Positions 1-35,027 of a DNA stretch of 35,027 bases are shown piece after piece (positions within the stretch are counted from its first letter, which is position 1; every line of letters begins with the position of its first letter). Below the pieces are notes generated by a model. That model saw only the letters and a program-made list of their open reading frames with translations. It ran no database searches and was not told where the DNA came from. The DNA comes from Fibrobacter sp. GTDB taxonomy: Bacteria > Fibrobacterota > Fibrobacteria > Fibrobacterales > Fibrobacteraceae. The DNA is taken from the NCBI GenBank assembly GCA_017412605.1, contig JAFPWY010000002.1:1-35027 (forward strand), in the 5' to 3' direction. The position numbers and the translations under genes were made by a program.

Positions 1-1003
1 ACTTGAGCTTCTTGCCTGCAGTACTTTTCCCGCCCACTGCGGTAAACAGTTTGCTCCATTCCGTGGTATCAGGCAAGTGCCATCCTTCAGGACACACGCC
101 ACGCACCTTGCCGGAAAGCCCACAAGTTTTGTCGTAACCGCATTCATCTTCGGACTTGCCAACTGCAGCAGCCCAAGTGTAGAGACGACCGTACTTGGTG
201 CAATCACCTTCGTTCTTACTGCTTCCGCCACCACACCAGCTATTTTCTGTTTTATAGTTCAGGTTCTCCGCCATCCAGGTCTGTTCGCCGATGGTCACTA
301 CCCTGTAGAGTTGCTTATCGCGGAAATCCACCATCCAGCCGTCTACAAAACCTTTTCCATCTTTACCATCGGCTCCGTTTTTCAGCGTAACCGACTTGCC
401 GTCGGTACAAGTAATCTTTACTCCGTCAGAATCTTCTTCGGCAGAGCAACTGGTACCAGCCACGCCCGTGTCGCCCTTGGCACCGTCCTGGCCGTCTTCT
501 CCATTCAACACGACTCCCACGGAATCGCCGCCGCATACAATCTTGTAGCCGTTGTCTATTGCCACAGCCGTGCAAGAAGACGATCCACTGGAATCATTGG
601 TGCCGTTAGTTCCGTTCGTACCATTTTCCCCATCTTTCCCATTTGCACCATTCTTTCCATCGGAACCATCTTTTCCATCCTTGCCATCAGCACCATTTTT
701 TCCGTCCTTGCCGTCAGCACCATTTTTTCCGTCCTTGCCCTTCGTCGAGGTCCATATTCCGCCGATGCAGGTGTAAGCCGCAGCAGAATCCACGGAATAA
801 ACCATCACACCTTCGTTATCTGCGGTGCACTTGGGCAAGGCTTCGCCTTCTTTTACCACCTGCATCCCGACAACCTCGGTTACTTTGGTCACTTCGGTGA
901 CTTCGTCACCACAGGCGGTAAACATTGCCGAGACAAACAAAACGGACCCGATTGCGGTGCTCCGCCTGCCCCAGGGCGAGGGTTTAGAGAATAAATTCGA
1001 CAT
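1..1003 (-). CDS. FISUMP-domain collagen-like lipoprotein (3' end outside window)
   Basis: The open frame reads from ATG at 1003 down to the left edge with no stop, so the protein is C-terminally incomplete (334 codons visible). It begins with a lipoprotein signal whose lipobox is FTAC (Cys31). A VTE/VTK repeat follows, then a Gly-X-Y run from about residue 89 rich in GKDGKDGAD, then a second short GEDGQDGAKGDTG stretch. The FISUMP domain starts near the IGEQTWMAENLNY motif. FISUMP is a large Fibrobacter paralogous family of unknown function; surface exposure is inferred from the lipobox. The Shine-Dalgarno GAGGAAAT lies just upstream of the ATG. DNA is nearly identical over long stretches to the next gene (for example 80-240 versus 1375-1535), pointing to recent duplication or gene conversion. 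Confidence 0.88.
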   Translation of the reverse strand, partial: MSNLFSKPSPWGRRSTAIGSVLFVSAMFTACGDEVTEVTKVTEVVGMQVVKEGEALPKCTADNEGVMVYSVDSAAAYTCIGGIWTSTKGKDGKNGADGKDGKNGADGKDGKDGSDGKNGANGKDGENGTNGTNGTNDSSGSSSCTAVAIDNGYKIVCGGDSVGVVLNGEDGQDGAKGDTGVAGTSCSAEEDSDGVKITCTDGKSVTLKNGADGKDGKGFVDGWMVDFRDKQLYRVVTIGEQTWMAENLNYKTENSWCGGGSSKNEGDCTKYGRLYTWAAAVGKSEDECGYDKTCGLSGKVRGVCPEGWHLPDTTEWSKLFTAVGGKSTAGKKLK

Positions 1004-1053
1004 ATTTCCTCATTTTTAAAATTTTTCAAAACAAAGTGGAATGAGGCTAAAGG

Positions 1054-2250
1054 TTAATCCTTGATGCAACGAACCGAGAAGGCGTAGTACTTACTGCTGT
1101 AGTCCAAGTACGCGTCCTCATTGCTGCGGTACAGTCTCATGCCGTAGGCGTAGTAGCTACCGTTCTCAGTGGCGCTCCAGAAGTAAGCGTAGTAACCCTC
1201 ACTGCCGAAGCCGCCACTGTCGTTTCTGTTACCAGCAGGGAACGCAGAGAAACCGTAGGCGTCCGTACCGTCGCGACTACTAATCCAGCCAGTCTGCGAC
1301 TTGAGTTTCTTGCCTGCAGTGTCATTTCCACCCACTGCGGTAAACAGCTTGTTCCATTCCGTGGTATCAGGCAAGTGCCATCCTTCAGGACACACGCCAC
1401 GCACCTTGCCGGAAAGCCCACAAGTTTTGCCGTAACCGCATTCATCTTCGGACTTGCCAACTGCAGCAGCCCAAGTGTAGAGACGACCGTACTTGGTGCA
1501 ATCACCTTCGTTCTCACCGCTTCCGCCACCACACCAGCTATTTTCAGTTTTATAGTTCAGGTTCTCCGCCATCCAGGTCTGCTCGCCGATGGTCACTACC
1601 CTATAGAGTTGCTTGTCACGAGGATCCACCATCCAGCCGTCTACAAAACTTTTGCCATCAGCTCCGTTGCTCAACGTAAACGACTTGCCGTCGGTACAAG
1701 TAATCTTTACTCCGTCAGAATCTTCTTCGGCGGAGCAACTGGTACCCGCCACGCCCGTATCACCCTTGGCACCGTCCTGGCCGTCTTCGCCATTCAGCAC
1801 GACGCCCACGGTGTCTTCTCCGCATATCATCTTGTAACCGTTATCTATTGCCACAGCCGTGCAAGACTTTCCACTGGTGCCGTCAGTTCCATTCGTACCA
1901 TTTTTCCCATCTTTTCCATTTGTACCATTCTTTCCATTTTTTCCATCCTTGCCGTCGGCGCCATCTTTTCCGTCCTTGCCGTCGGCACCGTCTTTCCCGT
2001 CTTTGCCCTTCATCGAGGTCCATTTCTTGCCGATGCATGTGTAAGCCGCCGCAGAATCCACGGAATAAACCATCGCACCCTCGTTGTCTGCAGAGCACTT
2101 GGGCAGGGACTCGCCTTCTTCCACCACCTGCATCCCGACAACCTCGGTTACTTCGGTGACTTCGTCGCCACAGGCGGCAAACAGGAGAGCAAAGGTCCCT
2201 GCAGCCGCAGCGCAGCTCCAGGGGGACTGTTTAGAGAACAAATTTGTCAT
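1054..2250 (-). CDS. FISUMP-domain collagen-like lipoprotein, complete copy
   Basis: The protein has 398 residues. A signal peptide ends in lipobox FAAC (Cys27), followed by VTEVTE repeats. Residues about 82-127 form a collagen-like Gly-X-Y run (GKDGKDGADG type) and 154-169 a second short one. The FISUMP domain runs from about residue 210 to the C-terminal VRCIKD. Conserved features are IGEQTWMAENLNY, GRLYTWAAAVG, CPEGWHLPDTTEW and a Cys-containing end. It is the middle of three tandem paralogs, with about 85 bp to the next. The Gly-X-Y part is a likely rigid stalk holding the FISUMP domain away from the membrane; that role is inferred. Long open frames on the opposite strand come from codon bias and are not genes. 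Confidence 0.93.
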   Translation of the reverse strand: MTNLFSKQSPWSCAAAAGTFALLFAACGDEVTEVTEVVGMQVVEEGESLPKCSADNEGAMVYSVDSAAAYTCIGKKWTSMKGKDGKDGADGKDGKDGADGKDGKNGKNGTNGKDGKNGTNGTDGTSGKSCTAVAIDNGYKMICGEDTVGVVLNGEDGQDGAKGDTGVAGTSCSAEEDSDGVKITCTDGKSFTLSNGADGKSFVDGWMVDPRDKQLYRVVTIGEQTWMAENLNYKTENSWCGGGSGENEGDCTKYGRLYTWAAAVGKSEDECGYGKTCGLSGKVRGVCPEGWHLPDTTEWNKLFTAVGGNDTAGKKLKSQTGWISSRDGTDAYGFSAFPAGNRNDSGGFGSEGYYAYFWSATENGSYYAYGMRLYRSNEDAYLDYSSKYYAFSVRCIKD

Positions 2251-2335
2251 ATTTCCTCATTTTTTTATTTTTAAGCGAAACATAATAAAAAAATTTTGAA
2301 AAACATTTTCGAAACAATGTGGGAAGTGCCTAAGG

Positions 2336-3625
2336 CTAGTCCTTAAGGCAACGGACGGGGAGGCCGCAGTTCTTGTAGTCGCCGTACAAGTTCGCATCCT
2401 CCTTGCTGTGGTACAGATACACGTGCCAGGCGATGTCGAGACCGTTCATAGAGACACTCCAGAAGTAAGCGAGAAGCCCCTCTTTCACGAAGGTGCCATT
2501 GTTGTTCCTGTAACCAGCAGGGAACGCAGAGAAACCGTAGTCGTCCGTACCGTTACCACTTGTACCCTCGTAATCTTTCCAACCGGACGTTGACTTGAGT
2601 ACCTTGCCTGCAGTGCCTTTCCCGCCCACTGCGGCAAACAGTTTGTTCCATTCCGTGTTATCGGGCAAGTGCCAGCCCGGCGGACAAATACCGAGCACCG
2701 TATCAGGCAGAGAACAAACCTTATTATAACCGCAGTCTAGGGCACTATCCTTATAAAGCTTGACTGAATCGATCGCAGCAGCCCAAGTGTAGAGACGACC
2801 GTACTTGGAGCAATTATCAAGATTATTGCTATGGCACCAACTACGTTCCAGCAGGCTCGGAGTCTTCACACTGTCGGCATAGTTTAGGTTCTCGGCCATC
2901 CAGGTCTGTTCGCCGATGGTCACTACCCTATAAATTTGCTTGTCGCGGGGGTCAATCATCACACCGTCTATAAAACTTTCTCCATCTTTACCATCGACTC
3001 CGTTTTTCAGCTTAAACGACTTGCCGTCGGTGCAAGTAATCTTTACTCCGTCAGAATCTTCTTCAGCAGTGCAACTGGTGCCAGCCACGCCCGTGTCGCC
3101 CTTGGCACCGTCCTGGCCGTCTTCTCCATTCAACACGACTCCCACGGAATCGCCGCCACATACAATCTTGTAGCCGTTGTCTACTGCAACAGCCGTGCAA
3201 GACTTTCCACTGGTGCCGTTAGTTCCATTTGTACCATCTTTTCCATTTTTTCCATCGGCACCATCTTTTCCATCCTTGCCGTCGGCACCATCTTTTCCAT
3301 CCTTGCCGTCAGCACCATTTTTTCCGTCCTTGCCGTCGGTTCCGTCTTTCCCGTCTTTACCCTTCACCGAGGTCCATATCCCGCCGATACAGGTGTAAGC
3401 CGCCGCAGAATCCACGGAATAAACCATTGCCCCCTCGTTGTCTACGGAGCACACGGGCAAGGCAACGCCTACATCCACCACCTGCATCCCAACAACCTGG
3501 GTTACCTCGGTCACTTCGGTGACTTCGTCTCCACAGGCGGCAAACATTGCCGGGACAAACAAAACGGACCCGATTGCAGCGCTCAGCCTGCCCCAGGGGG
3601 ACTGTTTAGAGAACAAATTTGTCAT
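2336..3625 (-). CDS. FISUMP-domain collagen-like lipoprotein, third tandem copy
   Basis: The protein has 429 residues. Its lipobox is FAAC (Cys31), with an expanded VTEVTEVTQ repeat compared with its neighbour. The collagen-like run spans about residues 89-140, and the FISUMP domain about 225-429 ending VRCLKD. The N-terminal two thirds are very similar to the two neighbours. The FISUMP domain has diverged more: it has its own insert around NLDNCSKYGRLYTWAAAID and a different tail. This fits a conserved anchor and stalk carrying variable heads. The 3' flank shares a block (ttttgaaaaacattttcg) with 3766-3784, so the duplicated unit includes flanking DNA. Function is unknown; location at the outer surface is inferred. 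Confidence 0.93.
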   Translation of the reverse strand: MTNLFSKQSPWGRLSAAIGSVLFVPAMFAACGDEVTEVTEVTQVVGMQVVDVGVALPVCSVDNEGAMVYSVDSAAAYTCIGGIWTSVKGKDGKDGTDGKDGKNGADGKDGKDGADGKDGKDGADGKNGKDGTNGTNGTSGKSCTAVAVDNGYKIVCGGDSVGVVLNGEDGQDGAKGDTGVAGTSCTAEEDSDGVKITCTDGKSFKLKNGVDGKDGESFIDGVMIDPRDKQIYRVVTIGEQTWMAENLNYADSVKTPSLLERSWCHSNNLDNCSKYGRLYTWAAAIDSVKLYKDSALDCGYNKVCSLPDTVLGICPPGWHLPDNTEWNKLFAAVGGKGTAGKVLKSTSGWKDYEGTSGNGTDDYGFSAFPAGYRNNNGTFVKEGLLAYFWSVSMNGLDIAWHVYLYHSKEDANLYGDYKNCGLPVRCLKD

Positions 3626-3805
3626 ATTTCCCTCTTTAAAGAATTAATCAGACAAAAACATAATAAAAAAATAACGTTCCTTCGCTTCGGGGCATATAAG
3701 ATCAGCAAAACAAGCAATTTATACGCCCGGCACCAAAAAAGCCCCCGGCCAAAGCCAGGAGCGTTTTGAAAAACATTTTCGAAACAATGAGGGGTGAGCC
3801 TAAAG

Positions 3806-3910
3806 CTAATCTTTGATGCAACGAACCGAGAAGGCATTGTTCTTTTCAACAGGGGATATTTCCACACTGTCGACTTCGTTGTACACGTCTACGACTAATG
3901 ATACCGGAAA
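3806..3910 (-). pseudogene. Remnant of a FISUMP gene 3' end
   Basis: Reading on past the TAA of the esterase gene, in the same frame, gives about 34 codons ending NNAFSVRCIKD and a TAG at 3806-3808. That ending matches the last residues of the FISUMP proteins. The following 3' flank also resembles that of the tandem FISUMP copies. No start or FISUMP core is present, so this is the tail of a lost paralog. Confidence 0.7.
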
Positions 3911-5491
3911 TTACTTCGTCACACGGACCGTTGCAGAGGCGTTTTTCGACTTCACGTAGTACGAGCCGCCGTTTTTCACGAGGGCGTGCACCTTCTGCGA
4001 CATATCCTGCACGCTAACGGCATCGATGCGGCCAACATGCGAGCCGAGCATATCGAACACGTCGTAGGTGACAGGGGTTCCGGTAGCCGTAAAGTCTTGG
4101 CGAATAGATATCGTGTTGAGCCTTTGAGCAAACTCAAGCCAGTCGATATTCACGTAGTCGCCCGTAATCAAGATTTTCAGCACGTGCGTTCCGGCTTCGA
4201 GATTCACGATGCCGAGCAACAGGTTTTCGTACACGCTCCAGTCCTCGCCCGTCTTGGGTACGGTCGTCGCGGGCACGATTTCGTTGTCGTCTACAAGCAG
4301 GCTGAAGCCCGACGTCTCGGAACCAGAGGCCACGTGCGCATCAATCTTGTACTCGCCTGCCTCAGCCACATCCACGGTATATTCCAGCCATTCGCCCTGC
4401 TGCGTGTAGCTGACTGCATAGTTGTCGCCGCCCTTCTCGATATCCACGCCGTCCTTGCGGTACTCCCCTCCCTTGTTCTCGGAATCGTTGTCCGAGTACG
4501 AGGAATTGCCAGAGCCGACGCCCGTGATGTCGTAGTCTTCCGCCTCAATCCTGCCCGGGAGTTTAAAAGGCTCGTCCGCGATTACACTATCGCCTTCTAC
4601 CTTGCCGAAGGGCTTCTGCGGAACGGGTTCTACCGGCTTGCGGTTCACCGCCTTGAGCATCTGTTCTGCATAGCGCTTGCCGAATTCCACGTAGGCGTCG
4701 TGATTGAAGTGGTAGCGGTCCTGGCCGTTGCCGCCCAGGCCCTCGGAGGATGCGTAGTAGGTGTTGTCCATCGTATTCGGGAGTTTGGACACGCGGTCGG
4801 AATAGCAGCAGCCTTCGCGCAGGAGCTCACCCGCCACGAACGGCACCGTATCGGAGCTCATGTCGAGCGCCTTGAGGATGTCGTCACGGGTCTTCTTCAC
4901 GATTTTCGGCCAGTCCGAGTAGCCGCCATCGGTTTCGCCCTGATGGAAGATGAATCCCTTGATGACGCCCACCTGCTGCGCCTTCTTCGCGATATCGATA
5001 ATCGTCTTTGTCACGTTGCCATCGCTCGCGTATTCCTTCGCGTAGTTCTGGAGCCAGGTTTCGGCAGTCGAGAGGTAACTGGCGTACTGCTCCTGGTCAA
5101 AGAGTTTGATGCTCGCGCCACCCACCGCGACCGGGATAATCCCGATAGTCACGTCGGGCATGCTGTCGGCCATCGTGCGGCCGAACCAGTCGGCAATCGA
5201 AATCGTGTTGCCGCAGTTAAAGAGCGAAGGCACCGCCGGATACACCTCGCCCAGCGTATTGCGGCCCTTGCCCGAGCACTTCTGCGTTGCAAAAATCTTG
5301 AAGCGCGGGTTTTCGGCCTTGTCGGTGCTCTGCGCATCGGCTGTGCCGCCCATGTTGGACTGGCCGTAAGCGATGTAGATGTGGAAATTGGGGTCCGGAG
5401 CGGCGCCTGCAGGCGCGGTACCGAACGCAAGGAAACCCGCGGCAAAACACGCCACGGACGAAAACCGGGTGAGTTGTTTAAAAAATCCCAT
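3911..5491 (-). CDS. Secreted CE6-type acetyl (xylan) esterase with CBM6 and C-terminal sorting-like domain
   Basis: The protein has 526 residues. The signal peptide is residues 1-30, with cleavage likely after AGA. The SGNH/sialate-acetylesterase-type domain covers about 35-285. It has the nucleophile motif GQSNM (Ser45), the oxyanion-site block HQGETD (183-188) and a DxxH pair at Asp258/His261. A CBM6 follows at about 312-456, from RIEAEDY to NIDWLEF. Residues 458-526 form a beta-rich tail resembling secretion tails of other Fibrobacter surface enzymes. CE6 enzymes remove acetyl groups from xylan and CBM6 binds xylan or beta-glucans, so a role in hemicellulose deacetylation is likely. F. 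succinogenes is known to carry CE6-CBM6 esterases. It sits between two FISUMP remnants, so the neighbourhood has been rearranged. Confidence 0.88.
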   Translation of the reverse strand: MGFFKQLTRFSSVACFAAGFLAFGTAPAGAAPDPNFHIYIAYGQSNMGGTADAQSTDKAENPRFKIFATQKCSGKGRNTLGEVYPAVPSLFNCGNTISIADWFGRTMADSMPDVTIGIIPVAVGGASIKLFDQEQYASYLSTAETWLQNYAKEYASDGNVTKTIIDIAKKAQQVGVIKGFIFHQGETDGGYSDWPKIVKKTRDDILKALDMSSDTVPFVAGELLREGCCYSDRVSKLPNTMDNTYYASSEGLGGNGQDRYHFNHDAYVEFGKRYAEQMLKAVNRKPVEPVPQKPFGKVEGDSVIADEPFKLPGRIEAEDYDITGVGSGNSSYSDNDSENKGGEYRKDGVDIEKGGDNYAVSYTQQGEWLEYTVDVAEAGEYKIDAHVASGSETSGFSLLVDDNEIVPATTVPKTGEDWSVYENLLLGIVNLEAGTHVLKILITGDYVNIDWLEFAQRLNTISIRQDFTATGTPVTYDVFDMLGSHVGRIDAVSVQDMSQKVHALVKNGGSYYVKSKNASATVRVTK

Positions 5492-5535
5492 ACATACTCC
5501 GTTTAAACAACATTCTAAATCTACCCCTTAAAACA

Positions 5536-5559
5536 CGAAAAAGGCGCCCGAAGCGCCCT
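5536..5559 (-). terminator. Hairpin terminator
   Basis: GGCGC (5543-5547) pairs with GCGCC (5553-5557) across a short loop. On the minus strand the hairpin is followed by a T run, the complement of aaaaa at 5538-5542. It lies between the FISUMP remnant and the esterase start. Confidence 0.65.
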
Positions 5560-5601
5560 TGTTTTATAGATAGATTGTCCATGCGTGGCTTTTTGAAGGG
5601 G

Positions 5602-5937
5602 TTAGGGATCGTCCTTCAGGCAACGAACCCAAATGGCGAGGTACTTGTGGAAGCCAAGCTGTTACTGGACTTTGCATCATCCTTGCAGTCTTCGCAACGC
5701 GAGGAGGATGATTTCGCTTTGTCTTTTCTATTACTGGAGTTTGCTTCGTCTTTGCTATTACTGGATTTTTTGCGAGTATCGGCGTTGGTGTCGATGGCCC
5801 AATCACCGTTGGTGCAGATGTAAGCGTTATCTTCGTCTTTCACGTAGGCGGTCGCGCCTTCGCGGTTGTCGATGCAAACCGAAAGATCGTCAAAGGAATC
5901 CACTACAAAATCGGCCTCGGCAGAAGGGTCCGGTTAA
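5602..5937 (-). pseudogene. Collapsed FISUMP lipoprotein remnant
   Basis: After an in-frame TAA (5935-5937) the minus strand reads PSAEADFVVDSFDDLSVC and then DNREGATAYVKDEDNAYIC. This is the domain normally found before the FISUMP core in these proteins. A Ser/Lys/Asp-rich linker follows. In another frame, the last codons (5602-5660) read YLAIWVRCLKDDP and stop. That is a FISUMP C-terminus. The signal peptide and nearly the whole FISUMP core are missing and the two parts are out of frame. A 95-residue open frame (5616-5903) survives inside but is unlikely to be functional. Confidence 0.65.
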
Positions 5938-6062
5938 ATATAACATCTAATGTTTCTGCAATGTAAAAAAGTGCGCATAAACAAAATTTTTCGGCTCATT
6001 TTATCCTCTTTATCCGTCTTAAAGATAGGGACACCTTAAAGGTTTTCTAAAAACATACCCGC

Positions 6063-6091
6063 TTGACATATACACGTGAAATAGGTATAAT
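6063..6091 (+). promoter_or_regulatory. Sigma70-type promoter of the HigA-like gene
   Basis: The -35 box TTGACA (6063-6068) and -10 box TATAAT (6086-6091) both match the consensus exactly and are 17 bp apart. The start codon of the next gene is 22 bp beyond. It is the best promoter match I saw in the window. Confidence 0.85.
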
Positions 6092-6112
6092 ATGTTACCA
6101 CTAGGAGTTTTT

Positions 6113-6409
6113 ATGAAAAAATACATCAAAACACCGACAATCGGAGAGATTCTGAACGAAGAGTTTTTCACGCCCATGGGACTGTCCGCTTACAAAGTCG
6201 CCCAGGCAATCAACGTTCCCGTTTCCAGGATTCAGGACATCCTTCACGACCGCAGGCGAATTACCGTTGACACCTCCCTGAGACTTGCCAAATTTCTTGG
6301 CGTATCCGACGACTATTTCATCTCCCTGCAAGATGACATCGACATCCGAAATCTCAAGATAGAGCTTTCGAAAGAACTCGAAGAAATCAAGCCTTTCGCT
6401 GTCGCATAG
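6113..6409 (+). CDS. higA: HigA-family antitoxin / XRE-type DNA-binding protein
   Basis: The protein has 98 residues from the ATG at 6113, preceded by AGGAG; an upstream in-frame ATG at 6092 overlaps the promoter and was not used. The sequence matches HigA/VapI antitoxins: PTIGEILNEEFFTPMGLS, then a helix-turn-helix (YKVAQAINVPVSRIQDILHDRR) and TVDTSLRLAKFLGVSDDYF. HigA normally binds the HigB RNase and represses the higBA operon. No HigB-like frame (about 90 residues, usually just upstream) is present: 5938-6112 has no gene and the next gene is efp on the other strand. It is therefore an orphan antitoxin or a free regulator. The consensus promoter next to it is a plausible self-repression target. 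Confidence 0.85.
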   Translation: MKKYIKTPTIGEILNEEFFTPMGLSAYKVAQAINVPVSRIQDILHDRRRITVDTSLRLAKFLGVSDDYFISLQDDIDIRNLKIELSKELEEIKPFAVA

Positions 6410-6439
6410 CTTGCAACTATTTTAAACGTAATAAAAAAG

Positions 6440-6458
6440 CCCCGTCACTTGGACGAGG
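6440..6458 (-). terminator. Second hairpin of the efp tandem terminator
   Basis: Positions 6440-6446 pair with 6452-6458 (one G-U pair on the minus strand). The minus strand continues into a T run (complement of 6433-6438). It lies just beyond the first efp terminator. Confidence 0.6.
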
Positions 6459-6467
6459 AAAAAAAAG

Positions 6468-6488
6468 ATCCCCGACCAAGTCGGGGAT
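6468..6488 (-). terminator. efp terminator
   Basis: ATCCCCGAC (6468-6476) pairs perfectly with GTCGGGGAT (6480-6488) around a 3-nt loop. A T run follows on the minus strand (complement of 6459-6466). It is 46 bp past the efp stop. Confidence 0.8.
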
Positions 6489-6534
6489 GACAAATCGATA
6501 AACGAGCTGTCCTTTGAACGATGAACGAGCTGGA

Positions 6535-7119
6535 TTACTTAGCGCGTTCGAGGTAAGAACCGTCGCGGGTGTCCACGCGGATCTTGGTGTTGTTCTCGAT
6601 GAACAGCGGGATCATCACCTTGGCGCCGGTTTCGAGGATGGCTTCGCGCATCACGTTACCGCTGGTGTTGCCCTGCACTGCCGGAGGAGCTTCAACAATC
6701 ATCAGGTCGACAAATGTCGGCGGGATGACTTCGATCGGCAAGGTAGAACCGCTCTTCGGGTCCTTCCACCAGGTGACTTCGACGGTAGCGCCGTCAAGCA
6801 GCCACACTTCGCAGCCGTTGAGAGCTTCCTTCGGGATTTCCATGGTTTCCTGGGAATCGTTGTCCAGGAAGAACCAGGTGGAACCGTCATTGTACAAATA
6901 CGTCATCTCGGTGTAGGTCACGTCGGCTTCTTCGACAGTGTCGCCGCTCTTCCAGGTACGTTCGAGAGTGCGGCCGGTCACCAGGTTCTTGATGCGGACG
7001 CGGTTGAAAGCCTGGCCCTTGCCCGGCTTCACAAACTGGTTCTCGATGATTTCGTACGGCTGGCCGTCGACCATAATTTTGAGCTTCTTGCGGAATTCGT
7101 TGGTGCTTACAGTACCCAT
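6535..7119 (-). CDS. efp: Translation elongation factor P
   Basis: The protein has 194 residues, close to the usual 185-190. EF-P binds between the P and E sites of the ribosome and relieves stalling at polyproline. The N-terminal KOW-like domain carries the loop PGKGQAF with Lys34 at the modification site. The OB domains follow (MTYLYNDGSTWFFLD, then APPAVQGNTSGN typical of the EF-P signature region). AGAGG precedes the ATG. The divergently transcribed gene 41 bp away is epmB, so Lys34 is probably beta-lysylated. Two terminator hairpins follow the gene. Confidence 0.96.
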   Translation of the reverse strand: MGTVSTNEFRKKLKIMVDGQPYEIIENQFVKPGKGQAFNRVRIKNLVTGRTLERTWKSGDTVEEADVTYTEMTYLYNDGSTWFFLDNDSQETMEIPKEALNGCEVWLLDGATVEVTWWKDPKSGSTLPIEVIPPTFVDLMIVEAPPAVQGNTSGNVMREAILETGAKVMIPLFIENNTKIRVDTRDGSYLERAK

Positions 7120-7160
7120 ATTATCCTCTTGTTGATTTTGATTCTAAATTTAGCAATATA

Positions 7161-8135
7161 ATGGAAACATCTGCTAAAGTTTTTACTCAAATTTCCGATT
7201 TTTTTGACTATTTGGGCGCCGACCAAGCGGCAAGCATCACCGAGGCCCTCGCTCCCGCCACGCTAGATACAGCACCGAAATTCCCGTTCATCTGTTCCAG
7301 GCACTACGCCGACCTCATCAAGAAATCTACAGAGCCCGAAGCGCTGATGCGCGAGGTTCTCCCGCTCATGGAAGAACGCGAGAGCGTTCCTGGATTCGTG
7401 GACGATCCCGTGGGCGACCTCCCCGCAGGCAAGTCCGACTGCGTCATCCAGAAATACGACAAGCGCGCCCTCGTCGTATCGACCGCCACCTGCGGTATGC
7501 GCTGCCGTTTCTGCTTCCGCAAGAACTACCCGTTCCAGAACATTCCCGACATCGCGGGGCGCATAGGCAACTGGCTCGACACGCACACGGACATCTGGGA
7601 AGTCATCCTCTCGGGCGGCGACCCGCTCACGCTCGGCCCGGGCGAATTCCGCGATCTCGTAGAAACTATCGCCGTACACGGATCCGTGACAACGTTGCGT
7701 ATCCATACGCGGCTTCCCGTAATCCGCCCGGACATCGCCATGCAACACTTCGAACTCCTCCGCGAACTGCCCGCCCGCTTCGAATGCGTGCTTGTTTCGC
7801 ATGTGGACCATCCCGACGAACTCGACGAGGAATCGCAGATGGTGTTCGGGCACCTGCGTTTCAGCGGCTGGACGTTGCTCAACCAGAGCGTGCTGCTGAA
7901 GGGCGTGAACGACAATGCGGCGACACTCGAAAAACTGTGCAAGAAACTGTTCGCACAGGGAGTCCTCCCCTACTACCTGCACCAGTTGGACCACGCGAAC
8001 GGAGTCGCACACTTCGAAGTGGACGACGACCGCGCACGTGAACTCATCGCCGAAATCCGGACCAGGCTCCCCGGTTACCTTGTACCAAAATTGGTGAGGG
8101 AAATCGCGGGCGAGAAAAGCAAAACTCCGGTTTAG
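7161..8135 (+). CDS. epmB: EF-P beta-lysylation protein EpmB (lysine 2,3-aminomutase family)
   Basis: The protein has 324 residues, the EpmB size rather than that of the longer catabolic lysine 2,3-aminomutases. The radical-SAM cluster motif CX3CX2C is at Cys111, Cys115 and Cys118 (CGMRCRFCFRK). Further motifs are ILSGGDPLT, HTRLPVIRP and YYLHQLDHANGVAHF. The C-terminal VPKLVREIAGEKSKTPV resembles the PLP-lysine end of E. coli EpmB. The enzyme converts (S)-alpha-lysine to (R)-beta-lysine, which EpmA attaches to EF-P. Its back-to-back position with efp supports the assignment. EpmA is not in this window. The stop codon is followed at once by a heptamer repeat array. Confidence 0.93.
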   Translation: METSAKVFTQISDFFDYLGADQAASITEALAPATLDTAPKFPFICSRHYADLIKKSTEPEALMREVLPLMEERESVPGFVDDPVGDLPAGKSDCVIQKYDKRALVVSTATCGMRCRFCFRKNYPFQNIPDIAGRIGNWLDTHTDIWEVILSGGDPLTLGPGEFRDLVETIAVHGSVTTLRIHTRLPVIRPDIAMQHFELLRELPARFECVLVSHVDHPDELDEESQMVFGHLRFSGWTLLNQSVLLKGVNDNAATLEKLCKKLFAQGVLPYYLHQLDHANGVAHFEVDDDRARELIAEIRTRLPGYLVPKLVREIAGEKSKTPV

Positions 8136-8170
8136 GGGTTAGGGGCTAGGATCTAGAGGCTAGAGGTTAG
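8136..8170 (+). repeat. Five tandem heptamers ending TAG
   Basis: Directly after the epmB stop come five in-phase 7-mers: gggttag, gggctag, gatctag, aggctag, aggttag. The consensus is RGNYTAG. The same words recur at 16340-16381 and 13045-13058. Confidence 0.85.
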
Positions 8171-8202
8171 TTACTTTATCCAAGACATAGGATTAATACA
8201 AA

Positions 8203-8233
8203 AAAAAGAGCCTGCGGTAAGCAGGTTCTTTTT
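8203..8233. terminator. Bidirectional terminator between epmB and tRNA-Glu
   Basis: CCTGC and GCAGG (8211-8215/8221-8225) close a 5-nt loop. They extend through GAG/TTC-type pairs into an A run on the left and a T run on the right. It can serve epmB and, on the other strand, tRNA-Glu. Confidence 0.75.
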
Positions 8234-8235
8234 AG

Positions 8236-8308
8236 TACCCCCAAGCGGACTCGAACCGCTGTTGCGGGAATGAGAATCCCGAGTCCTAGGCCACTAGACG
8301 ATGGGGGC
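8236..8308 (-). tRNA. tRNA-Glu (anticodon CTC)
   Basis: The 73-nt minus-strand sequence folds as a cloverleaf. The acceptor stem GCCCCCA pairs with TGGGGGT (first pair G-U). The anticodon loop TTCTCAT gives CTC and the T loop is TTCGAGT. The discriminator is A and CCA is not encoded. It reads GAG codons. Confidence 0.95.
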
Positions 8309-8349
8309 CAAATGCCGCTGTTCAAAACAGCGGCACGAATATAGTAAAA

Positions 8350-10290
8350 TTAGTCCTTATAGTAAAGGTCTAAATTGCTTTTTACAGCAGTGCCCTTTTC
8401 CAGGTTGCCGACATACTGGTTGAAGATAGAGGACGCGGCGAAGCGTGCGCTATTTTCCTTGTCGTCGCTGACGGCGCTCTTGATGGCGGCTTCGTCAGCA
8501 GCCTTCTTCGAGACAACCTTCATCATCACGGCACCATCGTTGGTCTGGATGGTCGGGCCCCATTCGCCTTCCTTCTGAGAAAGAACGGCGGCGGCGAACT
8601 GCGGGTTAGCATAGCCAAAGCCCTGGACGAAGCCTTCGAGAGAAGTCGTAAGCGTCTGGAAGTTGACCTTGTCAACAGAGATTTCGCTTGCAGAGGAATC
8701 GGCAGCCGGCTTGTAGGCCTTCACCTTTTCGGCAACAGAGTTGAGGTAGTTGGCGCAAGCTTCACCAGCCTTCTTGCGGGCGAGAGCGTTCTTGATGTTG
8801 GGTTCCGCATAAGCGAAGCTACGTTCGCCCGGCTTCACGACATCGGTCTTGAGGAGAATGGCAACAAAGTTGTCGTTCTTGAGGACCGGAGAAACGGCGC
8901 TCACTTCGTCCGGAAGGTTTTCGTTCGGCCAGGCATAGGCTGTGAGGCCCTTCATGTAGCCGAGCTGTTCGATGGAGTTTCCGCGATCGATCCAGTTGGA
9001 GGCGAACACGTTGACGTTGCGTTCCTTGGCGGCGGCGGCGAAATCCTTGCCAGCATCGACATCAGCCTTGATACCGGAGAGAATCCTTTCGAGGCTGTCG
9101 ACCGTCTCGGAGGAGGCGTTCACGACGAGGAGGATGTGAGCGGCCTTGATCTTTTCGGCACCGGTGGAATCCTGGGTCTTGCCGTAGGACTTGATGATGT
9201 GGAAACCGAAACGGGTGCGGATCGGGAGGGAGATAGCGCCGGAATCAAGAGCATAGGCAGCGTCTTCGAATTCCTTCACGTAGGTTCCCTTGGGCATGTA
9301 GTCTTCGCTCAGGAGGCCACCCTTTTCGGCAGAGACGAGGTCTTCGGAAGAGACTCGGGCCAGGTCTTCGAAGGTGGTAGCGACGGAAGAATCCGTGAGC
9401 TGGTTGTAAATGGTCATCGCGTAGTCCTTGATGCGTTCCTCGTCACCGGAAGTGGCGGCAACGGGGATGCTGGCAACCATGAACTTGGCGGCATCTTCGG
9501 CTACATAGAAACTATCCTTGTTGGCTTCGAAGTAGGCCTTGGCAGCAGCTTCGTCGATGCTGTCCGCAGAGACTTCGAAAGCGGAATTAGGAACGACCGC
9601 CACCTGCAGTTCGACCTGGGTTTCGCGGCGGTTGGCAATCCATTCGGATTCGAGAGTCGTCGGGTGGATACCGGCAGCGACCAGCATCTGCAGCTGACGC
9701 ATCGGGATGGTCGTGTTCTTGAGGTCTTCTTCGAACTGGAGCATCACGCCCCACTGGAAGGCTTCACGAGTATCGAGCCAGGCATCGTAATCAGCCTTGT
9801 TGAAGGTCGAGTCCGTGAGGAAGCTCGGGAGGGTGGCAATGTAGGCCTGGGCGCGCTGGTTGGCGTCTTCCTGGGAAGTCGCCTGACGCTGGATGGAATA
9901 GAGGCGCTGCTGTGCTTCCTGCACCAGACGGGCGCGGACAGCATCCGGGTTGCGCTTGAATTCAGAACGGAGTTCCGCAACAGAAGCCCTGAGGTCGGCC
10001 TTGCCGTATTCCTTCTGGAGGAGAATCTGGCGAACAAGGCCATGGAAGACCTCGTTACGGATCTGCGTATACTGTTCGTCGTTCGGATGGGCGTCGCGGA
10101 ACTGATTTTCAACGATCATCTTCACGCGAGAATCAAATTCGGCATACGTAATCTTGTGATCGTTAACTTCCCCGACCGGGTAGCTATGAGCCTGGTTAGG
10201 CACACGGTCCATGGCCAGAAGGCCCACCGCGATACCCGCAGCGAAAATAACAATAACCCACTTGGCTTTTTCATTTATCCACGTTAACAT
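8350..10290 (-). CDS. PpiD/SurA-like periplasmic peptidyl-prolyl isomerase
   Basis: The protein has 646 residues, near the 623 of E. coli PpiD. An N-terminal membrane anchor (about 11-27, WVIVIFAAGIAVGLLAM) is followed by a SurA_N-like chaperone region (about 35-230). A rotamase-type domain follows at about 265-370: it ends in GGLLSEDYMPKG, EFEDAAYALDSGAIS and RTRFGFHIIKSYG, all parvulin hallmarks. A second, weaker module begins at KIKAAHILLVV. Such proteins help outer-membrane and secreted proteins fold at the inner-membrane exit. GGAG stands ahead of the ATG. It may matter here given the many secreted enzymes, but that is inference. The choice between PpiD and another SurA relative rests on the single N-terminal anchor. 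Confidence 0.88.
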   Translation of the reverse strand: MLTWINEKAKWVIVIFAAGIAVGLLAMDRVPNQAHSYPVGEVNDHKITYAEFDSRVKMIVENQFRDAHPNDEQYTQIRNEVFHGLVRQILLQKEYGKADLRASVAELRSEFKRNPDAVRARLVQEAQQRLYSIQRQATSQEDANQRAQAYIATLPSFLTDSTFNKADYDAWLDTREAFQWGVMLQFEEDLKNTTIPMRQLQMLVAAGIHPTTLESEWIANRRETQVELQVAVVPNSAFEVSADSIDEAAAKAYFEANKDSFYVAEDAAKFMVASIPVAATSGDEERIKDYAMTIYNQLTDSSVATTFEDLARVSSEDLVSAEKGGLLSEDYMPKGTYVKEFEDAAYALDSGAISLPIRTRFGFHIIKSYGKTQDSTGAEKIKAAHILLVVNASSETVDSLERILSGIKADVDAGKDFAAAAKERNVNVFASNWIDRGNSIEQLGYMKGLTAYAWPNENLPDEVSAVSPVLKNDNFVAILLKTDVVKPGERSFAYAEPNIKNALARKKAGEACANYLNSVAEKVKAYKPAADSSASEISVDKVNFQTLTTSLEGFVQGFGYANPQFAAAVLSQKEGEWGPTIQTNDGAVMMKVVSKKAADEAAIKSAVSDDKENSARFAASSIFNQYVGNLEKGTAVKSNLDLYYKD

Positions 10291-10428
10291 AGAGAAAACT
10301 CCATAAAAAATGACGGGCTCAAATCTAATAAAAAAATTATAAATTGAGCATACATATAGCCGTACAGGGCCCTTTTTTTCTATTTATTGGTCATCAAAAA
10401 CAAAAAGGACACCAACGGAGTTCTTCCC

Positions 10429-12012
10429 ATGTACGATATTTTGGTCCTAGGCGCCGGCATTTCCGGCCTGTCCGCGGCACTGCACGCCGCCGAAAAAGGG
10501 CTTCACGTTTTGATTCTGACAAAAGGGGCCAAACCGGACGGTTCATCGAACTACGCCCAGGGTGGCATCGCGACCGTTACCGAGAAGACGGACAAGTTCG
10601 TGTTCCATATCGCCGACACTCTGGAAGCGGGAGCAGGCCTCTGCAAGAAGGAACCCGTGAACATCCTCACCAAGAGCGGGCCCGCCACCATCAAGCAGCT
10701 CGTCAAGTGGGGCGTCCAGTTCACGCCGTCCCCGACCGACCACACGCAGTTTGACCTCCACCTCGAGGGCGGCCACAGCCACCACCGCATTCTGCACGCC
10801 GCAGACCTCACCGGCAAGGAAATCATGAGGGCGCTCCTCTGCGAGCTCCACAAGCAAAAGAACATCGACTACCTCGAGAACTGCTACATCAAGGACCTCA
10901 TCTGCACCGGAACCGGCAAGGCCAAGCGCTGCATCGGCGCGAAGGTCATCCACCAGAAGACCGGCATTGTCGAAAACCTCTACGCGAAGGCGACCATCCT
11001 TTCGACGGGTGGGGCCGGACGCATCTGGCAGTACACCGTGTGCCCGCACGACAGCTGCGGCGACGGCATGGCGATTGCCGCACGTGCAGGCGCTGCCCTC
11101 CAGGACATCGAGTTCATGCAGTTCCATCCGACAAGCCTTTACGCACCGCAGCTCAAGAAGCCCTTCCTCATCTCGGAAGCGGTACGCGGCTTCGGCGGCA
11201 TCCTCAAGAACTACAAGGGCGAAGAATTCATGAACCAGGTGCACCCGCTGCACTCCCTCGCCCCCCGCGACATCGTGGCCCGCGCCATCCACAGCGAAAT
11301 GATGCGCCTCGGCAAGCCGAACATGTTCATCGACCTTTCCGGCCGCACCCCCAAGGACATCAAGAGCCACTTCCCCCACATCTACGCGAAGTGCCTCGAC
11401 GCCGGCATCGACATCACGAAGGAATGGATCCCCGTCGTGCCCGCGGCCCACTACATGTGCGGCGGCGTGCTCGTGGACACCTGGTCCCGTACCGAAATCA
11501 AGGGCCTGTACGCCTGCGGCGAAGTGGCCGACACCGGCGTGCACGGAGCCAACCGCCTCGCTTCCAACTCGCTCCTGGAAAGCGTGGTGTTCGCCATCCG
11601 CGCCGTGGACAACATTTGCAGCAGCGGGTTAACCAAGGACAAGTTCACCGCACCGAGAGCCACTAAAAAAGAAAAGGTTTCCTTCACCAAGGCGGCCTAC
11701 TGGCGCAAACGCAAGAAGCAGCTCCAGGATATGATGTGGACAAACTGCGGCATCGTCCGTACGGTCGCCGGGCTCAACCAGGGTCTCAAGGTCATCGAAG
11801 GTCTCGAAGGCGATATCGCCACGGCCATCAAGAACGGCGAAACCGAGAACATCCACTTCCTCGAATTCCTGAACGCGCTCCAGGTTTCCAAGATGATCCT
11901 GATTGCAGCACTGCGCCGCAAGGAATCGCGCGGCCTGCACTATATCCTCGACTACCCCAACCTTGACCCGAAGACAAAGCACCAAAGCATCTACCTGGGC
12001 GACAAGAAGTAA
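10429..12012 (+). CDS. nadB: L-aspartate oxidase
   Basis: The protein has 527 residues from the ATG at 10429, chosen because GGAG lies 8 bp upstream and the FAD-binding fold starts at once (ILVLGAGISGLSAALHA). A longer frame from 10387 adds 14 residues unlike the family. Key motifs are SSNYAQGGIA (39-48), HRILHAADLTGKEIMRAL, QFHPTSLY and ANRLASNSLLESVVFA. NadB oxidises L-aspartate to iminoaspartate, the first step of de novo NAD synthesis; NadA and NadC are not in the window. A single base separates its stop from the kinase start, so the two are almost surely co-translated. Confidence 0.96.
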   Translation: MYDILVLGAGISGLSAALHAAEKGLHVLILTKGAKPDGSSNYAQGGIATVTEKTDKFVFHIADTLEAGAGLCKKEPVNILTKSGPATIKQLVKWGVQFTPSPTDHTQFDLHLEGGHSHHRILHAADLTGKEIMRALLCELHKQKNIDYLENCYIKDLICTGTGKAKRCIGAKVIHQKTGIVENLYAKATILSTGGAGRIWQYTVCPHDSCGDGMAIAARAGAALQDIEFMQFHPTSLYAPQLKKPFLISEAVRGFGGILKNYKGEEFMNQVHPLHSLAPRDIVARAIHSEMMRLGKPNMFIDLSGRTPKDIKSHFPHIYAKCLDAGIDITKEWIPVVPAAHYMCGGVLVDTWSRTEIKGLYACGEVADTGVHGANRLASNSLLESVVFAIRAVDNICSSGLTKDKFTAPRATKKEKVSFTKAAYWRKRKKQLQDMMWTNCGIVRTVAGLNQGLKVIEGLEGDIATAIKNGETENIHFLEFLNALQVSKMILIAALRRKESRGLHYILDYPNLDPKTKHQSIYLGDKK

Positions 12013-12013
12013 T

Positions 12014-13039
12014 ATGAGCGAGCCGACGACCCCACGCAAGAACGCAAAGCCCTCGAAAATCGGCGGATACACGCCGACACAGCAGATCGGACACGGAGCC
12101 ATGGGCGACATCTGGCTCTGCCACGACCCCTCCATGGACCGCATGGTCGTCGTGAAGCAGATGCACGCCACGCTCATGAACCAGGACGACCTGATGCAGA
12201 GGTTCCAGCGCGAAGCCGTCATCCTTTCGCACCTGAACCACCCCGTCATTGTCCAACCCTACGCCCTGTGGAAAGAGAAGGACGGAAAACTTTCGCTTTC
12301 GATGGAGTTCGTGCAAGGGAAAAGCCTGCGCGAACTTCTGAATAAGGATAGCCGTCCTCCCGTCTGGGCCGTCATGTACATCATGTACGAGATTCTCTCG
12401 GCCGTGGGGCACGCCCACCGCGAAGGAGTCATCCACCGCGACCTGAAGCCCGCGAACATCATGATAGACAACGACGGTCGGGTTCGCCTGCTGGACTTCG
12501 GTGTCGCCCACGCCGAGACAGAAGACACCGCGCTCACCATGGCCGGGGCCGTCATCGGGACCGCCGCCTACATGAGCCCCGAACAGATCCTCGGCTTCGA
12601 GATTACCCCCGCCTCCGACCTGTTCAGCATCGGCATCGTCATGAGCGAAATGCTCATCGGCGAAAACCTGTTCCGTGGAGAGAACCTGGAGCAGACATCC
12701 AAGCGCATCCAGAAGCTCAAGCTTTCCGCTAAGGCCTTCCCCGACGACGTGCCGAAACCGCTCAGGAAATTCGTGCTCAAGCTATTGGAAAAGAAGCCCA
12801 AGAACCGCCCGGTTTCGGCCTGCGATGCCGCCGACCAGCTCTCCAGAATGCTGCTTCCCTACCCCAGGGACCTCACGCCCTACCTGGCCGACTGGGTTTA
12901 CAGCACATGCCAGGAGACCGTCTCCGAGCTCAAGGTTCCCGTGACGCCAAACAGGTCAAAACGCATCTTCGCGACCGGCGCAGCATCCGGATTTATTCTA
13001 GCTTTGGTACTGGTTACGCTCGCGTACCTCATTTTATAG
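12014..13039 (+). CDS. Membrane-anchored Hanks-type Ser/Thr protein kinase
   Basis: The protein has 341 residues. The kinase domain is about 18-285: P-loop GHGAMG (26-31), ATP-site Lys48 in VVVKQ, catalytic loop HRDLKPAN (Asp143), DFG at 161-163, and GTAAYMSPEQ for the activation loop end. A single C-terminal membrane helix (about 320-341) leaves essentially nothing outside, so there is no PASTA or other sensor domain. All catalytic residues are present, so it should be active. Start chosen at 12014, one base after the nadB stop; a longer frame upstream overlaps nadB and is spurious. Substrates are unknown. Confidence 0.93.
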   Translation: MSEPTTPRKNAKPSKIGGYTPTQQIGHGAMGDIWLCHDPSMDRMVVVKQMHATLMNQDDLMQRFQREAVILSHLNHPVIVQPYALWKEKDGKLSLSMEFVQGKSLRELLNKDSRPPVWAVMYIMYEILSAVGHAHREGVIHRDLKPANIMIDNDGRVRLLDFGVAHAETEDTALTMAGAVIGTAAYMSPEQILGFEITPASDLFSIGIVMSEMLIGENLFRGENLEQTSKRIQKLKLSAKAFPDDVPKPLRKFVLKLLEKKPKNRPVSACDAADQLSRMLLPYPRDLTPYLADWVYSTCQETVSELKVPVTPNRSKRIFATGAASGFILALVLVTLAYLIL

Positions 13040-13044
13040 TATGG

Positions 13045-13058
13045 GATTTAGGATCTAA
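13045..13058 (+). repeat. Two heptamers abutting the CvpA start codon
   Basis: GATTTAG and GATCTAA run directly into the ATG at 13059. They match the words at 8136-8170 and 16340-16381. AGGATC inside the pair also sits at ribosome-binding distance. Confidence 0.55.
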
Positions 13059-13781
13059 ATGAACTGGATAGACATAGCAAGCTTAGTCATCATTCTGTCG
13101 TTTGCGCTAGTCGGTCTATACCGAGGTTTCCTCAGAAGCATCTTCCGCGTGGTGGCCTGGCTTGTCGGAATCGCCGGAGCCTACTTCTCGCACCTGTTCC
13201 TATCCGACTTCATCATCGAGAACTTCGACGTATCGGCTCTCGCCGTCAAGCCCATCTGCCTCATCATCGGGTTTGTCGTGCCGTTCACGATTGCTCAGCT
13301 TATCGGGCATTTCTTGCGCTCGGCTGTATCCCATACCTTCATCAGCAAGCCAGACCGCTTTTTCGGGGCATGCTTTGGAGCGCTGAAGGGTGCTATTGTT
13401 TGCTTCATCCTGCTCACCATCGTCCACTTCCTGCCACTCAAGGAGGGCGACCTGAACGACATGCGCGAAGCAGCCGTCGCCTACGATACGTACAAGAGTT
13501 CGCTCGAGTTCATGGGCTACCCCACTGAACGCAAGGAAATCATCAAGAAGGCCGAAAAGAAGGCTGAAGCCATCGCAGACAAGGTTTCCGAAAAAGCCAT
13601 GGATGGAGCTGAAACCATTGCGGACAAGGCCAAGGACGCCGCAGTCGATGCGGCAGGAAAGACAATCGACAAGATTTCCGAGAGTGCAACCCAGGCTGTG
13701 CTAGCCAAGGACAAGGCAACGGAAAGCGTTGCAAGCAAAGCGGACTCCATCAAGACGAAGTCCAGCGATTCCAAGCTTTAA
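13059..13781 (+). CDS. CvpA-family membrane protein with helical repeat tail
   Basis: The protein has 240 residues. Residues 1-150 match CvpA: four hydrophobic helices, with NWIDIASLVIILSFALVGLYRGF opening the domain and the FFGACFGALKGAIVCFIL segment near its end. CvpA proteins are inner-membrane proteins linked to colicin V export and envelope stress in enterobacteria; their molecular activity is not settled. From about 160 to the end there is an Ala/Lys/Asp-rich amphipathic tail of 11-residue-like repeats (AIADKVSEKAMDGAETIADK), resembling LEA or apolipoprotein helices. The nadB-kinase-CvpA order suggests one operon. The stop overlaps that of the convergent deaminase gene by 4 bp in a shared TTAA. 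Confidence 0.85.
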   Translation: MNWIDIASLVIILSFALVGLYRGFLRSIFRVVAWLVGIAGAYFSHLFLSDFIIENFDVSALAVKPICLIIGFVVPFTIAQLIGHFLRSAVSHTFISKPDRFFGACFGALKGAIVCFILLTIVHFLPLKEGDLNDMREAAVAYDTYKSSLEFMGYPTERKEIIKKAEKKAEAIADKVSEKAMDGAETIADKAKDAAVDAAGKTIDKISESATQAVLAKDKATESVASKADSIKTKSSDSKL

Positions 13782-15046
13782 CTTCTATTACCGACTTTTA
13801 AAGCGAGCGCCTTTGCGCATTTTTCCGCATCGGCAATGATTTCCTGTTCGCCGTCGACATGGCGGTTCCGCATCAGGAATTTCCCGTCACAGATAACCGA
13901 ATCGACAAGGCTCGAGTTGGCCGCGTACACCCAGTTCGACGTGAGGTTGAACAGGGGCGACATGCTGGCATCGTCCAGGCGGACAAGCAAAGCATCTGCA
14001 AGCGTTCCCTCGGCAATGACACCCGCATCGATTCCATAGGCGAGCGCACCAGCACGAGTCGCCATATGCAAGGCATCTCCGGCTGGGAGCGTATCCGCCA
14101 TTCCCTTGACCTTGGCGAGCAGCGCGGCAAACTTCATTTCTTCGCGCATGTCGAGGTTGTTGTTGGACGACGCACCGTCCGTCCCGAGCGCGACCTTCAT
14201 TTTTGCCGCGAGCATCGCAGGAATATCAGGAATCCCGCTGTTCAGCTTGAGATTAGAGCACGGGTTGAGCACAGCCGTCGCTCCCGATTCAGCCATGAGG
14301 GCGATATCGGATTCAGAAAGGTGGACACAATGCGCGGCCACAAGCGATTCGTTCAGCAAGCCGCATCGATTGAGCCATTCCACAGGAGAACATCCATGTT
14401 CCTTTATGCACTGTTCCACTTCGCTTTGCGTTTCGGAAAGGTGCGTGTGCACCAGCATTCCCTCGGCACGGGCCACCTCGGCGCAGCGTTTCAGCAGCGC
14501 CTCGCCCACCAGATAGATGGAATGCGGCATCATGACCAGCTTGACGCGGTCGTTTTCGCCGACGTGGTTCCGGGCAAACGCGATGTTCGCCTCGATCTTG
14601 TCCGGGGTCATCAGGTTCTCGGCCATGGTCACGCCGATAGCGGCGCGCAACCCCATCTCCGTCGCCACCTTCATGGTGCGCTCACGGTGCCAGTACATGT
14701 CGGCAAAGAACACCGTGCCCGACTTGATCATCTCGAGCGCGGCCAAGCGGCTGCCAATTTCGATTTCGTCGGGTCCCATTACGGCTTCGAAGGGCCAGAT
14801 ATGGTCCTCGAGCCACGGGCGGAGCGGAAGGTCATCCGCATAGCCGCGCAAAAGGACCATGGCCGCATGCGTGTGCGCATTGTAGAACGGCGGGAGAATG
14901 GCCAAATTCTTGCAATCGACCACTTCGGCGCCGGGATATTCGCTTGCAGGGACTTCCTTCGCTATTTTCGCAAAACGGTTCCCGTCGATAAGGACATCGG
15001 CCAAGGAATCGTTCAAGAAAACGGACTTCAGGAGAATCTTGGACAT
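13778..15046 (-). CDS. mtaD: MtaD/SsnA-type amidohydrolase (5-methylthioadenosine/S-adenosylhomocysteine deaminase)
   Basis: The protein has 422 residues. It belongs to the amidohydrolase superfamily. Metal ligands visible are HTH (58-60), His200 in VHTHLSETQ, His239 in AAHCVHL and Asp290 in GTDGASSNN. The surrounding words (FYNAHTHAAMVLLRGYADDLPLRPWLE) are typical of the MtaD group, which deaminates methylthioadenosine, S-adenosylhomocysteine or adenosine in purine/methionine salvage. The exact substrate cannot be read from sequence. The ATG is 5 bp after the rluD stop with no clear Shine-Dalgarno, so translational coupling is likely. Confidence 0.88.
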   Translation of the reverse strand: MSKILLKSVFLNDSLADVLIDGNRFAKIAKEVPASEYPGAEVVDCKNLAILPPFYNAHTHAAMVLLRGYADDLPLRPWLEDHIWPFEAVMGPDEIEIGSRLAALEMIKSGTVFFADMYWHRERTMKVATEMGLRAAIGVTMAENLMTPDKIEANIAFARNHVGENDRVKLVMMPHSIYLVGEALLKRCAEVARAEGMLVHTHLSETQSEVEQCIKEHGCSPVEWLNRCGLLNESLVAAHCVHLSESDIALMAESGATAVLNPCSNLKLNSGIPDIPAMLAAKMKVALGTDGASSNNNLDMREEMKFAALLAKVKGMADTLPAGDALHMATRAGALAYGIDAGVIAEGTLADALLVRLDDASMSPLFNLTSNWVYAANSSLVDSVICDGKFLMRNRHVDGEQEIIADAEKCAKALALKVGNRS

Positions 15047-15051
15047 CGTGA

Positions 15052-16332
15052 TTAAAGCAAATCGGGATCGATGGTGGGTTCGTAACCGGGCTCGACAAAA
15101 TCTTCGGCGGCAATACCGCGCTTGCGGGCCGCCTTCATCTGCTTGATGCGCTTGCGCTCGGCAGCCTTCTCCCTGCGCTGGGCAGCAGTCGCCGCCTTCT
15201 CGGCATGGCGCTGGGCTCGCGTCTTGCGTTCCTTCAATTCCGGGAAGACGCCTTCCTGGAATTCGTCCAGCATTTCGCTATCGGGTTCATCCGCATCAAA
15301 GCCTTCGTCAAAGCGGATATCCGCATCGAAGTCATGGAAGCCTTCTTCCTCGTCGAACACCGGTGCATCCGCCGGGCATTCCTTCTTCAGGAACTTGAGC
15401 ACCTTCGCGAAGGGCTCTTCCATCGGGACCTTGAACTTCATCTTCTTGCCCGTCGTCGGGTGGATGAGTTCAATCTTCACCGCCTGCAACAGTTGCGCAG
15501 GGGCCATCTCAAGAACCTTCGCAGCAATTTCCTTCATCAGAGGGGGTACGCGGTTCAGACTTTCTTCGCGGCCATCATACAGCGGGTCGCCGACTACCGG
15601 GTGGCCCGTATAGCGGCTGTGCACGCGAATCTGGTGCGTACGGCCCGATTCCAGCTGCAGTTCGAGCAAAGTCGCAATCGCAAAGAACTGCTTTGCCACA
15701 TAATGCGTGCGGCTTTCCTTGCCCCCCTTCACCACGGCCATCTTCAGGCGGTTTTTCGGGTTGCGGGCAATCGGGGCATCGATGCAACCTTCCAAATCTC
15801 GCGGGCAGCCCCACACGAGCGCATTGTAAGTGCGGTGCAGAGTGCGCGTTTCCAGCTGGTGGGCCAAATGCCTGTGGGCGGCATCGTTTTTGGCCACCAC
15901 CATGAGGCCCGGCGTATCCTTGTCCAGACGGTGGACAATACCCGGACGAAGCGGCCCGTTGACCGCAGACAGATTTTCCTTGAAATGGTAAAGCAGGGCC
16001 GAGGCAAGTGTACCGCTCTGCACGCCGTTACCCGGATGCACCACCAGGTTGCGCGGCTTGTTCAGCACGACAATGTCGTCATCCTCGTACACGATGTCGA
16101 GCGGGATGTTCTCGGGTTCCAGCGTGCTGGCTTCCTTTTCGGGGAGGCGCTCCACCACCACGACCATGCCCGATTCCACGCGGAAATTCTTGGACGCGGC
16201 AGCCCCGCCCACCTTCACTTCGCCTGCGGCAATCAATTTCTGCACGTCGGTGCGGGAGACGTTTTCCATAACGCCCACGAGGAACTTGTCAATACGCTCA
16301 CCGGAATGTTTGTCTTCTACGAGGTAGTTCAT
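15052..16332 (-). CDS. rluD: RluD-type 23S rRNA pseudouridine synthase with long charged C-terminal tail
   Basis: The protein has 426 residues, about 100 longer than E. coli RluD. An S4 RNA-binding domain (1-60) precedes the catalytic domain. The catalytic motif HRLDKDTPGLMVVAKN has Asp137; GRTHQIRVH and HPVVGDPLYDG are further on. This family isomerises uridines of 23S rRNA. From about residue 325 comes an acidic stretch (FDEEEGFHDFDADIRFDEG), then a strongly basic Arg/Lys/Ala helix (about 370-410). The tail is not part of the known family and may bind RNA or ribosome parts; this is inference. Other RluA-family members such as RluC remain possible, but the order S4-domain plus NKPRNLVVHPG fits RluD best. 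Confidence 0.88.
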   Translation of the reverse strand: MNYLVEDKHSGERIDKFLVGVMENVSRTDVQKLIAAGEVKVGGAAASKNFRVESGMVVVVERLPEKEASTLEPENIPLDIVYEDDDIVVLNKPRNLVVHPGNGVQSGTLASALLYHFKENLSAVNGPLRPGIVHRLDKDTPGLMVVAKNDAAHRHLAHQLETRTLHRTYNALVWGCPRDLEGCIDAPIARNPKNRLKMAVVKGGKESRTHYVAKQFFAIATLLELQLESGRTHQIRVHSRYTGHPVVGDPLYDGREESLNRVPPLMKEIAAKVLEMAPAQLLQAVKIELIHPTTGKKMKFKVPMEEPFAKVLKFLKKECPADAPVFDEEEGFHDFDADIRFDEGFDADEPDSEMLDEFQEGVFPELKERKTRAQRHAEKAATAAQRREKAAERKRIKQMKAARKRGIAAEDFVEPGYEPTIDPDLL

Positions 16333-16339
16333 AAAACAG

Positions 16340-16381
16340 GGGTTAGGATCTAGGGGTTAGGATCTAGAGGCTAGGATCTAG
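16340..16381. repeat. Three 14-bp (six 7-bp) tandem repeats between lspA and rluD
   Basis: On the plus strand the units are gggttaggatctag, gggttaggatctag and aggctaggatctag, with no gaps. Each splits into two heptamers ending TAG. They lie in the 68-bp gap between lspA and rluD. Confidence 0.9.
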
Positions 16382-16400
16382 GGAGATTAAGCCTCGGGCC

Positions 16401-16970
16401 TTATTTAGCTTTTTTCGATTCTTTAATTTCCTTGTGCAACTTTCTTAGGATAACCGGCGAGAGAATCACCACGGCCACGCCGACGGTTACGAAGGAGTCC
16501 GCGACATTGAAAGTCGGGAAACGCGTCATGATGAAATCCGGGAAGTCGCAGTCGATAAAGTCCACCACCATCTGCATGCGCATGCGGTCAATAAAGTTGC
16601 CGACAGCACCGCCAATGATCATCACCACACCCAAGCGGGAAAGAAAGTCCCTCTTGTCGATGCTGCGATAGAACCAGAACAGGACACCGGCAGCGATAAT
16701 CGAAATAATCAGGAAGAAAACCCACGAAGGAAGGAACGGCAGCAAGTCCTGCGGGCGGCTGCTGAACGCAGCACCCTTGTTGAACACCAACTGGAAGCGG
16801 ATCAAATCACCAATCACCGAGATGCTTTCGTGGTTCGGGGCACCAAACTCGTTCGTAAAGCGGTGTATGCACCACAGCTTTGTCAGCTGGTCGGCTACGA
16901 TACTAAAAATCACCAAGCCCAGATGGAACGGCCACTTATTATAAAATTTCAAATCTTCATCGTATTGCAT
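16401..16970 (-). CDS. lspA: Lipoprotein signal peptidase II
   Basis: The protein has 189 residues, slightly longer than the usual 160-170. It has four membrane helices and the two catalytic aspartates: Asp128 in GGAVGNFIDR and Asp158 in FNVADSF, plus FNKGAAFS in the conserved N-terminal loop region. LspA cuts the signal peptide of prolipoproteins after diacylglyceryl addition at the lipobox Cys. Several lipoproteins in this window (FISUMP, LptE-like, poly-Ser) are expected substrates. It lies 10 bp after the squalene synthase gene and upstream of rluD in one minus-strand operon, as lspA-rluD often does. Confidence 0.95.
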   Translation of the reverse strand: MQYDEDLKFYNKWPFHLGLVIFSIVADQLTKLWCIHRFTNEFGAPNHESISVIGDLIRFQLVFNKGAAFSSRPQDLLPFLPSWVFFLIISIIAAGVLFWFYRSIDKRDFLSRLGVVMIIGGAVGNFIDRMRMQMVVDFIDCDFPDFIMTRFPTFNVADSFVTVGVAVVILSPVILRKLHKEIKESKKAK

Positions 16971-16980
16971 CGTAAACTCG

Positions 16981-18027
16981 CTAATGAGATGCTTTCAACT
17001 TGTTGTAGGTCTCGTCAATCCACCTGTCGGAATAGAAATGACGCATCGTATTCTTGACAATGTTCTTGACATCGTCCCTTGTAATTTTCACCTTCTTGTC
17101 CGAAACGAACACAGAAAGCCCGTCGCCGATTAGGCTTAAGTTCTGGGCAGCCATGAACAGCGGCCACAGGCAGAAAAGCCTCGTACGCATGTTGACTCTC
17201 GGAATCAGTTTCGTATACTCAATAGAATCGTCCAGGTGCTTCCACGCTTTTTGGACAAGCTCGCCAAGCGCGGCAGCGCAAGCCTTCTTGTCGGCACCTT
17301 CGGCAAACATGTCGTAGGAATGCTCGAACCCGTGACGGCGGCAGATTTCTTCGGGCACAAAGCAGACCCTGCGTCCGGAATCCTCGATACAGTCCTTCAC
17401 GATATTCGTGACCTGGAGCGCCAGTCCGAAACTCACGTCCAGCTGGGCCAGTTTCTTTTGACGCTCGGCATTGATAAAGCACGAATCGGCAGCGAAAACT
17501 TTCGTCAGAAGTTTACCGACAATGCCCGCGACATAGTAGCAATACTCGTCGAGGTCGGCCACGGATTCCAGTGTGAACCAGCCGTTCGAGAGGGCCTGTT
17601 CCTGCCTAAGCGCAAACTTGGCCATGCCCCCGCACATTTCGACAACCACCTCGCGTACCGGGCACGCGTACTTTTCGGGAAGTTCATGGAGCAGCGGGAC
17701 AACGACACCTGCATGCAGGCAAAGGTCCATGTTCGGGTCTTCGGAAGACTTCCAGCTTTCGGGAAGCGCTTCGACAAACTGCTGGATCTTGGAATCGGCC
17801 AGATCCGCCGACTCGAATATTGCGGCAAACAAGGAGAGAATGCGACCCTTCTCCGACGCGCCCATCACGGGATCGTCCTCGATAGTGTCGGCAATGCGCA
17901 AATACAGGTAAGCAAGCAAGATGCTCCTGTGCAACTTGCCCGCCAGGATGTTGATGTTCAGGGCAAAAGTCCTGGACACCAGCAGCAGCCTGTCCTCTGC
18001 GTATCTCCAAGCATCAGATGAACACAT
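16981..18027 (-). CDS. Squalene synthase-like enzyme, eukaryotic ERG9-type motifs
   Basis: The protein has 348 residues. Family: trans-isoprenyl diphosphate synthases, head-to-head type. The first aspartate-rich motif is ADTIEDD (46-52), the second NIVKDCIED (208-216). VSRTFALNI, EYCYYVAGIVGKLLTKVF and GLALQVTNIVKDCIED resemble yeast/human squalene synthase (for example YCHYVAGLVG, LQKTNIIRDYLED) more than bacterial HpnC/HpnD or CrtB. The C-terminal anchor helix of eukaryotic enzymes is not obvious. Expected reaction: two farnesyl diphosphates to squalene, or a related C30 or C40 product. No other hopanoid, sterol or carotenoid genes are nearby. Start at 18027 chosen because GGAG lies 7 bp upstream; it overlaps the preceding gene by 14 bp. 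Confidence 0.85.
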   Translation of the reverse strand: MCSSDAWRYAEDRLLLVSRTFALNINILAGKLHRSILLAYLYLRIADTIEDDPVMGASEKGRILSLFAAIFESADLADSKIQQFVEALPESWKSSEDPNMDLCLHAGVVVPLLHELPEKYACPVREVVVEMCGGMAKFALRQEQALSNGWFTLESVADLDEYCYYVAGIVGKLLTKVFAADSCFINAERQKKLAQLDVSFGLALQVTNIVKDCIEDSGRRVCFVPEEICRRHGFEHSYDMFAEGADKKACAAALGELVQKAWKHLDDSIEYTKLIPRVNMRTRLFCLWPLFMAAQNLSLIGDGLSVFVSDKKVKITRDDVKNIVKNTMRHFYSDRWIDETYNKLKASH

Positions 18028-18601
18028 TCATCGTCTCCGCATAAAGGTCGGGGGGAATCTTCTTGCACACAGCCATCGCGTTGACATACTTGACAAGGCG
18101 GTGGTGCTTTTCGGCATTGCGCAACTTGCGGTTGAAACTCCAGGCAGTGCGGTTCAGGATGTCGGTCTCGTTCCGGAGATTGCCCCTACTGTCGCTCTCG
18201 TAGCAGGCGCGACGGTACTCAAGGAAATACGCAGCCTGAAGGAGTCTGCCTATCTTCTTGACGGCCTTGCGGTAGAGAACCGATGCCACAATCAGGAAAA
18301 TCACGGCCGAGACAGCGCCATAAACCGGAGGGAACTGGGTAAACTTCCACAGGACCCACACCACGGACAAAGTCGAAAGCGCAATGACGACAAATGTCCA
18401 GAATACGCATCGCTGGCGCAAAAAACTGATGTATGAATGGTTTTTCGAGGCGAATTCCGGCAAAAAAGCCCATTTGCGGCCTTTGCGCATCTGTTTTTTC
18501 AGATAAAGCGGATAAGCGACCTTGCGGAACCAAAAGAACAAAGCAACCCAAAGCACCAGGGGGACCCAAGTGACATAATTCAAGAAAGAAATCAAATCCA
18601 T
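18014..18601 (-). CDS. Small membrane protein of unknown function
   Basis: The protein has 195 residues. I do not recognise a family. There are three clear hydrophobic segments (about 8-25, 66-87 and 93-112), joined by a basic loop (LKKQMRKGRKW). A charged cytoplasmic-looking region follows (about 115-195), with a possible helical pair. It is the first gene of the minus-strand operon leading into the squalene synthase, overlapping it by 14 bp, so the two are likely co-translated and may act together. It begins 140 bp from the divergent dnaA. Confidence 0.8.
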   Translation of the reverse strand: MDLISFLNYVTWVPLVLWVALFFWFRKVAYPLYLKKQMRKGRKWAFLPEFASKNHSYISFLRQRCVFWTFVVIALSTLSVVWVLWKFTQFPPVYGAVSAVIFLIVASVLYRKAVKKIGRLLQAAYFLEYRRACYESDSRGNLRNETDILNRTAWSFNRKLRNAEKHHRLVKYVNAMAVCKKIPPDLYAETMNVFI

Positions 18602-18638
18602 GCCCCAAAAATACTAATTTTCTGATATCTCATAAATT

Positions 18639-18647
18639 TTATCAACA
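18639..18647 (+). promoter_or_regulatory. Near-consensus DnaA box
   Basis: TTATCAACA differs from TTATCCACA at one position. It lies in the AT-rich 140-bp gap upstream of dnaA. Confidence 0.55.
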
Positions 18648-18693
18648 ATTCCTCCCTAAAAATACTTCAAAATACTACATTTATTACCCTGGG

Positions 18694-18702
18694 TGTTGAT
18701 AG
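18694..18702 (-). promoter_or_regulatory. Near-consensus DnaA box, inverted
   Basis: The minus strand reads CTATCAACA, two mismatches from the consensus. It is inverted relative to the box at 18639, 47 bp apart. Together they could be an autoregulatory site or part of an origin. Confidence 0.45.
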
Positions 18703-18740
18703 ATTCGCATCCTAGTTTTCCGGACAAGGAATATTTGTTT

Positions 18741-20069
18741 ATGCAAGTCGAATGGGAAAGATGCCTTAATTATCTTCGCGGGATGCTTTCGGATTCCGTG
18801 TACAAAACATATTTCGCACAGACCAAGCTGGTCAACCAGACGACCGGCCATGCAACAATATCCATCCCGTTCGGACTGGATGCCAAAGTTTACTCCGCAT
18901 ATAAGGACCTTATCCGTCTCGGCTGGCGCGAGACCACCCACGACGACTCCCCCATCGAATTTGATTTTCTTTCCCAGGAAGCCATACCGCAGTCCGCGGT
19001 CAACGCAGGCGAGAACGTATTCAAGGACTTCGCGAAGCCCAGCGTACCGCTTTCCAGCAGCTTCCGTTTCGAGAACTTCGTCCCCGGCGACAAGGCACAG
19101 CTCGCGTTCAACGCAGCCCTCGCCGTAGCCAGGAACCCCGACGGCACGCAGTACAACCCGCTGTTCATCTACGGCTCGTCCGGCCTCGGCAAGACGCACC
19201 TGCTGCAGGCCATCGGCAACTACATTCTTGAAGACGACCCGAACAAGCGCGTGTGCTACCTGACCAGCGAAGACTTCTCGCAGCAGTACATGAAGTGCCT
19301 CAAGGAAAACCGCGTGACCGAGATGAGCGACTTCTACCGTAACGAGGTGGACATCCTGCTCATCGACGACATCCAGAACTGGACCGGCAAGTACGAGACG
19401 CAGAACGAGTTCTTCCTCATCTTCAACGCGCTGCACCAGGCCGGCAAGCAGATCGTGCTTACCTCCGATGCACCCGCTGTCGAAGTCAAGAACCTTTCCG
19501 ACCGCCTCGTGAGCCGCTTCGCCTGGGGCCTCACCGTGGACATCCAGCCGCCCGACGTCGAGACGCGCGAAGCCATCCTCCAGAAGAAGGCCGAAGAGCG
19601 CCACCTCGAAATCAGCGACGAAGTCATCCACTTCCTCGCCGAGCACATCGCAAGCAACGTCCGCTGCCTCGAGAGCGCCATCATCAAGCTCACCCTGCAG
19701 GCGAGCCTCATGAACCACGACATCGACATGAGCATCGCCCAGAAGGTCGTCGCCGAAATTGCACCGACGCTGCGCCGCCGCGTTAGTTTGGATGCAGTTC
19801 TCCATGCCGTGTCGCAACATTACGAAGTTCCCGAGTCCAAGCTCACCGAGCCCGGCCGCGGCACCAAGGAAATTTCCAAGGCAAGGCAGGTCGCCATGTT
19901 CCTCATGCGCGAATGCTCCTCCATCAGCCTGCAGAGCATCGGCTCGCGCTTCGGCGGCAAGGACCACTCCACCGTCGTGCACGCCATCAAGAGCGTCAAG
20001 AAGGAAATGGAGACCGACCCGAGCTTCGCCCGCCTCATCGAGAGCCTCAAAAACTCGATTCACGACTAG
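18741..20069 (+). CDS. dnaA: Chromosomal replication initiator DnaA
   Basis: The protein has 442 residues from ATG 18741, where MQVEWERCLNYLRG gives a normal domain I; AAGGA lies 10 bp upstream. A longer frame (18693) would cross the DnaA-box region. AAA+ domain: Walker A GSSGLGKTH (about 145-153), Walker B LLIDDIQ. The C-terminal DNA-binding domain has RGTKEISKARQVAMFLMREC and the signature FGGKDHSTVVHAI. DnaA-ATP opens oriC. Domain II is short. The usual partners dnaN, recF and gyrB do not follow; instead a lipoprotein phosphatase begins 27 bp on. Confidence 0.96.
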   Translation: MQVEWERCLNYLRGMLSDSVYKTYFAQTKLVNQTTGHATISIPFGLDAKVYSAYKDLIRLGWRETTHDDSPIEFDFLSQEAIPQSAVNAGENVFKDFAKPSVPLSSSFRFENFVPGDKAQLAFNAALAVARNPDGTQYNPLFIYGSSGLGKTHLLQAIGNYILEDDPNKRVCYLTSEDFSQQYMKCLKENRVTEMSDFYRNEVDILLIDDIQNWTGKYETQNEFFLIFNALHQAGKQIVLTSDAPAVEVKNLSDRLVSRFAWGLTVDIQPPDVETREAILQKKAEERHLEISDEVIHFLAEHIASNVRCLESAIIKLTLQASLMNHDIDMSIAQKVVAEIAPTLRRRVSLDAVLHAVSQHYEVPESKLTEPGRGTKEISKARQVAMFLMRECSSISLQSIGSRFGGKDHSTVVHAIKSVKKEMETDPSFARLIESLKNSIHD

Positions 20070-20095
20070 ATAGCCGAACTTCAGGGAGGGTGTCT

Positions 20096-21430
20096 ATGTT
20101 CCGACTGAAAAAGACTTGGTCCATTTTTGCGGCATTCATCTTCTGCGCACAGTTTTTTCTTGCATGCAGCAGCGATTCCGAATCGTCTTCCTCCGTTGAC
20201 CAAATTGTAGAACCGCAGATTACGTCGTCCGATGTTGTCGAGTTCCTGTTATCATCGTCCGAGCCGCAATCATCGGCACAAGCTGAGGAACCGCAACCGA
20301 CATCTTCCTCGGTAGAGCCGCAAACCACGTCGTCCGAGACTCTTCAGCCCCACGCATACACGATAGACAGCACCGGGATCCACACCTTCGTCATGGGCGA
20401 CAGCGCAGGCCAACTTATATCCAGCGACCTGTATCTGGGCTGTCCGGCAGATTCCTTCCTGAACGAATTTCAAATGGGCGATATCGTGACCGTGGCGATC
20501 AACGGATACGACACCCTCGAAATGCCGGTCGTTGGATCCGCCTACGACGTGCCCATCGCCGGGTTTGCGCTTGTGGTCTTTCAGAATTATGATTATATCA
20601 TCTTGTCTGTGCATTACGGCCACATGGCCAGCATCGTTAAGATATCCGACGTTGTAGTTCCCATAGAAGTCTCCATATCCATGAAGGAAAAAGGCGGCTT
20701 TCTGTTTGGCCTCGAAATGCGCAATGTCCAGAACATGGACTACTATGCAGAAATTTATCCGGATCTTTCAATCGAAGAATTTGCAAACTTCAGGGAAGTC
20801 CGCACCACAGGCATGGGACAAAAAAGGCTCTACCGCTCTTCCAACCCCATTGACCCCGGCCTCGGCCGCAATCTCTACGCCGACTCGCTTGCGAAAAATG
20901 CGGGAGTCACCACGTTCATCAACCTGTCAGATTCGGAGGAGTACGCCAAATCCTGCCAGAACTTCGACAGTTCCTATTACTCGACGCAGAACGTCATCTT
21001 TTTGGATTTACCCGTATATTTCTATTCGCAACATTTCAAGGATGGAATTGCAAACGGGTTCCGCTACATGATCGAGCACGACGGTCCATACCTGGTACAC
21101 TGCACCTTCGGCATGGACCGCACCGGTTTTACGATTGCCGTGTTGGAAGCGCTGATGGGAGCGACCACCGAAGATATCCAGGCAGACTACGCGAAGACAT
21201 TTAGCAACTACTTCAATGTCGTCGACAGCATGCATGTCGCCCTGAACGAACAGCAGGTGGATTTCTTCAGGGACGTCGTCATAAGAAACCTGAAGACAGT
21301 CTACCACGCCGAGGGAATTGAAATTCCTGATACCGGCACAATCAACTGGGCCGAGCCTACAGAAAAATATATGGAAAAAATCGGGTTGACCCAAGAGGAA
21401 ATCTCCGCATTGAAGGACAGGCTGAAATAA
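20096..21430 (+). CDS. Secreted tyrosine-phosphatase-like lipoprotein with poly-Ser/Gln-Pro linker
   Basis: The protein has 444 residues from ATG 20096, set by GGGAGGG 5-8 bp upstream and by the signal peptide that starts there. Lipobox FLAC (Cys24). A linker rich in Ser, Glu and Pro (about 25-85, repeats of EPQ-SSS) is followed by an uncharacterised beta-rich region (about 90-230). The phosphatase domain is about 240-440. Its Cx5R loop HCTFGMDRTG gives Cys336 and Arg342, and FINLSDSEEY holds a plausible upstream acid region. The fold is nearest to the bacterial Y_phosphatase3 group, which acts on protein phosphotyrosine or phosphoinositides. Being outside the cytoplasm, its substrate is unclear. 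Confidence 0.85.
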   Translation: MFRLKKTWSIFAAFIFCAQFFLACSSDSESSSSVDQIVEPQITSSDVVEFLLSSSEPQSSAQAEEPQPTSSSVEPQTTSSETLQPHAYTIDSTGIHTFVMGDSAGQLISSDLYLGCPADSFLNEFQMGDIVTVAINGYDTLEMPVVGSAYDVPIAGFALVVFQNYDYIILSVHYGHMASIVKISDVVVPIEVSISMKEKGGFLFGLEMRNVQNMDYYAEIYPDLSIEEFANFREVRTTGMGQKRLYRSSNPIDPGLGRNLYADSLAKNAGVTTFINLSDSEEYAKSCQNFDSSYYSTQNVIFLDLPVYFYSQHFKDGIANGFRYMIEHDGPYLVHCTFGMDRTGFTIAVLEALMGATTEDIQADYAKTFSNYFNVVDSMHVALNEQQVDFFRDVVIRNLKTVYHAEGIEIPDTGTINWAEPTEKYMEKIGLTQEEISALKDRLK

Positions 21431-22089
21431 TGAAACTGATGCTCACCTGCGAACATGCGAGCAACCGCCTGCCGGCATCGTTCAAGAAAGCCGTCCCGAC
21501 AGAAGTCCTGAAGACGCACCGAGCCTACGACATCGGAGCATGCGCAGTTTTCCGCAAGCTCGTTCGATTTGCAAAGCCAGAATTCTACTGCGAAGGAAAT
21601 TTCTCGCGTTTATTCGTGGACCTGAACCGCACCATCACGAACAAGAGCGCCTTCAGCGAATATCACGAAACGCTCAAAGCATCCGACAAGTCCGCCGCCG
21701 AGAAGGCAAAGGCCCAAGCCACCGCCTACTGGATGGAATACCGCACCGCCATTGAGAAATTCGTAGAATCTGCGCTTAAGCAAAAAAAGCGAGCCGCAAA
21801 ATCCGAGCCAAGCATCGTCCACCTGGGCATCCACAGCTTTACACCCGAATTGAATGGCAAAGTCCGCAACGCCGACATCGGAATCCTCTACGACCCCACC
21901 CGCCCGCAAGAACGCGCCTATGCAAACGTCATCAAGACAGAAATCAAGCGGCTCTACCCCACGATGAAAGTGCGTTTCAACTACCCGTACAAGGGTTCAT
22001 CCGACGGGCTCACTACCACGCTTCGCAAGAAATTCGGCCCGCGATACGTGGGAATTGAAATCGAGATCAACCAAAAATTCTTCAAATAG
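21430..22089 (+). CDS. N-formylglutamate amidohydrolase family protein
   Basis: The protein has 219 residues. The opening LMLTCEHASNRLP and the later VHLGIHSFTP and DIGILYDPTRP match the FGase family (zinc hydrolases similar to carboxypeptidases). Known members hydrolyse N-formyl-L-glutamate in histidine breakdown; many others of this size are uncharacterised and may act on other formyl- or acyl-amino acids. No hut genes are near. The start codon overlaps the previous stop (TAATG), so it is translationally coupled to the phosphatase gene. Confidence 0.8.
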   Translation: MKLMLTCEHASNRLPASFKKAVPTEVLKTHRAYDIGACAVFRKLVRFAKPEFYCEGNFSRLFVDLNRTITNKSAFSEYHETLKASDKSAAEKAKAQATAYWMEYRTAIEKFVESALKQKKRAAKSEPSIVHLGIHSFTPELNGKVRNADIGILYDPTRPQERAYANVIKTEIKRLYPTMKVRFNYPYKGSSDGLTTTLRKKFGPRYVGIEIEINQKFFK

Positions 22090-22092
22090 ATT

Positions 22093-22863
22093 TTATTTTC
22101 TAACAAATGTTATGGCGACACCGATGTGCTTGCTGTTTAGCGTAACATCGTCTTCGTCTTGTACAGGATGTTTGTCGACATGGAAACCATCAATCGATTC
22201 CGTATTGCCGCCGAAACCGCCTGCAGCCTTTATAGAAAAGCCAACCGAATAATGCTCTGAGATTTTCCAGATTTTTCCCATTTCAAGTTCGATTAGGGTT
22301 TCCCCATCCTCGTAATACATCCCATATTTTTCCCATGCTTCCTCGTTATCGTTCAAGAAAACTCCTCTAAGGGTAGTTCCGACAAAAAAGCCGCTGAATG
22401 GATTTTGTTCATTGATAAGAGGATAATACTTGATGCCAAACCCCCAGTAAGGTCTAAGCCGGACATCATCTTCGGAATATTCGTCCTTGTCGCGGGAATA
22501 AAGTTTGTAGCGGTATTCGCCAATAGACCAAAAGCATCCAAAACTTAGGTACAAGGCGATTCTTCTAATGAGAATGACACCCGCTTTCGAATCAAGCCAT
22601 GGACTGTAGCCTTCAAAGGAATAGATGTTGTAATAAAGATCCTTGTCATAGACCATTTCGTCACGTTTCAAGTCATGATAATAATTCTTCGACGATTTGG
22701 TCTTGTAATCGGAAACCGAATACGTTGCGCCAGCAGAAACCTCAAAGTACGAATAAATAATATCACGTGCTCGACGATGTTTTCGTTCAACTGGAGCAGC
22801 ATCGTTCACACTCGCCATAGAGCATGCCACTAAGCAGAAAATCAATACAGCTACGCACTTCAT
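22093..22863 (-). CDS. Exported protein of unknown function, likely beta-rich
   Basis: The protein has 256 residues. It has an N-terminal signal (about 1-18); LVAC at 11-14 could also be read as a lipobox. After a basic stretch (ERKHRRARD) the rest has many alternating aromatic/charged segments and ends in a phenylalanine-rich strand (GVAITFVRK), a pattern common in small outer-membrane barrels. I recognise no family. Its ATG overlaps the stop of the upstream gene (ATGA), so the two are made together. The DNA is AT-richer than its neighbours. Confidence 0.75.
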   Translation of the reverse strand: MKCVAVLIFCLVACSMASVNDAAPVERKHRRARDIIYSYFEVSAGATYSVSDYKTKSSKNYYHDLKRDEMVYDKDLYYNIYSFEGYSPWLDSKAGVILIRRIALYLSFGCFWSIGEYRYKLYSRDKDEYSEDDVRLRPYWGFGIKYYPLINEQNPFSGFFVGTTLRGVFLNDNEEAWEKYGMYYEDGETLIELEMGKIWKISEHYSVGFSIKAAGGFGGNTESIDGFHVDKHPVQDEDDVTLNSKHIGVAITFVRK

Positions 22864-23372
22864 TTTTCTTCCACCTTGAGGACAGCATAGTTCACGAACT
22901 TACCGCAAGCAGTATCTTCGGGAGCAAGGAAGGTTTCAAGTTTGTAGTCGCCGCTGATTTTCCTTTCGTCAAATTCCGCAAAATAAATCGAGAAGTCATC
23001 TCGAGGGTACCCATAGCTATCAGTTCTAATTTGCAGCGCATATGTCGGCAATTCAATCTTTTTGTCTTTACAGAAAAAAGAAATGTCGATTGTCAAGTCG
23101 CAAAGCCCGTTTTTCGACGACACTTTACAGAATTGAAAATAATTAAAGTACGCGCCAGATTCTTCTTTTTCGGATTTACAATATTCCACCGCAAGCACAG
23201 AATCATTGTTAATCACCCGCATTTCCAGAGAATCAACTCCAGCCGGCTTTATCGCTTCAATATCTCCACGATAATAACCATCATCAGGAATATAGCAATC
23301 TGCAGCGCAGCAACACAGCCACACATACACAAACAGAGCAAATGTCGTGAATCTGCGTTTCGAAAGTTTCAT
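22860..23372 (-). CDS. Secreted protein of unknown function
   Basis: The protein has 170 residues if it starts at 23372, where GGAG is 6-7 bp upstream; an in-frame ATG four codons earlier (23384) is possible. N-terminus KLSKRRFTTFALFVYVWLCC is a signal peptide; AADC nearby could be a lipobox. The mature part has several cysteines (CKSEKEE, FCKVSSKNGLC, SFFCKD, TACG) that may pair. No family is recognised. It forms a two-gene unit with the next gene and follows the ddh terminator. Confidence 0.75.
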   Translation of the reverse strand: MKLSKRRFTTFALFVYVWLCCCAADCYIPDDGYYRGDIEAIKPAGVDSLEMRVINNDSVLAVEYCKSEKEESGAYFNYFQFCKVSSKNGLCDLTIDISFFCKDKKIELPTYALQIRTDSYGYPRDDFSIYFAEFDERKISGDYKLETFLAPEDTACGKFVNYAVLKVEEK

Positions 23373-23451
23373 GAAATTCTCCATCCCATCAAAAAATCAT
23401 ACGTAAGACAACATAATGAATATAATACAATTTATTAAAAAAAACAAAAAA

Positions 23452-23472
23452 GCCTCGGGTTTTACCCGAGGC
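23452..23472 (-). terminator. ddh-side terminator
   Basis: GCCTCGGGT (23452-23460) pairs perfectly with ACCCGAGGC (23464-23472) around a 3-nt loop. A T run follows on the minus strand. Confidence 0.85.
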
Positions 23473-23486
23473 GATTTTCTTTTTGC

Positions 23487-23553
23487 TCAAAGTCTGCCGA
23501 AGGCAGACGCGCCCATACCTCAAAGGCGCCCAGAAGGGCGCCGAGCTCATACC
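23487..23553 (-). repeat. Two tandem hairpin modules after ddh
   Basis: On the minus strand two units of 34 and 33 bp share the frame GGTATG-5 nt-hairpin-TTTGA. The first stem is GGCGCCC/GGGCGCC, the second GTCTGCC/GGCAGAC. The frame is conserved while the stems differ but remain complementary. Confidence 0.75.
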
Positions 23554-23555
23554 TA

Positions 23556-24542
23556 TTACAGGCAGTGAGCGCGGAGGTCGTCGTCGCTCAGCGTGCTGAG
23601 GTATGCAGGCGGCACGTCGAGAACGGTGAAGCAACCGGTCTTGCCGTCGTTAGCCTTCATGCGGAGAGCGGCGCGGGCGTAGGCCACGAGGACGCTCGTC
23701 GTGAATTCCGGGTTGGAATCGAGCTTGAGGCTGTATTCGATCACGTGCGTGTGTTCCTTGTTCATGCCGGTCTTGCCGGTACGGATCACGAAACCGCCGT
23801 GAGCCAGCCCGCTGTGGTTCTTGTTGAATTCTTCTTCGCTGATGAAGTTGACCGTGGTGTCGTATTCATCGAAGTAGTTCGGCATCGTCTTGATAGCGTT
23901 TTCGATGTAGGCCTTGTCGGCACCTTCTTCGGCAACCACGTACACCAGGCGCGTGTGCTTCTGGCGAGTCGTGAGTTCCGGCATGGAACCGCTACGCACG
24001 GCTTCAAGAGCGGCTTCCACCGGGCAGGTGTACTGCTTGGCGTTCTTCACGCCCTTGATGCGGCGGACAGCGTCGCTGTGGCCCTGGCTAACACCCTTGC
24101 CCCAGAACGTGTAGTCCTTGCCTTCCGGAAGAATAGACTGGGCGTACACGCGGTTCAGGCTGAACATGCCCGGGTCCCAACCGACGGAAATCATCGCGAT
24201 CTTGCCGGCAGCCTTGGCAGCAGCGTCGACGGCGGCAAAGTGCTGCGGAATCTTGGCGTGGGTGTCGAAGGAGTCGATCACGTTGAACATGGCGGCGTAC
24301 TTCGGGGTGAGCACCGGCAGGTCCGTAGCAGAACCGCCACAGATGATGAGCAGATCCACCTTGTCCTTCCAGGCTTCCATTTCAGAAACGTTCAGCACCG
24401 GAACGCCAGCCGTCTGGATTTTGACCGTCGAGGGATCACGACGGGTGAAAACAGCGACGAGTTCCATATCGGCAGCCTGCTTCACGGCGCATTCCACACC
24501 GCGGCCCAGGTTACCGTAACCGAGAATAGCAATCTTTGCCAT
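23556..24542 (-). CDS. ddh: meso-diaminopimelate D-dehydrogenase
   Basis: The protein has 328 residues, the family size. The Rossmann motif GYGNLGRG (8-15) binds NADP. VFTRRDP, SFDTHAKIPQHF, SVGWDPGMFSLNR, WGKGVSQGHSDAVRRI and HGGFVIRTG match the Ddh family. The enzyme reductively aminates tetrahydrodipicolinate to meso-diaminopimelate in one step, supplying lysine and peptidoglycan. This one-step route is scattered among bacteria and fits an ammonia-rich gut setting (inference). No other lysine genes adjoin. Two hairpin modules and a terminator follow. Confidence 0.95.
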   Translation of the reverse strand: MAKIAILGYGNLGRGVECAVKQAADMELVAVFTRRDPSTVKIQTAGVPVLNVSEMEAWKDKVDLLIICGGSATDLPVLTPKYAAMFNVIDSFDTHAKIPQHFAAVDAAAKAAGKIAMISVGWDPGMFSLNRVYAQSILPEGKDYTFWGKGVSQGHSDAVRRIKGVKNAKQYTCPVEAALEAVRSGSMPELTTRQKHTRLVYVVAEEGADKAYIENAIKTMPNYFDEYDTTVNFISEEEFNKNHSGLAHGGFVIRTGKTGMNKEHTHVIEYSLKLDSNPEFTTSVLVAYARAALRMKANDGKTGCFTVLDVPPAYLSTLSDDDLRAHCL

Positions 24543-24595
24543 AACAATGTCCTTGTTTAAAATTTTGCGAGTGAAAATATAGGAAAATTTGTTTA

Positions 24596-24853
24596 CTATA
24601 GTTTTCCGAGATCGCGAAGCATCTTCTCGTACTTGTCAGCACGAGCTTTTTCTGCATCAGCCTGCTTTTGGATTTCGTCAGCACGAGCTTCTGCTGCATT
24701 TGCACGCTGGCGTTCCTGGTCTACGGCGATGTCGATTTCCTGTTGCCAAGTCATATAGCGCTTCCTCGTTTCGTTGTCCGTCTGGTACCACTTCACCAAC
24801 CGATCGATGTTTTCGGTTTCCGGAGAGATTGAATTCCTGCGAGAATGGATTTT
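24596..24853 (-). pseudogene. 3' fragment of an Rpn-type (PD-(D/E)XK) nuclease/transposase gene
   Basis: The minus strand reads SISPETENIDRLVKWYQ after an in-frame TAA at 24854-24856, then continues as EIDIAVDQERQRANAAEARAD to a TAG at 24596. This coiled-coil EARADE/KARADK tail resembles the C-terminus of Rpn family recombination-promoting nucleases, common in gut bacteria. The catalytic N-terminal part is absent. A short frame from 24799 exists but lacks a nuclease domain. It is probably a relic left by rearrangement between ddh and dut. Confidence 0.6.
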
Positions 24854-24867
24854 TTACAAAGGGAACG

Positions 24868-25302
24868 CTAAATCCCTGTGCTACCGAAGCCGCCGCGGTC
24901 GGAGCCTTCGAGCGGGCCTTCTTCGAAGGTGAGCGTCGGCTGGATTTCCATGATGCGGAACTGCGCGATGCGGCTCCCCTTCTCGATGGTCACGTCGCGG
25001 GTGGCGTAAACGGGCATTTTCCACCAGTCGTTCGCGCCGCAGTAGCTCGAATCCACCACGCCCACGGAATTTGCCTGTAAAATGCCAAAGTTCTTGAACG
25101 TGGAACTGCGCGGGGCGATATGCGCCTCGTAACCTTCGGGCAACTTCATTGCAACGCCCAAATGAATCAGGCGGAACTCCCCCGCCTTGAGCGTCACAGT
25201 CTCCGCCGCGGCGAGGTCGATCCAGTCGGACTTGCCGCCGATGTAAGTGAGTTTCGGGATGGAATCGTCGAGATACTGAATTTTAATCGTCTTTGTGGTC
25301 AT
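24868..25302 (-). CDS. dut: dUTP diphosphatase
   Basis: The protein has 144 residues, typical for a trimeric dUTPase. Motifs in order: LAAAETVTLKAGE region, PRSS (64-67) with TFKNFGI, GVVDSSYCGAND (81-92) for uracil binding, RIAQFRI (111-117), and the flexible tail RGGFGSTG (136-143). It hydrolyses dUTP to dUMP, keeping uracil out of DNA and feeding dTMP synthesis. All catalytic elements are present. The Shine-Dalgarno is weak (AGGG). Confidence 0.95.
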   Translation of the reverse strand: MTTKTIKIQYLDDSIPKLTYIGGKSDWIDLAAAETVTLKAGEFRLIHLGVAMKLPEGYEAHIAPRSSTFKNFGILQANSVGVVDSSYCGANDWWKMPVYATRDVTIEKGSRIAQFRIMEIQPTLTFEEGPLEGSDRGGFGSTGI

Positions 25303-25356
25303 AGAGCCCTACCGAGTTCCCGGCATGAACATATCAAATTTCTAATACCAGGCTTG

Positions 25357-25890
25357 TTACAAATTAATAATCATGCTGCCACCGGAAGCGCCACTTCCGC
25401 TGCAGGGCGGCATCACCGTTTTCACTAGAGTAGAACCTTCACATTTGTAAAATGTCCCAGAATCAAAATCATACATCGTCATACTATTCGGACAATTGAA
25501 ACTAATACTTTCGATACTGGTAAGCGTAATGGATGCCATACCATCTCTATAGCACTGTTCGGCAGATTCAACCTCCTGCTCGCTGGAGGATTCAGCGCTA
25601 CTCGAAGATTCTTCGGTTGATTCAGCGGCCTGAACGCTAGACGATTCAACACTGCTCGAAGACTCTCCAGCAGGCTCGGCCCCCTGAACGCCAGAGGACG
25701 ACGAGGTTTGCGAATCATCCGAAATGACCGAACTGCTGCTCGTGTTCCCCGGTTCATCGGCCGGAGCGGAACTGCTACTGTCGTCACCGCACCCCGTAAA
25801 CATCGCCGCACCGCATAAAACAGCTATTGCGATAAAAGCCGTATAAGAAAACTTTGCTTTGCACATAGAAAAGTATATACTCCGTTTCAT
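25357..25890 (-). CDS. Poly-Ser lipoprotein of unknown function
   Basis: The protein has 177 residues from ATG 25890; an alternative start at 25866 (MCKAKFSY) leaves the signal intact. The lipobox is FTGC (Cys34). Residues about 37-115 are Ser-rich with imperfect repeats built from ESSSS, SVQAAES and EEV. The C-terminal 60 residues hold a small cysteine-containing domain (CYRDGM, FNCPNS, YKCEGS, PPCSGS). This is the Fibrobacter surface-lipoprotein design; function is not recognised. A longer frame to 26052 covers a heptamer array and is not coding. Confidence 0.75.
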   Translation of the reverse strand: MKRSIYFSMCKAKFSYTAFIAIAVLCGAAMFTGCGDDSSSSAPADEPGNTSSSSVISDDSQTSSSSGVQGAEPAGESSSSVESSSVQAAESTEESSSSAESSSEQEVESAEQCYRDGMASITLTSIESISFNCPNSMTMYDFDSGTFYKCEGSTLVKTVMPPCSGSGASGGSMIINL

Positions 25891-25930
25891 ATCTATAGAA
25901 TCTATATTAAAAAATAAAAAAACATAGCCC

Positions 25931-25979
25931 GAACTAGAACCTCGTGCCCCGAGGCTCGCGCCTCGAACCTCGCACCTCA
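25931..25979. repeat. Seven in-phase heptamers, CCTCG type
   Basis: Units on the plus strand are gaactag, aacctcg, tgccccg, aggctcg, cgcctcg, aacctcg and cacctca, with no gaps. The period is the same 7 bp as at 8136 and 16340, but the core differs. It lies between divergent genes. Confidence 0.8.
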
Positions 25980-26065
25980 TTCTTTTTACACAACGCAACA
26001 CTCTGTTTCTTGTTTTTGCACGATACCATAGGTATATTTGAACCGTAAACAAAAAAGGAGTTTAA

Positions 26066-26512
26066 ATGCAGACCTACGAAATCCTCAAGAGCATCCGCGA
26101 AAAGCACAACCTCACCCAAGACCAGATGGCCGAACGCATCGGCGTAACCCGACAGGCCGTGAGCCGCTGGGAAACCGGCGAGACGCAGCCGAACACCGAA
26201 ATGCTCAAAGTCCTGTCAAAAGAATTCAATGTTTCCATAAACACGCTGCTCGGTGCCCCGCGCCAGCTCTTTTGCCAATGCTGCGGCATGCCCCTCGGTG
26301 ACGACGCAATCATCAGCCGCGAAGTCGACGGGAACTTCAACGAGGATTACTGCAAGTGGTGCTATGTAGACGGCAAGTTCACCTACACAAGCAAGGACAC
26401 CCTACTGGACTTTCTGCTTTCGCACATGCCTAACCCCGAAAACACTCCGGATGCAGAAAGGCGCAAGTTCTTCGACTCGCACCTTTCACAGTTAAAGCAC
26501 TGGAAAACGTAA
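26066..26512 (+). CDS. XRE-family regulator with zinc-ribbon domain
   Basis: The protein has 148 residues. An HTH_3 domain (about 6-60) has LTQDQMAERIGVTRQAVSRWETG. A zinc-ribbon follows: Cys70, Cys72, Cys73, then Cys96 and Cys99 (CCGMPL, DYCKWCY), and a helical end (FTYTSKDTLLDFLL). AAGGAG stands 5-8 bp ahead of the ATG. Proteins of this make-up occur as regulators in gut bacteria, but the ligand and targets are unknown. Its stop abuts that of the convergent trmJ gene (TAATTA). Confidence 0.85.
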   Translation: MQTYEILKSIREKHNLTQDQMAERIGVTRQAVSRWETGETQPNTEMLKVLSKEFNVSINTLLGAPRQLFCQCCGMPLGDDAIISREVDGNFNEDYCKWCYVDGKFTYTSKDTLLDFLLSHMPNPENTPDAERRKFFDSHLSQLKHWKT

Positions 26513-27313
26513 TTACCGGGATTCGGACGCGGAATCAGCCGATTCCGCAGCCTGCGCCGCCTCAACAGCCTTAGCGGCCCTGTCGGCAGCCTGCTCCAAG
26601 CGAGCGGGCTTTTTTGCAAGGTTACGGATGAGCCCGAACAACGCCGAAAGTTCGTTGCGCGTGGGATGCAGGCGCTGCAAAAGCGTATTCAAGAAGTTGT
26701 CGCGCCAGGACTGGTCGTGATACTGGCCCGTCAGATAGCGATCGAGGAACTTCTTGAAGCTATCGATCTGGTCGATGGTCGCCGGGGCCGTTTCGCAGGC
26801 ACCCTTGGTCCCGCGCTTCGCGCGTCCTTCTCCGTTCGCAAGCGCACCGCTGCGGCAAAGTTCGTAAAGTCCCACAGTCACCGCCTGCGCCAAATTGAGG
26901 CTCATGAGGCCCGGTACCGGGATTTCGCACTGGTACGTGCAGGCATTCACCTCTTCGGTCTCGAGCCCGCAGGATTCACGGCCAAACACAAGCGCAATCG
27001 TTCCGTTTTCGGGCAGGAGTTCCGCAAGCCCAGGCATCATCGTGTGCTTGATGGCGGACCCGTAAATGCGGCGGCTGAACGCGACGGCACAAGCGCAATC
27101 GCCGATGGCTTCCTCGAACTTGTGAACGATGGTCGCCTTGTCCAAAACCTCGTGGCTGTTCGGTGCCGTATGGTAGGAATTCTCGATGACCTTGTCGCGC
27201 CTCGGGTAGACAATATACAGCTCGTCAAGGGCGTAGCAGTGCATGGCGCGGGCAACAAACCCCACATTGTGCGGGTGTTCGGGTTCAACAAGTACAACTC
27301 TGAATTTTCGCAT
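26513..27313 (-). CDS. trmJ: TrmJ-type tRNA 2'-O-methyltransferase (SpoU/TrmH superfamily)
   Basis: The protein has 266 residues. The SPOUT fold is shown by RVVLVEPEHPHNVGFVARAM (motif 1, Asn16), LVFGRESCGL (108-117, motif 2) and IPVPGLMSLNLAQAV (131-145, motif 3). TrmJ methylates the ribose of nucleotide 32 in tRNAs. The C-terminal helical part (about 180-240) fits TrmJ, and an Ala-rich tail ends the protein. The LptE-like gene lies 37 bp upstream on the same strand. Specificity between C32/U32 and other sites cannot be decided here. Confidence 0.9.
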   Translation of the reverse strand: MRKFRVVLVEPEHPHNVGFVARAMHCYALDELYIVYPRRDKVIENSYHTAPNSHEVLDKATIVHKFEEAIGDCACAVAFSRRIYGSAIKHTMMPGLAELLPENGTIALVFGRESCGLETEEVNACTYQCEIPVPGLMSLNLAQAVTVGLYELCRSGALANGEGRAKRGTKGACETAPATIDQIDSFKKFLDRYLTGQYHDQSWRDNFLNTLLQRLHPTRNELSALFGLIRNLAKKPARLEQAADRAAKAVEAAQAAESADSASESR

Positions 27314-27350
27314 ATTTCAAACAGATTCAATTAACAAAAGCGGGCCCGCA

Positions 27351-27863
27351 TTACCACTTGGCCAGGGCGTTGGCGATAATCAGGTCCTGCAGTTTCTCGA
27401 TGGCGCGGGCCTGGCCGTGACGATCTTCAGACTCGTTTTTCTGGATATCGTAGGTGCCGTCCGCCGAAAGCGAATTGCTTTCGTAAATGATGCGTTCCTT
27501 GACATTGTCGAAGAACTTCACACTCACACGGATGGTCACACGGTAGGTTTCCACGTCGCTGTTGCTGTTGTAGTTCTCGGGCTTGTTCGTATAGCTGAGG
27601 AGAGTAATCTGGAAATCGGCGTTGGCCTCCTCGTTCACAAGGCGCACGCCGCCCGCGTTCTTCTTGAACATGTCCACGATGGCCGTGTGGATATTGTTCG
27701 CAAGCACAGGGTCCAGGGTCTTGTCCTCGACCTCGTGTATCTGGACAGTCTTGATATGGCTCGGGAGCGTCGAAGCCGTAAAGCTGTAACAGCCAGCCAA
27801 AAGGCACGCGGCAAGCGCTACAGCGAAGAAATACAGTAATCGAGACACATTCCTGGAAAACAT
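27351..27863 (-). CDS. lptE: LptE-like LPS-assembly lipoprotein
   Basis: The protein has 170 residues. The signal peptide ends in lipobox LAGC (Cys25) and the mature protein opens YSFTASTLPSHIKTVQIHEVEDKT, the recognisable start of LptE family proteins. VNEEANADFQITLLSY and the repeated strand/helix pattern fit its small alpha/beta fold. LptE plugs the LptD barrel that inserts lipopolysaccharide in the outer membrane. LptD is not in the window. It sits upstream of trmJ and may share its transcript. Confidence 0.82.
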   Translation of the reverse strand: MFSRNVSRLLYFFAVALAACLLAGCYSFTASTLPSHIKTVQIHEVEDKTLDPVLANNIHTAIVDMFKKNAGGVRLVNEEANADFQITLLSYTNKPENYNSNSDVETYRVTIRVSVKFFDNVKERIIYESNSLSADGTYDIQKNESEDRHGQARAIEKLQDLIIANALAKW

Positions 27864-27897
27864 ATCGCAAATTTAAAAAAAATGGAGAATAAAAAAA

Positions 27898-27917
27898 GCA
27901 CTCCCCGCAGAGAGTGC
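27898..27917 (-). terminator. Terminator of the CE1-like esterase gene
   Basis: GCACTC (27898-27903) pairs with GAGTGC (27912-27917). On the minus strand TTTTTTT follows. It lies 27 bp past the esterase stop. Confidence 0.75.
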
Positions 27918-27943
27918 CTTTAATGTTACAATTCCGTTAGATC

Positions 27944-29257
27944 TTAGAGCGAGGTCTTGAACGTCCTGGTGCCGACCTTCACGATGTACACGCCCTTGGC
28001 TCCGGTGTAGACCTTCTGCACGCCAGAAGTACCGCGGGTGGTGCGGACGACATGGCCGAGGCTGTTGAACACGGTAATCGTCTTGCCCTGGGCATTGGAG
28101 ACCATGATGCAGTTGTCAGAGGACTTGTAGACGGAGACCAAACGCAGGCTCGGATCTTCGGGCAAGGCATTCGCGAAGGCGTTCATGCTGGAAGAAGAAC
28201 CAACTCCGAGACCGCCGCCAATGGAAGAAGACGAACCGGCAACAACGTCAGCACCGCCGAAAACGCTGGAAGAAGACCCAGTTGCAGGACCCCAGGGGGA
28301 TTGAGTGCCGCCAGAAGAGGAGGACCTGTGACCGAAGCCGAAGCCCCTGCTGGAAGAAGACTGTCCCGGGCCTACACCTGTACCACTGCTGGAAGACTTA
28401 GCCACTTCTGCCGAGGAGGCGGGGGCGGCGGAAGAGGATTCCGGCGTGGTCTCGCCAATCTTTCCGTCCACGGTCCATTCCTTCACGAAGTTCCAGATAT
28501 CGGAAACGTCAGCCTTGGAGGGGCTGTGGCCACGGCCAGGGAGCTTCAGGTGCTTGATATAGACGCCCTTGTCGCAGGGACCCCAAGTGTACATCGTGGC
28601 ACCATTGTTTTCCGCATTGGGATAGTTGTTCTGAACTTCAGCCTCAGACGGGCAATGGAACTGGTCACGGTAATTCTTGATGAAGCCTTCGACATTGTTA
28701 TAAGGCAAAACGTCGTCGTTGGTTCCATGAGGATGGATGATAGGAACAGGACGCTGCGCCTTCGAAGCTCCGAACACATTCGTACCGGAAGTAGGTGCAA
28801 AGGCAGCGATCTTGTCCGCAATCTTGCTCATGGCACCATAAGTGAACATGCCGCCCATCGAGAAGCCCGAAAGATATACACGCTTCTTATCGATCTTGTA
28901 GTCCGTATACATCTGGTCAATAATTTCGACCATCCACTTGGTATCCTTGTCGCCTTGGACATCCCAGGTATTGTAACCCGAGCCACCTCTCGGGTAGACA
29001 ACGACAAAGCCCGCCGTATCGGCGACCGCTTCCCAGTGGGTATTGGACTGCTGGTAGTTCGGATCCTGGTCCATGCCGTGGCACGAAATGAGCAACGGGC
29101 TATTTTCCTTAAGGCCAGACGGGGCGTAGACGTGGATCTCTCGGCCCGAAACGGACTTTTTCTGGTAATCGTTCAGCGACTTTCCGCCGCCACCACCGCC
29201 GCCCCATTGTGCGAAGGAAAACGTTGCCGCGATTAGAACCGGTAAAAGGTATTTCAT
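27944..29257 (-). CDS. Secreted CE1/LpqC-type feruloyl or acetylxylan esterase with poly-Ser linker and sorting-like tail
   Basis: The protein has 437 residues. The signal is residues 1-16 with a Gly7 stretch just after. The alpha/beta-hydrolase domain is about 28-260: CHGMDQ for the oxyanion region, nucleophile GFSMGG (Ser132), acid HGTNDDVLPY (Asp180 or Asp181) and GRGHSP (His243). A linker (about 265-365) alternates SSSS blocks with Gly-rich words. Residues about 370-437 (TVFNSLGHVV, KGVYIVKVG) resemble the tail of other secreted proteins here. The fold is shared by feruloyl esterases, acetylxylan esterases and PHB depolymerases; in this setting plant cell-wall ester cleavage is most likely. 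Some polar substrate may differ. Confidence 0.87.
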   Translation of the reverse strand: MKYLLPVLIAATFSFAQWGGGGGGGKSLNDYQKKSVSGREIHVYAPSGLKENSPLLISCHGMDQDPNYQQSNTHWEAVADTAGFVVVYPRGGSGYNTWDVQGDKDTKWMVEIIDQMYTDYKIDKKRVYLSGFSMGGMFTYGAMSKIADKIAAFAPTSGTNVFGASKAQRPVPIIHPHGTNDDVLPYNNVEGFIKNYRDQFHCPSEAEVQNNYPNAENNGATMYTWGPCDKGVYIKHLKLPGRGHSPSKADVSDIWNFVKEWTVDGKIGETTPESSSAAPASSAEVAKSSSSGTGVGPGQSSSSRGFGFGHRSSSSGGTQSPWGPATGSSSSVFGGADVVAGSSSSIGGGLGVGSSSSMNAFANALPEDPSLRLVSVYKSSDNCIMVSNAQGKTITVFNSLGHVVRTTRGTSGVQKVYTGAKGVYIVKVGTRTFKTSL

Positions 29258-29452
29258 TTTTTTGTCTCCCTGGGTAACCCCATTATATGGATTTTTATAG
29301 TATCCGAACTTAATATATATCCAAAAAACGAGGCTTCGACAGGGCTAAAACAAATAGCGGTGTAAAGACATACAACAGACAAATTTTCTGATTTTTCAAC
29401 AAAAATAAAGGAAAAAGAAGTTTTTTTTCTTATTTTTTACAAAGGGGGTTTT

Positions 29453-31978
29453 ATGAATTTCAGATTGATTGGCACGGTGCTCCTCCTTGCGAGCTTTTCT
29501 TTCGCCGCTTATTCCGGCACACCCAAAACACCGTCAAAAGTTGACGGATGCTACCAGATCGGCTCCGCCGAAGAACTTTACGGATTTGCCGAGCTGGTAA
29601 ACGACACGACTAGCGGATTCACCCAAGATTCCGAGACCTGCGTCAAACTGACTGCAGACATTGTCGTCAACGAAAAAGTCCTTATTGGCGATTCACTAAA
29701 CAAAAACGATTCTCTTATTCCCTGGATTCCCATCAACGTTTTCTACGGCACATTTGACGGTCAAGGGCACACAATTTCGGGCTTATATGGCACAAGCCTA
29801 TCTTACGACATGGGATTTTTTATAGCATTAGTCTCAGCCACCATCAAAAACCTGAACATCGTAGACTCCTATTTTCAAAATTCGGATGGATTAGGTTATC
29901 TAGGATCCATTACCGCAGAAGGGAGAAACATCAGCATTGAAAACTGTAGCATTCAGATGACACTTACGGGAAAAAGTTATGTAGGTGGGTTTGTCGGCCT
30001 CGTAACGCAGGGTTTGAACATCCAAAATTCATCTCATTCAGGGAAAATAACGTCCTTCGATAAAACTAGTAATTCAGCCACTCTCGGTGGTTTAGTCGGC
30101 TATTTTCATACCGGAAAAGCATTCATCAAGAATTCATACCATGTTGGAAAAATTGATAACACCTTTAGTTCAGGAGGTCTATTTGCTGTCACAGGAGATG
30201 CAACACAAATTAAAACCATAGACAACACAGTCATCCACATCGAAAACTCTTTTGTCATTGGGAAAGAAAATCTAGTTAACAAGATAGGAGACAGAAGCGA
30301 ATTTCACATCACAAACTCATTTTACCAATCAAGCCATTCATCCGACACGGCAAAAACCGAGGCCGAGTTCAAAGACGGAACAGTGGCCTTGGCTTTGCAT
30401 TATGGAAAAGATGGAGATGTATGGGGACAAAAAATCGGAACAGAAGCTCATCCTACACTATCATCGTCCATCACGAATGTTCCCAGTTCTATAAAGATAT
30501 CCAATATCAAATTTCACACCTACGATGGCGACACGACCTCTTATCGCAGCCAATACGTAGAAGGAATCTCAACCACACTACCATCCCCCCTTCGCAAGAA
30601 CTACATTTTTGAAGGATGGTATACCAACGCCCAATTTACCGACAGTGCCGTAACGGCAATTTCATCTGCGGACACAGGGAACTTGGACCTTTACGCTCGC
30701 TGGCTCGCCATGCCAAACTTGATAAACGGTTGCTATGAAATAGCCAACAAAGACGACCTTTACTTTTTTGCAGCCATTGTAAATGGATCTTTCGGCATGG
30801 ATCAGGAACTAGATGCATGTGGAAAACTTACGGCAGACATCGTTTGGAATGAAAAAATTGACAAGGATGCCGCAAAGCGTTGGACTCCAATCGATGATTT
30901 TCAAGGCACCTTAGATGGGCAAGGACATAAAATATCAGGCATATACATAACTGGAAGTTATCTCTATAATGACATGGCTTTTATAAAAAGACTTTACGGG
31001 AAATCAGAAGAATCTCCTGCATCCATTAAAAATCTTGGATTTGAAAACATCTATAACGATGCTTGCGCCCGCATAGGAGGAATCGCCAGTAATATCAGAG
31101 GCCATGTAAATTTCGAAAACATCTATGTGACAGGCACGGTATACACAAATTGCCATGAATCAGGGATTATTGCTCAGAAAGTTGGAGGATCCTCCAAAAT
31201 ATCGATAACGAATTCCTACTTTGTCTCTATCCTGCGCGAAGGAATGAGCCCCGGTTACAATCCACCCCTGATTAATTCTATCCCCGGAAATAGCGAACTT
31301 TCCATAACGAATTCTTTCTTTTATTCTCCCAACAGAGGAGCAGCATTTCTCAATTCGAACAATGGAGTAGAAGTAATAAATGGAAAAATAAATTCAACAA
31401 TCTTCTACATATCTGATTCCTTGTACGTAGATACAACAAAAGTTTCTGTAATCAAGGCCGACTCGGCCCAATTCGCCAACGGAACGATTGCCAAGGCCTT
31501 GCACGACTACAACGAGAACGGAATCGACGGTTCCATCTGGGGACAACGAGTCGGTATTGACCTCTATCCCGTCCACACCGGAAAAATCGACACCGTGAAA
31601 ATAACCTCTTCATCCAGTTCAAAAACGACATCCTCCAGTACTTCTCCCAAATCATCTTCTTCCGCATCATCCAGCTCCAAAGCGAAATCCAGTTCCTCCG
31701 GAAAATCGTCATCTTCGAAGGCAAAGAGCTCCAGTTCAAAGAAAACATCCATTTTATCTGCAATTCCTGTGCAAGAAACTGCAAAAGTCTATTCTCAGGG
31801 CAGAAACATCTTTGTTGAACAGTATAACGGCCTCGTTACCATATTTGATTTAAACGGCAACCTGGTCCGCGACGCCTACTCAAATGGCCATACGGAAATC
31901 CGTTTGCAACGGGCCGGGACCTATATCGTTAAAATCGGAGCGAAATCCCGCCGCATTTCCCTAACCACCGACCACTAA
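29453..31978 (+). CDS. Large GLUG-repeat surface protein with internal duplication and sorting-like tail
   Basis: The protein has 841 residues. A signal peptide (1-18) follows GGGGG 4 bp before the ATG. Two homologous halves both open with a GCY(Q/E)I and KLTADIV block and FDGQGHTISG/LDGQGHKISG motifs (about 30-112 and 425-510). Each closes with FKDGTVALALHYGK or FANGTIAKALHDY. GLUG-like strands lie between. An InlB B-repeat-like word (FEGWYTNAQFT) sits at about 385-400. A Ser/Lys-rich linker of about 50 residues precedes the C-terminal tail (TIFDLNGNLV, AGTYIVKIG). GLUG repeats form beta-helices used by adhesins. The DNA is AT-richer than its neighbours. Binding target unknown. Confidence 0.85.
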   Translation: MNFRLIGTVLLLASFSFAAYSGTPKTPSKVDGCYQIGSAEELYGFAELVNDTTSGFTQDSETCVKLTADIVVNEKVLIGDSLNKNDSLIPWIPINVFYGTFDGQGHTISGLYGTSLSYDMGFFIALVSATIKNLNIVDSYFQNSDGLGYLGSITAEGRNISIENCSIQMTLTGKSYVGGFVGLVTQGLNIQNSSHSGKITSFDKTSNSATLGGLVGYFHTGKAFIKNSYHVGKIDNTFSSGGLFAVTGDATQIKTIDNTVIHIENSFVIGKENLVNKIGDRSEFHITNSFYQSSHSSDTAKTEAEFKDGTVALALHYGKDGDVWGQKIGTEAHPTLSSSITNVPSSIKISNIKFHTYDGDTTSYRSQYVEGISTTLPSPLRKNYIFEGWYTNAQFTDSAVTAISSADTGNLDLYARWLAMPNLINGCYEIANKDDLYFFAAIVNGSFGMDQELDACGKLTADIVWNEKIDKDAAKRWTPIDDFQGTLDGQGHKISGIYITGSYLYNDMAFIKRLYGKSEESPASIKNLGFENIYNDACARIGGIASNIRGHVNFENIYVTGTVYTNCHESGIIAQKVGGSSKISITNSYFVSILREGMSPGYNPPLINSIPGNSELSITNSFFYSPNRGAAFLNSNNGVEVINGKINSTIFYISDSLYVDTTKVSVIKADSAQFANGTIAKALHDYNENGIDGSIWGQRVGIDLYPVHTGKIDTVKITSSSSSKTTSSSTSPKSSSSASSSSKAKSSSSGKSSSSKAKSSSSKKTSILSAIPVQETAKVYSQGRNIFVEQYNGLVTIFDLNGNLVRDAYSNGHTEIRLQRAGTYIVKIGAKSRRISLTTDH

Positions 31979-31983
31979 AACCA

Positions 31984-32093
31984 GACGAAAGAACGCGCCT
32001 TTGGCGCTACAGACGAAAGACGAAAGAAAAAAAGCCTCAACATGCATATTTAACAGCAAAATATCTCTCGTCTCTCGCCTTTCGTCTCTCGTC
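31984..32093. repeat. Heptamer arrays in inverted orientation, GACGAAA / TCTCGTC type
   Basis: GACGAAA occurs at 31984, 32012 and 32019 (offsets 28 and 7). TCTCGTC, TCTCGCC, TTTCGTC and TCTCGTC run without gaps from 32066 to 32093. The second set is roughly the reverse complement of the first, so the region can fold back on itself. A small hairpin GCGCC-TTT-GGCGC lies inside. Confidence 0.8.
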
Positions 32094-32137
32094 TTTTCTA
32101 TCTTTACCCGCGTAAAATTTCCTAACCGAGGCATAAC

Positions 32138-33424
32138 ATGCTTGACATAAAGAAAATCCGTGAAAATCCGGAATACTACATTGCTGAAACCGAAAAAAAG
32201 TATACGACCGTCAGTCTGAAGGACGTTCTCGAAATCGATAACGAGCGCCGCCCGCTCCTCACCGAGGTGGAACGCCTCAAGAGCGAACGCAACGCCGAAT
32301 CCAAGAAGATTGGCGACTTGAAGAAGAAGGGCGAGAACGCCGACGAGGCCGTTGCCGCCATGCGCGCCCTGGGCGACAAGATCGACGAACTCGACAAGAA
32401 GCTCAAGGACCTCGACTACAAGCAGACCGAAATGCTCATGCACGTGCCGAACATCGCCCCGCGTTCCCCGGAAGGCAAGGACAGTTCGGACAACGTGGTC
32501 GAGAAGGACGGCCCGATTCCGTTTGACTACTACACCAAGAACGATGACTTCGCCCGCGTGGACCACAAGACCCTCGGCGAACGCCTCGGCATTTTTGATT
32601 TTGAACGCGGCGCAAAGATTTCCGGTTCCGGCTTCCCGGTCTACCGCGGCTGGGGTTCCCGCTTGGAACGCGCCCTCATCCAGTTCTTCCTCGACGAACA
32701 CATGAAGAACGGCTTCGAAGAATTCACGCCGCCGTACCTCGTGACCCGCAATACCATGCGCGGCACGGGCCAGCTCCCGAAGTTCGAAGAAGACATGTAC
32801 CGCTGCGACAAGGACGACGACCTGTTCCTCATCCCGACTGCAGAAGTGCCCCTGACCAACCTCTATGCCGGCGAAGTGATTCCGGAATCCGAACTCCCGA
32901 AGCGCATCTGCGCCTACTCCGCCTGCTTCCGCCGCGAAGCCGGCTCCTACGGCAAGGACACCCGCGGCCTTCTCCGTCTGCACCAGTTCAACAAAGTCGA
33001 AATGGTCTACTTCGCCCACCCGGAACACAGCTACGAAGACCACGAAGAGCTCACCCGTTTTGGCGAAATGCTCCTCGAAAAGCTCGGCCTCCCCTACCAC
33101 CGTCTGGCCCTCTGCAAGGGCGACCTCGGTTTCGGTGCCGCCAAGTGCTACGACCTCGAAGTCTACGCCCCGGTCGAAAAGAAGTGGCTCGAAGTCAGCT
33201 CCTGCAGCAACTTCGAAGACTACCAGGCTCGCCGCGCCAACATCAAGACAAAGATTAACGGCAAGAACACGTTCGTGCATACGCTGAACGGTTCCGGCCT
33301 CGCCACCCCGCGCGTGATGGTCGGCATCTGCGACAACTACCAGCAGAAGGACGGCTCGCTGTTGATCCCCGAAGTGCTGAGGCCGTACATGGGCGGCATG
33401 GAACGCATCGAACCGAAGAAGTAG
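32138..33424 (+). CDS. serS: Seryl-tRNA synthetase
   Basis: The protein has 428 residues, normal for SerRS. The N-terminal coiled-coil arm (about 25-105, Lys/Glu-rich) holds the tRNA-Ser long variable arm. Class II motifs follow: motif 2 FRREAGSYGKDTRGLLRLHQF and motif 3 GSGLATPRVMVGICDNYQ near the end, with RPYMGG closing. It charges tRNA-Ser with serine; the demand for serine in the poly-Ser proteins of this window is notable but not evidence of a link. GAGG lies 6 bp before the ATG. Confidence 0.97.
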   Translation: MLDIKKIRENPEYYIAETEKKYTTVSLKDVLEIDNERRPLLTEVERLKSERNAESKKIGDLKKKGENADEAVAAMRALGDKIDELDKKLKDLDYKQTEMLMHVPNIAPRSPEGKDSSDNVVEKDGPIPFDYYTKNDDFARVDHKTLGERLGIFDFERGAKISGSGFPVYRGWGSRLERALIQFFLDEHMKNGFEEFTPPYLVTRNTMRGTGQLPKFEEDMYRCDKDDDLFLIPTAEVPLTNLYAGEVIPESELPKRICAYSACFRREAGSYGKDTRGLLRLHQFNKVEMVYFAHPEHSYEDHEELTRFGEMLLEKLGLPYHRLALCKGDLGFGAAKCYDLEVYAPVEKKWLEVSSCSNFEDYQARRANIKTKINGKNTFVHTLNGSGLATPRVMVGICDNYQQKDGSLLIPEVLRPYMGGMERIEPKK

Positions 33425-33452
33425 TTCGCACAGAACAAACTATTCTACGAGA

Positions 33453-33474
33453 AAAGGCCCCTCGAAGGGCCTTT
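33453..33474 (+). terminator. serS terminator
   Basis: AAAGGCCC (33453-33460) pairs with GGGCCTTT (33467-33474) and is followed by TTCTTTT. It is 29 bp past the serS stop and symmetrical enough to serve the convergent gene too. Confidence 0.8.
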
Positions 33475-33504
33475 TTCTTTTGCTTGCATCAAAGTGAGAG
33501 GTCT

Positions 33505-34413
33505 CTATTCGGCGTTCTTGAGGCAGCGCAGCGAATATCCTGAAGATTTCAGGTTGTTGTACACGCCGAGGAAATCCTCGTTTGCGAAATACAAGTTCCA
33601 GTAAGGAGCGCGACCCGCCTCAGAAGCCTCGGAAGCAACCCAGAAGTTGCAATCCTGGCCCAGGTAGTTGAACACGCCGTTGGAATTGCGGTAGCCGCCC
33701 GGCACAGCGCCGAACCCGAACCGGTCCGTTCCCGGCGGGGCCTCGTCGCTCTCTTCCCAGCCATCCTTTTTCTTCAGGCTGGTCCCGACGCCTTCGACAA
33801 CGGAATCCTTGAGAGCCTTGAGTTTCTTGCGCAGGCCGGAGTAGAGAGTCTTCATCTCTGCACTCGTCGGCACATGCCAGCCCTCGGGACAGATTCCGCG
33901 GATTTCCGAAGTGAGCAAATCCTTCGCGGACTTGGTCAGGTAAGAATCGTCAAGCCCGACAGCCGTGGTCCACTTGTAAAGCCGGCCATAGGTCGAGCAA
34001 TTTTCAGGCTTGTCCTCGTAGCACCAGCTTCCCGAAGCCTGGAACTTCAGGTTTTCCGCCATCCAGACCTGCCCACCGATGCGGACAGTACGGTAGATAC
34101 GGCCATCACGCTTGTCGCAAAGGGCTGCACTGGGAGCACCGGCACAACGGTCCGGCTCCGCAGAAGAGGAAGAAGGCACCGGTTTGGGAGGACGCGGCGC
34201 CACAGAAGACGAACTCGGTGGAAGCTCCACGCTGGACGATTCAATGATTTCGGAAGAAGAAGACTCAATTTCCTCCGAAGAGGACGTTTCTACAATCTTT
34301 TCGGACGAGGAAGATAACTGAGGTCTAGGCATTTCCCTGACATCAGAACATGCACAAAAGAACGTCGCCAAAACGGCAACAGAAAATGCAGAAATTAAGC
34401 GATAATACTTCAA
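33505..34413 (-). CDS. FISUMP-domain lipoprotein with poly-Ser linker
   Basis: The protein has 302 residues. The lipobox is FCAC (Cys22). A Ser/Glu/Pro linker (about 34-87) replaces the collagen-like stalk of the 1-3.6 kb paralogs. The FISUMP domain begins near residue 97 with IYRTVRIGGQVWMAENLKF and has GRLYKWTTAVG, CPEGWHVPTSAEM, GFGAVPGGYRNSNG and the C-terminal SLRCLKNAE. It is far more diverged from the three tandem copies than they are from each other. Function unknown; outer-surface attachment is inferred from the lipobox. It faces serS. Confidence 0.9.
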   Translation of the reverse strand: MKYYRLISAFSVAVLATFFCACSDVREMPRPQLSSSSEKIVETSSSEEIESSSSEIIESSSVELPPSSSSVAPRPPKPVPSSSSAEPDRCAGAPSAALCDKRDGRIYRTVRIGGQVWMAENLKFQASGSWCYEDKPENCSTYGRLYKWTTAVGLDDSYLTKSAKDLLTSEIRGICPEGWHVPTSAEMKTLYSGLRKKLKALKDSVVEGVGTSLKKKDGWEESDEAPPGTDRFGFGAVPGGYRNSNGVFNYLGQDCNFWVASEASEAGRAPYWNLYFANEDFLGVYNNLKSSGYSLRCLKNAE

Positions 34414-34522
34414 TTTTTCCCTTCTTAGTTATCAATGAATATATAAAAATCGGCTAGGATGCGCTAGATTTTCCCAAAAAAAGCACTATTCCAAGCGTTT
34501 ATTTGCAATATTTGAACCCCCT

Positions 34523-34547
34523 CGGGGTATAGCTCAGCCTGGTAGAG
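34523..34547 (+). pseudogene. Truncated 5' copy of tRNA-Pro
   Basis: Twenty-five bases match the first 25 of tRNA-Pro at 34611 with one change (A for G at position 7). The match then stops in the D arm. The 20-odd bases upstream (atatttg, ctcgggg) also resemble the tRNA leader. It is a broken duplicate, 88 bp before the intact gene. Confidence 0.8.
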
Positions 34548-34610
34548 ACACTAGAATTTCCTAGAAAACAACACCTTTTTGGACATTTATTTTCTATATT
34601 TGTGCAACCT

Positions 34611-34684
34611 CGGGGTGTAGCTCAGCCTGGTAGAGCGTCTGCTTTGGGAGCAGAATGTCGTCAGTTCGAATCTGGCTACCCCGA
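34611..34684 (+). tRNA. tRNA-Pro (anticodon TGG)
   Basis: The 74-nt cloverleaf has acceptor CGGGGTG pairing with TACCCCG (last pair G-U), anticodon loop TTTGGGA giving TGG, T stem GTCAG/CTGGC with TTCGAAT, and discriminator A. CCA is not encoded. It reads CCA and probably CCG codons. Confidence 0.95.
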
Positions 34685-34721
34685 TAAACAAAGGACCCCC
34701 TTGCGGGGTCCTTTGTTTATC
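34683..34721. terminator. Long perfect hairpin after tRNA-Pro
   Basis: Seventeen bases (34683-34699) pair perfectly with 34705-34721 around a 5-nt loop; the core is GGACCCC/GGGGTCC. It overlaps the last tRNA base. The upper strand ends in TTTGTTTAT, so it can stop transcription either way. Confidence 0.8.
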
Positions 34722-34741
34722 GATAATAGACAGTGAGAACT

Positions 34742-34874
34742 GACGAAGTCAGTTCGACAAAATACGCGTATGAACGAAGTGAATAAAAGCGTATTTTGCG
34801 CGGCATCCGTAAGGATGACGCCCGAAGGGCAAAATGGAGCAAAGCGACATTTTGCTATCTGGCTACCCCGCCAA
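34742..34874 (+). repeat. 133-bp repeat, copy A, ending in tRNA-Pro 3' sequence
   Basis: Identical base for base to 34895-35027. It opens gacgaagtcagttcga, contains several hairpins (CAAAATACGC/GCGTATTTTG, CAAAATG/CATTTTG, GCCC-GAA-GGGC) and ends atctggctaccccg, the last 14 bases of the tRNA-Pro before its discriminator. No gene is seen in 34685-35027; this repeat fills most of it. Confidence 0.92.
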
Positions 34875-34894
34875 CCACAATCTCCAAACAGAAC

Positions 34895-35027
34895 GACGAA
34901 GTCAGTTCGACAAAATACGCGTATGAACGAAGTGAATAAAAGCGTATTTTGCGCGGCATCCGTAAGGATGACGCCCGAAGGGCAAAATGGAGCAAAGCGA
35001 CATTTTGCTATCTGGCTACCCCGCCAA
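34895..35027 (+). repeat. 133-bp repeat, copy B, reaching the window edge
   Basis: Second exact copy, offset 153 bp from copy A with a 20-bp non-repeated spacer (34875-34894). It may continue past the edge, so the copy number is unknown. Confidence 0.92.

Follow-up and report, generated by a model that had tools for sequence, protein, structure and literature searches.

Tandem, RtT-like repeat units behind tRNA genes of Fibrobacter with a layout akin to the E. coli tyrT repeats

Why does a stretch of Fibrobacter DNA end in two identical repeats that each carry the 3′ sequence of the tRNA gene beside them? The window, by which we mean the whole 35,027-nucleotide stretch that was analyzed, contains tRNA-Pro(TGG) close to its right end. 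The original prediction reported 133-bp exact repeats 3′ of this gene and regarded each as a tRNA 3′ end that is split in the T-loop by a 99-bp hairpin segment and tandemly copied. Both statements were reproduced. The two copies, located at 34742–34874 and 34895–35027, are identical at 133 of 133 positions with a start-to-start period of 153 bp. The sequence ATCTGGCTACCCCG was located at 34670–34683 within the tRNA, and again at 34857–34870 and 35010–35023, while GTCAGTTCGA was located at 34660–34669, also within the tRNA, and at 34748–34757 and 34901–34910. These two blocks are denoted B′ and B, respectively; B consists of the 5′ strand of the T-stem plus TTCGA, and B′ extends from T-loop nt 59 through the acceptor end. 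They are contiguous across the T-loop in the tRNA, while 99 bp, denoted x, separates them in the copies. The motifs CAAAAT and ATTTTG, which had been assumed to bound the inserted segment, are the outer ends of hairpin arms and not the ends of an element. The features of the array were assigned as follows.

34610–34685 (+): tRNA-Pro(TGG), the host gene of the array (ARAGORN; Rfam tRNA, 63.7 bits)
34660–34669 and 34670–34683 (+): T-arm halves B and B′, respectively, within tRNA-Pro(TGG)
34682–34722 (+): intrinsic-terminator-like hairpin between the tRNA and unit 1, an inverted repeat with 18-bp perfect arms
34737–34757 (+): H1 of unit 1, composed of inverted B (34737–34744), a GAA loop and direct B (34748–34757); read from the sequence, with the H1 pattern occurring genus-wide behind tRNAs
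34758–34856 (+): x of unit 1, 99 bp, assigned from its fold and from a match of the x-only model R3 at 34758–34854 (E 2.8e-9)
34758–34854 (+): hairpins of x in unit 1, namely H2 (34758–34798), H3 (approximately 34799–34821), H4 with CCCGAAGGG (34821–34829) and H5 (34830–34854)
34857–34870 (+): B′ copy closing unit 1 (T-loop nt 59 to acceptor end), a direct repeat of 34670–34683
34891–34910 (+): H1 of unit 2, read from the sequence
34911–35009 (+): x of unit 2, the same as x of unit 1 by repeat identity and by model R3
35010–35023 (+): B′ copy closing unit 2, read from the sequence, after which the contig breaks off within the array

The 133-bp exact repeat covers less than the true unit. Position 35027 is the last base of the contig (C8), so that the assembly interrupts the array; at least three further copies, 95–98% identical and the last of them truncated, were located at the end of contig C12, which we infer to adjoin C8 in the genome. 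The array region was predicted to fold much more stably than its shuffled versions (z = −6.15). An Rfam scan of the window detected the tRNA alone above noise. Upstream of the array, a partial copy of the tRNA-Pro upstream region and 5′ end (tcggggtatagctcagcctggtagag) was also observed at 34468–34547; this fragment with its leader lies 88 bp ahead of the real gene and exhibits 74% identity over 80 bp.

The unit is composed of B′, a terminator, inverted B′, inverted B, GAA, B, and x in this order, and is followed by the next B′. The x segment comprises the hairpins H2, H3, H4, and H5. Each unit is approximately 150–210 bp in size and contains no genes. The B and B′ letters of each unit match those of the adjacent tRNA, which was observed across Fibrobacter for at least six tRNA genes, namely Pro-TGG, Pro-CGG, Ser-CGA, Gly-CCC, Gly-GCC, and Ala-GGC. 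In the window's genome, Pro-CGG, Gly-GCC, and Ser-CGA also carry downstream units with B and B′ of their own tRNA. At the unit junctions, x is preceded by the T-loop sequence TTCGA of that tRNA (TCCGA in Gly-GCC) and followed by the 3′ half of the T-arm. Because the same unit stands behind other tRNA genes with those tRNAs' own T-arm letters, the array is not a product of chance. The letters corresponding to GTCAGTTCGA track the neighboring tRNA in six different tRNAs, indicating that this match is more than a local hairpin. In the loci that were read, a terminator hairpin stands ahead of unit 1, and a comparison of orthologous loci showed that the tRNA gene takes its 3′ end from B′ and the terminator of the proximal unit.

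Two further arrangements were observed beside the full units. Mini-units, in which nothing but a short hairpin or loop separates an inverted B′ from B′ and no other parts are present, were located downstream of full units at Pro-TGG (L056, L098, and L087) and Ser-CGA (L292 and L297). In addition, tRNA-Arg-ACG of the window's genome (L034) is accompanied by a direct repeat of approximately 190–200 bp that includes the T-arm, acceptor end, and terminator. Its hairpin-rich insert contains an imperfect inverted T-arm, and the repeat is possibly a different relative of the units.

The distribution of the units was examined using two kinds of query. A 21-nt pattern of H1 gave matches in 53 of 68 Fibrobacter genomes (110 matches versus 22 for the reversed control), and nearly all of those fetched had a tRNA upstream in the same orientation, with the nearest match typically 51–69 nt beyond it. 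Gly-CCC and Ala-GGC joined the list of host tRNAs through these genus-wide matches. The x-only model R3, which was built without tRNA letters, gave matches in 41 of 42 Fibrobacter genomes, with a tRNA upstream at almost every locus fetched. The original prediction had proposed to search the genome for x at other tRNA 3′ ends, and named x lying elsewhere without tRNA flanks, with the GTCAGTTCGA match explained by the local hairpin alone, as its refutation. In the window's genome, the x-only model returned nothing beyond the tRNA-linked arrays and one contig start bearing a Pro-CGG 3′ end, which is probably the far side of the Pro-CGG array; together with the tRNA-specific letters of GTCAGTTCGA, this outcome did not refute the prediction. 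Beyond Fibrobacter, the one real array observed follows Pro-CGG in a sister genus. On viral contigs, a looser pattern gave no tRNA-linked unit among the fetched matches of those listed, and a stricter H1+H4 pattern matched 46 contigs, of which none had the match behind a tRNA and none had the full hairpin. A literature search on tandem repeats at Fibrobacter tRNA genes returned nothing relevant. Fibrobacter assemblies often break inside the arrays, which leads to undercounted copies and leaves parts of some arrays on separate contigs. Array-associated contig ends were observed for contigs C8, C12, C7, and C3 of the window's genome (G000), and comparable ends occur in other Fibrobacter assemblies. 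A single recent local duplication, another origin that had been suggested for the repeats, is not supported for these units, which constitute a genus-wide structured class with a layout akin to E. coli tyrT/RtT.

The 178-bp repeats of E. coli tyrT/tyrV (RtT, RF00391) are likewise arranged in tandem behind a tRNA gene and end in its 3′ sequence. Descriptions of the tyrT repeats date back to the late 1970s, and the usual view takes them for an RNA by-product; the E. coli repeats also contain an annotated RNA, rttR. They have the form GGGGAAGGAT-GA-(H1)-x-ATCCTTCCCC with CCCGAAGGG and GNA loops, and the order that they have in common with the Fibrobacter units is inverted B′, inverted B, loop, B, H2-H3-CCCGAAGGG-H5, and B′. 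Unlike the E. coli repeats, the present units belong to a different phylum and their host tRNAs are those for Ser, Pro, Gly, and Ala; x is approximately 100 nt long versus approximately 68 nt, the H1 loop is usually GAA versus CGACT, and the terminator before the units is a Fibrobacter feature. The Rfam RtT model, whose curated gathering cut-off is 45 bits, gave 41 sub-threshold matches at E ≤ 1 in 42 Fibrobacter genomes, the best of which scored 37.6 bits (E 1.6e-5). Of the 30 loci fetched, 27 lie immediately downstream of a tRNA. The cut-off was passed in 0 of 42 and 0 of 106 genomes; the window's genome gave no match at E ≤ 1, and the remaining genera of the family gave none at E ≤ 0.1. In the reciprocal direction, a Fibrobacter covariance model applied to E. 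coli placed the four repeat units at the top, with scores of 33.7 to 18.1 bits versus 4.1 bits for the next match, and the x-only model ranked the same four first (18.8 to 15.4 bits; next 7.0 bits). The Fibrobacter units have both the tandem position behind a tRNA with its 3′ sequence and reciprocal covariance-model matches. As no unit reached the RtT cut-off, they are named RtT-like and not filed as RtT. Relatives of RtT have been reported near tRNA genes in Pasteurellaceae (PMC4986893).

The arrays also bear resemblance to mobile systems. As in elements that integrate into tRNA genes by a tyrosine recombinase, the tRNA 3′ end is duplicated as a direct repeat, the tRNA is restored, and the junction lies in the T-loop. 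The original prediction had considered attachment-site remnants, of which the attachment-site-like geometry is retained here, while a single integrative element with its integrase is not, since a unit of 150–210 bp is too short for an integrase gene. Unlike tRNA-integrating elements, the units are gene-less, stacked in tandem, and equipped with an internal inverted T-arm and hairpins. It is very improbable that they are scars of ordinary integrative elements, that is, attR/attL remnants of phages or islands. Such scars would leave direct repeats of the 3′ end beside a restored tRNA, and tRNA genes are the usual targets of integrative elements; however, the units are uniform, their fold is conserved across tRNAs and genomes, their downstream flanks are often conserved and not island-like, and the listed matches in viral contigs included no genuine unit. 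Integron attC and CRISPR arrays are similar in that they are ordered and the newest unit adjoins a fixed leader, which is the tRNA in the present case. The attC site functions as folded single-stranded DNA, which is related to the units by analogy only. Unlike in integrons and CRISPR, no linked integrase or Cas genes were seen, there is no cargo and no R/L core consensus, and the repeat is a locus-specific tRNA sequence. The attC core RYYYAAC...GTTRRRY was not found at the unit junctions, which are tRNA T-loops. A Y1 transposase (PF01797; IS200/REP-type) was separately considered as a mover and rejected, as it is absent from the window's genome and present in only 17 of 41 genomes.

Comparison of orthologous loci showed that extra units adjoin the tRNA, while older units decay distally. 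At Ser-CGA, the window's genome has one additional tRNA-proximal unit compared with G021, with flanks that are 92–97% identical. At Pro-CGG, G042 has three units versus one in G045; the common unit is distal, and the two extra units of G042 are tRNA-proximal. The single Pro-TGG unit of G012 (L064) is truncated at the same point as the last unit of the array in the window's genome. In G036, an entire subtype-B unit, terminator included, lies between tRNA-Pro-CGG and a resident B′-terminator-subtype-A unit, and this resident unit is nearly identical in G018. G018 carries a subtype-B-like unit further downstream, so that the difference between the two genomes could also reflect a reshuffling of existing units. 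Downstream units are often without a terminator or abruptly cut off. At another Pro-CGG locus (L061 of G007), two x segments of different subtypes are joined exactly inside one T-arm with no B′ between them, and this one case, which is given no weight here, might hint at exact cutting at the B/x and x/B′ boundaries.

Such differences might also arise among passive tandem repeats, which would have originated anciently at a few tRNAs and changed through unequal exchange or slippage at B′, with functionless hairpins kept by arm-to-arm templating. This explanation is possible, though we consider it unlikely. A B′ repeat is present at every boundary, the set of host tRNAs is mostly constant across the genus, no enzyme is linked, and new copies are often near-identical to their neighbor, as observed in the window's genome for the Pro-TGG units (100%) and the Ser-CGA units (2 differences in x), all of which agree with passive copying. 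It is less compatible with the occurrence of different x subtypes and different terminators side by side at one tRNA, with x subtypes that are common to different tRNAs, and with the similar x containing CCCGAAGGG in E. coli, which implies a long-term constraint.

The hairpins themselves provide information on whether the fold is that of DNA or RNA. Among 37 distinct x segments, 36 were predicted to fold with z < −2 (mean z −5.1), and compensatory changes were found for 20 of 42 consensus pairs in one aligned subtype. The loops are mainly C-GNA-G triloops (87 observed versus 8.1 in shuffles), followed by GNNA tetraloops. Loops of the C-GNA-G type give unusually stable DNA mini-hairpins (PMC4686876). 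The H2 stems contain 303 Watson-Crick, 0 G·T, and 3 A·C pairs, while terminators behind tRNAs of the same loci contain 1183, 62, and 6 such pairs, respectively, and tRNA acceptor stems contain 344, 25, and 2. The H1 stems contain 7 G·T, 5 A·C, and 32 other pairs, the last of which would fit the G·A pairs of a Gly-type stem, and the H5 stems contain 8 G·T and 1 A·C. As H1 and H5 thus include some G·T pairs, the wobble argument rests on H2, for which zero G·T is also compatible with the templated correction of passive repeats. Taken together, the GNA triloops, H2 without G·T, and the terminator ahead of the units favor a DNA-level role over RNA folding, which suggests that selection acts on the DNA. 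A structured regulatory RNA, namely small RNAs of the RtT type derived from tRNA transcripts and acting, for example, in amino-acid limitation responses, appears distinctly unlikely. It would account for the covarying structure and for the same layout as RtT, of which RNAs were detected on Northern blots in Actinobacillus (PMC4986893), and it was for E. coli rtT that Bosl and Kersten (1991; cited in PMC4986893) put forward a role in amino-acid limitation. In Fibrobacter, however, the terminator hairpin separates the tRNA from the unit, triloops dominate, H2 is without G·U pairs, and the unit sequences vary strongly between species.

We therefore propose, at about even chances, that the units are RtT-like gene-less DNA modules that accrete at the tRNA T-loop via recombination in B′. 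Comparison provides for this proposal the location at tRNAs, the match to the own tRNA, the bounds formed by B′, the covarying hairpins, and the whole-unit differences beside the tRNA. A new unit would enter at the T-loop through recombination within the B′ block, much as an element integrates into a tRNA gene and restores it. The tRNA would consequently remain intact and older units would be pushed downstream, where they may lose their terminator and decay. The conserved fold may work as DNA, whether as a cruciform or as a folded single strand, and be recognized, protected, or copied in this process. A recombinase, if any, would act in trans; neither a recombinase gene nor an excised circle nor a clean empty site was found. 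These negative results speak against the proposal, as do the subtype-B-like unit of G018, the G·T pairs in H1 and H5, and the annotated rttR RNA of E. coli. Furthermore, the B′ homology alone (approximately 14–17 bp) could permit enzyme-free unequal exchange, and simple integration leaves the match of a unit to a new tRNA unaccounted for. A further reading, in which the units are gene-less mobile cassettes moved by an enzyme as folded single-stranded DNA, always inserted in the T-loop beside the tRNA, supplying its 3′ end and terminator, and forming one class together with the tyrT repeats of E. coli, is tentative and in our estimation doubtful.

The tyrT-like layout is now recognized in another phylum, behind several tRNA genes and in nearly every Fibrobacter genome examined, in a rumen bacterium. 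A puzzle so far confined for the most part to E. coli and related bacteria hence becomes open to comparison, because the same layout in Fibrobacter together with unit gain between close relatives provides a comparative system for separating mobility, DNA folding, and RNA function. The arrays account for the breaks that some Fibrobacter assemblies show downstream of tRNA genes, and an array unit can supply the 3′ half of a tRNA gene.
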